From: Lactobacillus xylocopicola | GTDB lineage: Bacteria > Bacillota > Bacilli > Lactobacillales > Lactobacillaceae | Reading direction: 5' to 3' | NCBI RefSeq assembly: GCF_033096005.1 | Contig: NZ_AP026803.1 | Coordinates: 1,571,876-1,635,875, forward strand | DNA length: 64,000 bases | Part shown: one piece after another, positions 1-64,000 of the stretch | Layout of the letters: each line of letters begins with the position of its first letter | Position numbering within the stretch: position 1 is the stretch's first letter | Notes under the pieces: generated by a model | The model's input: the letters and a program-made list of their open reading frames with translations, nothing else | Told to the model about the DNA's origin: nothing | Database searches by the model: none | Made by a program: the position numbers and the translations under genes

Positions 1-154
1 CCGCGATTAGATAGACCACCAGTGCCTTACTTCCTGCTTGACTAACAACACTTCCTGGGGTCAAAAAGATGCCGGACCCGATAATTGAATTAATTGCCAA
101 AAAAACAATTGACCAAAATCCCAACTTGTCGTTCGCTCGTTTACTCGTATTCAT
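1..154 (-). CDS. APC-family amino acid permease, N-terminal part (runs off the window)
   Basis: Only the first 51 codons lie in the window. The ATG is at 154 with a GGAG ribosome site 8-12 bases upstream. The protein begins MNTSKRANDKLGFWSIVFLA and continues into NSIIGSGIFLTPGSV, the glycine-rich first membrane segment (GSGIF) typical of APC-superfamily amino acid or amine permeases. It starts 13 bases after the stop of the upstream glutamine-amidotransferase-like gene on the same strand, so the two are probably co-transcribed. The substrate cannot be told; a glutamylated amine or amino acid would fit the neighbour. Confidence 0.8.
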   Translation of the reverse strand, partial: MNTSKRANDKLGFWSIVFLAINSIIGSGIFLTPGSVVSQAGSKALVVYLIA

Positions 155-167
155 TACAGGAGCTCCT

Positions 168-896
168 TTACTTTGCATTTTCAATGACAAATTTAAATAA
201 ATTATTCATAAATTTAGTATTTGAATTACGATGTAGCATTTCTGGGTGCCATTGGACAGCCACCACATTACCCGCCTTATTTTCCAGCCCCTCCGTGACA
301 CCGTCGCTAGAACATGCAACTGCCTGCAAGTCTGGCGCAACGTCTTTAATTAATTGGTGGTGGAAGGAATTAGTGGCAAAGCGGGTCTTCCCCAATATTT
401 GAGCCAGATGGCTACCTGTTTGGACTTTTACCTCATGAGTTGGCAGATCAGGCGTGTGGCCCTGATCATGCTTGTAAGTCTTTTCCGGGCGATAACCAAT
501 ATCTTGGTAAAGACTACCGCCGTGGGCTACATTGATAATTTGCGCACCGCGACAGATGCCAAGAATCGGCTTATGCTTTTCTTCAGCCAGCTTTAACAAG
601 AGCATGTCAAAGTGGTCCCGCTCAGGCCACGTCTCACCTATCTGGGGCAATAATTCCTCGCCGTACAAGTGCGGGTCAACATCATGACCGCCAGATAAGA
701 TCAGTCCTTGAACTTGATCCAGCTGCGCTTCAATGACCGCTTCATCTGCAGTAAAGGGAATAATAAAGGGTACCCCACCATTTTGAACTACAGAGTCAAC
801 ATAATCTTCATTGACATAACTACGTCGATAGCCCGGGAACATTCCGCCCGAATCAACTATCACCGATCCCGAAATTCCAATAATTGGTCTTGTCAT
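168..896 (-). CDS. Gamma-glutamyl-gamma-aminobutyrate hydrolase family protein (peptidase C26)
   Basis: The 242-residue protein is a class I glutamine amidotransferase-like hydrolase of the PuuD/peptidase C26 type, which cleaves gamma-glutamyl bonds in the cytoplasm. The nucleophile is Cys115 in GICRGAQ, and the His/Glu pair is in QWHPE (H217, E219). The oxyanion strand is LILSGGHDVDP around residue 65-75. Length is normal for the family. The gene is followed 13 bases later by an APC permease, which suggests uptake and hydrolysis of a gamma-glutamyl compound. The exact substrate is not shown by the sequence. Confidence 0.9.
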   Translation of the reverse strand: MTRPIIGISGSVIVDSGGMFPGYRRSYVNEDYVDSVVQNGGVPFIIPFTADEAVIEAQLDQVQGLILSGGHDVDPHLYGEELLPQIGETWPERDHFDMLLLKLAEEKHKPILGICRGAQIINVAHGGSLYQDIGYRPEKTYKHDQGHTPDLPTHEVKVQTGSHLAQILGKTRFATNSFHHQLIKDVAPDLQAVACSSDGVTEGLENKAGNVVAVQWHPEMLHRNSNTKFMNNLFKFVIENAK

Positions 897-1305
897 TTTT
901 ACTCACCAGTCTTTTCTTTAAGCTAATTACTATATTATATAGTTGACAACCCAATTTTGTACTATATTTGATTTATCTTCTAAGTTTTTCAAGGCAAAAC
1001 AGTATTACCTAAGGTAGAGATATAAGCAAATGACACCAGTTCATCACATTACATACTTTTCACATCAAGGAACCGTCATCACATACTCGCTACATTCCTA
1101 ATGGCTAGTTTCACTACTAACTTTGTCGCCATTTTTTTAGGTGCAAACCTGGTGGCTTAGGAATACCCTTAGCTTCATTCACAAACCTGCTAGCATTAAA
1201 GGGCCCATATTCATAATTAACCTGTGGTTACAGGATTTTTAGTCATTAATTGTTAGACTGAATTTTCTCTCATAATTAGACTTACTTACTAGTTTGTAAA
1301 TTAAA
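897..1305. other. Intergenic region with a possible gene remnant
   Basis: About 410 bases without an intact gene. On the minus strand 1117-1227 reads open and protein-like (PQVNYEYGPFNASRF, then KGIPKPPGLHLKKW) before a TAG, but is preceded at once by a stop. It may be the tail of a lost gene; I do not recognise the family. An AT-rich stretch at 930-970 lies where the promoter of the C26 gene should be, but no convincing hexamer pair is present. Confidence 0.3.
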
Positions 1306-2862
1306 TTATTTATCTTGCAATTTGTTTATTTCCCGGGAAATTTTTTGAATTTCACCCATTGATGCGCCTGGCTCAGACAGCAACTGGTCACGCTTAAACC
1401 TTAAAAGTTCTATCTGATTAGCAGTTTGCGTATTCTTGTGATTAACAAAAGTAGTAGGTAAAACCAGCTGATGGTCACGGATATGCCAGGTGACCAGATT
1501 CAAATTGGCCAAGAATTCCTGATCGTGGGACACAATAATGACCGCAAACGGATAGTTTTTGATAAATTCTTCCAGTGCTGTAATAGCGGGCAAATCCAAA
1601 AAATTCGTCGGTTCGTCAAGAATAAGCAAGTTATGCTTTCCCAGCAGTACCTTGGCCAATTTAAAGCAGATCAGCTGTCCGCCACTTAAATGGCAAACCT
1701 GTCTAGTCAGGAAAGGGCGCAAATGAAGATCGCCTAGTAGTTGCATAGTTGCTGCATTATCAAATATTGTTACCCGTTGAATTTCATTTTGCACAGTTTT
1801 ATTATCTGTTATTTCCTGGGTCATATTCTGCTGGAAAAAGCCAATCTTAGCTTGCGGATTAACCCATTGTTTAAGCTGATCTTGCCATAATTTATTAAGA
1901 AAAACGGACTTACCGCTACCATTAGGACCAACGAGCGCAACTTTACTGCCGTTTTTAACCTTTAATTGTTCGGCAATAGTGAATAATTTTCGGCTACCAA
2001 TCGTAACTTCTTGCGGTTGAATACGTACCATTGTGCTGCCAGCTGGCAAGGCCAAATCATTAACTTTAAAGTTGTTCAGTGTTATCGGCTGGTGTGTTAC
2101 CGGTTTTTGTAGCTTATTCGTTTCCCGTTCAACCCGTTTGTCCAGCACCTTACTGGACCGCAGTATCCGCTTTTGCGTTCCGCCCAAATGTCTTTTCTTA
2201 TCCTTCCAATCAGACCAGGAAATATTCTTTTTCTTTTTGTTAAATTGCCGCCCCGTAACTTCCCTTTTCTTCTGCGCTTCCTTTAACTTGCATATCTTTT
2301 TCTCCTGGCGCAAGTATTCAAATGCTTGGTTTTCTTCCTTTTTCTTTTCTACTGTGACAAACTCGTCATAAGTGCCCTTATATGCACTAACCTTATGGTC
2401 CTTAACTTGCCAAATCGTGTTGGACGTTTGCTTCAGAAAATTACGGTCATGACTAACGATGATTACCGGCTGGGACAAACCGTTAAGTAGTTTTATCAGC
2501 CAGGCCTGCTGCGAAGTATCAAGGTTGGACGTGGGCTCATCTAAGAGAAGCAGACCCCGGGGATATTGCCGCAAGCGCCGAAGCGCCGTTATAATAGCGG
2601 CCTTTTCTCGTTCGCCGCCGCTTTCCTCGTCATAAGTCAAAATTTGTGGCACCCGGACAATCTGGCAGTTGCGTCTAATCTGCCCTGTTATATTGAACAC
2701 AACCGCCTCTTCATTCAACACCTTAAGCAAAGTGGTTTTACCAACACCATTTGCCCCGATCAAGCCAACGTGCTGACCTTCCTGCACATTTAAACTAGCA
2801 ACTTTGAAGAGTTCTTCACCCTGATATTCAAGCCTAAGTTCAGTCATTTTAAGATATTCCAT
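1306..2862 (-). CDS. ABC-F family ATPase, candidate antibiotic-resistance ribosome protection protein
   Basis: Soluble protein of about 518 residues with two ABC ATPase domains and no membrane segments, the ABC-F layout. Domain 1 has Walker A GANGVGKTT, a degenerate signature (SGGEREKAA) and Walker B LLLLDEPTSNLD. A long basic linker follows, then domain 2 with GPNGSGKS, LSGGQ and LLILDEPTNFLD. ABC-F proteins bind the ribosomal E site, and the resistance subgroup displaces lincosamide, pleuromutilin or macrolide-type drugs. I chose the ATG at 2862 because AAAGGCGG sits 8 bases upstream; a GTG at 2871 lies inside that site. The attenuator-like leader upstream supports drug-inducible resistance, but the drug class is not visible. 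Confidence 0.85.
   Translation of the reverse strand: MEYLKMTELRLEYQGEELFKVASLNVQEGQHVGLIGANGVGKTTLLKVLNEEAVVFNITGQIRRNCQIVRVPQILTYDEESGGEREKAAIITALRRLRQYPRGLLLLDEPTSNLDTSQQAWLIKLLNGLSQPVIIVSHDRNFLKQTSNTIWQVKDHKVSAYKGTYDEFVTVEKKKEENQAFEYLRQEKKICKLKEAQKKREVTGRQFNKKKKNISWSDWKDKKRHLGGTQKRILRSSKVLDKRVERETNKLQKPVTHQPITLNNFKVNDLALPAGSTMVRIQPQEVTIGSRKLFTIAEQLKVKNGSKVALVGPNGSGKSVFLNKLWQDQLKQWVNPQAKIGFFQQNMTQEITDNKTVQNEIQRVTIFDNAATMQLLGDLHLRPFLTRQVCHLSGGQLICFKLAKVLLGKHNLLILDEPTNFLDLPAITALEEFIKNYPFAVIIVSHDQEFLANLNLVTWHIRDHQLVLPTTFVNHKNTQTANQIELLRFKRDQLLSEPGASMGEIQKISREINKLQDK
1328..1341. other. Perfect Noc-box palindrome
   Basis: The 14-mer ATTTCCCGGGAAAT matches in full the binding site described for the nucleoid occlusion protein Noc of Bacillus subtilis. 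It lies inside the 3' end of the ABC-F gene. A second perfect copy is at 42864. Noc use in this organism is inferred. Confidence 0.55.
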
Positions 2863-2902
2863 ACGTAACACCGCCTTTAAACAGTTTTAGCCGTTTAAGT
2901 AC

Positions 2903-2948
2903 AAAAAAGCACTGTTAACCCAATTACGCCGAATCAGATTAGCAGTGC
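2903..2948 (-). terminator. Intrinsic terminator inside the ABC-F leader
   Basis: The arms GCACTGCTAATC (2948-2937) and GGTTAACAGTGC (2920-2909) pair over 12 positions with one C-A mismatch and one G-U pair. Six U residues follow. It lies about 40 bases before the ABC-F start codon, between leader and gene. Confidence 0.8.
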
Positions 2949-3072
2949 ACAAAAAGCTAGTGTCACATAAAGACTACTGCAAATAGTTCATTACTAATTT
3001 CTGATCATCGGCAAAAGCGCACAAAAAGTGCTTGGGTTATCAACCTTTTTTGCTTACCAATAAAATCAGAAA

Positions 3073-3084
3073 TTAGTTTTTCAT
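3073..3084 (-). CDS. Three-codon upstream ORF (MKN) in the ABC-F leader
   Basis: ATG AAA AAC TAA at 3084-3073. Its stop codon overlaps the first arm of the leader stem (3077-3065). A GAGG lies about 12 bases upstream, which is a little far for a ribosome site. Very short uORFs in ABC-F leaders are known in other Firmicutes. Support here is position and structure only. Confidence 0.45.
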   Translation of the reverse strand: MKN

Positions 3085-3169
3085 TTTATGCAGTTGCCTC
3101 GTTTCTTAAAGTCACAATCAATGTATCATCTTTTTTTAATTTATGCAAATAATTTATTCACTTTGCTTT

Positions 3170-3604
3170 CTAATCAACCTTGGCAAAAACCTCGCACACC
3201 ATTGGCGCCTGCGGGTAAAACTTTTTACCAACCTTTTCGTATTCTTGCTTAAAAAAGCGGTCGTGGATTTCCCGCCAATTTTTATAAGTACGGTCACCTT
3301 CATGATATGCATGTTCTACTGAAATTAAATTATAGGGGACCAGCTCGACCACCCTTTCCTGGACCACACAAACTGGGCTACCAGCATTAGTTAGAATAAT
3401 ACCCCATTCACCCACTTGCGGCAGTTCCTCGTGCTGGTCATACAGTTCATAAGCCGACGTCGTGGCGGTTTTAATTCCGCGGTTTACTAAATCGGCCAGT
3501 CCGTCTGGGTCATCGCCAAAGGCCCAGGCGTCAACTGGTGTATCAGCTGCCAGTTGGTGCCTTTGACAAAAGTTCTGCCAAAATTCTTTTACTTCTTCAG
3601 TCAT
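3170..3604 (-). CDS. ASCH domain protein
   Basis: 144 residues. The features seen fit an ASCH (PUA-like, RNA-binding) domain: an N-terminal helix with WAFGDDPDGLADL, the GIKTATTS motif near residue 45, the strand GEWGIILTNAGSPVCVV, and a C-terminal EYEKVGKKFYP segment. Some relatives are RNA-binding regulators or small amidohydrolases, so no enzyme role is claimed. The start has AAGGAGA 8 bases upstream. It lies 18 bases downstream of the MerR-GNAT gene on the same strand and is probably co-transcribed with it. Confidence 0.8.
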   Translation of the reverse strand: MTEEVKEFWQNFCQRHQLAADTPVDAWAFGDDPDGLADLVNRGIKTATTSAYELYDQHEELPQVGEWGIILTNAGSPVCVVQERVVELVPYNLISVEHAYHEGDRTYKNWREIHDRFFKQEYEKVGKKFYPQAPMVCEVFAKVD

Positions 3605-3622
3605 TATATTTTCTCCTTGTAA

Positions 3623-4552
3623 TTACCTTTGCATTAATTCTTTTGCCATTAAGATAAATTCATAGCTGCCACCGTTCGATGGCATTTGTTTCCTGCCTGT
3701 AACGACAAAGCCCGCTTTTTGATAAACCTTAAATGCGCGTTGATTAAAACTCGCCACCGCTAAAGTGATCTTGCTATATTGGCCCTGTTGCCGCACATAA
3801 CCGTCAATTACCTGTAGCAGTTGGCTCCCCCGGCCTTGCCCTGTCAACTCTGGTGCCATTCCTAAGCCAAGCTCGATTCGACCAGGTTCAGTAGTTGGCT
3901 CTAGGCAAAAAAAGGCCGTTAGCTGCCCCTGGTCATCCAGTACTTGAAAGTATCTATCGCCCCGCAGCTCTGGCGTAACGATTTCGTCGTAATCTTCTAG
4001 GTCATTTTCCATGTCATAAAAGTCATACTCCCCATCATAGTGCCAATCTTGGGCAATAACTTCAGCATTGGCTTGAGTTAATTGTTCAATTGTTTGTAAG
4101 GTGGTGCTAATCTTTTTTGCTTTTTCCTTACCTGCAAGGATATTTTGTAACCATTCCTGGCGTTCCTCTTGGCAGACATCAAGACTTTGCGAATTAACCG
4201 CCTCATCGTAATACGATACTTTACGATCAATTACCTGTAGGGCTTTTTGTAGATCCGCAATTTCACTAATTACCTTTTGTTTCTGCTTTAAGAACATCTC
4301 TTTACGCTCTTCAGCAGTCGCTAACCCTCCAGCAATTAACTGCAGATAATTCTTGATATCCTTAAGCGGCATTCCTGTTTGCTTCAGGCAAATGACCGTA
4401 TTAATAGTAATTAAATCTCGTGATTCAAATTCGCGATCACCATTACTATTGCGCTTAACGAAGTTCAGCAGACCAATTTTTTCATAATACCGCAAAGTAT
4501 AGGTGCTAATACCCAGCAATTTGCTAACATCTTTTATCTGAAACTTTTTCAT
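3623..4552 (-). CDS. MerR-type regulator fused to a GNAT acetyltransferase
   Basis: 309 residues with two parts. Residues 1-70 are a MerR winged helix (ISTYTLRYYEKIGLL, then LKQTGMPLKDIKNYL) followed by a helical dimerisation region to about 135. Residues 165-305 look like a GNAT N-acetyltransferase, with GLGMAPELTGQGRGSQLL as the acetyl-CoA loop and FNQRAFKVYQKAGF near the end. The effector or acetyl acceptor is unknown. A promoter with the 19-base spacer typical of MerR control lies divergently at 4689-4719, a likely target. The ASCH gene follows in the same transcript. Confidence 0.85.
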   Translation of the reverse strand: MKKFQIKDVSKLLGISTYTLRYYEKIGLLNFVKRNSNGDREFESRDLITINTVICLKQTGMPLKDIKNYLQLIAGGLATAEERKEMFLKQKQKVISEIADLQKALQVIDRKVSYYDEAVNSQSLDVCQEERQEWLQNILAGKEKAKKISTTLQTIEQLTQANAEVIAQDWHYDGEYDFYDMENDLEDYDEIVTPELRGDRYFQVLDDQGQLTAFFCLEPTTEPGRIELGLGMAPELTGQGRGSQLLQVIDGYVRQQGQYSKITLAVASFNQRAFKVYQKAGFVVTGRKQMPSNGGSYEFILMAKELMQR

Positions 4553-4947
4553 GATTTTCTCTCCTGACTAGTCATGGTTTTTATACCACTTCACTATATA
4601 TTGGTAAAATGTCGTAACACCGTAGAATAGTATTAATTCGTATCTAATTGACCCCCTATAATTGTTTAAAAACTAATTTAAAAGTTATTTGACTTAGAGC
4701 GACTCGAACGTTCTATAATTTTTTAAGACGAGGTTAGGAAAGGAATGAATTCTTATAATCTCATTAATCTTGGTAGCACATAGACCTAAAAGCATAATCT
4801 TTAACGTCTCTAATTCTAATGACTTAAGCATTTTTTGTCTAATATATTTTAATCACTCAAAGGCCACCTAAGAAAATGCATAACAATAGACCCTTGTAGT
4901 ATTACGCTTTTTATTTAAGGAAAATTCATGAAAAGGAGGTGATCAAA
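4553..4947. other. Divergent intergenic region, 395 bases
   Basis: Between the MerR-GNAT gene and the flavodoxin-like remnant. It holds the 19-base-spacer promoter at 4689-4719. About 20 bases past its -10 box a 12-codon frame (MNSYNLINLGST) follows GGAAAGG at 4738-4744; it has no recognisable product. No other gene is seen. The distance from promoter to the next ORF is about 230 bases, long enough to have held a small gene that was lost. Confidence 0.4.
4689..4719 (+). promoter_or_regulatory. MerR-type promoter with 19-base spacer
   Basis: TTGACT (4689-4694) and TATAAT (4714-4719) are 19 bases apart. The spacer contains a GAG-N3-CTC dyad. Normal sigma-A promoters have 17; 19 is the hallmark of promoters twisted into activity by MerR-family proteins. 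The nearest candidate regulator is the divergent MerR-GNAT fusion. Confidence 0.65.
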
Positions 4948-5364
4948 ATAAATATTATTTTTGTTAATGCTAGTCAAAACCGGGCAGGAAATACTAGTCG
5001 GTTAGGTACGGACTTTCTGAAAAATCGAGTTTTCCAGCAAATCAACCTAGTAGATTATAAAATTTACCAGATTAACCAAAACTTTTCAGACGATCAATTT
5101 GGCGAAATATTTTATAAATTGCAACATGCAGATTGGATTATATTAGGTACACCCGCATACTGGCACGATATGAGTGGCTACCTCAAAGTTTTTATTGAAC
5201 GAATCGGCCAAAGTTCTGGCCTTGAGACTTTAGCAGGTAAAAGCCTTTCCGTATTTATTCACGGAAGTAACCCCACAGACACTATCGAGCCCGTCACTAG
5301 AATCATAAAACGTTTTAGCAGTGTAGCAAACATGAAATACGTAGATATTCAGCAAAACTTTTAG
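4948..5364 (+). pseudogene. Flavodoxin-like/NADPH-dependent FMN reductase family gene with lost start codon
   Basis: The frame reads NIIFVNASQNRAGNTS (phosphate-binding loop) and GTPAYWHDMSGYLKVFIER, like the paralog at 5460. A perfect AAGGAGGTGATC at 4933-4944 is followed, at ideal spacing, by ATA (4948) where ATG is expected. The only standard start in frame, GTG at 4939, lies inside the ribosome site itself. The C-terminus stops about 18 residues before the paralog's end. A single G-to-A change at the start plus truncation is the simplest reading; weak ATA initiation cannot be excluded. Confidence 0.6.
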
Positions 5365-5459
5365 CAATAGCCCCATTTAGCCATAAGTTCTGCTGTTATC
5401 ATTGAGTTTTATAGTAACAAATTTATTAAAAGGATACATCAGATACATCAGGTGATAAT

Positions 5460-6116
5460 ATGAAAAACAAAGGCCATCTTCTAAAAACATTTTCCCTTCT
5501 ATTAACCATATTTGCTTTAGTTCTTGGCACCGTTGCAGTAACTAACAGCCTTAATTCTAATACTAGCCCCGTTACTGCTAAATCTAAAACTAAAGCAAAG
5601 TGCAAAACTAAAGCTAAGGCCGGAATTAAAAAGCAATTTGTTAACCCGCGCCACACTAGTCAAAGTGCCAAAAGAGTTTTCCTCAATGCTAGTGAAAATA
5701 AAAATGGTAACACTTCAAATTTAGCCAAAAAGATTTTTGGCAATCGGTCATACCAACAAATTAACTTAACAGACTATAACATTCCTCAAATTGGCCAAGG
5801 CGATGGCGATTTCAATAAGGTTTGGAATCAGCTAAAAAATGCTGATGTACTTGTGATAGGTACACCCGTCTATTGGTCAAACATGTCAGGTTATCTAAAA
5901 ACTTTCATCGATCATCTAAAAATTAACGATGACCTTAAAGGAGATGATCTATACGTAATTGTTCAAGGTTCAGATGCAAACCAAACACTAGCTATTAATT
6001 CTACCTATGGTACATTGAAGCGGGTTTCAGTACGATTTGGGTTGAATTTTGTGGGGATAGCACAAACCGACCGGCAAGCTACGCAATTACATAACAAAAT
6101 GATTGGTCAAAAGTAA
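5460..6116 (+). CDS. Exported or membrane-anchored flavodoxin-like protein
   Basis: 218 residues. Residues 8-30 form a hydrophobic signal or anchor (TFSLLLTIFALVLGTVAV), then a lysine-rich linker with KTKAKCKTKAKA repeats to about residue 60. A flavodoxin-fold domain follows: FLNASENKNGNTSN binds the flavin phosphate and GTPVYWSNMSGYLKTFIDH is the second flavin loop. The family reduces or uses FMN with NAD(P)H in the cytosol, so the export signal is unusual. It is about 100 bases after a broken paralog of the same fold, which lacks the N-terminal extension. No lipobox is seen. Confidence 0.8.
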   Translation: MKNKGHLLKTFSLLLTIFALVLGTVAVTNSLNSNTSPVTAKSKTKAKCKTKAKAGIKKQFVNPRHTSQSAKRVFLNASENKNGNTSNLAKKIFGNRSYQQINLTDYNIPQIGQGDGDFNKVWNQLKNADVLVIGTPVYWSNMSGYLKTFIDHLKINDDLKGDDLYVIVQGSDANQTLAINSTYGTLKRVSVRFGLNFVGIAQTDRQATQLHNKMIGQK

Positions 6117-6220
6117 ATAATACCTTCATATCCGACCAGGTTTAGGTTTAAAATGATACTATTCTTTACTTAAAAAGACCGCTTCTTACTAGTTGTCCAG
6201 ATATAATCAGCTAACAAATA

Positions 6221-6264
6221 AAATAGTTCACTTACGCAAACTTGCTAAGTGAACTATTTTTGAT
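6221..6264. terminator. Bidirectional terminator between flavodoxin-like gene and malY-like gene
   Basis: Perfect 14-bp arms AAATAGTTCACTTA (6221-6234) and TAAGTGAACTATTT (6246-6259) flanked by T runs on both strands. The stop codon of the malY-like gene lies inside the right arm. Confidence 0.85.
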
Positions 6265-7420
6265 ATTGCGCTATACCTTCTTGTAGTCGCTGCAGCCCGT
6301 CATCAACCATCTTCAACGGACAGGCCAGGTTCATACGGATAAAGTCGTGGCCGTTGCCGCGGTAGATACTGCCGGGGGAGACAAGTAGCCCAGTCTGGGC
6401 GCGCAGAAACTCGGCCAACTTTTGTGCATCCCGCTCAATCTGATGTACATCTAGCCACATTAAGTAGGTCGCCGTACCCGCAATCACTTTTACCTCAGGC
6501 AGATTTTCATTGATTAAGTTACGGGCAAAAGCAAAATTGGCGTTCAACTGGGCTAGGAGAGCCTGGCGCCAATCGTGTCCCCGTTCATAAGCCGCAATTG
6601 TACCTGGGATAGCTAGTAAGTTAGGCTCAGCCAATTCCTCACTGTTAAGTCCGCGATTGACAATATTGCGGATGTTTTCACGTGGAACAATTACCGTTGC
6701 TGCATGTAGAGCCGCCACATTAAAGGTTTTACTAGGCGATACAAGTGAAATCACCTTATCTTGCGCTGCACCCGTAACCGTAAAAGCGGGCGTGTAATCT
6801 TCGCCAGATCGGACTAAGTCACCATGGATTTCATCAGACACTAGCACTACATGGTATTGCTGACATAAGTCAGCTACCCGCTGGACTTCCTGCCTCGTCC
6901 AGACTTTACCAATTGGATTGTGCGGGTTGCAGAAAATCATCAGTGTAGTCAGTGGCTGGGCCAATTTTTGTTCAAGGTCAGCCCAATCAATCGCATAGCT
7001 CTCGCCGTCAAAGAGCAGGTCATTAGCTAGCACATGGCGGCCGTTGTTCTCAATTGAATTATAAAAAATATTATAAACTGGCTCTTGTACCAAGACGTTG
7101 TCACCAATCTGGGAAACGTGGCGAACAATCGATGAGAGAGCGGGTACCACGCCCGTGGTAAAAATCATCCACTCGCGCTGCGGGCGGTGATTGTGCTCCT
7201 GTTCATACCAGTCAGCCACCGCCTTAAAATAGTCATCTCCCGGCCACTCATAGCCAAAGGCACCTAGTTCAACCTTTTCTTGCATTGCCGCAATAATTTC
7301 TGGTGCAGTCTTAAAGTCCATGTCGGCCAGCGACATGGGCAACTCACCTGGCTTAACATCCCACTTGACAGAATCAACCCCACGTCGATCTGGTGCATTG
7401 ATAAAATCATACTTTTCCAT
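6254..7420 (-). CDS. MalY/PatB-type PLP-dependent aminotransferase or C-S beta-lyase
   Basis: 388 residues, fold type I aminotransferase. The PLP lysine is in SPSKTFNVAAL, the substrate Asn/Pro in FCNPHNPIGKVW, the PLP-binding Asp in LVSDEIHGDL, and the C-terminal Arg in FIRMNLACP. The start (NAPDRRGVDSVKWD) is typical of MalY/PatB proteins, which cleave cystathionine or cysteine conjugates to pyruvate, ammonia and a thiol. It lies two bases after the DUF3737 gene on the same strand. A C-S lyase role is family inference; aminotransferase activity is possible. Confidence 0.88.
   Translation of the reverse strand: MEKYDFINAPDRRGVDSVKWDVKPGELPMSLADMDFKTAPEIIAAMQEKVELGAFGYEWPGDDYFKAVADWYEQEHNHRPQREWMIFTTGVVPALSSIVRHVSQIGDNVLVQEPVYNIFYNSIENNGRHVLANDLLFDGESYAIDWADLEQKLAQPLTTLMIFCNPHNPIGKVWTRQEVQRVADLCQQYHVVLVSDEIHGDLVRSGEDYTPAFTVTGAAQDKVISLVSPSKTFNVAALHAATVIVPRENIRNIVNRGLNSEELAEPNLLAIPGTIAAYERGHDWRQALLAQLNANFAFARNLINENLPEVKVIAGTATYLMWLDVHQIERDAQKLAEFLRAQTGLLVSPGSIYRGNGHDFIRMNLACPLKMVDDGLQRLQEGIAQYQK
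6674..6689. other. parS-like site
   Basis: GTTTTCACGTGGAACA matches 14 of 16 positions of the parS consensus read as TGTTTCACGTGNAACA. It lies inside the malY-like gene and is one of eight such sites in the window. Confidence 0.4.
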
Positions 7421-7422
7421 TA

Positions 7423-8313
7423 TTAATCCCCTGGTTTCTGGTTTTGATCTGAACGATCCACTTTTGCTCCAATTTTAGCACAAGCGATTTCAGTTTTGCT
7501 GGGATCAACCTTGTCCGAATCAACAATTAAGTTACCAATTGCAGGTGCCGAAATCTTACCCGAAATGGGGTTTTTGACGCTGTCAATCTTGCTTGTGATT
7601 TCCGCAGTTACACGTGAAACATATTCAAAGGCCAGGTCCGTGTGCATCAGACTCGTATTGACTATTTCCAATTCATCAATATAGTTGAGGCCCTGTTCAC
7701 TTTCAATCGTGCAGTTAATAAACTTAAGCTTGTGGCCGTTCCAGGCCAGGTATTCACCATCGATGGTTGAATCGTAGACAGTCACATTCTCACAGTTCCA
7801 AAAGGCATCCTTAGAAATAAAGGTAGAATTATGGACCTCAATATTCTTAGCACCATCAAAAGAGTAGTTACCAATCACGCTGACGTGATCCAGGTAGATG
7901 TTCTCGCTGTCCTTGCCAAAGTAGTCGCCGTTAATCTGGCTGTTGGTAATTCTAATATCCTTGCAGGTCCACATGGTTTCTTCGGCATTAGCAAAGTGAA
8001 CATGGTCTAGCACAATCCCCTGAGCTCTTCTGAATAGTTTAGGAGCCTGCAGGGCCGAGTTCTTGACTGTGATATTTTTGGTATACCAAATACCACTGCG
8101 GGCCATGGTTTCAAAGGTAGTATTTTCAACTTCAACGCCCGTATCATACCAGAGCGGATACTTCCATTTAAAGATCGAATCCTGGAGTTTAATGTTTTTG
8201 GCTTCCTTCAGTGGAGATTCCCCGCTACCAAAAGTAATTCCTTTTAGTTCAGTGTTTTCCAAGCCAAAGAGCGCCCGCTCGCCATCATAATAGTGATTTT
8301 CAATAATGTTCAT
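7423..8313 (-). CDS. DUF3737 family beta-helix protein
   Basis: 296 residues with short repeating turns of the form LENTELKG, ITFGSGESPLKEAKNIKL and so on, predicting a right-handed parallel beta-helix. This matches the DUF3737 family common in lactobacilli and other Firmicutes, whose function is unknown. No signal peptide is seen, so it should be cytoplasmic. The frame ends two bases before the start of the C-S lyase gene. Its 5' untranslated region carries a 52-bp tandem duplication that includes part of the ribosome site. Confidence 0.85.
   Translation of the reverse strand: MNIIENHYYDGERALFGLENTELKGITFGSGESPLKEAKNIKLQDSIFKWKYPLWYDTGVEVENTTFETMARSGIWYTKNITVKNSALQAPKLFRRAQGIVLDHVHFANAEETMWTCKDIRITNSQINGDYFGKDSENIYLDHVSVIGNYSFDGAKNIEVHNSTFISKDAFWNCENVTVYDSTIDGEYLAWNGHKLKFINCTIESEQGLNYIDELEIVNTSLMHTDLAFEYVSRVTAEITSKIDSVKNPISGKISAPAIGNLIVDSDKVDPSKTEIACAKIGAKVDRSDQNQKPGD
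7606..7621. other. parS-like site
   Basis: AGTTACACGTGAAACA, 15 of 16 matches to TGTTNCACGTGAAACA, inside the DUF3737 gene. Confidence 0.55.
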
Positions 8314-8318
8314 TTGTC

Positions 8319-8422
8319 ATTCTTTCCAAGTAAATACAGTTAACTTAATAGACTAAATGCGCGAAAGCAGATTCTTTCCAAGTAAATTCAGTTAACTTAA
8401 TAGACTAAATGCGCGAAAGCAG
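8319..8422. repeat. Two 52-bp tandem direct repeats
   Basis: Copies at 8319-8370 and 8371-8422 differ at one base (AAATACA versus AAATTCA). They lie just upstream of the DUF3737 start, and the promoter-proximal copy contributes the GGAAAG ribosome site. The unit holds GTTAACTTAATAGACTAAAT and GCGCGAAAGCAG. Confidence 0.95.
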
Positions 8423-8505
8423 ATTGCTTCCACGCATTTTTCTTTGTCTATTAATTATCTAACAAACATCGCTTGAGTTGAAATACTTATTAATTAGGTT
8501 CTGCG

Positions 8506-8557
8506 ATTACTAAAAGTTATACCACTTCAACCTAACTGAAAGATAACTTTTAGTAAT
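8506..8557. repeat. Perfect 15-bp inverted repeat, 22-base loop
   Basis: ATTACTAAAAGTTAT (8506-8520) and ATAACTTTTAGTAAT (8543-8557). No T run follows on either strand, so it is not an obvious intrinsic terminator. It could be an operator or a structured leader for the gene at 8680. Confidence 0.8.
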
Positions 8558-8679
8558 TGAACAAGATTAAAAATTGGTATTTTAATTTTGTTGCTGCTTG
8601 GATAATAATGGTTGGATATAGGAGGGTTGAAAAAACAATAAAAATCATTGGTATTATAACCAAATCAGGAGGTTACATA

Positions 8680-8988
8680 ATGACCAATAAGCAAACCGCT
8701 GGCCGTGATAATCTAGGTGAATTTGCTGAATTAAATGATGACGTTTTATTCGGCGAAGTTTGGTCACGCGAAAATAAGATGAGTGCACACGATTGGAGCC
8801 TAACAACCGTCTCCAGTTTAATCACCTAGGGCGTACCACAGGTAAACGATCATCGCACTATTGCCAAACAGAATGGCGTTACTAAAAATGAAATGGTTGA
8901 ATTAATCACACACGTTGCCTTTTATGCTGGTTGGCCTAAGACACGGTCAGCATTTGCAATCGCCCAGGAAATTTATTCAGCTAAATAA
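8680..8988 (+). pseudogene. Carboxymuconolactone decarboxylase family gene with one nonsense codon
   Basis: Starts at ATG 8680 after AGGAGG. It reads MTNKQTAGRDNLGEF and so on to TTVSSLIT, then TAG at 8827-8829, then GVPQVNDHRTIAKQNGV, ITHVAFYAGWPKT and a normal TAA at 8986. The frame is the same on both sides of the amber, and homologs have Gln at this point, so one C-to-T change (CAG to TAG) explains it. The two halves together give a normal-length small CMD protein (102 codons). Homologs of this compact type often act as alkylhydroperoxidase-like or unknown oxidoreductases. The gene could be recently dead or read through. Confidence 0.85.
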
Positions 8989-9106
8989 TCGGAGCACATC
9001 CTTGGCATAACAGAATAATGTCCAACTGGCCATACTACTTACCCCCATGATCAATTAGACATTATTTTATTTAAAAACCATAATTGTTTTATAGAAAGGA
9101 GCGGCA

Positions 9107-9511
9107 TTGTTTTTGGGCGTTAGCATACTTGCAGCACCCGCAGCAACGCTACAACTAAAAATGCTAAATTTAACTATCAATGGGTACCACTTTACCGCAA
9201 CACTGACTAATAATTCTTCAGCTCAAGCCTTAGTCGATTGGATTGGTCCAGACGGTAAAACCTTAGAGCTCGATGACTATGCAGGAATGGAAAAAGTCGG
9301 TGAATTAGGTACAAGTTTGCCCTGCAATGACCAACAAACTACTACCCAGGCCGGTGACTTAATCCTCTACCAGGGAGACAAGTTTGTAATTTATTACGGA
9401 CCTAATTCATGGAACTTTACCAGACTAGGCCAAATCGACAACCTCAAGGTTACGGACTTTAAACAAATACTGGGAAACGGCGGGATTACCGTCAAATTGA
9501 CCATTAACTAA
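9107..9511 (+). CDS. Cyclophilin-like fold protein
   Basis: 134 residues from a TTG start with AAAGGAG four bases upstream. The core INGYHFTATLTNNSSAQALVD, then LPCNDQQTTTQAGDLILYQG and FVIYYGPNSWNFTRLGQID matches the bacterial cyclophilin-like family found as secreted or cytosolic small proteins. The N-terminus (FLGVSILAAPAATLQ) looks like the last part of a signal peptide, so an upstream portion may be missing. No isomerase role is established for this family. It stands alone between the CMD pseudogene and the RibD-like gene. Confidence 0.7.
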   Translation: MFLGVSILAAPAATLQLKMLNLTINGYHFTATLTNNSSAQALVDWIGPDGKTLELDDYAGMEKVGELGTSLPCNDQQTTTQAGDLILYQGDKFVIYYGPNSWNFTRLGQIDNLKVTDFKQILGNGGITVKLTIN

Positions 9512-9586
9512 CTGTTTATTTTCACGAAGCCTGATGATCATTCCGGTCGTTTGGGTTTTTAGCTAATAGAAAAGAGTAATTTAACC

Positions 9587-10336
9587 ATGATTAGACCAAA
9601 AACAACGCTTTTCATCTTAACTTCACTGGATGGACGCATTACCGGCAACTTCAGCAAGGCACTTCCGACAAAATATTCTTCTAAAATTTTCCAGCAGATT
9701 GGGTTCGAACACGCCCTAACTGAAGACTATAACTTTCAGGGTTGGATCTACGGCAGCAATACTTCCACTTCATATTTTGCCAAGGGAACGCCCGTGATTA
9801 ACGAAGACGTGCCCCTAGTAACTGCGGGGGACTATATCAGTCCTGTCGCTCACGACGTCCACTACATCGCCCTAGACCGCAAGGGCCAACTCAACTGGAA
9901 GTCGAACACAACAAGCTATGAAGGACATCCAGCCGGTGTAATCGAAGTGTTAACAGACCAGGCAAGTAACGGCTACAAGCACTTCTTGCGCGAACGTCAT
10001 ATTTCTTACCTGATGGCTGGCCACCAAAACATTGACCTGCCCCTACTGTTAACCAAGTTAGTCGAAATTTACCACATGTCTAATATTTTATTGGGCGGCG
10101 GCGGAATTCTGAACTGGAGCTTCCTTTCCGCAGGTCTATGTGACGAAGTTGCAATGCTGGTTACACCTGCAATCGACGGGCTGGCGGACACTGCACGCTT
10201 ATTTAACTCACAGTTTGCAGGCGATCCGCATCCGATCGGCTTTACGCTCAAAGAATGCCGTGTATTAAAAGAAAGCAACTTGTGGCTGCGCTACACACCC
10301 AACAACGTCAGTGCGCGTGATCAGGCTGCGGGTTAG
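9587..10336 (+). CDS. RibD C-terminal/dihydrofolate reductase-like protein
   Basis: 249 residues with the DHFR-like fold of the RibD reductase domain: FILTSLDGRITGNF at the start, IYGSNTSTSYFAKG near residue 50, LLGGGGILNWSFL around 165 and DEVAMLVTPAIDG. Such standalone proteins are NADPH-dependent reductases, often of unknown substrate. No deaminase domain or other riboflavin genes are nearby, so a riboflavin role is unlikely. The start ATG at 9587 has a weak AAAGAG site upstream. A hairpin terminator follows. Confidence 0.85.
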   Translation: MIRPKTTLFILTSLDGRITGNFSKALPTKYSSKIFQQIGFEHALTEDYNFQGWIYGSNTSTSYFAKGTPVINEDVPLVTAGDYISPVAHDVHYIALDRKGQLNWKSNTTSYEGHPAGVIEVLTDQASNGYKHFLRERHISYLMAGHQNIDLPLLLTKLVEIYHMSNILLGGGGILNWSFLSAGLCDEVAMLVTPAIDGLADTARLFNSQFAGDPHPIGFTLKECRVLKESNLWLRYTPNNVSARDQAAG

Positions 10337-10350
10337 AAGCGCAAACCCAA

Positions 10351-10387
10351 AAGCACCGAACTACTATTATGTAATTCGGTGCTTCTT
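10351..10387. terminator. Bidirectional terminator
   Basis: AAGCACCGAA (10351-10360) pairs with TTCGGTGCTT (10375-10384). It separates two convergent genes. Confidence 0.75.
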
Positions 10388-10396
10388 GTCCTTATA

Positions 10397-10867
10397 TTAT
10401 AATTCTTGCAGCAGTACTTCCGTGGTAATACAACGAATACCCAGCTTTGTTAGTCGCCAGTTATAGTATTGACGAAACGGTTTAATAACTGAATCGTGGG
10501 CATCCGAAACCAATACCACTGAATACTTTCTCTGCACAGCGGCTTTACAAGTAGCTTGAACACATGCTTGGCTCATTAGTCCCACTACTACAATATTTTG
10601 CGGCTGCTCCTCCTGTATTCTGCGGGCCAATTCGATATTGGTAAACGCGCTGGGATGTTGTTTGGTATATATTGGCGCATCATCTTCAATTATCAGTCCC
10701 TTGTATAGATGTCCGCGATGAGCTTGGCAAACATAAATTATTGGTTGATTAGCTTGTCGAAAAGCATTAATAATACGATTAACACGTTTTAAAAAAGCCG
10801 CTTTTCCTGCTAAAAGCAACATTGTTTGATCCTGAATATCAATACATAAGAGAAGATTATTTACCAT
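10397..10867 (-). CDS. Isochorismatase-family cysteine hydrolase
   Basis: 156 residues. The family triad is visible: Asp in LLCIDIQDQ near the start, Lys in YTKQHPSAF, and Cys in VGLMSQACVQATCKAA. These enzymes hydrolyse amides or vinyl ethers (nicotinamidase-like and others). The length is short but complete for the simple subgroup. I chose the ATG at 10867 because AAAGG lies 8-12 bases upstream; a GTG at 10876 falls on the ribosome site. The substrate is unknown and the neighbours do not help. Confidence 0.85.
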   Translation of the reverse strand: MVNNLLLCIDIQDQTMLLLAGKAAFLKRVNRIINAFRQANQPIIYVCQAHRGHLYKGLIIEDDAPIYTKQHPSAFTNIELARRIQEEQPQNIVVVGLMSQACVQATCKAAVQRKYSVVLVSDAHDSVIKPFRQYYNWRLTKLGIRCITTEVLLQEL

Positions 10868-10933
10868 TTTTGTCACCTTTAATTTTATAACTAAATCAAA
10901 ACTATTTTTATGCTATTCTTAATTTGTTAATAA

Positions 10934-11190
10934 CTATAATAAAGATTTAAATCCTAATATTACTAAAATCATTCCCATAATGGCTTTCATATATTGAGTA
11001 ATTTTTTTGCCATAAGTTTTGCTGATCTTGACGCAATAGCTGCTCCTATTAGTGCTCCAGGCATCAATGACAAATCCAGCAGCCAGTCAACACGACCATT
11101 TGCACGACCATTTGCGATGTGCAATATCACACCAGTCGCGGTCATAAAGATCAGCTTGAAACCCATAATAGTGCAAAGTTTTATTTGCAT
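10934..11190 (-). pseudogene. C-terminal remnant of a TSUP (TauE/SafE) membrane permease
   Basis: Reads KLIFMTATGVILHIANGR, then LLDLSLMPGALIGAAIASRSAKL, typical of the last helices of sulfite exporter TauE/SafE family proteins. A TGA interrupts at 10988, after which KAIMGMILVILGFKSLL continues in the same frame to TAG at 10934. Everything before the last third is missing. It is a degraded fragment directly downstream of the toxin gene. Confidence 0.7.
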
Positions 11191-11196
11191 CTAAGA

Positions 11197-11577
11197 TTAA
11201 TTATTAATAGCAAAAATATCTCTAATCGCATCCAATGCCTCTACCAGTATTGCTGGATTTACATGATCTGCCACCTCACCTGCGCGGGCTTTATAATCAT
11301 AGCCCAATAGGTTAGTTAAAATTGCAGTACCATGAATTTTACTACCGTTAATCTGTAATCCGGCTGGGAAGCCATTTGGCACTTTAGAGGTAATTGGGAA
11401 GCCCACAATCATCCCGGTACGCTCATTATAAAGATCAGAGCTAATGACCAAAAGTGGCCTCCGAATATTGCCTGTTGTAGAATTATGTCCGCCATATTCA
11501 TGCCCTGCATGAGGCTCTGCATCTATCCAAACAATATCTCCTTGTTGTGGAGCAGATTCATTACCAAACATTCTCAT
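11197..11577 (-). CDS. MazF/PemK-type mRNA interferase toxin
   Basis: About 126 residues. PQQGDIVWIDAEPHAGHE at the start, then RRPLLVISSDLYN, GMIVGFPITSK and HGTAILTNLLGYDYKARAGE are the MazF/PemK core strands; family members cleave mRNA at short motifs. Start choice is uncertain: ATG at 11577 or 11571 follow a GGGG site, while the longest frame starts at 11601 without one. It overlaps the antitoxin 3' end, the usual coupling in such pairs. The toxin is intact and conserved residues are present. Confidence 0.88.
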   Translation of the reverse strand: MRMFGNESAPQQGDIVWIDAEPHAGHEYGGHNSTTGNIRRPLLVISSDLYNERTGMIVGFPITSKVPNGFPAGLQINGSKIHGTAILTNLLGYDYKARAGEVADHVNPAILVEALDAIRDIFAINN

Positions 11578-11797
11578 TGCCCCGTACTTCCCCGTTGTCA
11601 TTCAAATTCATTTTGCGAATCGCAGTTTTAAAATCATAATCGGGAAATTGCTCAAATAAATTTTTATGTACGGGAACGTAGGAGATGATACCATTGGCAT
11701 CCATAACAGGGCTATATTCAGCATTCTCCTTAATATTGAAACCGGCAGGAACGGTTACCATTAATGAATTGCCCTGCTTTCTTATTTTCACTGTCAT
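11561..11797 (-). CDS. MazE/AbrB-like antitoxin
   Basis: 78 residues. The start MTVKIRKQGNSLMVTVPAGF is an AbrB/MazE-type swapped-hairpin DNA-binding domain. The C-terminal part (YDFKTAIRKMNLNDNGE) should bind and block the toxin. The ATG at 11797 has AAGGAGG with a 6-base gap; an ATG at 11803 abuts that site. It is first in the operon, before the toxin, and a perfect palindrome overlaps its promoter, consistent with autoregulation. Confidence 0.88.
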   Translation of the reverse strand: MTVKIRKQGNSLMVTVPAGFNIKENAEYSPVMDANGIISYVPVHKNLFEQFPDYDFKTAIRKMNLNDNGEVRGNENVW

Positions 11798-11835
11798 GGC
11801 CATCCTCCTTGAACTTAAAAATCATATATATCGCT

Positions 11836-11873
11836 ATACATGTAATTATACAAGTAATTACATGTATTAGCAA
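11836..11873 (-). promoter_or_regulatory. Toxin-antitoxin promoter with overlapping palindromic operator
   Basis: On the minus strand TTGCTA (11873-11868) and TATAAT (11850-11845) are 17 bases apart. A perfect inverted repeat, ATACATGTAATTA (11836-11848) and TAATTACATGTAT (11855-11867), covers the -10 box and spacer. This is where a MazE-type protein would repress its own operon. Confidence 0.8.
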
Positions 11874-12014
11874 ATTATCTTTAGCTTGTTTGATAATTGT
11901 AACTTTTATGCAGAGTTTATATTTAATTAACTAATATTCTTTCTACTTTTTCATGAAAATAATAAAAGAAAAGCAATAATTATATTATTTTCTCTAAGTG
12001 CTACAACAGATTTT

Positions 12015-13037
12015 TTATTCCAATGTCTGCACCCAGCCTGCTGGACCTGGTTTATTACCGTATTGGATATCGACTAATTCATGGTAGAGCTTGGTTGTGA
12101 TTGGTCCGGTCTGGTCCTCGCTGTAGATGACATGCTTTACGCCTTGATAGGTAATTGAGCCCACCGGGGAGATTACCGCTGCTGTCCCCATTGCCCCCGC
12201 TTCTTTCATGGTAAAGGCTTCTTCCAAAGTAATCTGGCGCTCTACCGGGTTTAAGCCCATCCGCTCCGCCAGTTCCAAAAGTGAGCGCTTGGTAATCGAA
12301 ACTAAAATTGACTTCGATTGGGGCGTAACGAACTGCCCTTCCTGGGTAATACCGAAGAAGTTGGCTCCGCCAAATTCGTCTACATACTTATGCTCCCGCG
12401 GATCCAAGTAGAGGCAATCAGCAAAGCCATGCTGGTGGGCCTCAACTGATGGCAGCAAGCTGCTGGCATAATTTCCTGATGTCTTGGCTTGACCAGTACC
12501 ATTGTAAGCAGCACGGTCATAGTCACTGACCAGATAAGCGGCCGGATTCAGCCCCTTAATATAGGCACCAACCGGCACAGCAAAGATCCGAAAGAGGTAT
12601 TCATCAGCGGCCGTCACCCCTAAAACATTAGACGTACCGACCATGAAGGGCCTTAGGTAGAGGGTTGCTCCACTATCATATGGTGGGACAAATTCTTCAT
12701 TAGCACGAACCACTTCCTTTACAGCTTCAACGAACCGGTCTTCAGGAAATGGTGGCATGGCCAGACGCTCAGCTGACAGGGTGAAGCGGTGCGCATTCTG
12801 CTCGGGCCGAAAAAGGTTGATCTTACCGTCTTCGCGGCGGTATGCCTTGAGCCCCTCGAAGATTTCTTGGCCGTAATGCAGAATTTCAGCGGCCTCAGAC
12901 AGCTTGATAGTGGCATCTTCAACCAAGTTCCCCTGCTGCCACTTACCATCCTTAAATTTTGCTTCGTACCGGTATGGCAGGTCGCGATACTGAAAGCCTA
13001 AGTTTTGCCAATCTAGTTCTGCTAATTTTTGTTTCAT
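12015..13037 (-). CDS. ilvE: Branched-chain amino acid aminotransferase
   Basis: 340 residues, fold type IV PLP aminotransferase. It begins LDWQNLGFQYRDLPYRYEA. Landmarks are YGQEIFEGLKAYRRED, LYLRPFMVGTSNVLGV, NYASSLLPSVEAHQHGF containing the PLP-lysine region, and EAGAMGTAAVISPVGSI. It transfers the amino group between leucine, isoleucine or valine and 2-oxoglutarate. It is alone, with AAGGGG before the start and no other branched-chain genes nearby, so a catabolic or flavour-type role is as likely as biosynthesis. Confidence 0.95.
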   Translation of the reverse strand: MKQKLAELDWQNLGFQYRDLPYRYEAKFKDGKWQQGNLVEDATIKLSEAAEILHYGQEIFEGLKAYRREDGKINLFRPEQNAHRFTLSAERLAMPPFPEDRFVEAVKEVVRANEEFVPPYDSGATLYLRPFMVGTSNVLGVTAADEYLFRIFAVPVGAYIKGLNPAAYLVSDYDRAAYNGTGQAKTSGNYASSLLPSVEAHQHGFADCLYLDPREHKYVDEFGGANFFGITQEGQFVTPQSKSILVSITKRSLLELAERMGLNPVERQITLEEAFTMKEAGAMGTAAVISPVGSITYQGVKHVIYSEDQTGPITTKLYHELVDIQYGNKPGPAGWVQTLE

Positions 13038-13148
13038 TGTGCTTTACCCCTTAAATCAAAAATAATCATCTTTTTTTAATTGTTAATTAATGTAATCCAT
13101 CAATCTTAGCTTGTCAATAGGTTGGGGATTTTTACCTCATTGCCGGAT

Positions 13149-13164
13149 TATTTCACGTGAAACT
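13149..13164. other. parS-like site
   Basis: TATTTCACGTGAAACT, 14 of 16 matches, with the full TTTCACGTGAAA core, in the intergenic space between ilvE and clpL. Confidence 0.5.
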
Positions 13165-13174
13165 TTTGACCAAT

Positions 13175-13209
13175 AAAAAAGGAACCATTCTTTTAGGGAA
13201 TGGTTCCTT
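13175..13209 (-). terminator. clpL terminator
   Basis: GGAACCATTC (13181-13190) and GAATGGTTCC (13198-13207) form a perfect 10-bp stem. TTTTTT follows on the minus strand. Confidence 0.85.
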
Positions 13210-13224
13210 AGTCAGTTAAGACCA

Positions 13225-15318
13225 TTATTCTGCTTTTTTGGTTGAAGTAGCTTCAGGCTTGGCCGCAATTTCTAAAATTGCCTTACCATTTAGGTAAACG
13301 TGCTGCTGGTCAGCCGTGAACTTGACCTCTTTAGTGTCTGGTTCTTGCATAAGTAGCTTGGCAATTGGCGTCTCCAAGTCTTGTTCAACAACCCGGCGCA
13401 GCGGACGAGCGCCAAACTTCTTGTCATAACCCTTGTCTGCTAAATAAGCCTTAGCGGTAGCAGAAACATCGACTTTGACCCCTTTCTTGGTCAGAACATG
13501 CGCCATCTTATCTAGATAGAGATCAATAATCTTAGTCATATCACTCCTAGTCAATGAGTTGAATGGCACAATTGCATCTAACCGGTTCAAAAATTCGGGT
13601 CTGAAGTATGCCTCAAGCGCGCTAACCAATTTATCATGATCAACCTTGCCATTCTGCAATAAGTTATCAGAATAACCAGCATTAGACGTCATGATGAGAA
13701 TTGTGTCTTTGAAAGAGACCGTTCTGCCCTGTGCATCAGTCAATCGACCATCATCCATAATTTGCAATAAGGCATTGAAGACTTGCGGGTTAGCCTTTTC
13801 AATTTCGTCCAGTAAAATTAAGCTATACGGCTGGTGACGCACCTTCTCAGTTAGTTGGCCGCCTTCACCGTACCCTACATAACCTGGTGCTGAACCAATC
13901 AGCTTATTAACCGCCATTTGGTCTTGGTATTCCGACATATCGAGCCGGATTAGGTGATCTTCACCGCCAAACAGTTGAATTGCCAGTTGCTTGGCCAGCT
14001 CAGTCTTACCAACCCCAGTTGGCCCAGTCAGCAAGAAGGAGCCAGTTGGCCGGTTGTTATCCTTAAAGACCTGCTTACGGGCAATCGCATCAGTGATTAC
14101 GTTAATCGCATCAGCCTGATCAATGACAGCACGCTTTAATTTGGCAGCCAAGTCAAGATTCTTTTGGCTTTCACTAGCATGCAGTTCACTCATCGGAATC
14201 TTGGTTTTAGCTTCAATTAAGGCATAAATATCTTGATCAGTCACTTGCGGCATTGTAGCATCATCAACATGCTTTAACTGGTCGCGCAGCTGGTCAATTT
14301 TCGTCTTTAAGTCGCTGGCTTTAGCATAGTCTTCATTTTTAGCAGCCGTTGCCTTGGCGGCTTCAAGCTGGTCAATTTTCTTTTGCAAGCCAGCTTTATC
14401 ACTTGGAACAGCACCAAGCCCTTTCTTGGCCCCTGCTTCATCCATCAAATCAATTGCCTTGTCTGGCAAGTAACGGCCCTGAATGTAGCGCTGTGATAAT
14501 TCCACCGCAAGTTTTAATGCACTTTCAGCGTACTTTACATGGTGGTAGTCCTCATATCTCTGCTTTAAACCTTCAAGGATTTTCACCGTCACCTCAGTAG
14601 ATGGTTCTGGAACTTGTACCGGTTGGAATCTCCGGGCTAGCGCTGAGTCATTTTCAATCCGGCGATATTCGCTGGTCGTCGTTGCACCAATCAGGTTTAA
14701 GTCACCACTAGCCAGGGCTGGTTTCAAGATATTAGCAGCATCTCCACTGTTGTTTTCCGAATCAGTTGATCCAGCACCAACAATGTTATGCAATTCGTCA
14801 ATGAAGAGAATGATGTTAGGATTCTGCTTGGCCTGGTCAATAACCCCTTTCAACCGTTCTTCAAAACTACCGCGCAGACTGGAACCAGCCACCATGTCAT
14901 TAATATTAACAGCAATGATGTGCTTGTCCTTCATCTTGTCAGGAACATCACCCTCGGCTATTTTTTGTGCCAGACCCTCAACAATTGCAGTCTTACCAAC
15001 ACCGGCAGGTCCTACCAGAACCGGATTATTCTTTTTGCGCCGGCTTAAAATTTCAATTACTTCCTGAATTTGCTCATCACGACCAATGACTGGATCGTAC
15101 TTGCTCTGCTTAGCTTGTTCAACTAAGTCAACTCCCAGCGGCTTTTCTGCTTGCGTTTGCTGCTGCGTTTGTCCATTTTGGTTAAATTGCTGCGGCGATG
15201 CATGCATGCTGCTGGCGTAATGAATGGGAATCGAACCATTGTTACCACTTGTATTATTAAAAAAAGAATTGTTTAATTCGTTAAATAAATTATCAAACTC
15301 ATTATCAAAGTATGCCAT
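13225..15318 (-). CDS. clpL: ClpL-type AAA+ chaperone
   Basis: 697 residues. There is a short Gly/Asn/Gln-rich N-terminus (residues 1-60) instead of the usual Clp N-domain or ClpE zinc finger, then AAA+ domain 1 (GPAGVGKT, LFIDELHNIVGAG). A UVR-like coiled linker lies around 325-365 (KKIDQLEAAKATAAKNED), then AAA+ domain 2 (GPTGVGKT, ILLDEIEKANP). ClpL is a stress chaperone of lactobacilli and streptococci that disaggregates proteins without ClpP. A CIRCE operator lies between its promoter and start, so heat induction through HrcA is expected. Confidence 0.92.
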   Translation of the reverse strand: MAYFDNEFDNLFNELNNSFFNNTSGNNGSIPIHYASSMHASPQQFNQNGQTQQQTQAEKPLGVDLVEQAKQSKYDPVIGRDEQIQEVIEILSRRKKNNPVLVGPAGVGKTAIVEGLAQKIAEGDVPDKMKDKHIIAVNINDMVAGSSLRGSFEERLKGVIDQAKQNPNIILFIDELHNIVGAGSTDSENNSGDAANILKPALASGDLNLIGATTTSEYRRIENDSALARRFQPVQVPEPSTEVTVKILEGLKQRYEDYHHVKYAESALKLAVELSQRYIQGRYLPDKAIDLMDEAGAKKGLGAVPSDKAGLQKKIDQLEAAKATAAKNEDYAKASDLKTKIDQLRDQLKHVDDATMPQVTDQDIYALIEAKTKIPMSELHASESQKNLDLAAKLKRAVIDQADAINVITDAIARKQVFKDNNRPTGSFLLTGPTGVGKTELAKQLAIQLFGGEDHLIRLDMSEYQDQMAVNKLIGSAPGYVGYGEGGQLTEKVRHQPYSLILLDEIEKANPQVFNALLQIMDDGRLTDAQGRTVSFKDTILIMTSNAGYSDNLLQNGKVDHDKLVSALEAYFRPEFLNRLDAIVPFNSLTRSDMTKIIDLYLDKMAHVLTKKGVKVDVSATAKAYLADKGYDKKFGARPLRRVVEQDLETPIAKLLMQEPDTKEVKFTADQQHVYLNGKAILEIAAKPEATSTKKAE

Positions 15319-15355
15319 ATATAAACACCCCTTACTATTGGCTTTAAATCAGCAA

Positions 15356-15382
15356 TTAGCACTCAATACATTCGACTGCTAA
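15356..15382. promoter_or_regulatory. CIRCE operator (HrcA site) upstream of clpL
   Basis: Read on the minus strand the halves are TTAGCAGTC and GAGTGCTAA with a 9-base spacer. Only one base differs from TTAGCACTC-N9-GAGTGCTAA. It lies about 15 bases downstream of the clpL -10 box. Confidence 0.88.
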
Positions 15383-15397
15383 CTGCTTTCATTGAAT

Positions 15398-15425
15398 ATT
15401 ATAGCAGGTTATCCACAGAAGGCAA
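15398..15425 (-). promoter_or_regulatory. clpL promoter, with a DnaA box in the spacer
   Basis: TTGCCT (15425-15420) and TATAAT (15403-15398) are 16 bases apart. The spacer contains TTATCCACA on the plus strand (15409-15417). A second DnaA-box-like TTTTCCACA is at 15441-15449. Confidence 0.6.
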
Positions 15426-15485
15426 CTATAAGCTTCTAACTTTTCCACATTTTTTCAAATCCGTTTTTTTGTGCCCAGATAACTA

Positions 15486-15515
15486 AAAAGACCCTAATAC
15501 CAGGGTCTTTTCTTT
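15486..15515 (-). terminator. Terminator of the uvrA-like operon
   Basis: AAAGACCCT (15487-15495) and AGGGTCTTT (15502-15510) form the stem, with a T run on the minus strand. Confidence 0.8.
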
Positions 15516-15523
15516 TGGTTCTA

Positions 15524-18058
15524 CTAAGCTTTTTGATATAAGTTAAAATGTTCACGTAAATACTTTGCCGTCAAACCACTGCTTTTTTGCGAAATATCCA
15601 CAGGTGTTCCACTAGCCACAATTTGGCCGCCGTGATTGCCACCTCGAGGTCCCATGTCAATCATATAATCACTGTTAGCCATAACATCAAGATCATGCGT
15701 AATGGTGATAATCGTTGCTTCTTGATCGAGCAGTTTTTGCAAAACCTGCAACAAGGTTCTGACATCTTGGGGGTGGAGACCGACCGTTGGCTCGTCAAAG
15801 ACAAATAGGGTTCCTTTTTGTTGACGATGAATATGACTCGTTAGTTTAAGACGCTGGGCTTCACCCCCAGATAAGGCAGGTGTAGATTCGCCTAAATGTA
15901 GATAACCTAAACCCATGTCATGTAAGGTAGTGAGGGTTTTGGTGATTTTGGGTTCATTTTGAAACAGCTCTTGACCAAGTGCATCATCGACTGCATAATC
16001 AAGCACGTCAGCGATACTTAGTTCTTTCCACTTAACCTGCAGGACAGCTTGATTGTAGCGGTGGCCGCCACACAACGAACAAGTCTCGACCAGGTCGGGC
16101 AGGTATTGAATATCGAGGGCGATCACGCCACTACCACCACAGGCTGGGCAGGCCCCCTCCTTGTTATTATAAGAAAAATGAGCCGCGCGATAGTTTAATT
16201 TTTGGGCCTCCGGTTGTCGAGCGTAAAGTTTGCGCAGATTATCCATTATATCAGTATAAGTGGCTACTGTTGAACGCTGGTTTTTCCCGACTGGCGAAGA
16301 ATCAACACTAATCACATTTTTAATCCCGCCATTGTTTAGTGTTTTCACCCATTTTGGTGGTTGTTCACCTGCTTTTTGCGCTTTAAGAGCTGGTAGTAAG
16401 GAATCAAGAATCAGCGTGGTCTTGCCCGCGCCTGAAAAGCCCGTAACAGAAGTAAGACAGCCTAAGGGGATCTGCGCTTGAACTCCTTCAACATTAAAGC
16501 GCTGGGAAACTGTGAATTCAACCTTGCCCCGTTTAAAGAGTTGATCTGGCGCAACGCGCGGGCGGGCATGCAAGGGAGCAGTTCCTTGAAGATATGGTCC
16601 AATAAGTGATTTTTGGGCATGCTCAATTTGAGTTGGCATTCCCTGGGAAATAATTTGGCCACCGCGGCTACCCGAACCCGGACCAATTTCAATAATCCAA
16701 TCCGCCGCACTGATAATCGATGTTTCATGGTCGACAACCACCAGTGAATTTCCCTGGTTGACCAATTCATGAAAAACCTCAATCAAGCCAGCCACATTAT
16801 CCGGGTGAAGACCTACAGACGGCTCATCTAAGACATACAAGACGCCGGTAGTTTCAGTGCGTAAGGTACGACCCAACTGAATTCTCTGTAATTCACCGGT
16901 CGACAGGGTACTGGCTTGTCGATCCAAACTGAGATAATCTAAACCCAGTTTTAATAACGGTTTTATCTGATGGCCCAATTCGCTAGTCAAATTTTGAGCT
17001 AAAGCTTGCATATCTTTAGGTAACCAGTGCAGAATCTTTTGCAGGTACTCACCCAATTCCCCCAAGGTCAAGGCTTCCGCTTCGACAATATTCTTACCAG
17101 CAACTTGCTGCTGCCAGCGGCTAGGATCAATCCGGCGACCTTGACACCGCGGACAAGTAGTAAACTGATAAAAAGTATTAATGCGCGCCAGGCCACGTTC
17201 TGACTTAGTAGTCTTACGCGAATTTACTACCGCGTTATAGGCATTTTCATACAAAGCATCTAAGTGATAGACGCGCCCCGTGGAAGTCGGCAAGTCCACT
17301 GGGACTTTGCGTTCTTCGCCATGTAAGACAATTTCTTTTTCAGCTGGATTTAACTCTTTATAGGGAACATCCGTCCGCACGCCTAATTCCCGTGCAATCC
17401 GCCACATCCAGTTTCTTCCCGGAATTTGCCAGGTTGCAACGGCGCCACCTTCCAGGGTACGGTTTTCATCCGCAATGATTTTTTGGTCATCAAGCTGCTC
17501 TACCGTCCCCAAACCCTGACACTTCTGACATGCACCAGCGGAGTTGAAGGCAAAGTCTTCAGCACTAAAGGCATAGAATTGCACCCCGCAGGTCGGGCAA
17601 GTAATCCGCCCCATTGCAGCACCTGTCAAGTCCATTGCCTGGGCAATCTTAATCGTTGGCGGGATCCGGTGGCCATTCGGGCAGACCGGTGATCCCAACC
17701 GTGAAAAGATTAAACGCAGAATATTAAAGACTTCAGTCACCGTCCCCACAGTTGACCGTACTCCTGGCACGGCCGGTCGCTGCCGCAAGGCAAGGGCAGA
17801 AGGAATATGCCTTACCTCATCAACTTGGGCCCGTCCCACTTGACTGATTCGCCGTCTGGTATAGGCCGCGAGTGAGTCAAGATAACGCCTTGCTCCTTCA
17901 GCATAAAGAATACCCATGGCCAGACTGGACTTCCCCGAGCCGCTCAATCCTGAAATTGCCACAAACTGGTGCAACGGAACATTAACACTAATATTTTTTA
18001 AATTGTTAACTCGGCCGCCAATTACTTCAATTTTACTTGGTTGTTGCTGGTAGTCCAT
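15524..18058 (-). CDS. UvrA-like (class II) ABC ATPase
   Basis: 844 residues, about 100 shorter than housekeeping UvrA. Two ABC ATPase modules are present (SGLSGSGKSSLAMG and GFSGAGKTTLILD; signatures LSTGELQRIQLG and LSGGEAQRLKL) with zinc-type cysteine pairs (CPTC, CQKC, CPRC, CPAC/CSLC). The shortness fits the UvrA2/drug-resistance-type group that lacks the UvrB-binding region. A nucleotide-excision role is therefore doubtful; relatives are linked to resistance to DNA-binding drugs. Its ATG overlaps the stop of the upstream hydrolase (TGATG), so translation is coupled. Confidence 0.85.
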   Translation of the reverse strand: MDYQQQPSKIEVIGGRVNNLKNISVNVPLHQFVAISGLSGSGKSSLAMGILYAEGARRYLDSLAAYTRRRISQVGRAQVDEVRHIPSALALRQRPAVPGVRSTVGTVTEVFNILRLIFSRLGSPVCPNGHRIPPTIKIAQAMDLTGAAMGRITCPTCGVQFYAFSAEDFAFNSAGACQKCQGLGTVEQLDDQKIIADENRTLEGGAVATWQIPGRNWMWRIARELGVRTDVPYKELNPAEKEIVLHGEERKVPVDLPTSTGRVYHLDALYENAYNAVVNSRKTTKSERGLARINTFYQFTTCPRCQGRRIDPSRWQQQVAGKNIVEAEALTLGELGEYLQKILHWLPKDMQALAQNLTSELGHQIKPLLKLGLDYLSLDRQASTLSTGELQRIQLGRTLRTETTGVLYVLDEPSVGLHPDNVAGLIEVFHELVNQGNSLVVVDHETSIISAADWIIEIGPGSGSRGGQIISQGMPTQIEHAQKSLIGPYLQGTAPLHARPRVAPDQLFKRGKVEFTVSQRFNVEGVQAQIPLGCLTSVTGFSGAGKTTLILDSLLPALKAQKAGEQPPKWVKTLNNGGIKNVISVDSSPVGKNQRSTVATYTDIMDNLRKLYARQPEAQKLNYRAAHFSYNNKEGACPACGGSGVIALDIQYLPDLVETCSLCGGHRYNQAVLQVKWKELSIADVLDYAVDDALGQELFQNEPKITKTLTTLHDMGLGYLHLGESTPALSGGEAQRLKLTSHIHRQQKGTLFVFDEPTVGLHPQDVRTLLQVLQKLLDQEATIITITHDLDVMANSDYMIDMGPRGGNHGGQIVASGTPVDISQKSSGLTAKYLREHFNLYQKA

Positions 18059-18927
18059 CAGTGACCATCCTTTCCCTTATTAATTGGTTTTGGTGCCTTA
18101 TCAGTCTTCTTTAACAAGTATTGCCGGATTACCTGAATCACCTGCTTGTTCTGCGGTAAACTCGAATGACCGGCCTCCTTGCCAGTTACAATCATCGAGG
18201 TATAGTCCTTGACCTGATTTTGAAAGACAAACTTTCCCGCGGCGACACTTGTTTCGGGGACAATACCATCTGATTCATAGCTTTTACCACCAGAAAGCGA
18301 ATAAACTTTAAGATTTCGTGGTAAGTGCGACCGGCGTTTGATGAAATCTGCCAGCATCTGAGTATGGTTTTTAAGGTTTTTCTCCGTGAAATTATATGGG
18401 GTACCTAGGGTCATTAAAGTAGTCATGCGGGTATCAGCATCATATTGCGCATAATCATGCTCTAGCCAATAGGTCCAGATCAAGCCACCGTTAGAGTGAC
18501 CAAAAGCTCGGAAGTTATTAAAGCGATAATTTTGCATTAACGAAGCAAAAGCCACGTCAAGCCAACCCGCTTGCTTCTTGATATTAGCATAACCATCTTT
18601 ATTATTTTCGAAGCCAATAATAATAAAGGGTTCAAGGTCATTCTTACCAATCGAACCACTATAGGTCAATTTTGCTTCACGTGAAACAGTGATTTTTAAC
18701 ACACTGTGACGATTCAGTGACGTCTTATTGAGTTCTGCGATTAGTTGATTAAAGCGCTCGGTGGTAGCACTTGAGCCCGGTACCATGATAACCGGTGAAA
18801 GCAGCGACTTACTACGCTCAGCCCGCGCATTGTTATCTTTTTTCATCCAAAAAAAGCTCGGAACCGCCAGTAAAACTAATATCGTAGCCAGCAAAAGTAG
18901 CCACTTTAGATTAGGATTTTTGCGCAT
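18058..18927 (-). CDS. DUF915-type alpha/beta hydrolase, membrane-anchored
   Basis: 289 residues. Residues 8-27 are a hydrophobic signal-anchor. The rest is an alpha/beta hydrolase of the DUF915 type: VIMVPGSSATTERFNQL near 45, the nucleophile elbow FGHSNGGLIW near 140, and SDGIVPETSVAAG and AGHSSLPQN near the end supplying the Asp and His. The active site should face outside. It overlaps the PTS gene stop (TAATG) and the uvrA-like start (TGATG), so the three genes form a tight operon. The substrate is unknown. Confidence 0.85.
   Translation of the reverse strand: MRKNPNLKWLLLLATILVLLAVPSFFWMKKDNNARAERSKSLLSPVIMVPGSSATTERFNQLIAELNKTSLNRHSVLKITVSREAKLTYSGSIGKNDLEPFIIIGFENNKDGYANIKKQAGWLDVAFASLMQNYRFNNFRAFGHSNGGLIWTYWLEHDYAQYDADTRMTTLMTLGTPYNFTEKNLKNHTQMLADFIKRRSHLPRNLKVYSLSGGKSYESDGIVPETSVAAGKFVFQNQVKDYTSMIVTGKEAGHSSLPQNKQVIQVIRQYLLKKTDKAPKPINKGKDGH
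18673..18688. other. parS-like site
   Basis: TGCTTCACGTGAAACA, 15 of 16 matches, inside the DUF915 hydrolase gene. Confidence 0.55.
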
Positions 18928-20225
18928 TATTCGACCTCCTTTAGGTGGACAATTTGCAATTCGACTTTTTCATTGATTTTAATAATGGGCCATAGTAAAA
19001 GCAGATCAAGAAAAAAAAGTAGAATTGAAAACACTAATGCTGCCCAGTTACCGTTAGTAGCCAAAAATGGAATCAGCAAACCCGGCGTGCCCTTTAAAAT
19101 TGGGTACACACAGGCCGGAATGAGGTGCAAGCCAAGGGCACAGGCTGCCAAAATCACGTTAACCAGTGGCAGTAAAACACTGGGTAACAAAAACACCGGA
19201 TTGAGGATGACGGGCAAGCCAATGGCAAAGCCTGAGCCGCAACTAAAAGTGGCTGGCAATAAATTCAAACGCGCAATAGCCCTAATTTCTCGGCCACTAC
19301 GCCGCAGAAGTAGCAAGACAATGATAGCTAGAACCACACTTGTCCCACCCATTACACCATAGCTGTTAACTAGGCTACTACCTAAAAATTTGTAGGGGAC
19401 ATGCCAGGAATTGCCATGCTGCAGTGCATAAGTCAGGTTAGCCGCTGTAAAGGAATTATTAACCCGATCGGTAACCGAACTCATGGGAAAGCCAATACCC
19501 AGCCAATTAAGAAAAGTAATAATTACTAAAAGTAGCAGCACTTCTACTAAGTTGTTACTTGTTTGAATGCGGCCAACAATTTCCTTAAAACTGGCTGAAT
19601 TCAACATCTTAAGCTGTAACTCGTAGATTGCAATCCCGAGCACAATTCCAAGCACCAAAGAAACAAGGGAGGGCCACACAGCATCCCAGGCCCGCTGCTG
19701 CACCCACTTGACGTTCTCTTCTGCCACAGGCTGGTAATCTTTTCCCAGCCAATGAAAAACTTGCCCAACACAATAACCAACAATTAGCGCCAGAAAAAGT
19801 GCCTTTATTTGTAATAAACTGGCCGTAAAGGGGAGACCCGCATTCCTACCGCTACTTGATGCATAAGAACAGAAAAGCAAAATTAGCACTGCCATTAGGC
19901 CCGCCAGCGTCGAATCTTTACGGTAGATGCGGGCAGTGTAACGTGCCATAAAGTAACTAGCATAAACGCCAAAAACGCCAAAAGTAATGCCTACCATACC
20001 TTTACTGACGAAAGAACCAGCATACCAAATGTGGTCAGACATGACTTTGTCCAAGCCCAAAATATTGTAAATCATTCCGTCTGGCGAAAAAAACAAGTCA
20101 TTCAGTAATTTAAAATACGCACCAATTACCGCAATCGGCATCAGCATTACCAGCGTGCGCTGCGCAGCCCGAAAAAAGGGCGAGCGTCGTATTTCGAGCA
20201 CGATTTTAACCGCAAAATCAAACAT
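18927..20225 (-). CDS. Orphan PTS EIIC permease (lactose/cellobiose type)
   Basis: 432 residues with about ten membrane segments. SSVTDRVNNSFTAANL and NSYGVMGGTSVVLAIIVLLL near 280-315 resemble EIIC of the lactose/cellobiose family, and RTLVMLMPIAVIGAYFKLL near the start is typical. No EIIA or EIIB gene or domain is nearby, so it must use partners from elsewhere or have another job. I chose ATG 20225 (MFDFAVKIV) because AAGGG lies 9 bases upstream; the longer frame from 20249 has no ribosome site. It is first in the operon with the hydrolase and the UvrA-like ATPase. Confidence 0.8.
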   Translation of the reverse strand: MFDFAVKIVLEIRRSPFFRAAQRTLVMLMPIAVIGAYFKLLNDLFFSPDGMIYNILGLDKVMSDHIWYAGSFVSKGMVGITFGVFGVYASYFMARYTARIYRKDSTLAGLMAVLILLFCSYASSSGRNAGLPFTASLLQIKALFLALIVGYCVGQVFHWLGKDYQPVAEENVKWVQQRAWDAVWPSLVSLVLGIVLGIAIYELQLKMLNSASFKEIVGRIQTSNNLVEVLLLLVIITFLNWLGIGFPMSSVTDRVNNSFTAANLTYALQHGNSWHVPYKFLGSSLVNSYGVMGGTSVVLAIIVLLLLRRSGREIRAIARLNLLPATFSCGSGFAIGLPVILNPVFLLPSVLLPLVNVILAACALGLHLIPACVYPILKGTPGLLIPFLATNGNWAALVFSILLFFLDLLLLWPIIKINEKVELQIVHLKEVE

Positions 20226-20377
20226 TTTTTCAACCCTTACTTTAACCATGAATTAACAAATCATAATACTCCAATTATACAACTCAAGCTCCTTTAAAGA
20301 TGCTAACTAACTGTTACATTTTTCTATCATTTTAGATAAAGGTGTTATAATGAAGGTGATTTTTGAAGGGTGGAAAA

Positions 20378-20611
20378 ATGAGCAAGAAAAAAATCGAATT
20401 ATCTGAAAAAGTAACTAAGTTAGTCCAAAAGTATTTAGAAATATCTGGCGGCAACCTTGATGAGTTAACTAATGAAGCCTTGCTAACATACTTAACTGAC
20501 CACCTAAAGTCCAGTCAAATTAAAGACGCCTTGAAAGAAAGAGACGAAGCTGATGCTAATTATGCTGACAAGTTAATCCATAACGAGATTAACAACCTGA
20601 ACAAGTTTTAA
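20378..20611 (+). CDS. Small hypothetical protein
   Basis: 77 residues from ATG 20378, with GAAGGGTGG upstream. It is strongly charged and helical (KKKIELSEKVTKLVQKYLE, then KDALKERDEADANYADKL) with no membrane segment. Its size and charge resemble single-domain antitoxins or ribbon-helix-helix proteins, but no toxin gene is adjacent and I do not recognise it. A TATAAT at 20345-20350 and a terminator right after the stop show it is a complete single-gene unit. Confidence 0.7.
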   Translation: MSKKKIELSEKVTKLVQKYLEISGGNLDELTNEALLTYLTDHLKSSQIKDALKERDEADANYADKLIHNEINNLNKF

Positions 20612-20621
20612 AACTAGACAT

Positions 20622-20652
20622 AAAAAGAGCAGGATTGATCCTGCTCTTTTTT
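20622..20652. terminator. Terminator after the small hypothetical gene
   Basis: AAAAAGAGCAGGA pairs with TCCTGCTCTTTTTT over a four-base loop. It can serve both directions. Confidence 0.9.
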
Positions 20653-20672
20653 ACTAGTTAAAAATCAATTTA

Positions 20673-21380
20673 TTATTTGGTGAATTGATCACCAGCAAGT
20701 TTACGGTAAAAGTTGGCCCGCGTAGTTTGAATATATGGTGTTAACCAAATTAGTCCCAAGCCAAACGGAATCAGTGCAATAATGGTCCAGCCAATGAAGC
20801 TCAGATCCAGTTTGAATAATTCCCATTTATGGCCGGCCATTAACCGCCGACTGGCAGTAATCCCAGTTGTTGCATGAACTTCTTGACCACTTTCAACCAA
20901 GTCATTAACAATGTATGGTGTCAGTGCATAAGAATATGACTTAACTATACCAGGGATAAGTAATAGAAACGTCCACAAGTACTGGAAAAGATAGCTTAAC
21001 AGATAATTTAAAAATTCCGGGATAAAGCGATTATCAGTAAAAACGGAGAAAGTAGCTTTAAGTACCGGTAATTTCCGCCCCCTACTAAAGTTCAAAAAAG
21101 TAACGACCATGCTCAACATAAAGAAGCCGCTAAGCAGGCCTAGTCCCACATTACTCCCCAAGCGGCCGGACCAATAGCCCGGATCTAATATCTGATTTGG
21201 TGTAAAATCGTCCAAAAGCTGGCCACTGTTAAAATTCTGCAAATCTTCAATAACAGTTTTAATTTGCGGACTAAAAATAATACCATTAATCACAGTAATC
21301 AATACTCCCACAAACGCAGCCCAGCTCCAGTTACCACGCAGGTTTTCCTTGGCTTCTGCCTTTAATTCAGCTCTATTCAT
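20673..21380 (-). CDS. DUF975 family integral membrane protein
   Basis: About 235 residues from ATG 21380, with GGAG eight bases upstream. The longer open frame has no ribosome site. MNRAELKAEAKENLRGNWSW opens the protein, as in DUF975 proteins, and about six hydrophobic segments follow with LIPGIVKSYSYALTPYIVND near 150. The family is widespread in Firmicutes and has no established function. It is alone; downstream is a strong bidirectional terminator. Confidence 0.85.
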   Translation of the reverse strand: MNRAELKAEAKENLRGNWSWAAFVGVLITVINGIIFSPQIKTVIEDLQNFNSGQLLDDFTPNQILDPGYWSGRLGSNVGLGLLSGFFMLSMVVTFLNFSRGRKLPVLKATFSVFTDNRFIPEFLNYLLSYLFQYLWTFLLLIPGIVKSYSYALTPYIVNDLVESGQEVHATTGITASRRLMAGHKWELFKLDLSFIGWTIIALIPFGLGLIWLTPYIQTTRANFYRKLAGDQFTK

Positions 21381-21495
21381 AATTACTCTCCTTACTTTTT
21401 TAGCTAAATCTATCTTACGCTTACTTATCAGCCAATAGCAAAGAATATACAAAAAAAGCCTAGTTCCACCAACATCGGAACTAAGCTCACACAGT

Positions 21496-21581
21496 GTTGT
21501 GCCGCCATAAACTGACCACATATAGAAAAATCACATTTTCGCTACCGAAGAAAATGATTACTTTCGTTATGACGGCACAAC
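21496..21581. repeat. Imperfect inverted repeat element
   Basis: GTTGTGCCGCCATAA (21496-21510) and TTATGACGGCACAAC (21567-21581) pair with one mismatch across an 86-base element. Inner bases ATTTTC and GAAAAT can extend the pairing. No protein is encoded. It may be a small mobile remnant or a structured RNA at the end of the dlt transcript. Confidence 0.65.
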
Positions 21582-21659
21582 AAAATTTTAGCACTCAATA
21601 AGTTAAAAGACAAGGACTTAACCAATCATCATTACTTTATGGCTTTCTAGTTGAGCTAG

Positions 21660-22970
21660 TTAACCTATTTCACTGACTTTTTTAGCACTACTTTGCTGCC
21701 TTGCTTTTTTATGGTTCAAACTGGTTTTAAGCAGCTTTTTTTGCCATTTCTTACTATAAAAGTAATCGTTAATATTGTAGTCAACTGGTAGGTTAGGTTG
21801 GGCCATAAACGGCTTAACCGCTTGATCGACTGCCACCCAACCGCGCCAGCCTAAGTGAATGGTATCTTCCATAAAGTGTTTATCGCCGCCCCGCTTAGAC
21901 AGGTCCAAAACATGGTTGAAACCCTGACTAGCTAACTGTAACTTGATTTTGGCAACCGCTTCTTGGTACATCTTTGAAGACAAGCCCGTATACTTGGCCC
22001 ATTTATGGTTAACGGGCGGAATAATAAACAAAACATCAGTATGTTGCCGCGCAAACTGATCTAAAACTAGTTCAAAATCACTATATTCAACCGACTTAGT
22101 GTAGTTAAAGTGGCGCTGACTGCCCTTTACCTTCGCTAAAATCTTTTTATTCAATTTAGCTTTAAAGAACTTATCGTTAATGCCAAATTCATTAGAACTA
22201 GTATGACGGGCAGCTTGTCTGCTGGCTACTCGATTAAGGGCTTTGACCGAGTATTTTGCCGGCAGCCGTTTGGCTTTCTTATCAATCTTTTTAATTCGAT
22301 CACGCAATTGAAACATGCTGAAAAACTTATCTTCGTTGTTTAACATGCGTCTTTGCCCCTCGATGAAGAAGCGTTGCGTACCAGTCAATTTCTCACCAGC
22401 TGCAATTTTAGACATCCCTTGCTTAATGAAGCCTTTAACCTCCGGCATGGTCAAAAAGCGTTTGGCCGCATACCGGTTAGCTAAGTTGTCTTCCTTAATG
22501 CCTAACAAAAAGTTGCAAGCTTGTAGCGGCGAGTAGTATTGGGCAAAAGCCGCTGAATTTTGCCCTTGTTTCGTGAACCACTGCGGTGAAACTATCATAA
22601 CCGCCTTCTTATCCCGTAATTCCTCAGCCGAACCCTGCATCCCCAAAAAGTGGACTAACGACTGACTGCCGGGACCACCCAGCAAAAATGGGCGGTAATT
22701 ACGGTGATACTTTTGGGCTAGCACACTCGGATGCAGCGGATCCATGCGTGATAACTCACTCGATCCATAAAAAGGCACATATTGCTCTTTGAAGGCATCC
22801 TGCTTGACTAGCGAACCCTTAAAAATGGTCGTTGAACGGGCATTAGCCGCCTGATAGATTGCGTCTTTGGAAAAGGTCCGCTCCCACGGTAACATAAAAA
22901 TGATGACCGTAAGGATAATAGCGCAAAGAACCGGGCCAAAAATCTGCCACAGTTGGCGTTTATTGCTCAT
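21660..22970 (-). CDS. dltD: D-alanyl-lipoteichoic acid biosynthesis protein DltD
   Basis: 436 residues. An N-terminal membrane segment (residues 8-28) is followed by an extracellular SGNH-type domain: FYGSSELSRMDPLHPS is block I, HFLGMQGSAEELRDK follows, IIPPVNHKW is near 315, and MEDTIHLGWRGWVAVD holds the catalytic Asp/His. It works at the last step, moving D-alanine to teichoic acid outside the membrane. Its start overlaps the dltC 3' end by 11 bases. Confidence 0.95.
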   Translation of the reverse strand: MSNKRQLWQIFGPVLCAIILTVIIFMLPWERTFSKDAIYQAANARSTTIFKGSLVKQDAFKEQYVPFYGSSELSRMDPLHPSVLAQKYHRNYRPFLLGGPGSQSLVHFLGMQGSAEELRDKKAVMIVSPQWFTKQGQNSAAFAQYYSPLQACNFLLGIKEDNLANRYAAKRFLTMPEVKGFIKQGMSKIAAGEKLTGTQRFFIEGQRRMLNNEDKFFSMFQLRDRIKKIDKKAKRLPAKYSVKALNRVASRQAARHTSSNEFGINDKFFKAKLNKKILAKVKGSQRHFNYTKSVEYSDFELVLDQFARQHTDVLFIIPPVNHKWAKYTGLSSKMYQEAVAKIKLQLASQGFNHVLDLSKRGGDKHFMEDTIHLGWRGWVAVDQAVKPFMAQPNLPVDYNINDYFYSKKWQKKLLKTSLNHKKARQQSSAKKVSEIG

Positions 22971-23202
22971 TTTCTAAGTTTTCCACCTTTGCCACAATTT
23001 TAGCTGGGGTATCCCACTCTTCACGGTCAAATTCTGAAACCGGAACATCAATTGCAAACTTTTCCTGCAAATTAAGCAACATTTGCACGCTGGCCATTGA
23101 GTCCATCAATCCAGTAGTGAAAATGTTTTCATCCATCTTGTCCGCCAAGTCTTCACCAGTTAATTCCTGTAAAATTGCTAAAACTTCGTTTTTGATATCC
23201 AT
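22960..23202 (-). CDS. dltC: D-alanine carrier protein DltC
   Basis: 80 residues, an acyl-carrier-type four-helix protein. The phosphopantetheine serine is in GLMDSMASVQML. It is charged with D-alanine by DltA and passes it to the DltB channel. It is in the dlt operon with 29 bases before it and an overlap with dltD after it. Confidence 0.96.
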   Translation of the reverse strand: MDIKNEVLAILQELTGEDLADKMDENIFTTGLMDSMASVQMLLNLQEKFAIDVPVSEFDREEWDTPAKIVAKVENLENEQ

Positions 23203-23231
23203 GATAATAACCTCTTAATAAAAACTGTCGT

Positions 23232-24470
23232 TTACTTCCAACCAAACCAAAGTTGGCTGAGAAAGCCTGAGAAAAGCAAAAAGCTGAAACAGACCACATT
23301 GAATGTCACAAAAATTGCGAGCCCTTTGGTAAAACGATTGGATGGGATTTGGTCCCGGTGTTTCTTTTTAAATCTGATCCAGCTGTCGTTGATAATAATG
23401 GCAGAGGCATGAAACAGACCATATACAATATAATACCACGTTAGACCATGCCACAGTCCCATTACTAAGAAGAGTAATAGGTAAGCCACTTGTGACAGAT
23501 GAACCGTGTTTTTAAACCATTTTTTCTTCATTGCGAAGAAGGTAAAACGCATGTAAATGTAGTCCCGGAACCAAAAGGAAAGGGTCATGTGCCAACGATT
23601 CCAGAAGTCCTTGATATTGGGCGCAATAAAGGGCTGATTAAAGTTCATTGGCGTGTGAATGCCCATGAAGTATGAAATGGCTACCGCAAACAAGGAATAG
23701 CCTGCAAAGTCAAAGAACAAGTACATACTATAACAGTACATATAGGCAACTACCCACCAGGACAGTTTCAAATTACCATTAGCTGCTCCCGCAATCAGTG
23801 CGTACTTGGTGATTTTAGGTAGCCAATAAGTGCCAAAGAACCAACCCAGAATAAACTTATACAGGAAGCCCTGGAACAAGTATCGGGTAGCTTGCGCCAG
23901 GTCATCGACATACTGCGCACGGGTGGGCACAGCATCACAATCCTTGGCAAACCTCCGATAGCGGTCAATTGGACCAGAGGACAGGGTCGGGAAAAATAGC
24001 AGAAAACGGAGGTAAGTGCCCCAATCAAGCTCCTTAATTGCCCCATCACGCACTTCCATAATTACTTGGACGGTCTTAAAGGTAATATAAGAAATTCCTA
24101 AAAAGCCTAAAACTCCTGGAATTTTTGCGGCTGGAAAAGCAGTTTGAAACTTAACTAGGATTAAGGGAACAATCGCCAGAATTACCGCCAGGTAGAAGAC
24201 CCAGGTCTTATTCTGCCCGCTCTTGCGATAACGGAGGTAGCAATAAGCCAGTAGCAGCTGAAACAATAAATAAAGAATCAGGCTGACGCCTTGTTGCCAC
24301 TTATCCCCGTCAAAGATCAGAAATAAGAACACCAATGAAAACACCAGCTCATAGATCTTAAAGCGGCGACCATTATAGAGACCCCAAATTAACGGCAGCA
24401 GCCCTACCAGCAAGTAGATGAAGTACTGCGGATTACTATAAGGTTGTAAGTTAACGAAATTAAAATTCAC
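23232..24470 (-). CDS. dltB: D-alanyl transfer protein DltB (MBOAT)
   Basis: 412 residues with about eleven membrane segments. MBOAT signature regions are FFPTLSSGPIDRYRRF, FNQPFIAPNIKDFWNRWHMT and LVMGLWHGLTWYYIVYGLF, with the catalytic His in MGLWHG. It moves D-alanine from DltC across the membrane. Its start codon overlaps the dltA stop. Confidence 0.96.
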   Translation of the reverse strand: MNFNFVNLQPYSNPQYFIYLLVGLLPLIWGLYNGRRFKIYELVFSLVFLFLIFDGDKWQQGVSLILYLLFQLLLAYCYLRYRKSGQNKTWVFYLAVILAIVPLILVKFQTAFPAAKIPGVLGFLGISYITFKTVQVIMEVRDGAIKELDWGTYLRFLLFFPTLSSGPIDRYRRFAKDCDAVPTRAQYVDDLAQATRYLFQGFLYKFILGWFFGTYWLPKITKYALIAGAANGNLKLSWWVVAYMYCYSMYLFFDFAGYSLFAVAISYFMGIHTPMNFNQPFIAPNIKDFWNRWHMTLSFWFRDYIYMRFTFFAMKKKWFKNTVHLSQVAYLLLFLVMGLWHGLTWYYIVYGLFHASAIIINDSWIRFKKKHRDQIPSNRFTKGLAIFVTFNVVCFSFLLFSGFLSQLWFGWK

Positions 24471-25984
24471 TACTCGTTAACCTCCTTAATTACTGCTTTG
24501 ATATCAACCTTACCGTTTTGCGAAACTGGTAACTTCTCCCGGTAAATAAAGCGCTGGGGAATCATATATGGCATCAAATCTTTGGCTAAATCGGCCCGAA
24601 TTGCCTTAGTTATTTCGGCTTCTGAATACCGGTCGGCGACACCATCCTTGAGCTCGATTTCAGCCACAATTTGCTTGACCGTATGATCCTTATTGTACTT
24701 AGGTGCAGCAACACCATGGTCAACGAACTGGTTCCGACTGATATAATGGTTAATTTCTTCAAGCTCAATTCGATAACCATTAAATTTAATCTGAAAGTCA
24801 ATCCGTCCCCGGTAAAAGAGCAACCCATCTTTAAAGAAGCCCTCATCACCAGAGCGGTGACTCAAATATTGATCTCCCGGTTTTTTGAAGAAAGCTTGCG
24901 CCGTTTTAGTTGGATTATTGATGTAACCCTTGGAAGTTGCCGGGCCTGTAATAATAATTTCGCCCATATCGGGACGATTACCCTTACTTTTATCAATCGT
25001 AATACGCATATCTTCTTTGACTTTACCAATTGGCAGGCGATCATATTGCTGCAAAATTTTATCGGTAATTTCAACCTGCGTCACTGCCACCGTTGTTTCA
25101 GTAGGCCCATATGTGTTGAAAATTCGAGCATGCGGGAAGCGCTCTTTCAGCATAACTACTTCTGTATGTGGCAGTTCCTCGCCACAGAATAAGAATTGGC
25201 TTAAGTTTGGATGGTGGGCCTCGTCAAAAGTCTTATCCAAAAAACACATCCGGGCAAATGAAGGCGTTGATACCCAAATATTGAACTGCAGCTTAGGTAG
25301 GGTTTGAAAGAGCTGGGCAAAATTTTGCGTCAACTCATGGGGCAAAACAACTAACTTACCTGCACCTAGCAACACTGGATAGATACTCATCACTGAAACA
25401 TCAAATGAATATGGCACCTGCACCAGAAAATCGGGATGCTCAGGCAAGCCAAAATCAGTCATTTCCCAGTTAAGGTAGCTGAGTAGGTTGTTATGGCTAA
25501 TTTGCACGCCCTTAGGTTTGCCACTAGTTCCTGACGTAAAGATAATGTAGAAATTATCATCCCCGGTCACAAAGTTAGCGGGATCAATCGCATAGTTACC
25601 AACTTTAACCTCTTCCGGTTTGACAACCTTCAGACCAGATAAGTTAATGTCTGGCAATTCATCAATAGCCAAAATTGCTTCAGCCTCAGCCACTTCCTGG
25701 ATCATCACTATGCGCTCAGCATTAGAGTAACTGACAATTGGAATATAAGCGTGGCCGGTTTTGACACAACCCAGAAAGCTGGCCAGCATTTCAAAGTCTT
25801 GTCCTCCCCAAACCATCACGGGACTTCCTGGCCTTATATCTAGGCTAGCAATTTTATGTGCCCAGGCATCAGATCGCTGCTTCAAATCAGCGTATGTATT
25901 GGTTTGACCCAGATAATCGAAGACTACCCGTTCAGGGTCTGCGCTTGCAACCTGATCAATTTCTTTAATTACATCTTTAATCAT
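24470..25984 (-). CDS. dltA: D-alanine--carrier ligase DltA
   Basis: 504 residues, an adenylate-forming enzyme. IIFTSGTSGKPKGV (P-loop, near 150), NTYGPTETTVAV, the aspartate in LLFYRGRIDFQIKFNGYRIELEEI and the C-terminal catalytic lysine in PVSQNGKVDIKAV are all present. It activates D-alanine with ATP and loads DltC. Second gene of the dltXABCD operon. Confidence 0.96.
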   Translation of the reverse strand: MIKDVIKEIDQVASADPERVVFDYLGQTNTYADLKQRSDAWAHKIASLDIRPGSPVMVWGGQDFEMLASFLGCVKTGHAYIPIVSYSNAERIVMIQEVAEAEAILAIDELPDINLSGLKVVKPEEVKVGNYAIDPANFVTGDDNFYIIFTSGTSGKPKGVQISHNNLLSYLNWEMTDFGLPEHPDFLVQVPYSFDVSVMSIYPVLLGAGKLVVLPHELTQNFAQLFQTLPKLQFNIWVSTPSFARMCFLDKTFDEAHHPNLSQFLFCGEELPHTEVVMLKERFPHARIFNTYGPTETTVAVTQVEITDKILQQYDRLPIGKVKEDMRITIDKSKGNRPDMGEIIITGPATSKGYINNPTKTAQAFFKKPGDQYLSHRSGDEGFFKDGLLFYRGRIDFQIKFNGYRIELEEINHYISRNQFVDHGVAAPKYNKDHTVKQIVAEIELKDGVADRYSEAEITKAIRADLAKDLMPYMIPQRFIYREKLPVSQNGKVDIKAVIKEVNE

Positions 25985-25998
25985 ACCATCCTACCACC

Positions 25999-26151
25999 TT
26001 AAAACTCATTATAAATAAAGTGAACTGAAGTAAGACCACTATACTGATATAGATATATCAATACCATTAAAATCGCACAATAAACGAATGTGGTCAGAAT
26101 AAACTTTCCGATACGCTTACTAGGCGAATCGCTTTTTTCCTTTTTAGCCAT
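25999..26151 (-). CDS. dltX: DltX, small membrane peptide of the dlt operon
   Basis: 50 residues, missed by usual length cut-offs. It begins MAKKEKSDSPSKRIGKFILT, has one membrane segment (FVYCAILMVLIYLYQYS) and ends TSVHFIYNEF. The C-terminal FIYNEF-type ending is the conserved mark of DltX, which docks on the DltB channel. It sits 14 bases before dltA and is the first gene of the operon. Confidence 0.92.
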   Translation of the reverse strand: MAKKEKSDSPSKRIGKFILTTFVYCAILMVLIYLYQYSGLTSVHFIYNEF

Positions 26152-26184
26152 CGTTTCTCATCTCTTTCAGTAATGTACCACTAG

Positions 26185-26213
26185 ATTATAACACTGATAT
26201 CCTGGCTTGGTCA
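26185..26213 (-). promoter_or_regulatory. Likely dlt operon promoter
   Basis: A perfect TATAAT (26190-26185) lies about 35 bases upstream of dltX on the minus strand. The matching -35 (TGACCA, 17-base spacer) is poor. Confidence 0.4.
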
Positions 26214-26257
26214 GAACTTTTAGTTAATTTTTACCAAATTTTGCTTTTTCATTGAAA

Positions 26258-26665
26258 CTATTTTACATCTATCTTGCGACAAATGGTATATGCAAAATAA
26301 AGTGGTATGAAAACAATTATAGCAATAAATATAATTGCAGCTACTGCCAAAATAAAAATATTTCTAGTTTTTAGCCAATACGGACTCTTGGCTGTTGTCA
26401 AAATAAAACTACCAAACAAAATTGCCAGAACCATGCAGCCTAAAAAAAGACCATCATAGCCATTATTTCCACCTGTCCGCGCCAAATATAGCCAAAAGGC
26501 AGCTGGTATCACGCAAAGCCAGCCAGCCCAGCGCAAACAGCGAATAATTTTTTGGTGATATTTTTCCTTATCGATTTTGCTCTCCTCAATCCCAAATAAA
26601 AAAGTACTAGAGTTATTAAATCTCTCTAATTGTAACAAAGTGCGCTTTAGCAGACAATTTTTCAC
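26258..26665 (-). CDS. Small hypothetical membrane protein
   Basis: Up to 135 residues with three or four hydrophobic segments (GWLCVIPAAFWLYLA, LFLGCMVLAILFGSFIL, IFILAVAAIIFIAIIVFIPL). The GTG start at 26665 has no ribosome site. A good GAGGAG lies inside the frame, followed by ATC where a start would be expected, so the true start is unclear and the gene may have lost it. I do not recognise the family. Confidence 0.5.
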   Translation of the reverse strand: MKNCLLKRTLLQLERFNNSSTFLFGIEESKIDKEKYHQKIIRCLRWAGWLCVIPAAFWLYLARTGGNNGYDGLFLGCMVLAILFGSFILTTAKSPYWLKTRNIFILAVAAIIFIAIIVFIPLYFAYTICRKIDVK

Positions 26666-27001
26666 TTTTTAGCGGTTCGCACTGCAATTGGCGCTACTGG
26701 CTAGTCGCTTACTTATAAGGAGACTAGCCTGCTTGTGGTAGTCTGGTCTTTACTAGTTCTAAAGGAATTCTTTACCTATTCATAAGAGAATATACACCTT
26801 TACTTCAGATTTAAGGTTTATTATTTTGGATGTAATGAGCGATCATAAGCTTATTACATACTCCCACTTTTTATTTCATTCATTCTTACTCCTTCAAGTA
26901 GAAGAAAATAAATCGGTTCGCATTTCTATGTGGGCCGTTTTTCTTTGTTACAATTAGTTTGCTTTAATGTTGTTTTATCTCATGAAAGGTTCTGTAATAA
27001 C
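26666..27001. other. Intergenic region, 336 bases
   Basis: No gene recognised. An 8-bp inverted repeat, GGCTAGTC (26699-26706) and GACTAGCC (26722-26729), has no T run. Confidence 0.4.
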
Positions 27002-27469
27002 ATGTTTTCATCTGCAATTAGCCGCTTAATTGAAGAAAAGTCCGGTTCTTTTATCATTCCGGCATCACGTATTGCTTTTGTTGAGGACGATAATCCCCTC
27101 TACCACGCTTTTTTAATCTTAACTCGGGTTAAATACTCTAAGATTCCCGTTCTCGACCGCGACAATCGGGTGGTGGGCCTGCTCAGTTTAGCCATGATTA
27201 CGGCTAAAATGCTCGAAACGGATGACATTTCCCTTGATCCGTTGACTGACTTAAAGGTAAAAGACGTGATGCAAACTGAGTTTGATAAAATAAACTTTGT
27301 GGAAACAACTTTAGAAACTCAACTGCATTTGCTTGTTGATAACGCCTTTCTGCCTGTTGTTGACGATGTGGGTGTTTTCCAAGGATTATTGACCCGGCGT
27401 GAATGGATCAAAGCTTTTAACTTTGTAGCCCATAATTTTGACCAAAAATATAAAATAACAAAAATCTAA
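27002..27469 (+). CDS. cbpB: CBS-domain protein, CbpB-type c-di-AMP binding candidate
   Basis: 155 residues from ATG 27002. It has two CBS motifs: IPASRIAFVEDDNPLYHAF to VVGLLSLAMI (about 18-75) and DKINFVETTLETQLHLLVD to FQGLLTRREWIKAF (about 95-145). This size and layout matches CbpB/YkuL, which in Listeria and Bacillus binds c-di-AMP and regulates the stringent-response enzyme Rel when free. The ligand is inferred from the family. It is a single gene. Confidence 0.75.
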   Translation: MFSSAISRLIEEKSGSFIIPASRIAFVEDDNPLYHAFLILTRVKYSKIPVLDRDNRVVGLLSLAMITAKMLETDDISLDPLTDLKVKDVMQTEFDKINFVETTLETQLHLLVDNAFLPVVDDVGVFQGLLTRREWIKAFNFVAHNFDQKYKITKI

Positions 27470-27674
27470 AATAATTAAAAAATTCTCGCTCTAACTAAAT
27501 TTTTGCTGCTCTTTTTTGTGTATTTTTAATCAAGGTGGACTATAATGATCACCAATAAGGTAACTTTATATCAGTTTTTTGTATATAGAAAGTGAATAAA
27601 CATATGGTTCACCATAATAAATAATATTGAAAAACACACTATTGCTATCACAGCAGAAAAGAAAGACATTAAAA

Positions 27675-28238
27675 ATGACAAGTCCAATAATTTCTGAACA
27701 ATTCACCACACTAGTTAATACCATTATTAAAAACGGAACATACCCAAGTAATCGCGAATTATCGTTGAAAGAAAAGGCAGAGCTCGTCGCCCAGCTTAAG
27801 CAGCTCGACCTGTCTTCTGATGATTTAACCTCAGCCTTACTTATTACCTCAGCCCTTTATCAGGATAAAGCGGCCAAAGAAACAAAAGTTATGAATGCTA
27901 ATTTTTCCTGGGTATTTGAAATCGTGCAACATGAACTGGTTTCAGCCACCCGGCTGCATACGTTGCTGCTGGACTTAGCCCGCGAAGAGCATTTTTCGCC
28001 TCAAGGCATTAACCGCATTAATCGCTACTTTACTGAAACAAGCGATTTTGGCAATAACGACAACTTCGTTACTATGTCAGCTACCGATGTAATCGATTCA
28101 CTGCGGCGGGCCGGAACCTTCCGCATAAACCCCGTCAACTATGAAGAACACCAGCCTAGCCGAACCCCTTCAGCCAGACGGACAGGAGCAGACCGAAAAA
28201 GATACTCCGATAAAGTAATAAAATTAAAAGACTATTGA
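27675..28238 (+). CDS. Hypothetical protein
   Basis: 187 residues from ATG 27675. It is soluble and mostly helical. The last 30 residues are basic and disordered (HQPSRTPSARRTGADRKRYS). ITSALYQDKAAKETKVMN and RLHTLLLDLAREEHFSPQG are the most protein-like stretches; no family is recognised. A TATAAT at 27541 and a terminator just after the stop show a complete unit. Confidence 0.7.
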   Translation: MTSPIISEQFTTLVNTIIKNGTYPSNRELSLKEKAELVAQLKQLDLSSDDLTSALLITSALYQDKAAKETKVMNANFSWVFEIVQHELVSATRLHTLLLDLAREEHFSPQGINRINRYFTETSDFGNNDNFVTMSATDVIDSLRRAGTFRINPVNYEEHQPSRTPSARRTGADRKRYSDKVIKLKDY

Positions 28239-28240
28239 TG

Positions 28241-28268
28241 AAGAAGGCCTAGCCTTCTTTTATTTTTA
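28241..28268 (+). terminator. Terminator
   Basis: AAGAAGGC and GCCTTCTT pair over a 3-base loop, followed by TTATTTTT. Confidence 0.85.
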
Positions 28269-28379
28269 TAATCATGTTTTTTTGAAGCTAAATTAGACTT
28301 ATTCTAATTAAAACAAGAAAATTAGTGCTAAAATAAAAATCACGTACATTAATTTTATTCTTAGGAGGCAAACAAACTT

Positions 28380-30245
28380 ATGAAGTTAAGACAGCAATGG
28401 AAGTTTATCCTGGTACTCATAGTGGGAGCAATTGGGCTGGTTTGTCAGTTTGGCCTACATGCGCAGAGCATTTTCCAAATTGGTAACTTGCAATTTCCAA
28501 TTCAGGCAATTTTAATTGATCTAATCGGTATCATGATGGCAATTACATTATTAGGAGAGATCATTGCCGACTTCCAGTCTGGACGCTATGGCGTTGATAT
28601 TTTAGCCGTGATTGCGGTTGTTTCAACGATTTTAATTGGTGATATTTGGGCTGAGTGGATGATTTTGGTCATGATGACCGGCGGTGAGACCTTGGAAGAT
28701 TATGCAACTGGCCAGGCAGATAAGGAGTTGCGGTCGCTGCTAAACAATTCACCAACAATTGCTAACAAAATCATGGGCAAAGAGCTCATCTCGGTGGATG
28801 TTGATCAGTTGAAAATTAATGACCATGTCTTAATCAAGCCGGGCGAACAAGTTCCAGTAGACGGTCAGGTGGTCAGCGGTGCGTCAAGTTTTGACCAATC
28901 GTCATTAACTGGTGAATCTCTACCTGTAAGCAAGCATCCCGGCGATGAACTAATGTCTGGGTCAATCAACGGCAATGTTGCCGTGGAGATGGTGGTAACG
29001 AAAAAGGCCAGCGATTCAGAATACCAAACCATTGTTTCCCTGGTACAGTCATCCCAAGCCCAACCAGCCAAGTTTGTTAAGATGGCAGATCGGTATGCCG
29101 TGCCCTTTACCGTTATTTCCTTGGTAATCGGACTAGCTGCCTGGATTCACTCCGGTAATCTGGTCAACTTTGCCGAGGTGATGGTTGTCGCTTCCCCATG
29201 TCCTTTACTAATTTCGGCCCCAGTTGCCCTCGTTTCAGGCATGAGTTCAATGTCCAAGCACCATATAATCGTCAAATCTGGTCCCACCCTAGAAAAGCTT
29301 GCGACGGCCCAAACTTTCGCTTTTGACAAGACTGGTACTTTAACTGAAAATCAACTAGTCATTGATGAAATATTCCCGACTAGCAAGGACTTTAGCAAAG
29401 AAACTCTGCAAAGTTACGCAACCAGCATTGAGCAGCAATCAAGCCATATCATTGCCAACTCCCTAGTCAGCGTAACCGCCAAACATCTTCTTAAAGCTGC
29501 TACAGATATTAAAGAAACGACTGGTCAAGGCATTAGCGGTAAAGTTGACGGTCATCTAGTTAAGGTTGGCAAACTAAGCTTTGTAGCGCCCAGTCAACCA
29601 ACTAAAGTAGTCAATTCAACTGCCATCTACATTTCAATCGACCAAACATTCGCTGGGTACATTACCTTTAAAGATCAGGTCCGCCCAGAAAGCGCCCAAA
29701 CCATCGCCCGACTAAGGCGGCAAACCGGTGCCCACATGATGATGCTAACTGGCGATCACCAAGACGTCGCAAGCCAAATCGGTCAAGACGTCGGTATCAA
29801 GGATATCCGTGACAGCTTATTACCAGCTGAAAAAATTGCCGCAATTAAACAGATCCCGCAAGAAAAACGTCCGGTAGTCATGACTGGCGATGGTATCAAC
29901 GATGCACCAAGCCTGACTGCCGCTGATGTCGGTATCGCAATGGGCGCAAAGGGAGCATCTGCTGCTAGTGAAAGCGCAGATGCAATCATCATGGTTAATG
30001 ACCTGTCTAAGATTAATGATGCCGTAGCAATTTCCAAGCACACTATGAAGGTAGCTAATGTCGATGTTTTAACCGCTATTACCATCGTTATCATTATTGA
30101 ACTAATAGCTTTCACTGGTGTGATTCCAGCCTTCTTCGGTGCCATTCTGCAAGAAGTAGTCGACATGATTTCGATTAGTTTAGCGCTCCTAGCCAAAACA
30201 ACACCTAATAACCCGCAACAAACGGGCATTAGTTCTGAAAGATAA
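28380..30245 (+). CDS. P1B-type heavy-metal ATPase (SPC type)
   Basis: 621 residues. The phosphorylated Asp is in FAFDKTGTLTENQ, the actuator motif is TGES, and the hinge is MTGDGINDAPSL. The transmembrane metal motif is SPCPLLISAP rather than CPC, and there is no N-terminal metal-binding domain, which together point to the P1B-4-like group that exports Co, Zn, Cd or Fe. The usual HP dipeptide of the nucleotide domain is HI here (SSHIIANS). An AGGAGG site precedes the start. No metal sensor gene is adjacent. Confidence 0.88.
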   Translation: MKLRQQWKFILVLIVGAIGLVCQFGLHAQSIFQIGNLQFPIQAILIDLIGIMMAITLLGEIIADFQSGRYGVDILAVIAVVSTILIGDIWAEWMILVMMTGGETLEDYATGQADKELRSLLNNSPTIANKIMGKELISVDVDQLKINDHVLIKPGEQVPVDGQVVSGASSFDQSSLTGESLPVSKHPGDELMSGSINGNVAVEMVVTKKASDSEYQTIVSLVQSSQAQPAKFVKMADRYAVPFTVISLVIGLAAWIHSGNLVNFAEVMVVASPCPLLISAPVALVSGMSSMSKHHIIVKSGPTLEKLATAQTFAFDKTGTLTENQLVIDEIFPTSKDFSKETLQSYATSIEQQSSHIIANSLVSVTAKHLLKAATDIKETTGQGISGKVDGHLVKVGKLSFVAPSQPTKVVNSTAIYISIDQTFAGYITFKDQVRPESAQTIARLRRQTGAHMMMLTGDHQDVASQIGQDVGIKDIRDSLLPAEKIAAIKQIPQEKRPVVMTGDGINDAPSLTAADVGIAMGAKGASAASESADAIIMVNDLSKINDAVAISKHTMKVANVDVLTAITIVIIIELIAFTGVIPAFFGAILQEVVDMISISLALLAKTTPNNPQQTGISSER

Positions 30246-30257
30246 GTTAGTCAAAAT

Positions 30258-30298
30258 AAAACAGACCACTTCATTAGTGAAGTGGTCTGTTTTACTTT
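30258..30298. terminator. Bidirectional terminator
   Basis: AAACAGACCACTTC and GAAGTGGTCTGTTT form a 14-bp stem with A and T runs on both sides. Confidence 0.88.
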
Positions 30299-30299
30299 A

Positions 30300-30517
30300 T
30301 TCTTTCATTGTGTGAGTAAGCTGAATTGCTTTTAATCTTACCAGCCCGCTAGGCAGACGTTTATAGATAATACCGTAGTATTCAGACCCAAGCTTGCCTT
30401 GGCAATCAAGTTCGTCCCTGCCGCCTTGATTGTCAGTGGTGATTGTTTACCTTTTCCACCGGTCAGCATTTCTTTTTGTCCTCTAGCGTAACGCCTAATG
30501 TTACCAACTCAACATTT
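30300..30517 (-). pseudogene. Possible frameshifted gene remnant
   Basis: Two overlapping frames look coding in turn: KEMLTGGKGKQSPLTIKAAG and, shifted, GKLGSEYYGIIYKRLPSGL, ending at a TAA near 30300. The pattern suggests the tail of a lost gene with frameshifts. The family is not recognised. Confidence 0.3.
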
Positions 30518-31195
30518 TTATAAAAATCCGAGTGAATTGTACAACATGTGGGCAATCATTGAATAGCGTAAATCCTTGGTTGTCGTATAGGTCCAGGCTA
30601 ATATACAACCCAAAGCCCAATATAAAAAAAGATATTTCGTTAAAGTCGGATCATGAATATACCCAAAAACAAAACCGCTAAATAAAATACCCAGCCACTT
30701 ACTGCTTGTCGTCTCCTGCGGGAAAAAGGTGTTAAAGAAAAAACCCCGGAAGATAGTCTCTTCAAAGATTGGTGCAATCAAGACAATCATCGGAAAGTAA
30801 AAATTACCTGCAGACCGCAGAATTCCATTTAGGATGGTTTGATTGTTTGAGGTGCTATCTCCATTAATGCCCAGCAGCTTCGGAAGTAAGATACTTGTCA
30901 GCGTCAGCAGGAGAAAACCTGCAATGGCAACCAAAATCCGTCGAATCCCCCAGTGCGGTTTGCGGTTAAAGTCCCACTTATTTTGCTTTTGTAACTGTTT
31001 GCGATAGATAAAAGCAAGCAGCAACAAAACACCAATCGTAACCGCCACGGTCAAGACAACGTAGCTGCTTGAGCTAAGGTGAAATGCTTTTTTAACCCGA
31101 CTAGGATAAAAGTAAAACTGCTGGGTCAAGCTATATAATATTATTGCCACAATCATGACAACAATATTTCCCAGGAAATAAAAAACCTTGCGCAT
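30518..31195 (-). CDS. CPBP-family intramembrane protease (Abi/CAAX)
   Basis: 225 residues from ATG 31195, with GGGAG upstream. About six membrane segments. The metal-binding motifs are EETIFRGFFF near 160 and FGYIHDPTLTKYLFLYWALG after it; the EE-R and H residues of the CPBP family are present. In lactic acid bacteria such proteins are often linked to bacteriocin immunity or processing, but no peptide gene is adjacent here, so the role is open. Confidence 0.88.
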   Translation of the reverse strand: MRKVFYFLGNIVVMIVAIILYSLTQQFYFYPSRVKKAFHLSSSSYVVLTVAVTIGVLLLLAFIYRKQLQKQNKWDFNRKPHWGIRRILVAIAGFLLLTLTSILLPKLLGINGDSTSNNQTILNGILRSAGNFYFPMIVLIAPIFEETIFRGFFFNTFFPQETTSSKWLGILFSGFVFGYIHDPTLTKYLFLYWALGCILAWTYTTTKDLRYSMIAHMLYNSLGFL

Positions 31196-31407
31196 TATTG
31201 ATAACTCCCTTTCAGTTCCGATTGAAAATAAAAATATATCATTGATTATGTACGCTGTCATAGTATAATGCAAGTTATCTTAAAAATGATTCGTCTCCTT
31301 ATTAGGCTAAGCCCTGTGTAGTTTGCCGTCATGCTAAGCCAGGGTCACGATTGCCTAGCTAGATTAACGAATCAGTTATATTTACTAATTACAACGATCC
31401 TTATTGA

Positions 31408-32562
31408 ATGCCACACGTAGAAATCATGATGCACTTGCTTGAGCTCCTTAATCAAAACCAATCATTTATTGAACTTTCACTTGTTTTGTTTGCTTTTGTT
31501 ATTATTTTTTTAATTTCTTGGTTGATTGAACCTCGTAGGTTGCTTAATGGTATTCTTTTTACTGCTTTCCTAATAATGTTAGGTTTTTGGCTAACCGTTA
31601 TTGTCATGGCGACCAAGATTCATGCTTTAAGAATGATTTATGTTGTCTTCCTAATGACTTTTATTGTAACCGTCACTTTGGTTGCGGCTTTTTCTTGGCT
31701 ATTTTTCTTATGGAACGCATATTTTGTCTGGAAACATGAAGGTCATACCCTAACCAACTCCCTCACCTTTTTTACCGGTCTGGTGCTTTTGCTGTTTTGG
31801 GTAATTGCCTTACTCAGTCCACTTAGCAGTTTGCCGAATTGGACCAAAACACTATTATATTGTCCAATTGCCATCATCCTCTACCTGCTCTTAGTTGCGT
31901 ATAACTTTTTAGTCAACCTGGCTCTTTACCAACTTGTTCCACGCCACTATCACCAAGATTATTTGATTGTGCTTGGAGCTGGGCTGAGCAATGGAGATAC
32001 TGTAACGCCCCTATTAGCAGGACGGATCAACCGTGCAATCGAATTTGCCCAAAAACAAGTTGCCAAGGGCCAATCAATGCCCAAACTGATTATGTCTGGC
32101 GGTCAAGGAAATGATGAAAAAATTGCCGAAGCGCAAGCGATGGCTGAGTATGCACTGGCGCATGGTATTGACCCAGATGACCTTCTGCTTGAAACGGAAT
32201 CGAAAAACACCAGCCAAAATATGCAGTTCTCTGCTCAAGTAGCCGCCAAGGACTTCGGCAACAATAGCTACCGCGCAAAATTCTTCAGCAACAACTATCA
32301 CATTTTGCGTGCAGCGCTAGTTGCCAAGAGTATAGGCCTCAAGGCTAATGGGGTTGGCTGCTATACCAGATTCTACTATCTGCCTAACGCAATTGTTCGC
32401 GAATTCGCTGGTGTTTTATTATTTCAGAAGAAACGGCACCTTGTTGTTATTTTAGGAATTACGGTTTTATTTATGATTTATGCTCTTTTGCAATTATCTA
32501 GTGTTTATACTTTTATAAATAAATTAGTCTATTTTATATGTTTGTTTTTTAAAAAATGGTAG
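31408..32562 (+). CDS. YdcF/DUF218 membrane protein (SanA-like)
   Basis: 384 residues. Five or six N-terminal membrane segments to about residue 180 are followed by a DUF218 domain: YLIVLGAGLSNGDTVTPLL, then MSGGQGNDEKIAEAQAMAEYA, LLETESKNTSQNMQF and SNNYHILRAAL. The last membrane segment is near 350. The family is tied to envelope functions but has no proven reaction. The start is uncertain because no ribosome site precedes ATG 31408; ATG 31426/31429 are alternatives. Confidence 0.85.
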   Translation: MPHVEIMMHLLELLNQNQSFIELSLVLFAFVIIFLISWLIEPRRLLNGILFTAFLIMLGFWLTVIVMATKIHALRMIYVVFLMTFIVTVTLVAAFSWLFFLWNAYFVWKHEGHTLTNSLTFFTGLVLLLFWVIALLSPLSSLPNWTKTLLYCPIAIILYLLLVAYNFLVNLALYQLVPRHYHQDYLIVLGAGLSNGDTVTPLLAGRINRAIEFAQKQVAKGQSMPKLIMSGGQGNDEKIAEAQAMAEYALAHGIDPDDLLLETESKNTSQNMQFSAQVAAKDFGNNSYRAKFFSNNYHILRAALVAKSIGLKANGVGCYTRFYYLPNAIVREFAGVLLFQKKRHLVVILGITVLFMIYALLQLSSVYTFINKLVYFICLFFKKW

Positions 32563-32606
32563 AATATCTATCGGTAATTACTTATATTAAGGAAAAGGGA
32601 TAAGAT

Positions 32607-34961
32607 ATGTTGCAATTAAAGCATTTACGTAAGTCGTACCATGTGGGGGATACCGTAACACATGCGCTCGACGACGTAACCATTTCATTTCGCAATCAGG
32701 AGTTCGTTGCAATTTTAGGACCTAGTGGTTCTGGAAAAACCACACTGTTAAACGTCATTGGTGGTCTTGACCGTTATGATACTGAAGACTTTAATTATTA
32801 TTATAATGGCGATCTAATTATTAACGGCCAGTCCACCGAAGACTTTAAAGAGACAGACTGGGACGCATACCGCAACAATTCGATTGGCTTTGTATTTCAA
32901 AACTATAATTTAATCTCGCACTTGACTATCATTGCTAACGTTGAACTCGGAATGAATCTATCTGGTTTACCCGCAAGTGAACGACGCGAACGTGCAATTG
33001 CTGCCCTTACCCAAGTTGGCTTAAAAGACCAGATTACTAAGCGCCCCAATCAACTTTCTGGTGGACAAATGCAACGAGTGGCTATTGCCCGCGCTTTAGC
33101 TAATGATCCCGACATTTTACTGTGCGATGAGCCCACCGGGGCACTTGATACTGAAACTTCAGAACAAATCATGAAATTGATTAAAAAGCTTTCAAATGAT
33201 CGCTTAGTTATTATGGTTACACACAACCCGGAGTTGGCCGAAGAATATGCCACCCGCATCGTTAACTTCCAAGATGGTAAAATTCTTAGTGACTCAAATC
33301 CATTTACTCCTGTAGACGAACCGAGTACCTTTGAATTAAAGCGGACCAAGATGTCATATTGGAACGCAATTAAATTGAGCTTTACCAATATTATGACTAA
33401 AAAAGGGCGAACGGCCCTAACCGCTTTTGCATCAAGCATTGGGATTATTTCGATTGCCATTGTCTTGGCCTTATCCAACGGTTTTCAAAAGCAGATTGAC
33501 ACAACGATGAGTAAGGCTTTGGCTAAGTATCCGGTCACTATCACCCAAACTACCACTGATACCAGTAATGATGCGGATGAAGAAAAATATGTCAAAAGCC
33601 GGGGCTATGTCACGGCAGCTCCAAATTACTTACAACAAACGACACACAAAAACAAAATTTCCCAAAACTACCTTGATTATGTAAAAAAAATCGACCCCAA
33701 TTATGCCAACAACATTTCTTATCAGTTAGGGGTAAATCTCAATCTCTTAGGAAATGTCAACGGTAAAATCAAACGCATCCAGTTCTCTTCGATTTTACCT
33801 GGTGAAACCGAATCACAATCATCTTCTTCAGTTGAAATGCCTAATATTTCTTTCGCAGGTTCGACCATTTTTCCAACTTCACTAAATAAGAACAAGAGCA
33901 ATTTTCTGCAAGAAAACTACCGACTCTTATCGGGTTCTTGGCCGAGCAAGCCAACTGACCTGGTATTAGTAGTCAATAATCAGAATTCAGTTGATGTTAA
34001 TGTACTTAAAAACCTGGGCATCAAGATTAACCCCGGTGAAAAGCTCAAATTCAAACAGATGGTTGGCACTAAGTACAAAGTAATTGCTAACGATAACTAC
34101 TATCAAAAATTACCCAGAAATATGTTTGTCCCTAAAAAAGTCAGCAAGGCCATGTATGATAGCAGCAAGGTTGAACTGAAAATTTCTGGTATCATCAGAT
34201 TGAAAAACACAGACTCCATGGCCCTATTATCAGAAGGAATTGTTTACAACGATCAATTGGCTCAAGAAATTGTCAAGCAGAATAAAAATTCTGTTATTGT
34301 CAAAACTCAAAAGAAGACAAAACAGAATGTTATGACTGGACAGAACATGAATGCAACTGCCAAGAAACAAATGATGCAATCGATTGGTAGTTCCAATCTT
34401 CCCACCGGCATTATGATTTATCCCAATAATTTCGAATCTAAGGACAAGGTTTTGGCCTACTTAAGAAAGTGGAACAAAGGCAAAAATAAAAGTGATCGCA
34501 TTCTTTATACAGATATGTCTGATTCACTTACATCCTTAATCGGTAAGCTACTAGGTGGAGTTACCGCAGTGTTAATTGCTTTTGCTGCCGTCTCGTTAAT
34601 CACTTCCATGATTATGATTGGTATTTTAACTTATACTTCTGTTATCGAACGAACAAAAGAAATTGGCATCCTAAAGGCGATGGGTGCACGTAAAAAGGAT
34701 ATTATCCGGGTCTTTGATGCTGAAACCTTTATCATAGGTATATTCTCAGGTGTTTTGGGTGTGACCTTAGCTTGTTTGCTGATTTTCCCAATTAATAGTC
34801 TATTATATTCCATTACTGATCTATCTAACATTGGTCAGTTAAACCCAATTCACGCACTAATCCTAATCTTGATTTCCACTATTCTAACCATGGTTGGTGG
34901 TCACATTCCTGCAAGAATGGCCGCTAAAAAAGATGCCGCGACCGCTCTACGAAGTGAATAA
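32607..34961 (+). CDS. MacB-like ABC transporter, ATPase fused to permease
   Basis: 784 residues. Residues 1-235 are an ABC ATPase ([39 protein letters not shown]). Then come a membrane segment near 275-290, a large extracellular domain, and three C-terminal membrane segments with the FtsX-type core ([21 protein letters not shown]). This is the MacB/YknYZ mechanotransmission type, which expels peptides or drugs or transmits stress. No accessory or target gene is adjacent. Its start has AAAAGGG upstream. Confidence 0.9.
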
Positions 34962-34978
34962 AATATTATCATTAATTA

Positions 34979-35022
34979 AAACTCCTAATAATGTTACATG
35001 TGAAACAATGTTAGGAGTTTTT
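34979..35022 (+). terminator. Terminator of the ABC transporter gene
   Basis: AAACTCCTAA (34979-34988) and TTAGGAGTTT (35011-35020) with a T run. A parS-like palindrome fills the loop. Confidence 0.8.
34992..35007. other. parS-like site
   Basis: TGTTACATGTGAAACA, 15 of 16 matches to TGTTNCACGTGAAACA, in the loop of the terminator. Confidence 0.45.
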
Positions 35023-35073
35023 GCTTGCCCAAGCTTTACGCTATTTACCCGCAAATCTTTCTAATTCAACTTA

Positions 35074-35103
35074 TTGACAAATTGGCATATACCAATTTAT
35101 AAT
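35074..35103 (+). promoter_or_regulatory. nagB promoter with NagR-type operator
   Basis: TTGACA (35074-35079) and TATAAT (35098-35103) with an 18-base spacer that contains the palindrome AAATTGG-N6-CCAATTT. Its centre, ATTGGCATATACCAAT, resembles the dre/NagR box of GntR regulators. Overlap with the promoter implies repression. Confidence 0.75.
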
Positions 35104-35131
35104 GAGCTTAATTAAATATGGAGGCAAAACT

Positions 35132-35848
35132 ATGAAAATTATTATCAAAGACACCAAAGCTAACGCTAGTACAGCAGCTTTTAAGCTTTTTAGTAAAGGT
35201 ATCAAGCAGGGCGCTAAGGTCCTCGGCCTAGCTACCGGTTCTACTCCAGTAGATCTATATCGCGAATGGGTAGCAAGTGATTTAGATACTAGTGAGTTAA
35301 CTAGTATTAATCTAGACGAATATGTCGGCCTAAGTCCAGACAACGATCAAAGTTACCATTATTTTATGCAGAAGCACCTATTTGAACAGAAGCCATTTAA
35401 GCAGTCATACGTTCCTGATGGTCTGAAGGCAGCGGCTGACCCGGAAGGTGTATCTGCTGAATACAACCAGATTATCAAAGATCACCCAATTGATATTCAG
35501 CTCCTAGGTCTTGGTCAAAACGGACACATCGCTTTTAACGAACCAGGAACTTCCTTTGATTCAATTACCCACGAAGTTAAGTTGACCGAAAACACCATTA
35601 AGGCCAACTCACGCTTCTTCAGCACTATTGACGAAGTACCAAAAACGGCTATTTGTATGGGTATTGCCAATATTATGGCAGCAAAAGAAGTTATTATTAT
35701 GGCCTTTGGTGAGAGCAAGGCTGATGCAGTTAAAAAGATGATTGAGGGTCCGGTAACCGAAGCTGTGCCAGCCTCAATTCTGCAAAAACATGCAAATGTA
35801 ACGGTAATAATCGATGAAGCAGCCGCAAGTAAACTGACTAACCGGTAA
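35132..35848 (+). CDS. nagB: Glucosamine-6-phosphate deaminase
   Basis: 238 residues from ATG 35132, with GGAGG upstream. [16 protein letters not shown] binds the phosphate, [20 protein letters not shown] holds the catalytic Asp, and [18 protein letters not shown] holds the Asn/His pair. It converts glucosamine-6-P to fructose-6-P and ammonia in amino-sugar use. It is alone; nagA is not nearby. A palindrome across its promoter suggests control by a GntR-type regulator sensing amino-sugar phosphate. Confidence 0.95.
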
Positions 35849-35875
35849 AACACTAGTACCGGCTAACTTAAAAAC

Positions 35876-35906
35876 AACCATTCATTATTATTGGATGGTT
35901 TTTGTT
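35876..35906 (+). terminator. nagB terminator
   Basis: AACCAT and ATGGTT stem followed by TTTTTGTTT. Confidence 0.6.
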
Positions 35907-36010
35907 TGCCTTCAATATATTAAGCAAATAATGTATATATAACGGTACCTTTAGTTAGCTTAATCACAAAATCAGTATTAGTATTAGTCTTAAGAAAGGG
36001 ATGTGATCAG

Positions 36011-36565
36011 TTGAAGAAAATTAAAAAATGGTTGCTGGTTATGAGTATACTTTTATTGTTGCCTCTACCAGTATATCTTCTGTGGGAAACTAAAGGTTTT
36101 TGGCAAATGTATCTAAAAATTCACTTACTCCCGCTAGGCAAAATCGATCCGCTGTTTTCTTGGTATCTAATCGCGCTCAGCGCTATTGTGTTAGTTATCC
36201 TAGTGATTAGTCTACTTGTTATCTTAGCTTGGCCAGTTCAAAGGTATTTTAACCTAATTCATAAACGGACTGGACACGTCACAATTACTAGTAAAGCGAT
36301 TAATGGCTATATCAGCAATTCTTTGGCTGATTTACCCTATCTAAGTAAGGTTAAAGTTGATTCACGCCTTACCAAGCGGCGAATTAAAATTAAGATCAGC
36401 GGTTCACTGGGTGCGGGGGAAAATGTTGCAGAGCTGTTAGATAGCTACTTTGATGAACTAGCAAAAAATCTCAAGCTCCTACTTGGAATTGACCAGAAAC
36501 CCAAGATTATTATTAAGTTTGTAAACTATCGTATTCCAGAAAGACCTCACAAGCGGGTTCAATAA
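36011..36565 (+). CDS. amaP: AmaP-type Asp23 membrane anchor
   Basis: 184 residues from a TTG start preceded by AGAAAGGGATG. Two membrane segments (about 7-25 and 52-78) are followed by a cytoplasmic domain with Asp23-like strands. The layout matches AmaP, the anchor of the alkaline shock protein. It is first in a three-gene operon with a DUF2273 peptide and an Asp23 protein, the usual context. Confidence 0.85.
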   Translation: MKKIKKWLLVMSILLLLPLPVYLLWETKGFWQMYLKIHLLPLGKIDPLFSWYLIALSAIVLVILVISLLVILAWPVQRYFNLIHKRTGHVTITSKAINGYISNSLADLPYLSKVKVDSRLTKRRIKIKISGSLGAGENVAELLDSYFDELAKNLKLLLGIDQKPKIIIKFVNYRIPERPHKRVQ

Positions 36566-36577
36566 AGGAGGTAGACC

Positions 36578-36754
36578 ATGAAAGCGAAAATAAATCAATA
36601 CCTCCCAGAAATATGCGGTGCAGCAACTGGTTTGTTAGTGGCGTGGTGTTTTTTGGAAGTGGGCTTTTTCAAAACAATTTTTGTAATTGCCATGGGCGTG
36701 CTGGGTGTTTTAGGCGGACACTACCTGCCCTTACTCAAAAATTTAAGAAAATAA
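36578..36754 (+). CDS. DUF2273 small membrane protein
   Basis: 58 residues, ATG 36578 with AAAGGAGG upstream. MKAKINQYLPEICGAATGLL opens, and two membrane segments run to GVLGVLGGHYLPLL. DUF2273 proteins sit in Asp23 operons and are thought to be part of the membrane complex. It starts 12 bases after amaP and ends 21 before the asp23 gene. Confidence 0.9.
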   Translation: MKAKINQYLPEICGAATGLLVAWCFLEVGFFKTIFVIAMGVLGVLGGHYLPLLKNLRK

Positions 36755-36775
36755 ACTACGAAAGGAATTTTTAAA

Positions 36776-37276
36776 ATGTTACAAAATAAATCGAATCAAG
36801 AAATTAAAGGGAATCTAGCATATGATTCAAAAGTGATTCAAAAAATCATTGGAATTGCTTTATCAAATATCAAAGGGCTTTTGACTATTAACGGCGGTTT
36901 CTTTTCCAATCTGGCGGACAAGATTGTCAACAATGATGATATTACATCTGGTATCAACGTTGAAGTTGGCAAACAACAAGTGGCCGTAGATATTGAGATT
37001 GTCGCTGAATACGGTGTAGAAATTACCAAATTATATGATCAAATCAAGCAGCAAATCTATGACAAAGTTAAGGAAATGACTGGTTTGGACACGGTTGAAG
37101 TCAACGTTACGGTTGTCGATATCAAGAGCAAAGAACAACACGAAAAGGATTCAGTTAGTCTGCAAGACCGGATCTCTGATGTGACTGAGGATGCTAAAGA
37201 AAAAATCACTGATCAAAAAGAACAGATTGACAACAAAAAAGATTCCCCAGCAAAGACAGAAAAAAGAGTTAAGTAA
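36776..37276 (+). CDS. Asp23/Gls24 family envelope stress protein
   Basis: 166 residues. The Asp23 core runs from LAYDSKVIQKIIGIALSNIK to TGLDTVEVNVTVVDIKS (about 12-122), followed by a charged, flexible tail. Asp23/Gls24 proteins coat the inner membrane face and are induced by alkaline, bile or envelope stress. Third gene of the operon, with its own strong AAAGGAA ribosome site and a hairpin terminator after it. Confidence 0.93.
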   Translation: MLQNKSNQEIKGNLAYDSKVIQKIIGIALSNIKGLLTINGGFFSNLADKIVNNDDITSGINVEVGKQQVAVDIEIVAEYGVEITKLYDQIKQQIYDKVKEMTGLDTVEVNVTVVDIKSKEQHEKDSVSLQDRISDVTEDAKEKITDQKEQIDNKKDSPAKTEKRVK

Positions 37277-37297
37277 CCCGCTTCCCCATTTTTGAAG

Positions 37298-37340
37298 CCA
37301 AGAGAGCAATACCATTGCATGTGTTGCTCTCTTTGGTTTC
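37298..37340 (+). terminator. Terminator of the Asp23 operon
   Basis: CCAAGAGAGCAA pairs with TTGCTCTCTTTGG over a 14-base loop. The U tract is short. Confidence 0.6.
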
Positions 37341-37350
37341 ACGTGTAACA
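37335..37350. other. parS-like site
   Basis: GGTTTCACGTGTAACA, 14 of 16 matches, directly after the Asp23 operon terminator. Confidence 0.45.
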
Positions 37351-37521
37351 AAACTACATCCGGTAAATAATCTGAACCACATTTTGTGAATTTTTCGCCC
37401 TGCAATATACAAAATCGCTTGACATTTGACTCACTATTTTAATTAAATTTTTGCTTGTTTACCACAATATCTCGTATTAAACTAAATAAAGATCTATATA
37501 TTGTATTTAAGAAAGAGCGTG

Positions 37522-38169
37522 ATGACAGTTATTGTTTTAAGTGGGCCAATTGGAGCCGGTAAATCCAGTTTAACCAGTATTCTAGCTGAACACTTGGGGA
37601 GTCAAGCCTTTTACGAGGGAGTTGATAATAATCCTGTACTGCCTTTGTATTATCAAGACATGAAACGCTATACGTTTTTGCTTAACATCTACCTTCTTAA
37701 CCACCGCTTAGCGCAGATTAATCAGGCAATCAAAGAAAAAAATAGTGTTTCCGACCGTTCTATTTATGAAGACGCACTCTTTTTTCAAATGAACGCTGAA
37801 AATGGCGTCGCCGACCCAACGGAATTTCAAATTTACGACAGCTTGCTAAAGAACATGATGGAAGATACACCGGGTAACCCAAGCAAAAAGCCTGACTTGT
37901 TGATTTATATCCATGTATCACTTGATACCATGTTAGAGCGCATAGAACGACGGGGCCGCTCCTTTGAACAGCTCAGTACCGATCCGAGTTTAAAAGACTA
38001 CTACGCCCGCTTACTTCGTTACTATGAACCGTGGTACCAAAACTATGATGCATCACCAAAGCTGGAGATCGACGGTGATAAGTTCGACTTTATTGTCGAT
38101 GAAGCTGCTAAAAGAGAAGTAATCAGACAAATTGATCATAAATTACGCGTAAGTGATAATTTAGAATAA
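37522..38169 (+). CDS. Deoxynucleoside kinase, dGK-like subunit
   Basis: 215 residues from ATG 37522. [13 protein letters not shown] is the P-loop, [14 protein letters not shown] holds the catalytic Glu-Arg-Ser (DRS) motif, and [12 protein letters not shown] is the lid. The sequence is close to the deoxyguanosine/deoxyadenosine kinase pair I know from L. acidophilus R-26, which works as a heterodimer for deoxynucleoside salvage. The first gene resembles the dGK subunit; this order is from recall. The second kinase gene follows 12 bases later. Confidence 0.92.
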
Positions 38170-38181
38170 AGAAGGATCGTG

Positions 38182-38868
38182 ATGACAGTTATTGTTTTAA
38201 GCGGGCCAATTGGAGCCGGTAAATCTAGTTTAACCAAAATTTTAGCTAAGTATTTAGGAACTAAGCCTTTTTATGAAAGTGTTGATAATAATCCCGTATT
38301 GCCACTTTTTTATGCGGATCCCCAAAAATATGCATTTTTACTTCAGGTGTTCTTTTTAAATACACGTTTTCGTAGCATTAAGGATGCTTTGACAGACGAC
38401 AACAACGTCCTTGACCGTTCAATCTACGAGGACGCCCTCTTCTTCCAAATGAATGCCGATATCGGTCGAGCAACTACGGAAGAAGTAGACACGTATTATG
38501 AGCTTTTAAACAATATGATGGGACAGCTTGAGCACATGCCTAAGAAAAACCCCGACCTCTTAGTTCATATTAATGTTTCTTACGACACCATGATCAAACG
38601 CATTCAAAAGCGCGGGCGACCATATGAACAATTAAGTTATGACGCTACCCTGGAAGATTACTACAAACGTCTGCTGCGTTATTACGAACCTTGGTATGAA
38701 AAGTATGACTATTCACCTAAAATGGAAATCAATGGTGATGAACTCGACTTTGTGTCCAATGATCACGACTTGCAGCTTGTTTTAGACCAAATAGTTGCCA
38801 AATTAAAAGACCTGGGTAAGCTCCCTACTTCTTGGGACAAACCAACGAATATCAAAATTTCACAATAA
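38182..38868 (+). CDS. Deoxynucleoside kinase, dAK-like subunit
   Basis: 228 residues from ATG 38182, with GAAGGATCG upstream. Same fold as its neighbour: [31 protein letters not shown] and [12 protein letters not shown], with a longer C-terminal tail. The first 18 codons are almost identical in DNA to those of the upstream gene, pointing to duplication with later homogenisation. Partner subunit in a heterodimeric salvage kinase by analogy. Confidence 0.92.
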
Positions 38869-38893
38869 CAAGTTTCACTTGCTTGGTTAACCT

Positions 38894-38934
38894 AAAACCG
38901 CTGTGGCAGTATTAACTGCCACAGCGGTTTTTTC
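38894..38934. terminator. Terminator after the kinase pair
   Basis: AAAACCGCTGTGGCAGT and ACTGCCACAGCGGTTTT form a very stable stem with a T run. It separates convergent genes. Confidence 0.92.
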
Positions 38935-38946
38935 TGTTCAACTATT

Positions 38947-39738
38947 CTAGTCCACAGCATCCAAAACAGCTGCAATCCCGTCATGATTATTATCCAATGT
39001 GATATTGGCAAACTCTCGCTTCAACTCAGCAGGTGCATTACCCATCAAGTACGGATGACCTACAGCCTTGAGCATGGCCGCGTCATTATAGTTATCACCA
39101 AAGGCCCAACAATCGTCCATCCTGACTTTTAACTCTTCTGCTAGTATCCTAACCCCTGCACCCTTATTTACTTTCTTAACCATTATTTCTAGCAAAGTAG
39201 GCGCTGATTTAACCAAGAACAAATCCGGATGCAACTTTGCTAAATTCTGCTTTGCTACATCTAACGCGGCAGCTTGACCCATCAGCAAGATTTTGTGCAC
39301 GCCCGGCAATTGCTCTACTTCAGCTACCGAACTAGGACTTGCCTTAAGTTGAACAATTTCTTCTTTTAATACCCGGTCAATATTATTTCCTGGGTAATAG
39401 AACCAGTTAGCACCGCTATATACATTCCAGACAATTTCCTTTTCTTCTTGTTCAAGATACGCACAAATTGATGCTGCCTGGCTTGAAGCAATAGACTTCG
39501 AATAAAGCGGCTGACCTAGCTCGTCTAAAACCAACGCACCATTATATGCAACCATGGGGCATGACTGCATGATTTGACCAACAACGGTCATGATTGCTTG
39601 GGGCATGCGCGCAGATACTGGGACAAAGATATTTCCAGTAACAACCTGTTTACGAATAGCATCACGCGTCCTTGGCGTTACTGTTAATGCTGAATTAATT
39701 AACGTACCATCAATGTCTGAAAAAAGCAGTTTAACCAT
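38947..39738 (-). CDS. Cof-type HAD-superfamily phosphatase
   Basis: 263 residues. LLFSDIDGTLINSALTV is HAD motif I, VPVSARMPQAIM is motif II, the lysine is in KKVNKGAGVRIL, and AFGDNYNDAAMLKAVG is motif IV. The C2B cap lies between 85 and 190. Cof-type enzymes dephosphorylate sugar phosphates, FMN or PLP; the substrate is not predictable. Single gene. Confidence 0.92.
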   Translation of the reverse strand: MVKLLFSDIDGTLINSALTVTPRTRDAIRKQVVTGNIFVPVSARMPQAIMTVVGQIMQSCPMVAYNGALVLDELGQPLYSKSIASSQAASICAYLEQEEKEIVWNVYSGANWFYYPGNNIDRVLKEEIVQLKASPSSVAEVEQLPGVHKILLMGQAAALDVAKQNLAKLHPDLFLVKSAPTLLEIMVKKVNKGAGVRILAEELKVRMDDCWAFGDNYNDAAMLKAVGHPYLMGNAPAELKREFANITLDNNHDGIAAVLDAVD

Positions 39739-39870
39739 TTAAACTTCTATTAAGCTGAAAGCGATTAAAAATTTACTTTATTCTACGGGTTACTTGACTA
39801 TTTAGTCAACGACTATTCTTCGTACCAATGCCCATAAGGCGCATTTATTTTTTATTATTCCACTATATAA

Positions 39871-39937
39871 TTCGTGTTTACAATTATTATGTCACGTGAT
39901 AAACTTTAATAGTTGTTATATATATAAAAAACACGAA
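39871..39937 (+). promoter_or_regulatory. Inverted CGAA-containing boxes upstream of the NCS2 gene
   Basis: TTCGTGTTT (39871-39879) and AAACACGAA (39929-39937) are perfect inverted copies 49 bases apart, ending 24 bases before the purine permease gene. They resemble halves of PurR boxes (CGAA core), but the spacing differs from the B. subtilis pattern. Confidence 0.35.
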
Positions 39938-39961
39938 CATTTAGATTGTGGGAGAAGTTAA

Positions 39962-41269
39962 ATGAATTTTCTTAAGAGTTACTTTCAACTCGATAAGTAC
40001 AATACTAGTATCAAAGTAGAATTTCTTGCAGGGCTAACCACCTTCATCAGTATGTCATACATCCTCTTTGTCAATCCTAGCGTCTTAAGCGCTAGTGGTA
40101 TGAATAAGGGGGCAGTTTTTACCGCAACCGCATTAGCCAGTGCTTTGGGCACAGTCTTAATGGGAATTGTGGCTAATTATCCAATTGGTGAGGCACCGGC
40201 CTTAGGTATTAATGCCTTTTTTGCCTATACGGTTTGCGTGGGTATGAAAGTTTCATGGGAAACAGCACTGGCTGCAGTCTTTGTTGCTTCCATCATCTTT
40301 ATCCTGATTACCATGTTCAAGCTGCGGGAAAAAATTATTAACGCCATTCCAGCTGATCTAAAGTTTGCCATTTCTTCTGGGATTGGATTATTCATTGCCT
40401 TTCTCGGCCTGCAAAATGGCGGTCTCATTGTTGGTAACAAGTCAACTTTAGTTGGCTTGGGTTCTTTGCACGACCCTGCCGTTTGGATTACCATTTTCGG
40501 TTTACTGGCTACCGTCATCTTAATGATTATGAAGGTCCCTGGAGCGATTTTTATCGGCATGGTCTTAGCTGCCATCTTTGGTATTGTAACTGGTCAGATT
40601 GAGCTACCAAGTAAAATAGTGGCCTTTGCACCAAGTATTGCACCCACTTTTGGCCAAGCCATTTTTCACGTTAAGGACATCAACTCTTTGCAAATGTGGG
40701 TAGTTGTGCTTACCTTCTTGCTCGTTACTTTCTTTGATACCGCCGGTACTTTAATCGGGTTAGCACAACAGGCTGGTTTTATGAAGGACAACAAGATGCC
40801 TCGCGTTGGCAAGGCTCTGGCCTCTGATTCCACTGCAATGATGGTCGGATCTGTCCTTGGCACTTCACCGGTTGGTGCGTTTGTTGAATCCAGTGCTGGC
40901 ATCGCAGTCGGCGGACGCACTGGCTTAACTGCTGTCTTCGTTGCTATCTTCTTCTTGATTTCTATGATTTTCAGTCCTCTTTTGGGTTTATTTACGACCC
41001 ACGTTACAGCACCAGCTTTGATTATCGTTGGTGTTTTGATGGCGCAGAACACTGCCCATATTCACTGGGATAAAATGGAAATTGCTGTACCGGCTTTTCT
41101 GATTTTGATTGGCATGCCATTAACCTATTCCATTTCAGATGGCCTTGCCCTTGGATTGATTACCTACCCAATTTGTATGGTGGCGGCTAAACGCAGCAAA
41201 GAAATCACGCCAATGATGTGGATCTTATTCTTCGTTTTCATTATTTTCTTATGGGTACTGAATTTTTAA
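39962..41269 (+). CDS. NCS2-family (AzgA-like) purine permease
   Basis: 435 residues, about 13 membrane segments. VEFLAGLTTFISMSYILFVNPS is the family start, PALGINAFFAYTVC follows, and TFFDTAGTLIGLAQQAG and GTSPVGAFVESSAGI are the substrate-site segments of the guanine/hypoxanthine (AzgA) group. It is paralogous to the gene at 42955. Inverted CGAA boxes upstream hint at purine-linked control. The transported base is likely adenine, guanine or hypoxanthine. Confidence 0.92.
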   Translation: MNFLKSYFQLDKYNTSIKVEFLAGLTTFISMSYILFVNPSVLSASGMNKGAVFTATALASALGTVLMGIVANYPIGEAPALGINAFFAYTVCVGMKVSWETALAAVFVASIIFILITMFKLREKIINAIPADLKFAISSGIGLFIAFLGLQNGGLIVGNKSTLVGLGSLHDPAVWITIFGLLATVILMIMKVPGAIFIGMVLAAIFGIVTGQIELPSKIVAFAPSIAPTFGQAIFHVKDINSLQMWVVVLTFLLVTFFDTAGTLIGLAQQAGFMKDNKMPRVGKALASDSTAMMVGSVLGTSPVGAFVESSAGIAVGGRTGLTAVFVAIFFLISMIFSPLLGLFTTHVTAPALIIVGVLMAQNTAHIHWDKMEIAVPAFLILIGMPLTYSISDGLALGLITYPICMVAAKRSKEITPMMWILFFVFIIFLWVLNF

Positions 41270-41372
41270 CTATTCTCTATAAAAAGAAGATACCGTTATG
41301 ATAAAATAAATAATATAGCACGATAAAAAATATCTTGTTATATTATTTTTTATTTTTAAAAAGAGGATTGGC

Positions 41373-42827
41373 ATGAAAACACTTGAGAAAATAAACTACC
41401 AAAAGTTTATCCTACCACTGGTATTTGGATTACTTTTTTGGTTTACAACACCCATTCGACCGGCTGGGGTCACGGTTCAAGCCTGGCAAATGCTAGCAAT
41501 TTTTATTGCAACTATTGTCGGCTGTATCACCCTGCCGATTCCAATTAGTGGCGTCACTCTTATCGGATTTACATTAACAATCTGCCTGGGGTTAGCGCCG
41601 CTTGCGGATAAAGTTGTTAACGGCCAACTAGTAGCCAAAGGAGCCATTAATGCCTTTGCTAATTCATCTGCCTGGCTGATTGTAATGGCCTTTATGATTT
41701 CACGAGGAATCGTTAAAACCGGCTTGGGACAAAGAATTGCGCTTTTCTTTGTTAAATGGTTTGGGCACAAATCTTTGGGACTGGGTTATGCAATTGGTGC
41801 AATCGACCTACTAGTCTCACCAGCAACACCATCGAATGCCGCTCGAGCCGGTGGGGTGGTTTATCCACTTATCAAATCGTTGGCTGAAACATTCGGCTCT
41901 AAACCAAATGACCCTTCACGAAAAAAAATGGGCGCCTATTTGATTTTTACTGAATTTCAGATAAATATTATTACGTCTTCGCTCTTTATGACAGCTTGTG
42001 CACCAAATTTAATTGCCGTAGCACTAGCATCCAAAGCTGGCGTTACCCTTTCTTGGATGCCCTGGCTAATGGCAAGTATTGTTCCAGCAGCCATTTGCTT
42101 GCTTACCGTACCTTACTTCGTTTATAAGTTGTACCCACCTGAAATAAAAGAAACTCCTAATGCAAAAGAATGGGCTACCGGTCAACTTAAGGAAATGGGC
42201 AAGCTGACTATGCCAGAAAAAATGATGGCGGTGATTTTTGTCATTACCTTAATCCTCTGGATGCTTTCAAGCACCCTGGGAATTGATGCAACTCTGATTG
42301 CTTTCATTTCCGTGTCGCTATTGCTTTTTACCGGTGTTTTAACGCCCAAGGATCTATTAAGTGAGACTGGTGCATGGAACATTCTAATTTGGTTGTCAAT
42401 TTTAGTCTTCATGGCTGAAAAGTTAACACAATTTGGCTTCATCGGTTGGATTTCAACTAGTATCTCAGCAGGTATGAAAAACATTAGCTGGCTGGCTGCA
42501 TTAGTCATCCTTGCGCTAGTGCTCTTCTACACCCACTACTTATTTGCTAGTGCTACTGCCCATAACTCAGCCATGTACTTGCCCCTGCTAACGGTTGCGA
42601 TTGCTGCCGGAGCGCCAAAAGTACTAGCTGCACAATTCCTAGCACTCTTTTCTGCAATTATGGGTTCAACCACACATTACTCCAGTCCCGCAGCATCAGT
42701 TTTAGCTTCATCTGGTTATGTCAAACAGGGTGAATGGTGGCGGCTCAGCTTCATTTTTGGTATTTTTTACATCTTAGTCTACGGCGTTATCGGCCTAGCC
42801 TGGATGAAGCTGATCGGAATGTGGTAA
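41373..42827 (+). CDS. DASS-family (SLC13) anion transporter
   Basis: 484 residues with about twelve membrane segments. LGLGYAIGAIDLLVSPATPSN is the first SNT-type motif and YTHYLFASATAHNSAMY is near 390; these sites coordinate sodium and carboxylate in DASS transporters such as YflS and CitT. A di- or tricarboxylate (malate, citrate, succinate) is the likely substrate. It sits between two purine permease genes, 103 bases after the first, and ends at a strong terminator. Confidence 0.9.
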   Translation: MKTLEKINYQKFILPLVFGLLFWFTTPIRPAGVTVQAWQMLAIFIATIVGCITLPIPISGVTLIGFTLTICLGLAPLADKVVNGQLVAKGAINAFANSSAWLIVMAFMISRGIVKTGLGQRIALFFVKWFGHKSLGLGYAIGAIDLLVSPATPSNAARAGGVVYPLIKSLAETFGSKPNDPSRKKMGAYLIFTEFQINIITSSLFMTACAPNLIAVALASKAGVTLSWMPWLMASIVPAAICLLTVPYFVYKLYPPEIKETPNAKEWATGQLKEMGKLTMPEKMMAVIFVITLILWMLSSTLGIDATLIAFISVSLLLFTGVLTPKDLLSETGAWNILIWLSILVFMAEKLTQFGFIGWISTSISAGMKNISWLAALVILALVLFYTHYLFASATAHNSAMYLPLLTVAIAAGAPKVLAAQFLALFSAIMGSTTHYSSPAASVLASSGYVKQGEWWRLSFIFGIFYILVYGVIGLAWMKLIGMW

Positions 42828-42835
42828 CAGCCTAA

Positions 42836-42863
42836 AAGCTGTCGCTTGTGCGACAGTTTTTTT
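42836..42863 (+). terminator. Terminator after the DASS transporter
   Basis: CTGTCG and CGACAG stem with TTTTTTT. Confidence 0.85.
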
Positions 42864-42877
42864 ATTTCCCGGGAAAT
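42864..42877. other. Perfect Noc-box palindrome
   Basis: ATTTCCCGGGAAAT, identical to the B. subtilis Noc consensus, in the intergenic space directly after the terminator. Confidence 0.6.
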
Positions 42878-42954
42878 ATTTACCATAGGATCTAGCTCTT
42901 ACTTAGTTATATACTAGGTACATTAGTTTTATTTAGTTATTATTGGAGGGGAAA

Positions 42955-44265
42955 ATGACGACCTTAAATAAAGTCTTTCATTTAAATGATGTTCATACCA
43001 CCGTCAAACGTGAGCTTCTTGCGGCACTAACCACTTTTGTTAGTCTCTCTTACATCCTCTTTGTCAATCCCAGCATCTTACACGCTGCTGGAATTGATCA
43101 AGGGGCAGCCTTTACGGTAACGGCTCTTTCAATCGCAATCGGTTGCTTCATTATGGGACTAGTGGCCAACTACCCCATTGCATTAGCACCAACGCTGGGT
43201 AGTGCAGCCTTTTTTTCTTATAATGTTTGTGTAGGTATGCAGATCAACTGGGCAACTGCCCTGGCTGCGGTTTTAGTGGCCTCTGTTTTATTCATCTTGA
43301 TTACCCTGTTGAAACTCCGAGAAAAAGTCGTTGAAGCAATTCCGCCAGACCTGAAATATGCCATCTCTGCTGGAATTGGCTTGTTTATTGCCTTCATTGG
43401 CTTACAAAACGGCAAATTGATTGTGGGCAATTCCGCCAATCTAGTGATGCTGGGCAAATTTAATTCACCAGCTGTTGGGCTTACCCTGTTTGGTTTAACT
43501 TTGACGGTCATTTTAATGGCAATGAATGTTCCTGGTTCAATTTTTATCGGGATGGTAGTCACTGCTCTTTTGGGAATACTTATCGGCCAAATTCCTCTGC
43601 CTAAGAGTCTAGTTGCTTATCCGCCCAGTATTGCACCAACCTTTGGCCAGGCTATCTTTCACATCAAAGATATCAATACGCCACAACTATTTATGGTGGT
43701 GCTGACTTTCTTATTAGTTACCTTCTTTGACACTGCTGGTACCCTAATTGGCATGACAGAACAAGCTGGGCTAGTTGATAGCAATGGCAAGATTCCAAGA
43801 ATTGGCAAGGCCTTTCTTTCCGATTCCCTTGCTATGGTCGAGGGCGCGGTAATTGGAACCGCACCGCTTGGCACTTCTGTTGAATCCAGTGCCGGCATTG
43901 CCATGGGCGGGCGAACTGGCTTGACCGCAATCTTCGTCGGGATCTTTTTCTTGATTAGCATGATTTTTAGTCCGCTCCTTGCCGTTATCCCAACTACGGT
44001 TACAGCACCTGCCCTAATTATCGTTGGTGTCTTGCTGGCTGGTAACCTTAAAAAGATCAATTGGGCTAAATTTGAAATTGCCTTTCCAGCCTTTTTGACT
44101 GTCGTCGGCATGCCATTAACATATTCAATTTCCAATGGTCTGGCTTTAGGGATGATCGCCTATCCAATCACGATGATTGCTTCAGGTCATGCTAAGCGGG
44201 TCTCGCCCATGATGTATGCTTTATTTTTTATCTTTATCATTTTCTTCTTGATTACCAACATATAG
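42955..44265 (+). CDS. Second NCS2-family (AzgA-like) purine permease
   Basis: 436 residues from ATG 42955, with GGAGGGG upstream. Same landmarks as the gene at 39962 (AALTTFVSLSYILFVNPS, TFFDTAGTLIGMTEQAG, GTAPLGTSVESSAGIAMGG) and roughly two-thirds similar by eye. NINAFFAY in the first is SAAFFSYN here, so substrate preference may differ. It has its own ribosome site and no shared terminator with the first copy. Confidence 0.92.
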   Translation: MTTLNKVFHLNDVHTTVKRELLAALTTFVSLSYILFVNPSILHAAGIDQGAAFTVTALSIAIGCFIMGLVANYPIALAPTLGSAAFFSYNVCVGMQINWATALAAVLVASVLFILITLLKLREKVVEAIPPDLKYAISAGIGLFIAFIGLQNGKLIVGNSANLVMLGKFNSPAVGLTLFGLTLTVILMAMNVPGSIFIGMVVTALLGILIGQIPLPKSLVAYPPSIAPTFGQAIFHIKDINTPQLFMVVLTFLLVTFFDTAGTLIGMTEQAGLVDSNGKIPRIGKAFLSDSLAMVEGAVIGTAPLGTSVESSAGIAMGGRTGLTAIFVGIFFLISMIFSPLLAVIPTTVTAPALIIVGVLLAGNLKKINWAKFEIAFPAFLTVVGMPLTYSISNGLALGMIAYPITMIASGHAKRVSPMMYALFFIFIIFFLITNI

Positions 44266-44444
44266 CCGGAATTAATAGTTAATGGTGGGATAATAGGCAT
44301 TGCTTAATTGTTTTAGTTTAAGTATCTGTTCATAACCAATCAAAGTATACCTTTACTTTTTATTGGTATCGCCTTATCATATACTAATAAACTCAACAGA
44401 TAGTAACTCAAGCTACTTAAATTTCAGAAATAGGCGGGTCAGTG

Positions 44445-44738
44445 ATGGAAAAGCAAGCTCAAAGATGGTATAACCGCTATAGCGGAACTTTAGTGTTCTT
44501 CAGCTTAGCAGTCTTCATCAGTTTTAATTCTAATTTCTTTCCTTATACTATTGCAGGTCGGCTATGCGCCCTAGTCTGGCTCCTGGCCTTTACTTTTGCA
44601 ATGTTTACAGGCGAATACCTAGTTAGCCATGTTGAAGTAACAGGCGAAGTGCGCTACTTGCAAGCCACCTTGATGACTAGTAATTGGCTGCTTGCAGCTG
44701 TAGCGCTAGTGCTTTTTACCCTGTTCTTCAGTAAATAG
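44445..44738 (+). CDS. Small hypothetical membrane protein
   Basis: 97 residues from ATG 44445 after AGGCGGG. Three membrane segments: GTLVFFSLAVFISFNSNF, LCALVWLLAFTFAMFTGEYL and WLLAAVALVLFTLFF. No family recognised. It is followed by an unrelated bidirectional terminator that also ends the opposing peptide gene. Confidence 0.65.
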   Translation: MEKQAQRWYNRYSGTLVFFSLAVFISFNSNFFPYTIAGRLCALVWLLAFTFAMFTGEYLVSHVEVTGEVRYLQATLMTSNWLLAAVALVLFTLFFSK

Positions 44739-44797
44739 CCCCTTTATGCGCCCTCTTGCTGGCTAAGCTCGTAACTTATCAGTTTCAATTGATGCAC

Positions 44798-44834
44798 AAA
44801 AAAAGCGTTAGTTCTTACCACTAACGCTTTTTTT
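44798..44834. terminator. Bidirectional terminator, also that of the minus-strand peptide unit
   Basis: AAAAAAAGCGTTAGT and ACTAACGCTTTTTTT form a near-perfect stem over a short loop. Confidence 0.92.
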
Positions 44835-44868
44835 AATTTAGCAATTATTTAATAACTGCTAAATTAGA

Positions 44869-44928
44869 TTATAAAACACCCAAAAGGTATTGCATAACCA
44901 ACTTAAGAATATCTGTAAAAATTTTCAT
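44869..44928 (-). CDS. 19-residue amphipathic peptide gene, copy 1
   Basis: Codes MKIFTDILKLVMQYLLGVL, too short for routine gene calling. AAGGGGTG lies upstream, TATAAT at 44982-44977, and a strong terminator follows. Promoter, leader (AGGAGGCAATAGCCTATCT), ribosome site and the MKIF start all match the divergent unit at 45550, so selection acts on the frame. The peptide would form a helix with one hydrophobic face. Membrane-active toxin, modulin-like peptide or signal are all open. Confidence 0.7.
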   Translation of the reverse strand: MKIFTDILKLVMQYLLGVL

Positions 44929-44982
44929 TATTCACTACACCCCTTACTATTAAGATAGGCTATTGCCTCCTGTTATATTATA

Positions 44983-45497
44983 GCTTTATAAGAAATAAAA
45001 AACCAGCCTTTATTTGCTTTTATTTTTTTATTTAGCTTTAAAAATTTAAAAATTAGCAATTTTCACCACCATAATCTGGGTAGAATACCATGATTACTGG
45101 GTTATTTCTCACCCAGTTGTTGACCCGAAATTAAGCGAATCAAAAATTTATTGCTAAAAAATTGTTGTTGTCGAGATGAGTGCCCAGGCACATCTTCTGC
45201 TTATTAGGAAAATGAGAGTATAGCTAAAATGAGTACTGACGCTGCATAAAATAACCCTAGTTAGTGTTATCGCCTTCCACCGACTGGAACATAAATGAAT
45301 ATAAACTCTCTGTTTCCCAAAACTTACAGTAGAAACTCAAGCAACTGCCGTAAGTGGCTGTACGGCAGCTTCGCCTTAGATCTAGTCTCCTTTACTAGAA
45401 GGAATTGGCATGATTGATTTTGCTGAATTAAAGCTACTATTGTTATAATCAGATTCGAATAGTAAAATAAAGACTGGTTTTTTAATTTTTCTAAAGT
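44983..45497. other. Region between the two divergent peptide units
   Basis: About 500 bases with no recognised gene. It contains hairpins CTGCCGTA/TACGGCAG near 45345-45370 and GTGCC/GGCAC near 45185, and a 12-codon frame at 45411 after AGAAGG. An antisense or regulatory RNA could lie here, but nothing proves one. Confidence 0.3.
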
Positions 45498-45549
45498 TAT
45501 AATACCAAAGGAGACAATAGTCTATCTAATTATGGGAGGTGTGTTATAT

Positions 45550-45612
45550 ATGAAAATCTTTAAAGAAATCTTTAAGATGATTATGGAATTCCTTGGTTAC
45601 ATTGCTATCTAA
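45550..45612 (+). CDS. 20-residue amphipathic peptide gene, copy 2
   Basis: Codes MKIFKEIFKMIMEFLGYIAI with GGGAGGTG eight bases upstream and TATAAT at 45498-45503. The leader AGGAGACAATAGTCTATCT matches copy 1 closely. Helical, with hydrophobic I/F/M/L on one face and Lys/Glu on the other. The terminator that should follow (AAAAAAGCGTTAGT at 45647-45660) keeps only its left half, because the IS3 element starts at 45666. Confidence 0.72.
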   Translation: MKIFKEIFKMIMEFLGYIAI

Positions 45613-45665
45613 TTCATTAATTATTTCAGCTAGTTGCTGAAATTCAAAAAAGCGTTAGTTTTTTA

Positions 45666-47135
45666 TGTGAACCCCGAAGTTAAGACAACTTCGGGGTTTT
45701 TATGATGACTAAATTATCTAAACAAGACAAAATTGATATCTTTAATCTTTGGCAAAACTATCAGGTTGGGTCTAAGGAATTGAGTCACCGTTACCGGGTT
45801 AATCCATCGACTATTAATTATCTCTTGGCCCTCATTAAGCGTCATGGCTTAGTTATTTTGGATCAGCCATATACAAGCTATTCAATTGCGTTTAAAGAGC
45901 AGGCGATTAGGCGGGTGCTAGTCAAACACGAGTCCACGTATCAAGTATCACTTGATCTGGAACTAAAAAGTTCCGGCATGTTGGCCAATTGGCTGCGCCA
46001 ATACCGTGAAAATGGGTATAATGGCGTTAACCACCAGAAAGGACGACGACGCCATGACCACCAAAAAAGAGCAACTGATCAAGCAGGAGAACCACCGCTT
46101 AAAGCAAGAGAACGAGCGCTTACGCCAGCAGAACTTGCAGCTGACCATCGAGAACGAATTCGTAAAAAAATTGCAAGCTTTAGTCGACCAGCGGGCCAAG
46201 AACCGCAAGCCGCGGAAATAGCCCAGGCAGTTACCGAACTAAAACACGAACTCAAAGTTAGTGTGACCTTTATTCTTGATACCATTAATGCCAATCCTGA
46301 CCTACCACACTTGTCGCGCAGTAATTACTACTACACGCTTAAGAAGAGCCATCAGGATCAAGACAACGAAGCCGTAATGGTAGAAATCAAGGGCATCTAT
46401 GAAGAACATAAACATCGTTTGGTTACCGCCGCATTACCCTGGAACTCAGGCGGCGTGGCCTAATAATCAATCACAAGAAAGTGCAACGCCTGATGAGCAA
46501 GCTAAAACTCTTTGGCTTAGTCAGTAAACGCTGGCACAAGTATTCGAGCTACCGCGGTATCCAAGGACCAATCAAGCCCAACTTGGTTAAACGCAATTTG
46601 GGGGCGATTTACCCTGAGCACAAGTGGTATTCAGACGTGACTGAATTTAAATTAAAGGGTCAGAAGACTTACCTGTCACCCATCATTGACGGCTGCACGC
46701 AGGAGATTATTGCTTACACCATTTCACGTAGCCCTAACCTCAAACAGACCATGGACATGTTAAGGCAGGCCTGGCTCAAGCACCCAGGTTTGAACGGTCT
46801 GGTCTTTCACACGGACCGGGGTTGGCAATACCAGCACCCGCAATGCCAAGCCTGGCTTAAAGACCACGGCATCGACCAGTCCATGTCACGCAAGGGCAAT
46901 TCCTTAGATGACGGACTGATGGAAGGCTTCTTTGGCATCTTAAAAAGGGAAATGTTCTACGGCTTTGAACAAAGTTTCAAGAATATAACTGTACTAGAAG
47001 AAGCAATCAGAAGGTATATTACATACTACAATACCAAAAGAATCAAGACCAAACTAAAAGGACTAACCCCGCTTGAATATCGGGAGCTAGTCCTCAGCCA
47101 AAATTTATTAAACTGTCCTAATTTTGGGGTTCACA
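45666..47135 (+). mobile_element. IS3-family insertion sequence (IS150-like), inactive
   Basis: About 1470 bases. The terminal repeats are TGTGAACCCCGAAGTTAAGACA on the left and the complement of TGTGAACCCCAAAATTAGGACA on the right (18 of 22). It carries orfA (helix-turn-helix) and orfB (DDE, IS3 type). No target duplication is visible at the ends; the flanks look deleted. Confidence 0.88.
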
Positions 47136-47158
47136 TCAATGTTACTCGGTTTTTTTAG
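45702..47158 (+). pseudogene. IS3-family transposase orfA/orfB with two frameshifts
   Basis: orfA starts MTKLSKQDKIDIFNLWQNYQ, then switches frame near 46063-46068, where six A replace an expected five, before continuing as KEQLIKQENHRLKQENE to TAG 46219. orfB starts in the natural minus-one frame (AQAVTELKHELKVSVTF) but loses one T at 46418-46420 inside HKHRFGYRR, then continues as SKLKLFGLVSKRWHKY, PEHKWYSDVTEF and the DDE residues to 47158. Two independent indels in homopolymers make the element dead unless helped in trans. The last stop lies past the right terminal repeat. Confidence 0.88.
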
Positions 47159-47197
47159 GGGTTTTTAATTTTTAAGCGCTTAAGCCGGCGCCTGTTC

Positions 47198-47578
47198 TTG
47201 ACCAGTAACTTTTTAATTTCGACTATTTTAATGCTGATTTTAGCCTTAAACCCTCACTCTTCACCAACATTCAAGCTAGTACTTTTTGCGATTTTTGCGA
47301 TCATCTTGTCTTCCGGTCTCGTTTTAGATTATCCTTACCCAACCGAATTATTCGACGGCAAGGTGCAAGCTAGCGGGGGCGGCGTCTGCATTACCATTAG
47401 TCGCTTTGGTGCAGCTGCCGGAACCTTTCTTTTACCAGTTCTAACCAGAGTCGGTGGCACCAGTTTGGCAATCCTGGTTTGTGCGGCAGTTTTGTTTAGC
47501 GGTTATCTTGTTTGCTTATTCTGGGCCCCTGAAACTTCACCTAAGTATTTAAAGCGAAGCCATCAAAAAGGCCGCTAA
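47198..47578 (+). pseudogene. C-terminal fragment of an MFS transporter
   Basis: 126 codons from a TTG, with no ribosome site. It covers about four membrane segments (LISTILMLILALN, LVLFAIFAIILSSGLVLD, ISRFGAAAGTFLLPVL, LAILVCAAVLFSGYLVCLF) and a normal MFS tail, APETSPKYLKR. About the first 320 residues expected of an MFS transporter are missing, and the break lies at the right end of the IS. An IS-linked deletion is the simplest cause. Confidence 0.75.
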
Positions 47579-47603
47579 ATATAATTTTTTGAAGCACCAC
47601 CCC

Positions 47604-47619
47604 AGTTTCACGTGAAACA
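47604..47619. other. parS-like site
   Basis: AGTTTCACGTGAAACA, 15 of 16 matches to TGTTTCACGTGAAACA, between the MFS remnant and gnd. Confidence 0.65.
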
Positions 47620-47645
47620 GCAGTTAAATCTTGAAAAACACCCCC

Positions 47646-47682
47646 AAAAAATATAGATAAGTTAAACTCATCTATATTTTTT
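47646..47682. terminator. gnd terminator
   Basis: AAAAAATATAGAT and ATCTATATTTTTT stem between two parS-like sites; serves the minus-strand gnd gene. Confidence 0.8.
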
Positions 47683-47697
47683 GTTACACGTGAAACT
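47682..47697. other. parS-like site
   Basis: TGTTACACGTGAAACT, 15 of 16 matches, 63 bases from another copy. Confidence 0.65.
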
Positions 47698-47700
47698 AAG

Positions 47701-49086
47701 TTATTTTTCTTCATACCATTCAGTGTGGAAGACGCCGGCGCGATCATTTCTTAAATAAGTATGCGCTCCAAAGTAATCGCGTTGACCCTGAATTAAGTTG
47801 GCTGGCAGACTTGGATTGAAAATCGATTCTAAGTAATTAAGTGCTGCACTTAAAGTCGGCGTCGGAATACCAGCCTTAGTTGCTAATTCTACCACTTGGC
47901 GCAAGGCAGGCAGGTTCTTTTCCATTAAGTCTTTAAAGTACGGATCCTGGAACATATTAACCAATACTTTGCCATCAGCGTATGCCCGCTCAATATCTTT
48001 TAACATGGCAGAGCGGATGATGCATCCCGCTTCCCAAGTTTGGGCAATTGCTGGGTAACGCAAAGCCCAACCATAAGCATCAGCGGAGAGTTTCAATTGC
48101 TGAAATCCTTGAGCATAAGCCACTGCTTGACTCAATTGCAGAGCTTGCTCCAAATTATCAATCAAGTCAGCAGGCACTTCACCTTGCCAAGTGATTTCCT
48201 TGCCTTCACGCGTCGACGCCTTAGACATGAAGCGGCTAAGCACGGCTTCAGCAATTACGCTAATCGGCGCACCTAAACTGACACCATCTTCTAGCATCCA
48301 GTTGCCCGTTCCCTTGTAGGAAGCTACGTTCAAGATGTGATCAATGATATGATCCGCAGTCAAGTCATCTTTTTGCTTCAAGACCTCGGCTGTAATCTCA
48401 CTAAGGTAGGCTTGAACCAAGCCCTGGTTCCACTTAGCAAAAATTTCAGACATTTCATCATTACTTTTACCAGCAATTTTGCGAAGAATATCATAAACTT
48501 CTGAGAATTCCTGCATAATCCCATATTCAATTCCATTGTGAACCATCTTTACATAGTGGCCACTGCCCTCAGGACCAATAAAACTAACGCAAGGCTGTCC
48601 TTCAGCGTTTTTAGCGGCTACTGCCTTCAGAATGGGTGCTACCGCCTGGTAGGACTGTTCATCGCCTCCTGGCATCATTGCTGGGCCATTTAGGGCACCT
48701 TCTTCTCCACCTGATACGCCCATACCGATAAAATGGATCCCCTGATCTTCCATTTCATGAAAACGGCGATTGGTATCGTGAAAGTTCGAATTACCACCAT
48801 CAATTAGAATATCACCTTGATCAAGAAGCGGTAACAACGTGTGCAAGGTTTCATCGACTGGTTTTCCAGCTGCGATTTGAATTAAAATTTTGCGTGGTCG
48901 CTCAAGAGAATTAACAAATTCTGTCCAAGAATAAGTTGGTTTCAACTTGTCATCTTCATACTGGGCAAAAGAATCAACTTCCTCTTTAGTAATGCTAAAG
49001 CCAGAAACAGAAAAACCACTGTTTCTGACGTTTAAAGCAAGGTTCTTACCCATAACGGATAAGCCAATAATCCCGAATTGTTGCAT
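47701..49086 (-). CDS. gnd: 6-phosphogluconate dehydrogenase, decarboxylating
   Basis: 461 residues. GLSVMGKNLALNVRNSGF is the Rossmann motif, GGEEGALNGPAMMPGGD and HNGIEYGIMQEFSEVYD follow, and LIQGQRDYFGAHTYLR is the C-terminal 6-phosphogluconate site. It makes ribulose-5-P, CO2 and NADPH in the pentose phosphate path. The start has GGAGG upstream. It is downstream of pyruvate oxidase but with a terminator between. Confidence 0.95.
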   Translation of the reverse strand: MQQFGIIGLSVMGKNLALNVRNSGFSVSGFSITKEEVDSFAQYEDDKLKPTYSWTEFVNSLERPRKILIQIAAGKPVDETLHTLLPLLDQGDILIDGGNSNFHDTNRRFHEMEDQGIHFIGMGVSGGEEGALNGPAMMPGGDEQSYQAVAPILKAVAAKNAEGQPCVSFIGPEGSGHYVKMVHNGIEYGIMQEFSEVYDILRKIAGKSNDEMSEIFAKWNQGLVQAYLSEITAEVLKQKDDLTADHIIDHILNVASYKGTGNWMLEDGVSLGAPISVIAEAVLSRFMSKASTREGKEITWQGEVPADLIDNLEQALQLSQAVAYAQGFQQLKLSADAYGWALRYPAIAQTWEAGCIIRSAMLKDIERAYADGKVLVNMFQDPYFKDLMEKNLPALRQVVELATKAGIPTPTLSAALNYLESIFNPSLPANLIQGQRDYFGAHTYLRNDRAGVFHTEWYEEK

Positions 49087-49143
49087 ATTTAATCCTCCAT
49101 CATTAAAATTTATACCTTTTCATTATACTTGTAAGACAGCAAA

Positions 49144-49172
49144 AAAGCGAAACTTTGAAAAAGTTTCGCTTC
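49144..49172 (-). terminator. pyruvate oxidase terminator
   Basis: AAGCGAAACTTT and AAGTTTCGCTT stem with TTTTTT on the minus strand. Confidence 0.88.
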
Positions 49173-49194
49173 TTGCTATTTCTAATATTAAGTA

Positions 49195-50994
49195 TTAGTG
49201 TGCTGAAGCACCTGAAGTTGTATCAGTTTCTGCATCTGCTCCTGAAGTAGCAGTTGAAGCTGAGGCAATCTCTTGGTCAACACCATACTTTTCAGCAAAG
49301 TAGCTGAATGGCTTCAAATCTTCTGCTTGATACTTCTTAACGAATTCAGCATCGCCAAGCATGTTCAATTCAGTTGAGTAAGGCATGTCATGAGTGAACT
49401 TAATGTCAACTAACATTGGTCCATCCATTTGCTTGAATTCTTTGACTGCATCTTCGAATTCTTGCTTGGTGCGAACAGTTACACCCTTAACGTTCATACC
49501 TTCGGCAACCTTAGCCCAGTCATTATCTGGCATAATAACACCAGATAATGGTTGGTTAGATTCATCTACTTGTTCAGCTTCGATGAAACCTAAAGTTTCG
49601 TTAGTGAAGACAACGTTCATAATGTGCATGTTGTAACGAGCTTCAGTTAATAACTCCTGGCTCATCATTGCAAAACCACCGTCACCACTCAAGTTCCAAA
49701 CTTCACGGTCTGGGTGAACAGTTGCAGCAGCAAGTGCAGCAGGTGAACCAAAGCCCATAGTTGCATATAGGCCAGAAGTTGCCCAAGTTTGCTCATCATG
49801 CAGGTTAACTAAGCGTTGGAAGTCAATGTTAATGTTACCAACATCAATAGCAAATTGTGCATTGTCGTCAGCATATCTATTAATAACTTCAAAGATTGGT
49901 TCACGGCGTACAGGCATTTCATCTGAGTTTTCAAAGCTGTGTACCCATTCATCCCAGTTTTCACGGTCAGCAAGGCCGGCCTTGTAAATTGGGGATTCTT
50001 CACGAGCCGGAGCAGCGTCAATAATTGCCTGCAAAGTCTTGGCACCATCAGCTAAGATTGGTACATCAACAGCATGGCGTTTGCCCAATTTTTCTGAGTC
50101 AACGTCGATTTGAACAATCTTAGCCTTAGGAGCAAAGAAGAATGATGAGAATGGTGAGTCGTTACCAACCCAGATAACAGCATCTGCATGCATTTGAATG
50201 TCGTCACTGGCTTTTGGAGCCACACGACCAATTGAACCTAAGTAAGCTGGGAACTTATCTTCCACAACACCCTTAGCCATAACTGATGACATTAGCGGTG
50301 TCTTGAACTTGTCAGCAAAAGCCTTTAAGACGTCGCCGTGACCCTTCATACCTAAACCAAAGTAGACAACTGGATTCTTAGCTTCTGAAAGAATCTTAAC
50401 AGCTGCATCAACTTCGTCCTTCTTAGGTGCAGCATAGTTAGGGATAGCTGTCATTGAGTTGTAAGTTACACGGAAATTATCATTAATCTGTGCCCAACCG
50501 AAGTCCTTAGGCAGAATCAGCACTGCAGGACCTTTCTTAGCATATGCTTGACGGATAGCTTCATCCATCATGCGTGGAAGTTGGTCGGCTGCTTTAACTT
50601 GGTGATTCCAAACCGCAACTGCATCAAACCAAGGCTTTTCATCAAAAGCTTGGAAAGCATCCATGTCTTGACGACCAGTCGGAACGTTAGCAACAATTGC
50701 TACCATTGGAGTCTTGTCGTACTTAGCATCGTACAAACCGTTCATCAAGTGAACGGCACCAGGTCCAGCAGAACCAAAACATACACCAAGTTTACCGGTG
50801 AGCTTGTATTCAGCTCCAGCTGCCAAGGCTCCGGCCTCTTCGTGCCGAACCTCAATAAACTTCATCTTGTTTTTAAAATCGTGGATCGCGTTCATTGTTG
50901 AATCGAATGAACCACCCGGGAAACCATAAATATGATCTATGTGCCAGTCCAAGAGAACTTGAAGCATAGCATTTGAGCCATTAATTTTTGTCAT
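49195..50994 (-). CDS. pox: Pyruvate oxidase
   Basis: 599 residues, thiamine diphosphate and FAD enzyme. IYGFPGGSFDSTMNAI and IEVRHEEAGALAAGAEY hold the ThDP glutamate; GDGGFAMMSQELLTEARYN and NMHIMNVVFTNETLGFIEAEQ are the pyrophosphate site. It turns pyruvate, phosphate and oxygen into acetyl-phosphate, CO2 and hydrogen peroxide. Two cre-like sites lie upstream, so CcpA control is expected, as for other lactobacilli. The last 20 residues (ATSGADAETDTTSGASAH) are low-complexity. Confidence 0.95.
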   Translation of the reverse strand: MTKINGSNAMLQVLLDWHIDHIYGFPGGSFDSTMNAIHDFKNKMKFIEVRHEEAGALAAGAEYKLTGKLGVCFGSAGPGAVHLMNGLYDAKYDKTPMVAIVANVPTGRQDMDAFQAFDEKPWFDAVAVWNHQVKAADQLPRMMDEAIRQAYAKKGPAVLILPKDFGWAQINDNFRVTYNSMTAIPNYAAPKKDEVDAAVKILSEAKNPVVYFGLGMKGHGDVLKAFADKFKTPLMSSVMAKGVVEDKFPAYLGSIGRVAPKASDDIQMHADAVIWVGNDSPFSSFFFAPKAKIVQIDVDSEKLGKRHAVDVPILADGAKTLQAIIDAAPAREESPIYKAGLADRENWDEWVHSFENSDEMPVRREPIFEVINRYADDNAQFAIDVGNINIDFQRLVNLHDEQTWATSGLYATMGFGSPAALAAATVHPDREVWNLSGDGGFAMMSQELLTEARYNMHIMNVVFTNETLGFIEAEQVDESNQPLSGVIMPDNDWAKVAEGMNVKGVTVRTKQEFEDAVKEFKQMDGPMLVDIKFTHDMPYSTELNMLGDAEFVKKYQAEDLKPFSYFAEKYGVDQEIASASTATSGADAETDTTSGASAH

Positions 50995-51091
50995 TTGAAG
51001 TGCATCTCCTTAAAATACATTTACTTACACACTACATTAAAACATATAATTTCACAATTTCAAGGGTAGAAAATTCATGATGCGCTAAAGA

Positions 51092-51105
51092 TGTAAGCGC
51101 TTATT
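51092..51105 (-). promoter_or_regulatory. cre-like site upstream of pox
   Basis: TGTAAGCGCTTATT matches the CcpA consensus core (TGTAANCGNTTA) except at the last two bases. Confidence 0.6.
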
Positions 51106-51130
51106 AAAGATATTAATTTCACAATATTAC

Positions 51131-51144
51131 GGTAAACGTTTACG
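51131..51144 (-). promoter_or_regulatory. Second cre-like site upstream of pox
   Basis: GGTAAACGTTTACG is a near-perfect palindromic cre (consensus TGTAAACGTTTACA), 39 bases from the first. Confidence 0.65.
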
Positions 51145-51256
51145 GGGTTTCAATATTACCAGTAAAAATATTTGTGATTATTCGAACATTGACCCAATTA
51201 TTGCGCTTTTTTTGCTGTCTATTGTTTCAAGAAAAAAATTTTAAATTTTACTAAAT

Positions 51257-53155
51257 TTATTTTTGAATTTTTACATATCGGCCATTTTGAACATAAACAC
51301 TCAGTATGGCTATATCGGCTGGATTAACTCCCGAAATTCTTTCCGCCTGGGCAATTGTTTCCGGCCTGATCTTAGCAAACTTCTCGCGTGCTTCGGTTGC
51401 CAGGCCTTCAATTGCTGCATAATCAATATCATTAGGAATCTGCTTAGCTTCCTGGCGGTGCAGACGGTCAATCTGCTGTTCTTCTTTCTTAATATAGCCA
51501 GCATACTTGACGTTGATCTCAACTTGTTCCTTAATATAGCGCTCAAGCGAAATACGCTTCCCCGTTAAGCGCTCAATGTCATCAACCGTTACACGGGGGC
51601 GGCGCAAGAAGGCATCAGCCTTGACCGCCGTCTTGAGTTCATCTTCACCAATCTGTTTAAGAAACTCCTGCACCTGGTCATCCGGATGAACCGTAATCGT
51701 CTTGACCGCCTGGTGGGCTTGGATAAGTTGCTGCTTTTTGGCCAAAAACTTAGAATACCGCTCCTCAGAAATCAGTCCCAGCCTAAAACCAGCATCGGTC
51801 AAGCGCAAATCAGCATTATCATTGCGCAAAATTAGCCGATACTCCGCCCGCGAAGTCAGCAAGCGATACGGCTCTTCGGTCCCCTTAGTAACTAAATCAT
51901 CAATTAGGACACCAATATAGGCTTGGTCACGACCCAAGGTGAATCCCGGTTGCTTGGCAGCCCTAAGGGCAGCGTTGATGCCTGCAATCAGTCCTTGACC
52001 CGCAGCCTCTTCATAGCCTGAAGTACCATTCATTTGACCAGCCGTGAACAGGTTCTTGATGTTCTTTGTTTCCAGCGTATGCTTGAGCTGCCATGGATCA
52101 ACCACATCATATTCAATCGCATAACCCGGTCGCATCATTTCAGCGTCTTTTAGTCCTGCTACCGTATGCAGCATTTGTAACTGAACTTCTTCCGGCATGG
52201 ACGTAGAAAAGTCACCAACATAAACTTCGTTAGTGTTCCGCCCCTCCGGTTCCAAAAAAATCTGATGACGTGGTTTATCGGCAAAGCGGACTACCTTAGT
52301 TTCGATTGATGGACAATAGCGGGGTCCAACCCCGGTAATCTCCCCAGTGAACATTGGCGAGCGCTCTAAGTTAGCATTAATAATCTTGTGCGTATCCTGA
52401 TTAGTGTAAGTCATCCAACAAGAAACCTGGTTTGTGCGATAGTCTTCGTCCTTGCTTTCATAAGAAAAGTGGCGCGGAGTTGCATCACCTGGCTCCTCTT
52501 CAGTTTTGGTATAGTCAATCGTGCTGCTATTGACCCGCGGCGGTGTTCCAGTCTTGAACCGCCGCAACTTAAAGCCTAGCTTTTCCAGGTTTTCCGATAG
52601 CTTGATGGCTGGTATGGTGTTATTAGGACCGGAAGAATAGTTTAATTCACCAATAAAAATACGGCCGCGCGCCGACGTACCGGTAGTTAATACGACACTT
52701 TTAGCATAGTAGCGGGCACCAGTATTCGTGATTAAGCCCTGGCAGACCCCATCTTCAACAATCAGTTCATCGACTGTTGCTTGGCGCAGGGTTAAGTGCG
52801 GCGTCTGTTCAATCACATTCTTCAGATACTCATGGTACTGCCACTTGTCAGCCTGGGCCCGCAGCGCTTGGACCGCTGGTCCCTTACCCGTATTTAACAT
52901 TCGCATCTGAATGTAAGTGGCATCAATCGCCTTGCCCATTTCACCGCCAAGTGCATCAACTTCACGCACTACCGTCCCCTTGGCTGGCCCGCCAACGGAT
53001 GGGTTACATGGCATGAAGGCAACCATATCAAGGCTAATTGTTAACAGCAGCGTCTTTTGGCCCATTCTGGCACTCGCTAGCGCCGCTTCCGTACCAGCAT
53101 GACCCGCACCAACAACAATTACGTCATAATCATTCGAGTCGTAACTCTTAATCAT
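51257..53155 (-). CDS. mnmG: tRNA U34 carboxymethylaminomethyl synthesis enzyme MnmG (GidA)
   Basis: 632 residues from ATG 53155, with AGGTGA upstream. [23 protein letters not shown] is the FAD Rossmann motif; [22 protein letters not shown] and the [15 protein letters not shown] segment follow, and the C-terminal domain is near [12 protein letters not shown]. With MnmE it modifies U34 of several tRNAs. Starts 8 bases after the mnmE stop. Confidence 0.97.
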
Positions 53156-53163
53156 CGTTTCAC

Positions 53164-54549
53164 CTATTTTCCTAAACAAAATTGACTAAACAGTTTGTTA
53201 ACCAGTTCATCCGGACTACTTTCTCCGGTGATCTCACCCAGCGTCTCCCAAGCACCGTTGAAGTCAATCTGGGCAATGTCCACCGGAACATCACCGGTTA
53301 GGGCCTGAACGACGTCTTGCAGCTGTTGTTTGGCCTGCTCCAGCAGTCCCACCTGCCGCTGATTAGTGACCATTACTTGGTCATTAGAATTCTCTATCCC
53401 GCTGAAGAATAGGTCCTTGATTGCTTCTTCCAATTGATCAAGGTTTTTTTCGTGCAGAATCGAGGTAGCGATCACTTGGCTTGCAGTCAACTGCTTAAGC
53501 TGATCGACGGTTATCTGCTGGCCGAGATCAATCTTGTTCAAAATCGCAATCCGCTTCTTTCCGGCAGTTGCAGCAATAAGTGCCCGATCTTCGGCAGTTA
53601 GTGCCCGGCTGGCATCAAAGAGAAGCAAAACCAAGTCTGCTTTAGCCAGAGCCTTTTTTGAGCGTTCGACTCCAATCTTTTCTACCTTATTGTCAGTTTC
53701 ACGAATACCGGCCGTGTCAATTAACTGAAGCGGCACCCCCTTAACTGCAACATATTCTTCCAGTGTATCGCGGGTGGTACCAGCAACGTCGGTAACAATC
53801 GCCGTATCGCTCTTAGTCAAGTAATTAAGTAGTGACGACTTACCAACATTGGGCCGGCCGATGATGGCCGTTGCCAGACCATTGCGCAAAGCTGTCCCTT
53901 CCGCAGCTGTCTCTAGCAGTCTAGCAATCTTACCCAGCACCGACTTGGACACAATTATCATCTGATCGGCTGTAATAGTATCAGCATCATATTCAGGATA
54001 ATCAATGTTGACTTCAACATTGGCTAACGTGTCCAAAAGCTCTTGCCGCATGGCCTGAATTTTACTTAAGAGGCCACCTTCAAGTTGGCTTTCAGCAACT
54101 TGCCGGGCGCGGTCAGTCTTAGCCCGCACAATATCCATCACACTCTCGGCCTGCGTCAGGTCAATTCGGCCGTTAACAAAGGCCCGCTTGGTAAACTCTC
54201 CAGCCTCGGCCATTCGTGCACCACGCTTTAACAGCAGCTGGAGAATGCGGTTGGTCACAACAATTCCGCCGTGACAGTTGATTTCCACGATATCTTCACG
54301 GGTAAAGGTTTTTGGGGCCCGCATTACCGACACCATCACCTCATCGATTACCTGCTGATCCGCCGGATCAATTAAGTGTCCGTAATGAATAGTGTGGCTT
54401 GGCACCACCGTTAAGTCGCCGCCCTTGAATACACCATTGGCAATCTTGACTGCAGCTTCACCAGACATCCGCACAATTGAAATACCACCCTCGCCAATGG
54501 GTGTTGAAATGGCAGCAATTGTATCGAATTCGGTTAAGGTTTTGACCAT
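53164..54549 (-). CDS. mnmE: tRNA modification GTPase MnmE
   Basis: 461 residues from ATG 54549, with GGAG upstream. [20 protein letters not shown] opens the folate domain. The GTPase has [28 protein letters not shown] and NKID. The C-terminal FCLGK holds the catalytic Cys. It works with MnmG on tRNA U34 and is in the usual yidC-mnmE-mnmG order. A longer frame upstream of 54549 has no ribosome site. Confidence 0.97.
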
Positions 54550-54654
54550 GATTCTACTCCTTTTTCCAAACAAAAAAGCGCCATATAGCACCATGAATAG
54601 CCATGATGTATAAAGCACTTTGACTGCTTTAACTAAAATCACTTTAGATTATTC

Positions 54655-55521
54655 TTATTTTTTACGTTTTAAGCGTTTGTAAGTCTTCCGTAACTGGCGT
54701 TGGCGTTGGCGTTCTTGTTCAGCCTTGGCCTTTTGCTCGCGCCGGTACTTAACTGGGTTCTGCAAGATAAAAGTCTGAACCACCTGGAAGAGGTTGGAAA
54801 TTACCCAGTACAGGACAATTGCTGACTGGAAGTACAAGCCCATCGCACCAACCATCACTGACATACCATAGGTCATTATCTTAGTTGAAATGTTTTGGCC
54901 GCTCTTTGGCGTTGACAACTGACTAATATAAGTTGAAACAAAAGTCAAAGCCATCGATAGAAGTGGCATGATAAAGTAGGGATCCGACTTACCCAAATCC
55001 ATCCAAAGGAAGTGCCCCGTCTGCAATTGCGGCGTCTGCCAAATCGATCCGTACAAGGCATACATGACCGGCAGTTGAATAATCAGTGGCAGAAAGCCAG
55101 CGTATGGATTAATCCCAGCTTCTTTATAGAGCTTGTTAGTTTCTTGTGAAAGCAAGGTCCGGGTTCCCGTATCATTACCCACATACTTCTTGCGCAATGC
55201 TTCTATCTCGGGCTGGATACTCTGCATTTTAGTGGTACTCTTAATCGAAATCGCACTTAATGGATACAGAATTACCCGTACAATAACTGTAAAGACAATG
55301 ATTGCCCAACCATAGCTGTTATTCATCAACTTGGCTAGCCACAGCAGAAACGTTGACATGTAATAAATGACCCAACGATTCCACCAGTTACCACTAGTAT
55401 GGGACACTGGCGCTGGCTTACCACTGGATGCAGCACAACCCGTTAGGACAAGGGCCAATGCGACAAGCGTTAGCAGCACCAGTACCCGCTTGACATTCTT
55501 TTTGCTTAAAATGTCTCTCAC
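54655..55521 (-). CDS. yidC: Membrane protein insertase YidC (lipoprotein type)
   Basis: 288 residues from GTG 55521, with GAGGAAG seven bases upstream. Lipobox LVLTGCAAS gives a lipid-modified Cys. Five membrane segments follow, including WAIIVFTVIVRVILYPLSAIS and FLPLIIQLPVMYALYGSIW. The tail is strongly basic (RQRQLRKTYKRLKRKK), as in the OxaA2-like group that binds ribosomes. It is downstream of rnpA and overlaps its stop region. Confidence 0.95.
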   Translation of the reverse strand: MRDILSKKNVKRVLVLLTLVALALVLTGCAASSGKPAPVSHTSGNWWNRWVIYYMSTFLLWLAKLMNNSYGWAIIVFTVIVRVILYPLSAISIKSTTKMQSIQPEIEALRKKYVGNDTGTRTLLSQETNKLYKEAGINPYAGFLPLIIQLPVMYALYGSIWQTPQLQTGHFLWMDLGKSDPYFIMPLLSMALTFVSTYISQLSTPKSGQNISTKIMTYGMSVMVGAMGLYFQSAIVLYWVISNLFQVVQTFILQNPVKYRREQKAKAEQERQRQRQLRKTYKRLKRKK

Positions 55522-55522
55522 T

Positions 55523-55891
55523 CTAATCTTCCTCAACTTTATCAGGTATTTCTTCTATCATATTGGCCAAAAAAAGTGCATGGAGCAAGTTCTTCCTTAC
55601 TTCTGCCATTCTAAAGTCGCGCGCATAAGGCCGCGCTATCACCAAAAAATCGGTATGTGGCGCTAGGCGCTGCTTGTTATCAGTTAACACAGCTCGAATA
55701 TAACGTTTGAGACGGTTGCGGACTACCGCAGTATGGCCGACCTTTTTACCGACCGAGATACCCACGCGAAAGTGGGTATTTTCTGGTCGAGTAATCCGAT
55801 AGACGACAAAGGCCCGGTTTGCTACTGAATTACCGGCTTTAAAAACTCGCTGAAAATCCATTTCAGACTTAACTCGATAAGACTTCCTCAC
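55523..55891 (-). CDS. rnpA: Ribonuclease P protein component
   Basis: 122 residues. [20 protein letters not shown] opens; [11 protein letters not shown] is the RNR motif (RNRLKRYIR). The partner RNA matures tRNA 5' ends. It follows rpmH and ends two bases after the yidC start codon region, the standard order near the origin. Confidence 0.97.
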
Positions 55892-55917
55892 AACGTTTCA
55901 TTCCACTCTTTGATATT

Positions 55918-55945
55918 AAAAAAACCACTGGGATTTCAGTGGTTT
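55918..55945 (-). terminator. Terminator or attenuator between rpmH and rnpA
   Basis: AAACCACTG and CAGTGGTTT stem with a T run. It would reduce read-through from rpmH to rnpA. Confidence 0.7.
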
Positions 55946-56084
55946 AAGCAGATAAGACTTTTCTACCCTTTGCACGACGTCTAGCCAAAACCTTGCGGCC
56001 ATTAGATGTACTCATCCGTTTCATAAAGCCATGAACCCGTGAACGATGACGCTTTTTAGGTTGGTAAGTTCTTTTAGTTGTCAT
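55944..56084 (-). CDS. rpmH: Ribosomal protein L34
   Basis: 46 residues: [20 protein letters not shown], then [19 protein letters not shown] and VLSA. GGAGGTG lies upstream. Too short for common ORF cut-offs. Its usual place is next to dnaA, but here 7.9 kb of extra genes lie between it and the origin. Confidence 0.98.
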
Positions 56085-56221
56085 TAAACTACACCTCCAA
56101 TAATGTGCCAGCTGCACAATTTAGTAACTAGAATACCATGGATACAGTAAAAAACCAAGCAAAAACGAAAAAAAGATGGTCTTCTTTACAATTTTGTCAA
56201 TTTAGTTTTACTGTAAATCTG

Positions 56222-56255
56222 CCTTCGCTATCTCAAGGCCTTCGCTATCTCAAGG
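56222..56255. repeat. 17-bp tandem duplication
   Basis: CCTTCGCTATCTCAAGG twice in a row. It changes the reading frame at the end of the adjacent minus-strand gene. Confidence 0.92.
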
Positions 56256-56506
56256 GAAGGATAATGACCAAGAGCTGGCAGATCTGTATCAAGCGGACAA
56301 CTATAGACCATGTAATAATCTTCTGCATCCTTTTGAGCTGTCAATTCTGCCAGCTTTTGTTTAGCCAGCTCTACGCTTGGAGTGATAAAAACCACCGCTA
56401 TAACGCCAACCTTTTCTGCTCCACTATGCTCTACACTACCCTTAAGGATCACTTTGAGGTTGCCGTCATCCTTTAACCCTAGTTCAACATAATCTTGGTA
56501 CTTCAT
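56228..56506 (-). CDS. Small hypothetical protein
   Basis: 92 residues from ATG 56506 with AAGGAGG upstream. Soluble alpha-beta pattern (VELGLKDDGNLKVILKG, VGVIAVVFITPSVELAKQKL). No family recognised. Its C-terminus ends EIAKALR because of a 17-base duplication; without it the frame would end EIAKADLQ. It lies between rpmH and the secreted-protein genes. Confidence 0.7.
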   Translation of the reverse strand: MKYQDYVELGLKDDGNLKVILKGSVEHSGAEKVGVIAVVFITPSVELAKQKLAELTAQKDAEDYYMVYSCPLDTDLPALGHYPSLEIAKALR

Positions 56507-56629
56507 CACTTGCCTCCTTAGCGCTACTTAAAATCTTATCTATATTCTTCAAAATCCAATAGATATAACGGCACTATAACGCTATAATAGAGATAAGTCA
56601 AAAAATATTTATCTTTAAGGAGTTAAATT

Positions 56630-57289
56630 ATGAAAAGAATCCGATTATTATTTGCACTAGTTGGCCTTGTTATTCTTGGGGCTTCATTTAGTACTGGTGA
56701 ATCAATCAATGCCGCCACCTTCGTCTGCAAGTTACCCGCAGTAAGTAAGCCCCAACCCAAGCTTAGCAAGATTAACGTAAACTACGATCAGCTCACTAAG
56801 CAGGCTACTGTAACTGGAACCGCTAAGGGCCTTAAGCGCGTTAAGCTCATTCATAATAAGAAGAGACAGACCGTTAAGGTTAATCCCAAGGGCACTTTCA
56901 AGGCCCAGGTTAAGATCAAGGATTACCCAACTTTGACCTTACATGGCCTTAATCATCGCGGCAAAAAGGCTAGTCCTAACGTCAAGGTGACCGCTGCAGC
57001 TTACGCTGCTCCCAGCCCGCTGGCAGTTAAAGGAGTACGAACAAGCACTGGCATCACGTACGAGTTAACTACTCACAAGGGCTGCATGCTTAACTTCTAT
57101 TATGGCAACGAAAAGGTCTACTCTACCCAAGTCGAATCTGCACAGTCACAAGTTACCTTGCCTGCTACTCTCCTTGAAGGAAAAAGCGGCTACTTTACCG
57201 TGCGGCAGGAACAAGTTAATAAGAAAATCAGTCCCGCAACTAAGGCAGAGATTCCCCAAGTTGGGTTTTCATTTGCAATCAACAAATGA
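56630..57289 (+). CDS. Secreted protein of unknown function
   Basis: 219 residues. Signal peptide residues 1-28 (LLFALVGLVILGASFS, cleavage near ESINA-ATF). The mature part is basic and beta-rich with an Ig-like stretch (QATVTGTAKGLKRVKLIHNK). No cell wall anchor or membrane tail. Family not recognised. It is followed 64 bases later by a lipoprotein gene with its own ribosome site. Confidence 0.75.
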   Translation: MKRIRLLFALVGLVILGASFSTGESINAATFVCKLPAVSKPQPKLSKINVNYDQLTKQATVTGTAKGLKRVKLIHNKKRQTVKVNPKGTFKAQVKIKDYPTLTLHGLNHRGKKASPNVKVTAAAYAAPSPLAVKGVRTSTGITYELTTHKGCMLNFYYGNEKVYSTQVESAQSQVTLPATLLEGKSGYFTVRQEQVNKKISPATKAEIPQVGFSFAINK

Positions 57290-57353
57290 TTTACGGTACT
57301 ATGATTCAGTAAATATCACGTACTAAGATCACTATACGGAGGTTAATGCAAAC

Positions 57354-58001
57354 ATGCATCATTTCAAAAAGGCACTCTCAACGGTTATGCTAGCAGTAGT
57401 AGCCCTGTCAATCGTTGGTTGTTCCAACTATTCGAGTAAATCAAGCACCAGTAACAGTACCAAGACCGCAGAGCATAGTAAGAGTTCTGCTCAAAGGACT
57501 AACGAAGCCGCACTAAAAGACTTTGACAAAATAAAAGTCGGCGACATGTTGAACAAGGGTATCGGCGGTACGACTCTTGAAGAGAGTAAGACGCTCTTAG
57601 GTAAGCCTACTTCAACTACTAGCATGAAAGTCGGCAAGCAGAAGATTAAAGCCTACATTTGGGAAAAATCTGACATCAGATTAGCCCTACAATTCGTCAA
57701 AAATAAAGTAGTCAATAAGTCAATCGGAGGCCTTAAGTGGACAAGAACTGGTCCTAAGGCAACTCTGAAAGATTACAATGCAGTCAAAGAAGGCAGTTCA
57801 CTTGCCAGCTTAACCAAAAATTTTGGCCAGCCAGATGTCATGAGCACCAATACTATTCAAGGTAAAAAGACTGTTGTGGTGGTATATAGTACCGGCATTA
57901 ATAAAAAGACCAGCAAGAAGTCCGAAAACTCAACCGCCAACATGACTTTTTCCTTTATTAACGACAAACTAAAATACAAAAGCCAGACCGACATCAAATA
58001 A
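57354..58001 (+). CDS. Lipoprotein with two DUF3862/BLIP-like repeats
   Basis: 215 residues. Lipobox ALSIVGCSNY gives a lipid-modified Cys near 23, then a Ser/Thr-rich linker. Two similar domains follow: FDKIKVGDMLNKGIGGTTLE to ALQFVKNKV (about 60-125), and YNAVKEGSSLASLTKNFGQP to MTFSFINDK (about 140-210). This is the SmpA/BLIP-like fold often found in lactobacillal lipoproteins. Role unknown. A degenerate copy lies just downstream. Confidence 0.82.
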   Translation: MHHFKKALSTVMLAVVALSIVGCSNYSSKSSTSNSTKTAEHSKSSAQRTNEAALKDFDKIKVGDMLNKGIGGTTLEESKTLLGKPTSTTSMKVGKQKIKAYIWEKSDIRLALQFVKNKVVNKSIGGLKWTRTGPKATLKDYNAVKEGSSLASLTKNFGQPDVMSTNTIQGKKTVVVVYSTGINKKTSKKSENSTANMTFSFINDKLKYKSQTDIK

Positions 58002-58014
58002 CAATGATAATAAT

Positions 58015-58048
58015 AAAGGCTTCCTCTTTAAAAAGGGGAAGCCTTTTT
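58015..58048 (+). terminator. Terminator after the lipoprotein gene
   Basis: AAAGGCTTCCTC and GGGGAAGCCTTTTT stem. Confidence 0.85.
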
Positions 58049-58131
58049 GTTCAATAAGCATACTTTTCTGCTTATTAATGATATCCCATCTTTATTATTA
58101 AACATATATTAACCTTAAAGAGAATGACCAC

Positions 58132-58492
58132 ATGACTAACTTAAGACACAAGCTGGCGGAAACTATCTCCTTGACAGGATGTTACCTAATTACGCGAGGC
58201 AAAGAATCCCAGACCCAACAAACTACCAAAAAGAAAGTATCAAAGCAATACCTGCAAAATGAAATGAATCTTAAAAAAATTGATCAAATTCAAGTTAGGA
58301 ACTCAGCAAAAATCCGGTTGTCGCTTCTACTGATTTGCTTCGAACCTTGCAGACATTAAGGCTATCCTGGGTGAACCCGACCATGCCTCTGACGTCGACA
58401 ACAGGAAAGGACAAGATTAAGTCATATATCTTAAAAAAGCCAATACCGTCATTTCAGGCCAAGGAGACAGACTCAGGCAAGAAATAAAGTAA
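58132..58492 (+). pseudogene. Degenerate copy of the BLIP-like lipoprotein
   Basis: Starts MTNLRHKLAETISLTGCYL with a lipobox-like end. It then keeps KKIDQIQV, shifts frame, reads ADIKAILGEPDHASDVDNRK and, after another shift, KIKSYILKK. These match the order of the lipoprotein at 57354. At least two frameshifts and a shortened second half; not functional as read. Confidence 0.72.
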
Positions 58493-58506
58493 GACGCATA
58501 CATAAT

Positions 58507-58547
58507 AAAAGTCATATTTGGATTAAATAATGCAAATATGACTTTTT
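58507..58547 (+). terminator. Terminator upstream of the bacteriocin gene
   Basis: AAAAGTCATATTTG and CAAATATGACTTTTT stem. Confidence 0.85.
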
Positions 58548-58646
58548 AGCCTATTCTTATTTCTATCAATCATACTAAGTTAAGAAGGAAGTTACCCAAT
58601 GTTTACATCTATTAGTTATTAGTTTTACTTTTGAAGGAGAAAATTC

Positions 58647-58946
58647 ATGAAGAATAAATTTACAAAAGCAACAGCCCTGTCATTAGCAATTTTTAGTTTG
58701 GGCTCAGCAATTCAAGCAGCCCCAGTTCTTGCTCAAACAGTTTATTATAAAGGCTCTCGAATTAACTGGGATTATGGTAGACGTATGGGCGCATGGAGCT
58801 ATTCTAACGTTTCTAGCCATAAGTATTCACATTCAGCTACTGCAAACAGTTCCTGGTCGGGTTGGAAATCTGCCGGCACTACAGCAGATGCACAACAATT
58901 TGTTGGTACTGGAACAGCGTATGGTTACTGGGACGCCAGAGGTTAA
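58647..58946 (+). CDS. Lactococcin 972-family bacteriocin precursor
   Basis: 99 residues. Signal peptide residues 1-30 ends PVLAQ-TVYY. The mature part has the family pattern: WDYGRRMGAWSYSNVSSH, then KYSHSATANSSW and SGWKSAGTTADAQQF, ending YGYWDARG. Lactococcin 972 is secreted by the general route and blocks septum formation in lactococci by binding lipid II. The next two genes encode its usual membrane protein and ABC ATPase. GGAG precedes the start. Confidence 0.88.
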   Translation: MKNKFTKATALSLAIFSLGSAIQAAPVLAQTVYYKGSRINWDYGRRMGAWSYSNVSSHKYSHSATANSSWSGWKSAGTTADAQQFVGTGTAYGYWDARG

Positions 58947-58952
58947 AGACAA

Positions 58953-61142
58953 TTGAACTTTCAAAACAAAAAGATTAAATTACTTACTCTTTTTTTAGTT
59001 GCTTGCCAGAGTATCTTACTTACTTTGCTTGCGGCTTTTTTTATCGGCAAGAATTATAATCATACTATTTCAACTTATCCTAATGTAAAAAAAGAAACAA
59101 TTTATTTAAAAGATTTAAAAAACAAACAAAGAAGCGACATTCTTAGCTTCTTTGCTGAAGAAGCAGACAAAAACAAACTCGTAATAGTGAGAACCGAGCA
59201 ACCAGTATCACAAAATGGTGCCTCTAAAGATGTAAAAATCGGGGTACTGGGAGACATTAACAAACATCCTTTACCACTTTTTTTTGCTGGACGCAAGATA
59301 GTATCTTCAGCCCTATTAAATAAGTTGTTACAATCATCTGATTCAGTAACAATCGGCAATGCTTTAAATTATAGGAGCATAGCTGAAACCCCCAACTTTG
59401 CTAGTGGTCAAAATTTAGTCTTGTTCAAGCTTGAGGATTTAGTTAAACAGAGTGGTAGCATTAATGGTACTTATCAAGTAATCGGTCTTAGTTCTGACCA
59501 AAAAGTTACATTTTTAACTAAATTATCATCAGTTACTCACAAAACCAAAAAACAATTACAAACTACCCTAGGTGGAAAAGTTGAGGAACAGGGGCTGATG
59601 CCCACAATTATAATAGCTGGCCTTGTCTTAAATGCTGTAGGCCTCCTAATCCTTCTTTTACTAACCTTGTTACAATCACTAACTCTATTAGGTGACTTAG
59701 TTTTATTAGGTTGGTCAAAATATTATTTTTTACTAAAACTTTTTTCACCATATATTATTGCAGCGTTCAGCATGTCCATATTTGTTGTACCTTTAGGTAT
59801 ACTCATTTCCGGCAATTTTTTGTCACTCTGGTCACTATTTTTTATCGTTAACCTAGCAAATTGCATCATAGTGGCAGTTCTGTCCCTTCTTGCTAGTTTA
59901 ATGATCACAACTATGTCCTTCTTGGATGTTTTGAAACATAAGTTTCCTCGTAAATCATTATTGATATTCTCGATTCTCGGTTATGTAATATTAAGTGTTA
60001 GTATTATCTTCGGATCTTGGGCCTTGGACGGGCCACTAAAGACATTAAATGAAACCTATCAAATGTCACAAAATTGGCATAAAGTTTCCAACTTAACTAT
60101 TATAAAAGATTCTCAATTCGGAAATCAAAATCAAAGTCACCAGGATGCACTTAAATCAAGAAGTAAAGACTTTTATTTATGGTATAAAGATATTTACCAG
60201 GAAAAAGGCGTCTATCTTATTGGTACAACAATATATACACCTAAAGTAGTTGAAGCACTGAGTGAAACTGATAATTCTTTACCTTTTAACAAACCTTTTT
60301 TATGGCTAACAGTTTCTCCTAATTACTTAAAAAAATTGGACATAAAGATTTCATCCAATCTTCTCAGTGAAGCAGAACAGGGCAAACGGCTTTATTTACT
60401 TCCACCTACATTTTCACCAGAAACGAAAGTTAAGTTTAAAAAATGGCTTCAAACAAACGATACACGATCCATTAGTCCTACGGACACACCAACAGTTTTC
60501 AATCAAAAACGACAATTTTTATTTAAATCCTATAAATCTGAAAATACCTTCTTTACTTGGGCAACTAAAACTGATGAACCACTGCAGATGAAGCAAACAA
60601 TTATTTTAGTTGCTACTCCAGCCAATATGACCTATTTTGAAAGCGACAATTTAAGTGCCCAAGGGCTAAACGGTTTAATAAAGTTTGATATTAGTAAAAT
60701 ACCAAATAAGAAAAAAGAAAAAATTTTTACCAATATTAGAATTAATAAATATCATCCAACATTTGATAGCATCGGCAACTATATTAAAGGCCTCCAAAAA
60801 GACCTTAGTTATACGATTTACCTTTTTGGCGGTATCGGTGTAGTCCTCCTTTGTTTATCACTAGTACTGGTTTATGTTATTTTGCGCATTTACCAAGTAT
60901 CTCAACAAGAACTATTTAACGTTAAAAAGTTTTTGGGCTTTAGTATTTTTGACATTTATAACAAGCCACTAATCTTTTTATTAATCACTTTTATTGCTGA
61001 GTTACTATCAACCATTTTAATTCGTTCAAGGGCTGGAACACTGGTTATTATCATTAAATTCATCACACAAATGCTGTTCGTTTTGCTTTATCTGTGTCAT
61101 AGCAGCATTAAGCAGCTTCTAAATAACCTAAGGGAGGAATAA
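58953..61142 (+). CDS. Bacteriocin-associated integral membrane protein (lactococcin 972 type, DUF1430)
   Basis: 729 residues, TTG start after AGAGG, 6 bases past the bacteriocin stop. One N-terminal membrane segment, a loop of about 180 residues, four segments between 215 and 360, a large loop, then three at the end (YTIYLFGGIGVVLLCLSLVL and following). This is the known partner in lactococcin 972 clusters and forms, with the ATPase after it, an exporter or immunity transporter. Overall FtsX/MacB-like arrangement. Confidence 0.9.
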   Translation: MNFQNKKIKLLTLFLVACQSILLTLLAAFFIGKNYNHTISTYPNVKKETIYLKDLKNKQRSDILSFFAEEADKNKLVIVRTEQPVSQNGASKDVKIGVLGDINKHPLPLFFAGRKIVSSALLNKLLQSSDSVTIGNALNYRSIAETPNFASGQNLVLFKLEDLVKQSGSINGTYQVIGLSSDQKVTFLTKLSSVTHKTKKQLQTTLGGKVEEQGLMPTIIIAGLVLNAVGLLILLLLTLLQSLTLLGDLVLLGWSKYYFLLKLFSPYIIAAFSMSIFVVPLGILISGNFLSLWSLFFIVNLANCIIVAVLSLLASLMITTMSFLDVLKHKFPRKSLLIFSILGYVILSVSIIFGSWALDGPLKTLNETYQMSQNWHKVSNLTIIKDSQFGNQNQSHQDALKSRSKDFYLWYKDIYQEKGVYLIGTTIYTPKVVEALSETDNSLPFNKPFLWLTVSPNYLKKLDIKISSNLLSEAEQGKRLYLLPPTFSPETKVKFKKWLQTNDTRSISPTDTPTVFNQKRQFLFKSYKSENTFFTWATKTDEPLQMKQTIILVATPANMTYFESDNLSAQGLNGLIKFDISKIPNKKKEKIFTNIRINKYHPTFDSIGNYIKGLQKDLSYTIYLFGGIGVVLLCLSLVLVYVILRIYQVSQQELFNVKKFLGFSIFDIYNKPLIFLLITFIAELLSTILIRSRAGTLVIIIKFITQMLFVLLYLCHSSIKQLLNNLREE

Positions 61143-61144
61143 CT

Positions 61145-61804
61145 ATGTCACAAGAAATTGTTAAGCTTAATCAAATTACCAAAAAATACGGTCAACGAAC
61201 AATACTTGACCAATTTTCAATGACTGTTAACCGCGGCGATTTTATAGCTTTACTAGGCCCATCTGGATCAGGAAAGTCAACGATTTTGAATATTATCGGC
61301 TTACTAGAAAAATTTGATAACGGTACATACTTATTAGATGGTATATCCGCACCCAACGCTAACAGTCATAAAGCTACACTAGCAAGGAGAAACAAAATAA
61401 ACTACCTCTTTCAAACCTTTGCCCTCGCCTCTAACATGACTGTTCTACAAAATTTGAAACTAGCCATGCGCTTCAGCTCTATACCTAAGCAAGGAATAAA
61501 CGATAAAATTGCTACAATACTACAAAAAGTCGAATTATCTAATCGCTTAAATGATACAGTTTCTACAATGTCCGTTGGCGAAAAGCAGCGGGTAGCTTTA
61601 GCTAGAGCTTTTTTAAAACCTGGTGAATTGATTTTAGCAGATGAACCAACAGGTTCACTTGACCCCAAATTATCTATTCAGGTACTACAGTTAATTAAAA
61701 ATTTGCAACAAGACCAACACAAAACAATCGTGATGGTTACCCATAACATAGACTTGGCTCAAGAAACTGATTATCAAATATCACTTACGAATAATAAAAA
61801 GTAA
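61145..61804 (+). CDS. ABC transporter ATPase of the lactococcin 972 cluster
   Basis: 219 residues. Walker A GPSGSGKSTILN, signature MSVGEKQRVALARA, and LILADEPTGSLDP. It starts 2 bases after the membrane protein stop, so the two form one transporter. It is likely the immunity or export system of the bacteriocin. Confidence 0.93.
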   Translation: MSQEIVKLNQITKKYGQRTILDQFSMTVNRGDFIALLGPSGSGKSTILNIIGLLEKFDNGTYLLDGISAPNANSHKATLARRNKINYLFQTFALASNMTVLQNLKLAMRFSSIPKQGINDKIATILQKVELSNRLNDTVSTMSVGEKQRVALARAFLKPGELILADEPTGSLDPKLSIQVLQLIKNLQQDQHKTIVMVTHNIDLAQETDYQISLTNNKK

Positions 61805-62149
61805 TGTAACTTAAGACAGTTTAAATAAAAATATCAGGTATACTAAAATAATACATGATTACTTTTTGTAAGGGCTAACTTTCACTAATTTAGAGGGAGT
61901 TGGTCCTTTATTTTTCATTGTATTATTTGGACCTTCTCCTGTACTATTACCTGCAGCTTCTAGTAACTACTAACAACCTATCAAAGAACCAAGCAATGGT
62001 CTTTGATCTTAGTTTGTTAGTAACGAAAGAGTACACCATGGACATTTTATCGAATCAACTAGTGTGCAAGTGTCAGTTTCATATCATTGGAGTGTTAGGA
62101 TTAAACAGTACTATCACATCTATATTTAACTTACTAAAAATAAAACAAG
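61805..62149. other. Intergenic region after the bacteriocin operon
   Basis: About 345 bases. A plus-strand open stretch at 61900-62160 (86 codons) has TTG and no spaced ribosome site, and its sequence does not resemble a known family. A short alternative frame near 61895-61975 reads VGPLFFIVLFGPSPVLLPA without a clear start. I treat both as unproven. Confidence 0.3.
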
Positions 62150-62196
62150 ACAAAACATAAAAGCTGCATTCCGATTGAATATCAGAATACAGCCTT
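62150..62196 (-). terminator. Terminator downstream of the rgg-peptide transcript
   Basis: AAGCTGCATTC and GAATACAGCCTT pair imperfectly. TTTTATGTTTTG follows on the minus strand. Confidence 0.5.
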
Positions 62197-62337
62197 AACA
62201 AAAATGATTTGATAATTAATATTAATTATATCTATTAAACTAGTATCTAGTTCTCGGTGAACAAAATCTTACTCCATGATTTTAAAAAAATGACTATCAA
62301 AAAATTCATTGCCAAATTTTCCTGGTCATATTTAGCC

Positions 62338-62391
62338 TTAACCAATAAACATATAAACTGCATATAAATAATCTAAAATTGTAATAAACAT
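62338..62391 (-). CDS. 17-residue hydrophobic peptide gene next to rgg
   Basis: Codes MFITILDYLYAVYMFIG. GAGGAGGGG lies 8-10 bases upstream, the best ribosome site of the region. It follows the rgg-family gene by about 100 bases on the same strand and precedes a terminator. Short hydrophobic peptides near Rgg proteins are often pheromones (SHP), though those are usually beside, not behind, the regulator. Function inferred from position only. Confidence 0.6.
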   Translation of the reverse strand: MFITILDYLYAVYMFIG

Positions 62392-62492
62392 CAAAATATC
62401 CCCTCCTCTTATTTTATTAAGAATATTAACTATGTAAAACTTAATAAACCCAAAAAATTCACATTTGCGTTTTTTTAACCACATATGAATTT

Positions 62493-63350
62493 TTAATTAC
62501 TTAATTTATTCTCTTTAAGAAATCGCTCTAATTCTTTGCCGTACTCTGGCATACCTAAGAAAATAACTATCTTGACTGATTTTTGGCATTCATCTATGTA
62601 AATCGAGTTACCAGTTGTGTGATACTTAACGAAGTTTTTAAGTAAGAGTAGTAGATTTTTATGAAAAAATAATTCCGGACGATTCGGAAACGACTTGGCC
62701 ATGACAAAAAGGGATTTAGTTTCGGCATATCTCTTATTTTCAATACACAAAAACAACAAATTGGTAATAATTCCTAATACTCTTATTTGAACATCTAAAC
62801 TATTGCTAGCACTGAATTTTTTTATAGCTTTCCGGGCAATCAAGAAATTACTGTCAAGGTCATATAGTCGCATAAAATTACAATAGGTTGCTAAAGTTTG
62901 CTGGTCAAAGTCACTAATATTAAATATCCTGTTTCTAATTGCCGACTTGGTTTTTTCGTCTAGGTCATCAATGTTATTGTTTACCAGGGCTATGTAACCT
63001 TTAACTAGAGTTAATAAATTATCTTTATTGGGTAATCGACCCTGTTCAAGTAATGTTTTGATGTGCTCAAGTTTACTAAGCGAGCTTTCGTAATAGGCCT
63101 CATTGATTAACCTTTTTAATTCATATTCATGGTTATACTGCAGACTTTTTTCCAGATTGATATTTTCAAAAAACTCCGCCACGGAGATGCCATTATAATC
63201 GAGCAAATTAATCAGGTCATCCGCTGCAATCCGGTTGAGACCCTTTTCGATTTTAGAATAAAAAGACGGACTAATTGCAGTTCCAGCCCACTCTTTTTGG
63301 GTTTTATTGGCTAGTAACCGATAATGCTTTAACAATTCATTGGTTTTCAT
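62493..63350 (-). CDS. Rgg/GadR/MutR-family transcriptional regulator
   Basis: 285 residues. Residues 1-62 are a helix-turn-helix of the XRE type (LKHYRLLANKTQKEWAGTA, SPSFYSKIEKGLNRI). The rest is a helical repeat (TPR-like) domain typical of Rgg proteins (SLQYNHEYELKRLINEAYY, LLLLLKNFVKYHTTGN). Rgg proteins usually sense short peptides imported by Opp. Neighbours suggest the bacteriocin operon or the 17-residue peptide as targets. It points away from dnaA. Confidence 0.88.
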   Translation of the reverse strand: MKTNELLKHYRLLANKTQKEWAGTAISPSFYSKIEKGLNRIAADDLINLLDYNGISVAEFFENINLEKSLQYNHEYELKRLINEAYYESSLSKLEHIKTLLEQGRLPNKDNLLTLVKGYIALVNNNIDDLDEKTKSAIRNRIFNISDFDQQTLATYCNFMRLYDLDSNFLIARKAIKKFSASNSLDVQIRVLGIITNLLFLCIENKRYAETKSLFVMAKSFPNRPELFFHKNLLLLLKNFVKYHTTGNSIYIDECQKSVKIVIFLGMPEYGKELERFLKENKLSN

Positions 63351-63528
63351 TTTTCTTAACCCTTAAAATTAGTTTATATTATTAATTTTGCTTTCATTAT
63401 ACCACCAATCAATGAAATATCAGGTTTTTTTAGCTTTTAGTATACCATTTATGCATTATTTGCTATAGCCAACTTTAGTTAACCTCTGCTACACTTTCCC
63501 GTTTGATTGGCACGCTGGGAGGATAACC

Positions 63529-63543
63529 ATGCCGTTACTCTAA
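63529..63543 (+). CDS. Four-codon minigene (MPLL) near the origin
   Basis: ATG CCG TTA CTC TAA after GGGAGGA with a 5-base gap, followed about 30 bases later by a short hairpin and T run. It may be chance or a leader. Confidence 0.3.
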   Translation: MPLL

Positions 63544-63574
63544 ACACAAGTTAAAAACTAGACCACTAAATCAA

Positions 63575-63596
63575 GCATCCTTCACGGGGATGTTTT
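63575..63596 (+). terminator. Small terminator before oriC
   Basis: CATCC and GGATG stem with TTTTT. Confidence 0.55.
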
Positions 63597-63724
63597 TATG
63601 TTAAGACAAAAACCCCTTGCCAGTTATGCTCCAACCGCCAGCACCAGCTAAGCAAAGACCACGCTTGTTTAAAAAATGACCATCTTTTACCCCCTTTGGC
63701 AGCAAGCCACAGCACTTTACACAA

Positions 63725-64000
63725 GCTTGTCCACAGTCCCCAGCTTGTTTAAAAACTTATTCACAGTATGTGGATAGTTCGCTAAGCAAAGCGCGAAAAG
63801 TATCTTTAAATCAGCAAAAGTTTTGCACAGCAATAGCTGACAATAAGTTTTAATCCTTATCCAATCCGGCTGAATTTGTGTATTTTACTGCTTTTTTTAT
63901 CCACATCTTGTTAATTTGGAATTCTTTTTGTTCACCTGTGGAAAACATTCTGCTGAGATGGTAAAATGAACATTGCTTAACGTTATCGGAGGGGACTATT
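63725..64000 (+). other. oriC-type DnaA box cluster and dnaA leader
   Basis: DnaA-box-like 9-mers at 63727 (TTGTCCACA), 63757 (TTATTCACA), 63769 (complement of CTATCCACA), 63897 (TTATCCACA) and 63937 (complement of TTTTCCACA), with AT-rich stretches between. The window ends in GGAGGGGACTATT, a ribosome site set to start dnaA just past the end. Together with rpmH-rnpA-yidC this marks the replication origin. Confidence 0.88.

Follow-up and report, generated by a model that had tools for sequence, protein, structure and literature searches.

Paralogous divergent units predicted to encode short amphipathic peptides in Lactobacillus xylocopicola

Among the short helical peptides of bacteria, those of the PSM-alpha type are leaderless, amphipathic and encoded in operons, and the ibs genes are present in several copies per genome. 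The PSM-alpha types are described as helices of 20-25 aa, and the PSMs leave the cell through Pmt, an ABC transporter dedicated to them (PMC5501909). On the helix of TisB, a narrow strip holds four charged residues whose signs alternate, and the 19 residues of IbsC are enough for a membrane toxin (PMC8309996). In the short hydrophobic SHP pheromones, an acid residue precedes the C-terminal part, which becomes the mature signal (PMC3679016).

Here we analyze a 64,000-nucleotide stretch of the Lactobacillus xylocopicola genome (the window), in which two small divergent units invite comparison with all of these peptides. The reading that we prefer, and to which the sequence analysis leads us to assign a probability of roughly 40%, is that the units are a duplicated and co-regulated pair encoding short leaderless peptides; these would form amphipathic helices with a membrane as their site of action, most likely the cytoplasmic membrane of the producer itself.

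Layout and signals of the two units

An earlier note on this DNA had claimed two units on opposite strands that have in common a TATAAT box, a leader, a ribosome site and a peptide beginning with MKIF, and all of this is present in the sequence as claimed (Table 1). The paralogy of the units is real: in a blastn search of the source genome with unit 2 as the query, unit 1 aligns with 75% identity over 195 nt (E 9.6e-28). The promoter boxes are separated by about 450 bp and transcription runs outward, leftward from unit 1 and rightward from unit 2, the pair being placed between a gene for a 98-aa membrane-protein-like product (44442-44738, +) and an IS element. Above the upstream box, 8 of 24 positions are identical, and the onset of homology at the box is abrupt; from the box through the -10 hexamer the identity amounts to 35/40, in the leader to 31/45 (2 gap columns), in the first 15 codons to 34/43 (MAFFT, 2 gap columns) or, ungapped and calculated from 9 differences, to 36/45, in the 15 columns that follow to 8/15, and in the 3' region to 41/51 (3 gap columns). 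The folding of the central region between the promoters is not clearly beyond the chance level (z -1.1 and -1.9, with 13 and 5 of 100 shuffles equally good), and short matches to this region were detected in 2 other genomes. At 44860-45665, the G+C content is 31%, compared with 41% for the whole window; this does not prove that the DNA is foreign, given that other 900-bp stretches of the window go down to 28%. Elsewhere in the window, at 37501-38868, there are two adjacent, similar tandem frames, which resemble deoxynucleoside kinases.

The best-conserved piece of the units is AAATAAAGRCTGGTTTTTTA, located directly upstream of, and overlapping, the position of the -35 hexamer. Whether read as TGGTTT (17-nt spacing) or as CTGGTT (18-nt spacing), the hexamer agrees with the consensus at only 2/6 positions within conserved surroundings, a combination that suits an activated promoter, and we infer that both units are transcribed from promoters of this kind. 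Without mismatches, the box AATAAAGRCTGGTTTTTTA (also given as AATAAAGRCTGG) occurs at two places in the genome, which are the units, and one further place matches with 3 mismatches; the reversed control pattern yielded 4 matches.

The leaders, AGGAGGCAATAGCCTATCT in unit 1 and AGGAGACAATAGTCTATCT in unit 2, have the common start AGGAGRC-AATA-GYCTATCT, for which the full-length folds (in the case of unit 2, extending into the IS element) predict the same hairpin of 7 pairs and a bulged A. The R-Y pair of this putative hairpin is G-C in unit 1 and A-U in unit 2, that is, one compensatory pair, which, coming from two sequences, lends it little support; folded alone, the leader of unit 1 retains 4 of the hairpin pairs and that of unit 2 adopts a different structure. 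In the 1.64 Mb source genome, the leader pattern has two exact places, again the units, and at 1-2 mismatches, 9 places versus 6 control matches; both of its matches in viral contigs (2) fall in coding-looking sequence.

Table 1. Features of the two units and the adjoining insertion element (positions in the window)
Feature	Position	Strand	Sequence or basis
Unit 1 coding frame	44869..44928	-	MKIFTDILKLVMQYLLGVL, 19 aa + stop
Unit 2 coding frame	45550..45612	+	MKIFKEIFKMIMEFLGYIAI, 20 aa + stop
Unit 1 ribosome site AAGGGGTG	44938..44945	-	sequence; AGGGG precedes ATG
Unit 2 ribosome site GGGAGGTG	45534..45541	+	sequence
Unit 1 -10 box TATAAT	44977..44982	-	promoter scoring
Unit 2 -10 box TATAAT	45498..45503	+	promoter scoring
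Unit 1 upstream promoter box AATAAAGGCTGGTTTTTTA	44996..45014	-	genome pattern scan and alignment
Unit 2 upstream promoter box AATAAAGACTGGTTTTTTA	45466..45484	+	genome pattern scan and alignment
Unit 1 predicted leader hairpin AGGAGGC-AATA-GCCTATCT	44953..44971	-	full-transcript fold
Unit 2 predicted leader hairpin AGGAGAC-AATA-GTCTATCT	45509..45527	+	full-length fold
Unit 1 3' hairpin, 16-nt arms, 94% complementary	44834..44866	-	hairpin search and fold
Unit 1 terminator-like hairpin AAAAAAAGCGTTAGT/ACTAACGCTTTTTTT, bidirectional	44798..44834	-	perfect 15-nt arms, A-/T-runs
Unit 2 3' hairpin ATTTCAGC-TAGTT-GCTGAAAT	45623..45643	+	sequence and fold
Unit 2 terminator, first arm only	45646..45659	+	second arm missing
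IS3-family element in unit 2 terminator	45665..47138	+	integrase core domain
Central region between promoters	45016..45464		no ORF of >=60 aa; no fold clearly above chance

The peptide frames and the search for relatives

The two peptides are identical at 8 of 19 aligned residues, with the N-terminal part conserved, the last 5-6 codons aligning poorly and the C-terminal residues different; the side-chain charge is +1 in each. On a helical wheel at 100 degrees per residue, the check suggested in the earlier note, the polar residues 2, 5, 6, 9 and 13 indeed cluster, at 40-140 degrees, that is, within 100 degrees. The hydrophobic moments, 0.495 for unit 1 and 0.511 for unit 2, were reached by 24 and 86, respectively, of 20,000 shuffles that preserved the composition and the first Met. 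The window contains 482 ATG frames with lengths of 16-40 aa. In 113 of them, the mean hydrophobicity of the first 18 residues exceeds 0.3, and within this hydrophobic pool the two peptides take the top two places by moment, places that, between paralogs, are not independent; the third is a longer reading of unit 2. The ribosome-site word found in both units is present in 11 of the 482 frames. These statistics support the earlier proposal of membrane-active peptides. Both products are predicted to be small hydrophobic, helical membrane peptides, a trait of type I toxins, as well as leaderless amphipathic helices close to the range of about 20-25 aa that is a trait of the PSMs, at 19 aa (one residue below it) and 20 aa.

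The conservative nature of the differences between the peptides had been taken as a sign that the frames are selected, and in this respect, the comparison is suggestive, but weak by itself. The first 45 nt differ by 9 substitutions, 2 synonymous and 7 non-synonymous. Under random substitution, the frame remained open and its BLOSUM sum was no lower in 11-12% of the trials, and in 4-7% it remained open with the polar/hydrophobic class of every residue preserved; the moment of the partner was reached in 1.8% of the open trials that started from unit 1 and in 27% of those from unit 2. The class pattern is kept at 15/15 codons in the proposed frame and at 9/14 and 8/14 in the other sense frames; of the antisense frames, the one in register retains 14/15 and the other two 10/14. 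With values of 0.04-0.12 in the neutral simulation, the substitution pattern alone is suggestive of coding, not proof, and the amphipathicity ranking is the stronger argument for the frames. Because no homologs were found, selection was judged from the paralog pair only.

The best reading of the searches is that the units are lineage-specific: they are conserved as paralogs, but no convincing relative was identified outside the source genome in any set, which in this sense is the outcome that the earlier note had named as refuting its proposal. The sets comprised 75 genomes of the genus, 397 of the family and 395 of the order, with one genome per species; they overlap and include the source genome, those for the family and order are samples, and public collections may omit records close to the source genome. 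A blastn search of the 75 genus genomes with unit 2 produced 17 rows, 2 of them from the source genome itself and the other 15 only 19-51 nt long, with none of the latter unit-like by eye when viewed in one orientation. The exact peptide pattern was found, among the 397 family genomes, in the source genome only. A two-row profile recovered, at E <=10, 34 rows in 27 of the genus genomes, 32 of these rows foreign, and 2 foreign rows each in the family and order sets, one of the family rows being already among the genus rows; none of the family and order rows was convincing, and the two at the order level were set aside as antisense to a gene, presumably a thioredoxin-like one. When 29 weak profile matches (28 of the 32 from the genus and one from the family) were reoriented, none had a start with a ribosome site giving a frame below 60 aa, and 28 of the 29 overlap a frame 88 or more codons long.

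The wider collections yielded the same picture. The peptide pattern matched at least 118 stretches in genome_contigs and 23 in viral_contigs, and among the 141 matches listed, none of the 93 frames of <=45 aa appeared similar by eye. Plasmid records contain no match to 44700-45720 by blastn or to either peptide by tblastn; in phage records, the unit 2 peptide found no tblastn match, and blastn with 44740-47200 found the IS only. A single match to PDB sequences, at E 0.47, was set aside. There were no NCBIfam matches at E <=10 for either peptide (unit 1 extended by one upstream residue), a search whose power is limited by the short length, and no PADLOC family matched; Pfam LisH_TPL (E 0.14, padded unit 1 only) and PHROG 33842 (E 0.31, unit 1 only) are not credible. 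In Rfam, no family reached its gathering score, and the sub-threshold matches, among them Listeria rliI (21.5/45 bits, E 0.0067, in one of two scans) and MicC (28.6/90), were set aside because they are driven by terminator hairpins. No occurrence of MKIFTDIL or MKIFKEIF was found in the collection of papers searched.

The 3' ends, the insertion element and the history of the locus

The similar end hairpins reported for the two units are complete in unit 1, where the arms of the terminator-like hairpin occupy 44798-44812 and 44820-44834 (it falls outside the rules of the terminator scan and so is unlisted there), but not in unit 2, which has only the first terminator arm because the IS3-family element sits there. 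This element shows 76.7% identity to one annotated as IS3-family on a plasmid of Lactobacillus helsingborgensis, and 28 of its 33 relatives in plasmid records come from Lactobacillus. The hairpin at its left end, AACCCCGAAGTT/AACTTCGGGGTT with T's, may now serve unit 2 as a terminator. There are 12 matching rows for the element in the source genome, and the left or right ends were examined for three other copies, where they read TGATGTGAACCCC/GGGGTTCACATCA. Two of these copies (L237; L238/L240) sit between the complementary arms of intrinsic terminators, the second behind a gene that, by reading, looks like rpoC, and the third, degenerate copy (L239/L241) has no terminator-arm flanks. The element seems to favor intrinsic terminator loops, a preference which suggests that unit 2 once had a working terminator. 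Its transposase reading (45702-47158) seems to involve more than one frame change ahead of the integrase core frame at 46481.

On the right, the IS abuts directly the interior of an MFS gene, of which the remnant at 47139-47578 covers residues 307-441 of 441 by tblastn and a few codons more by reading (from about codon 300 to the end). The frame of this remnant is disturbed near its start; 441-aa relatives (L206, L208) follow the 98-aa gene in the genus. The neighborhood, where a leaderless bacteriocin might be expected to have its immunity or transport genes, consists of a Xan_ur_permease gene, with nearest relatives about 77% identical, the 98-aa gene, the IS and the MFS fragment. The 98-aa gene belongs to no family (no Pfam match at 0.01; best NCBIfam E 2.3), and its product has matches in 11 of the 75 genus genomes, the source genome counted. 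Clear orthologs (E <1e-20) exist in 8 of the 10 others, and in 7 of these 8, the MFS gene comes next, its start, where clear, lying about 80-150 bp past the 98-aa gene, with the units absent between. Among the seven, two (L209, L213) have an internal deletion in the MFS gene, one (L207) an unclear start and one (L211) an in-frame stop in the 98-aa frame; in the eighth genome (L212), a transposase-like frame follows the 98-aa gene, and near L214, the one of the two weaker matches that was read, there is no such MFS gene in the stretch examined. The units and the IS thus lie between two genes that adjoin each other in the relatives. In the simplest history, the units arrived or were born at this site, the IS then entered the terminator of unit 2, and an IS-adjacent deletion extended into the MFS gene.

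Possible functions and comparison with described systems

Under the preferred reading, that of a co-regulated pair acting in the producer's own membrane, a regulator or growth signal would act at the conserved box, which would stand in for a good -35 hexamer, and the mRNA, with hairpins at both ends, would be translated. In the predicted helix, hydrophobic on the rest of its surface, K2, T/K5, D/E6, K9 and Q/E13 would line up in a narrow polar strip; the length of the helix would be barely enough for entering or spanning the bilayer, and accumulation of the peptide might lower the membrane potential or the permeability barrier in a TisB-like manner. Given that no convincing antisense RNA gene was found, regulation would be mainly transcriptional. 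Against this reading, amphipathic helices can also occur as inert membrane anchors or secreted surfactants. A more specific, and in its entirety unlikely, version is a two-peptide module of this lineage, in which the divergent micropeptides would be activated jointly, carry polar strips that match, and cooperate with or oppose each other in the membrane, under the control of the box and the 5' hairpin, not of antisense RNA, and without a recognizable antitoxin, exporter or receptor. An attenuator of the MFS gene was considered and rejected: on the strand of unit 1, no gene follows it.

The main rival, doubtful in our estimate, is that the products are leaderless peptides of a modulin-like (PSM-alpha-like) or bacteriocin-like kind, which would be secreted and, as surfactants, lyse cells or promote spreading. 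The length of 19-20 residues, the missing leader, the strong amphipathicity, the charge of +1 and the existence of two variants all agree with a PSM-like nature; on the other hand, Pfam, PHROG, NCBIfam and PADLOC offer no credible family match, and no exporter or immunity gene was recognized in the islet, so that the modulin-like role raised in the earlier note is not established. Nor is the type I toxin-antitoxin system raised there, an improbable reading in which an antisense RNA arising in the leader/central region, at the 3' ends or elsewhere would silence the genes of toxic peptides. A small hydrophobic helix, hairpins at both mRNA ends and local duplication would be expected of such a system, and candidate antisense promoters lie opposite both start codons (TTTTCA-17-TACTAT at 44922-44950, +, 8/12; TTTTCA-16-CATAAT at 45556-45529, -, 9/12), from which transcripts would oppose some 15 nt of each leader before entering the central region, somewhat like IstR-1, which pairs upstream of the tisB frame (PMC8309996). 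There are, moreover, matching candidates in the leaders (44950/44952, +, 9 and 8/12; 45528, -, 9/12) and one at 45647-45620 (-) that would cover unit 2. However, the 8 promoter-like sites compare with 4.6 +/- 2.6 in shuffles, which is the chance level, such sites being expected in AT-rich DNA; matching places for candidates are expected between paralogous DNA, and those in the leaders are directed away from the peptide frames. No complementary third locus turned up in the source genome at E 0.01 (blastn of unit 2; 10/15 candidates scored), and the leader pattern is exact only at the units, its near-matches hardly standing out from the control. The NCBIfam search gave no Fst, Ldr or Lpt match and tblastn none in plasmids, with the limit on power that the short length imposes.

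It is distinctly unlikely that the units are regulatory RNAs, with frames that are incidental or only modulate the RNA, as in a dual-function sRNA. Conservation is higher in the promoter than in the frame and in the 3' region about the same as in the frame, and the pairing of the leader hairpin can survive a two-sided change; what argues against this reading is the coincidence, in both frames, of a ribosome site with top-ranked amphipathicity, together with the Rfam result. Very improbable, finally, are short hydrophobic signal peptides sensed by an Rgg-type regulator, for which the length, the hydrophobicity and the common promoter box could be cited, along with four Rgg-like matches in the genome, one of them above the family cut-off; another of the four, a frame of 289 aa in the window at 62514-63125, scores 34.4 bits versus a cut-off of 36.9. 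Yet no rgg gene adjoins the units, the box lies near none of the four Rgg-like places, and the conserved part of the peptides is the N-terminus, not the C-terminus, so that a role as signals, also suggested earlier, is not established.

Should the frames be translated, the pair would represent a further, apparently orphan type of micropeptide in Lactobacillus and provide a simple test case for the control of membrane-active peptides without an evident antisense RNA, as well as for the origin of such genes within a single species. The frames were noticed only through the duplication, which reveals which of the short frames is kept.

The PSM-alpha peptides of staphylococci are likewise leaderless and amphipathic, but operonic, whereas here there are two separate divergent units with no family match. 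They are helices of 20-25 aa, agr-controlled and Pmt-exported (PMC5501909). The Lpt peptides of Lacticaseibacillus plasmids are small, helical, membrane-permeabilizing peptides of lactic acid bacteria, too, although they are 29 aa long and plasmid-borne, with a hydrophobic center and charged ends, and the units have neither a plasmid nor a family match (PMC11352940). The SHP pheromones of streptococci resemble the peptides in being short, hydrophobic and often divergent from rgg, but adjoin rgg and have a C-terminal mature signal, neither of which holds for the units (PMC3679016). With IbsC of Escherichia coli, the likeness lies in a helical membrane peptide of 19 aa (PMC8309996), and the difference in the antisense SibC control of IbsC, compared with peptides here that have a polar strip and units for which no antisense gene is convincing. 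TisB of E. coli is 29 aa long, under LexA control and paired with the antisense IstR-1, unlike the twin copies of 19-20 aa without a convincing antisense gene; what it has in common with the two predicted peptides is that its helix is amphiphilic, with charges of alternating sign in a narrow polar strip (PMC8309996).
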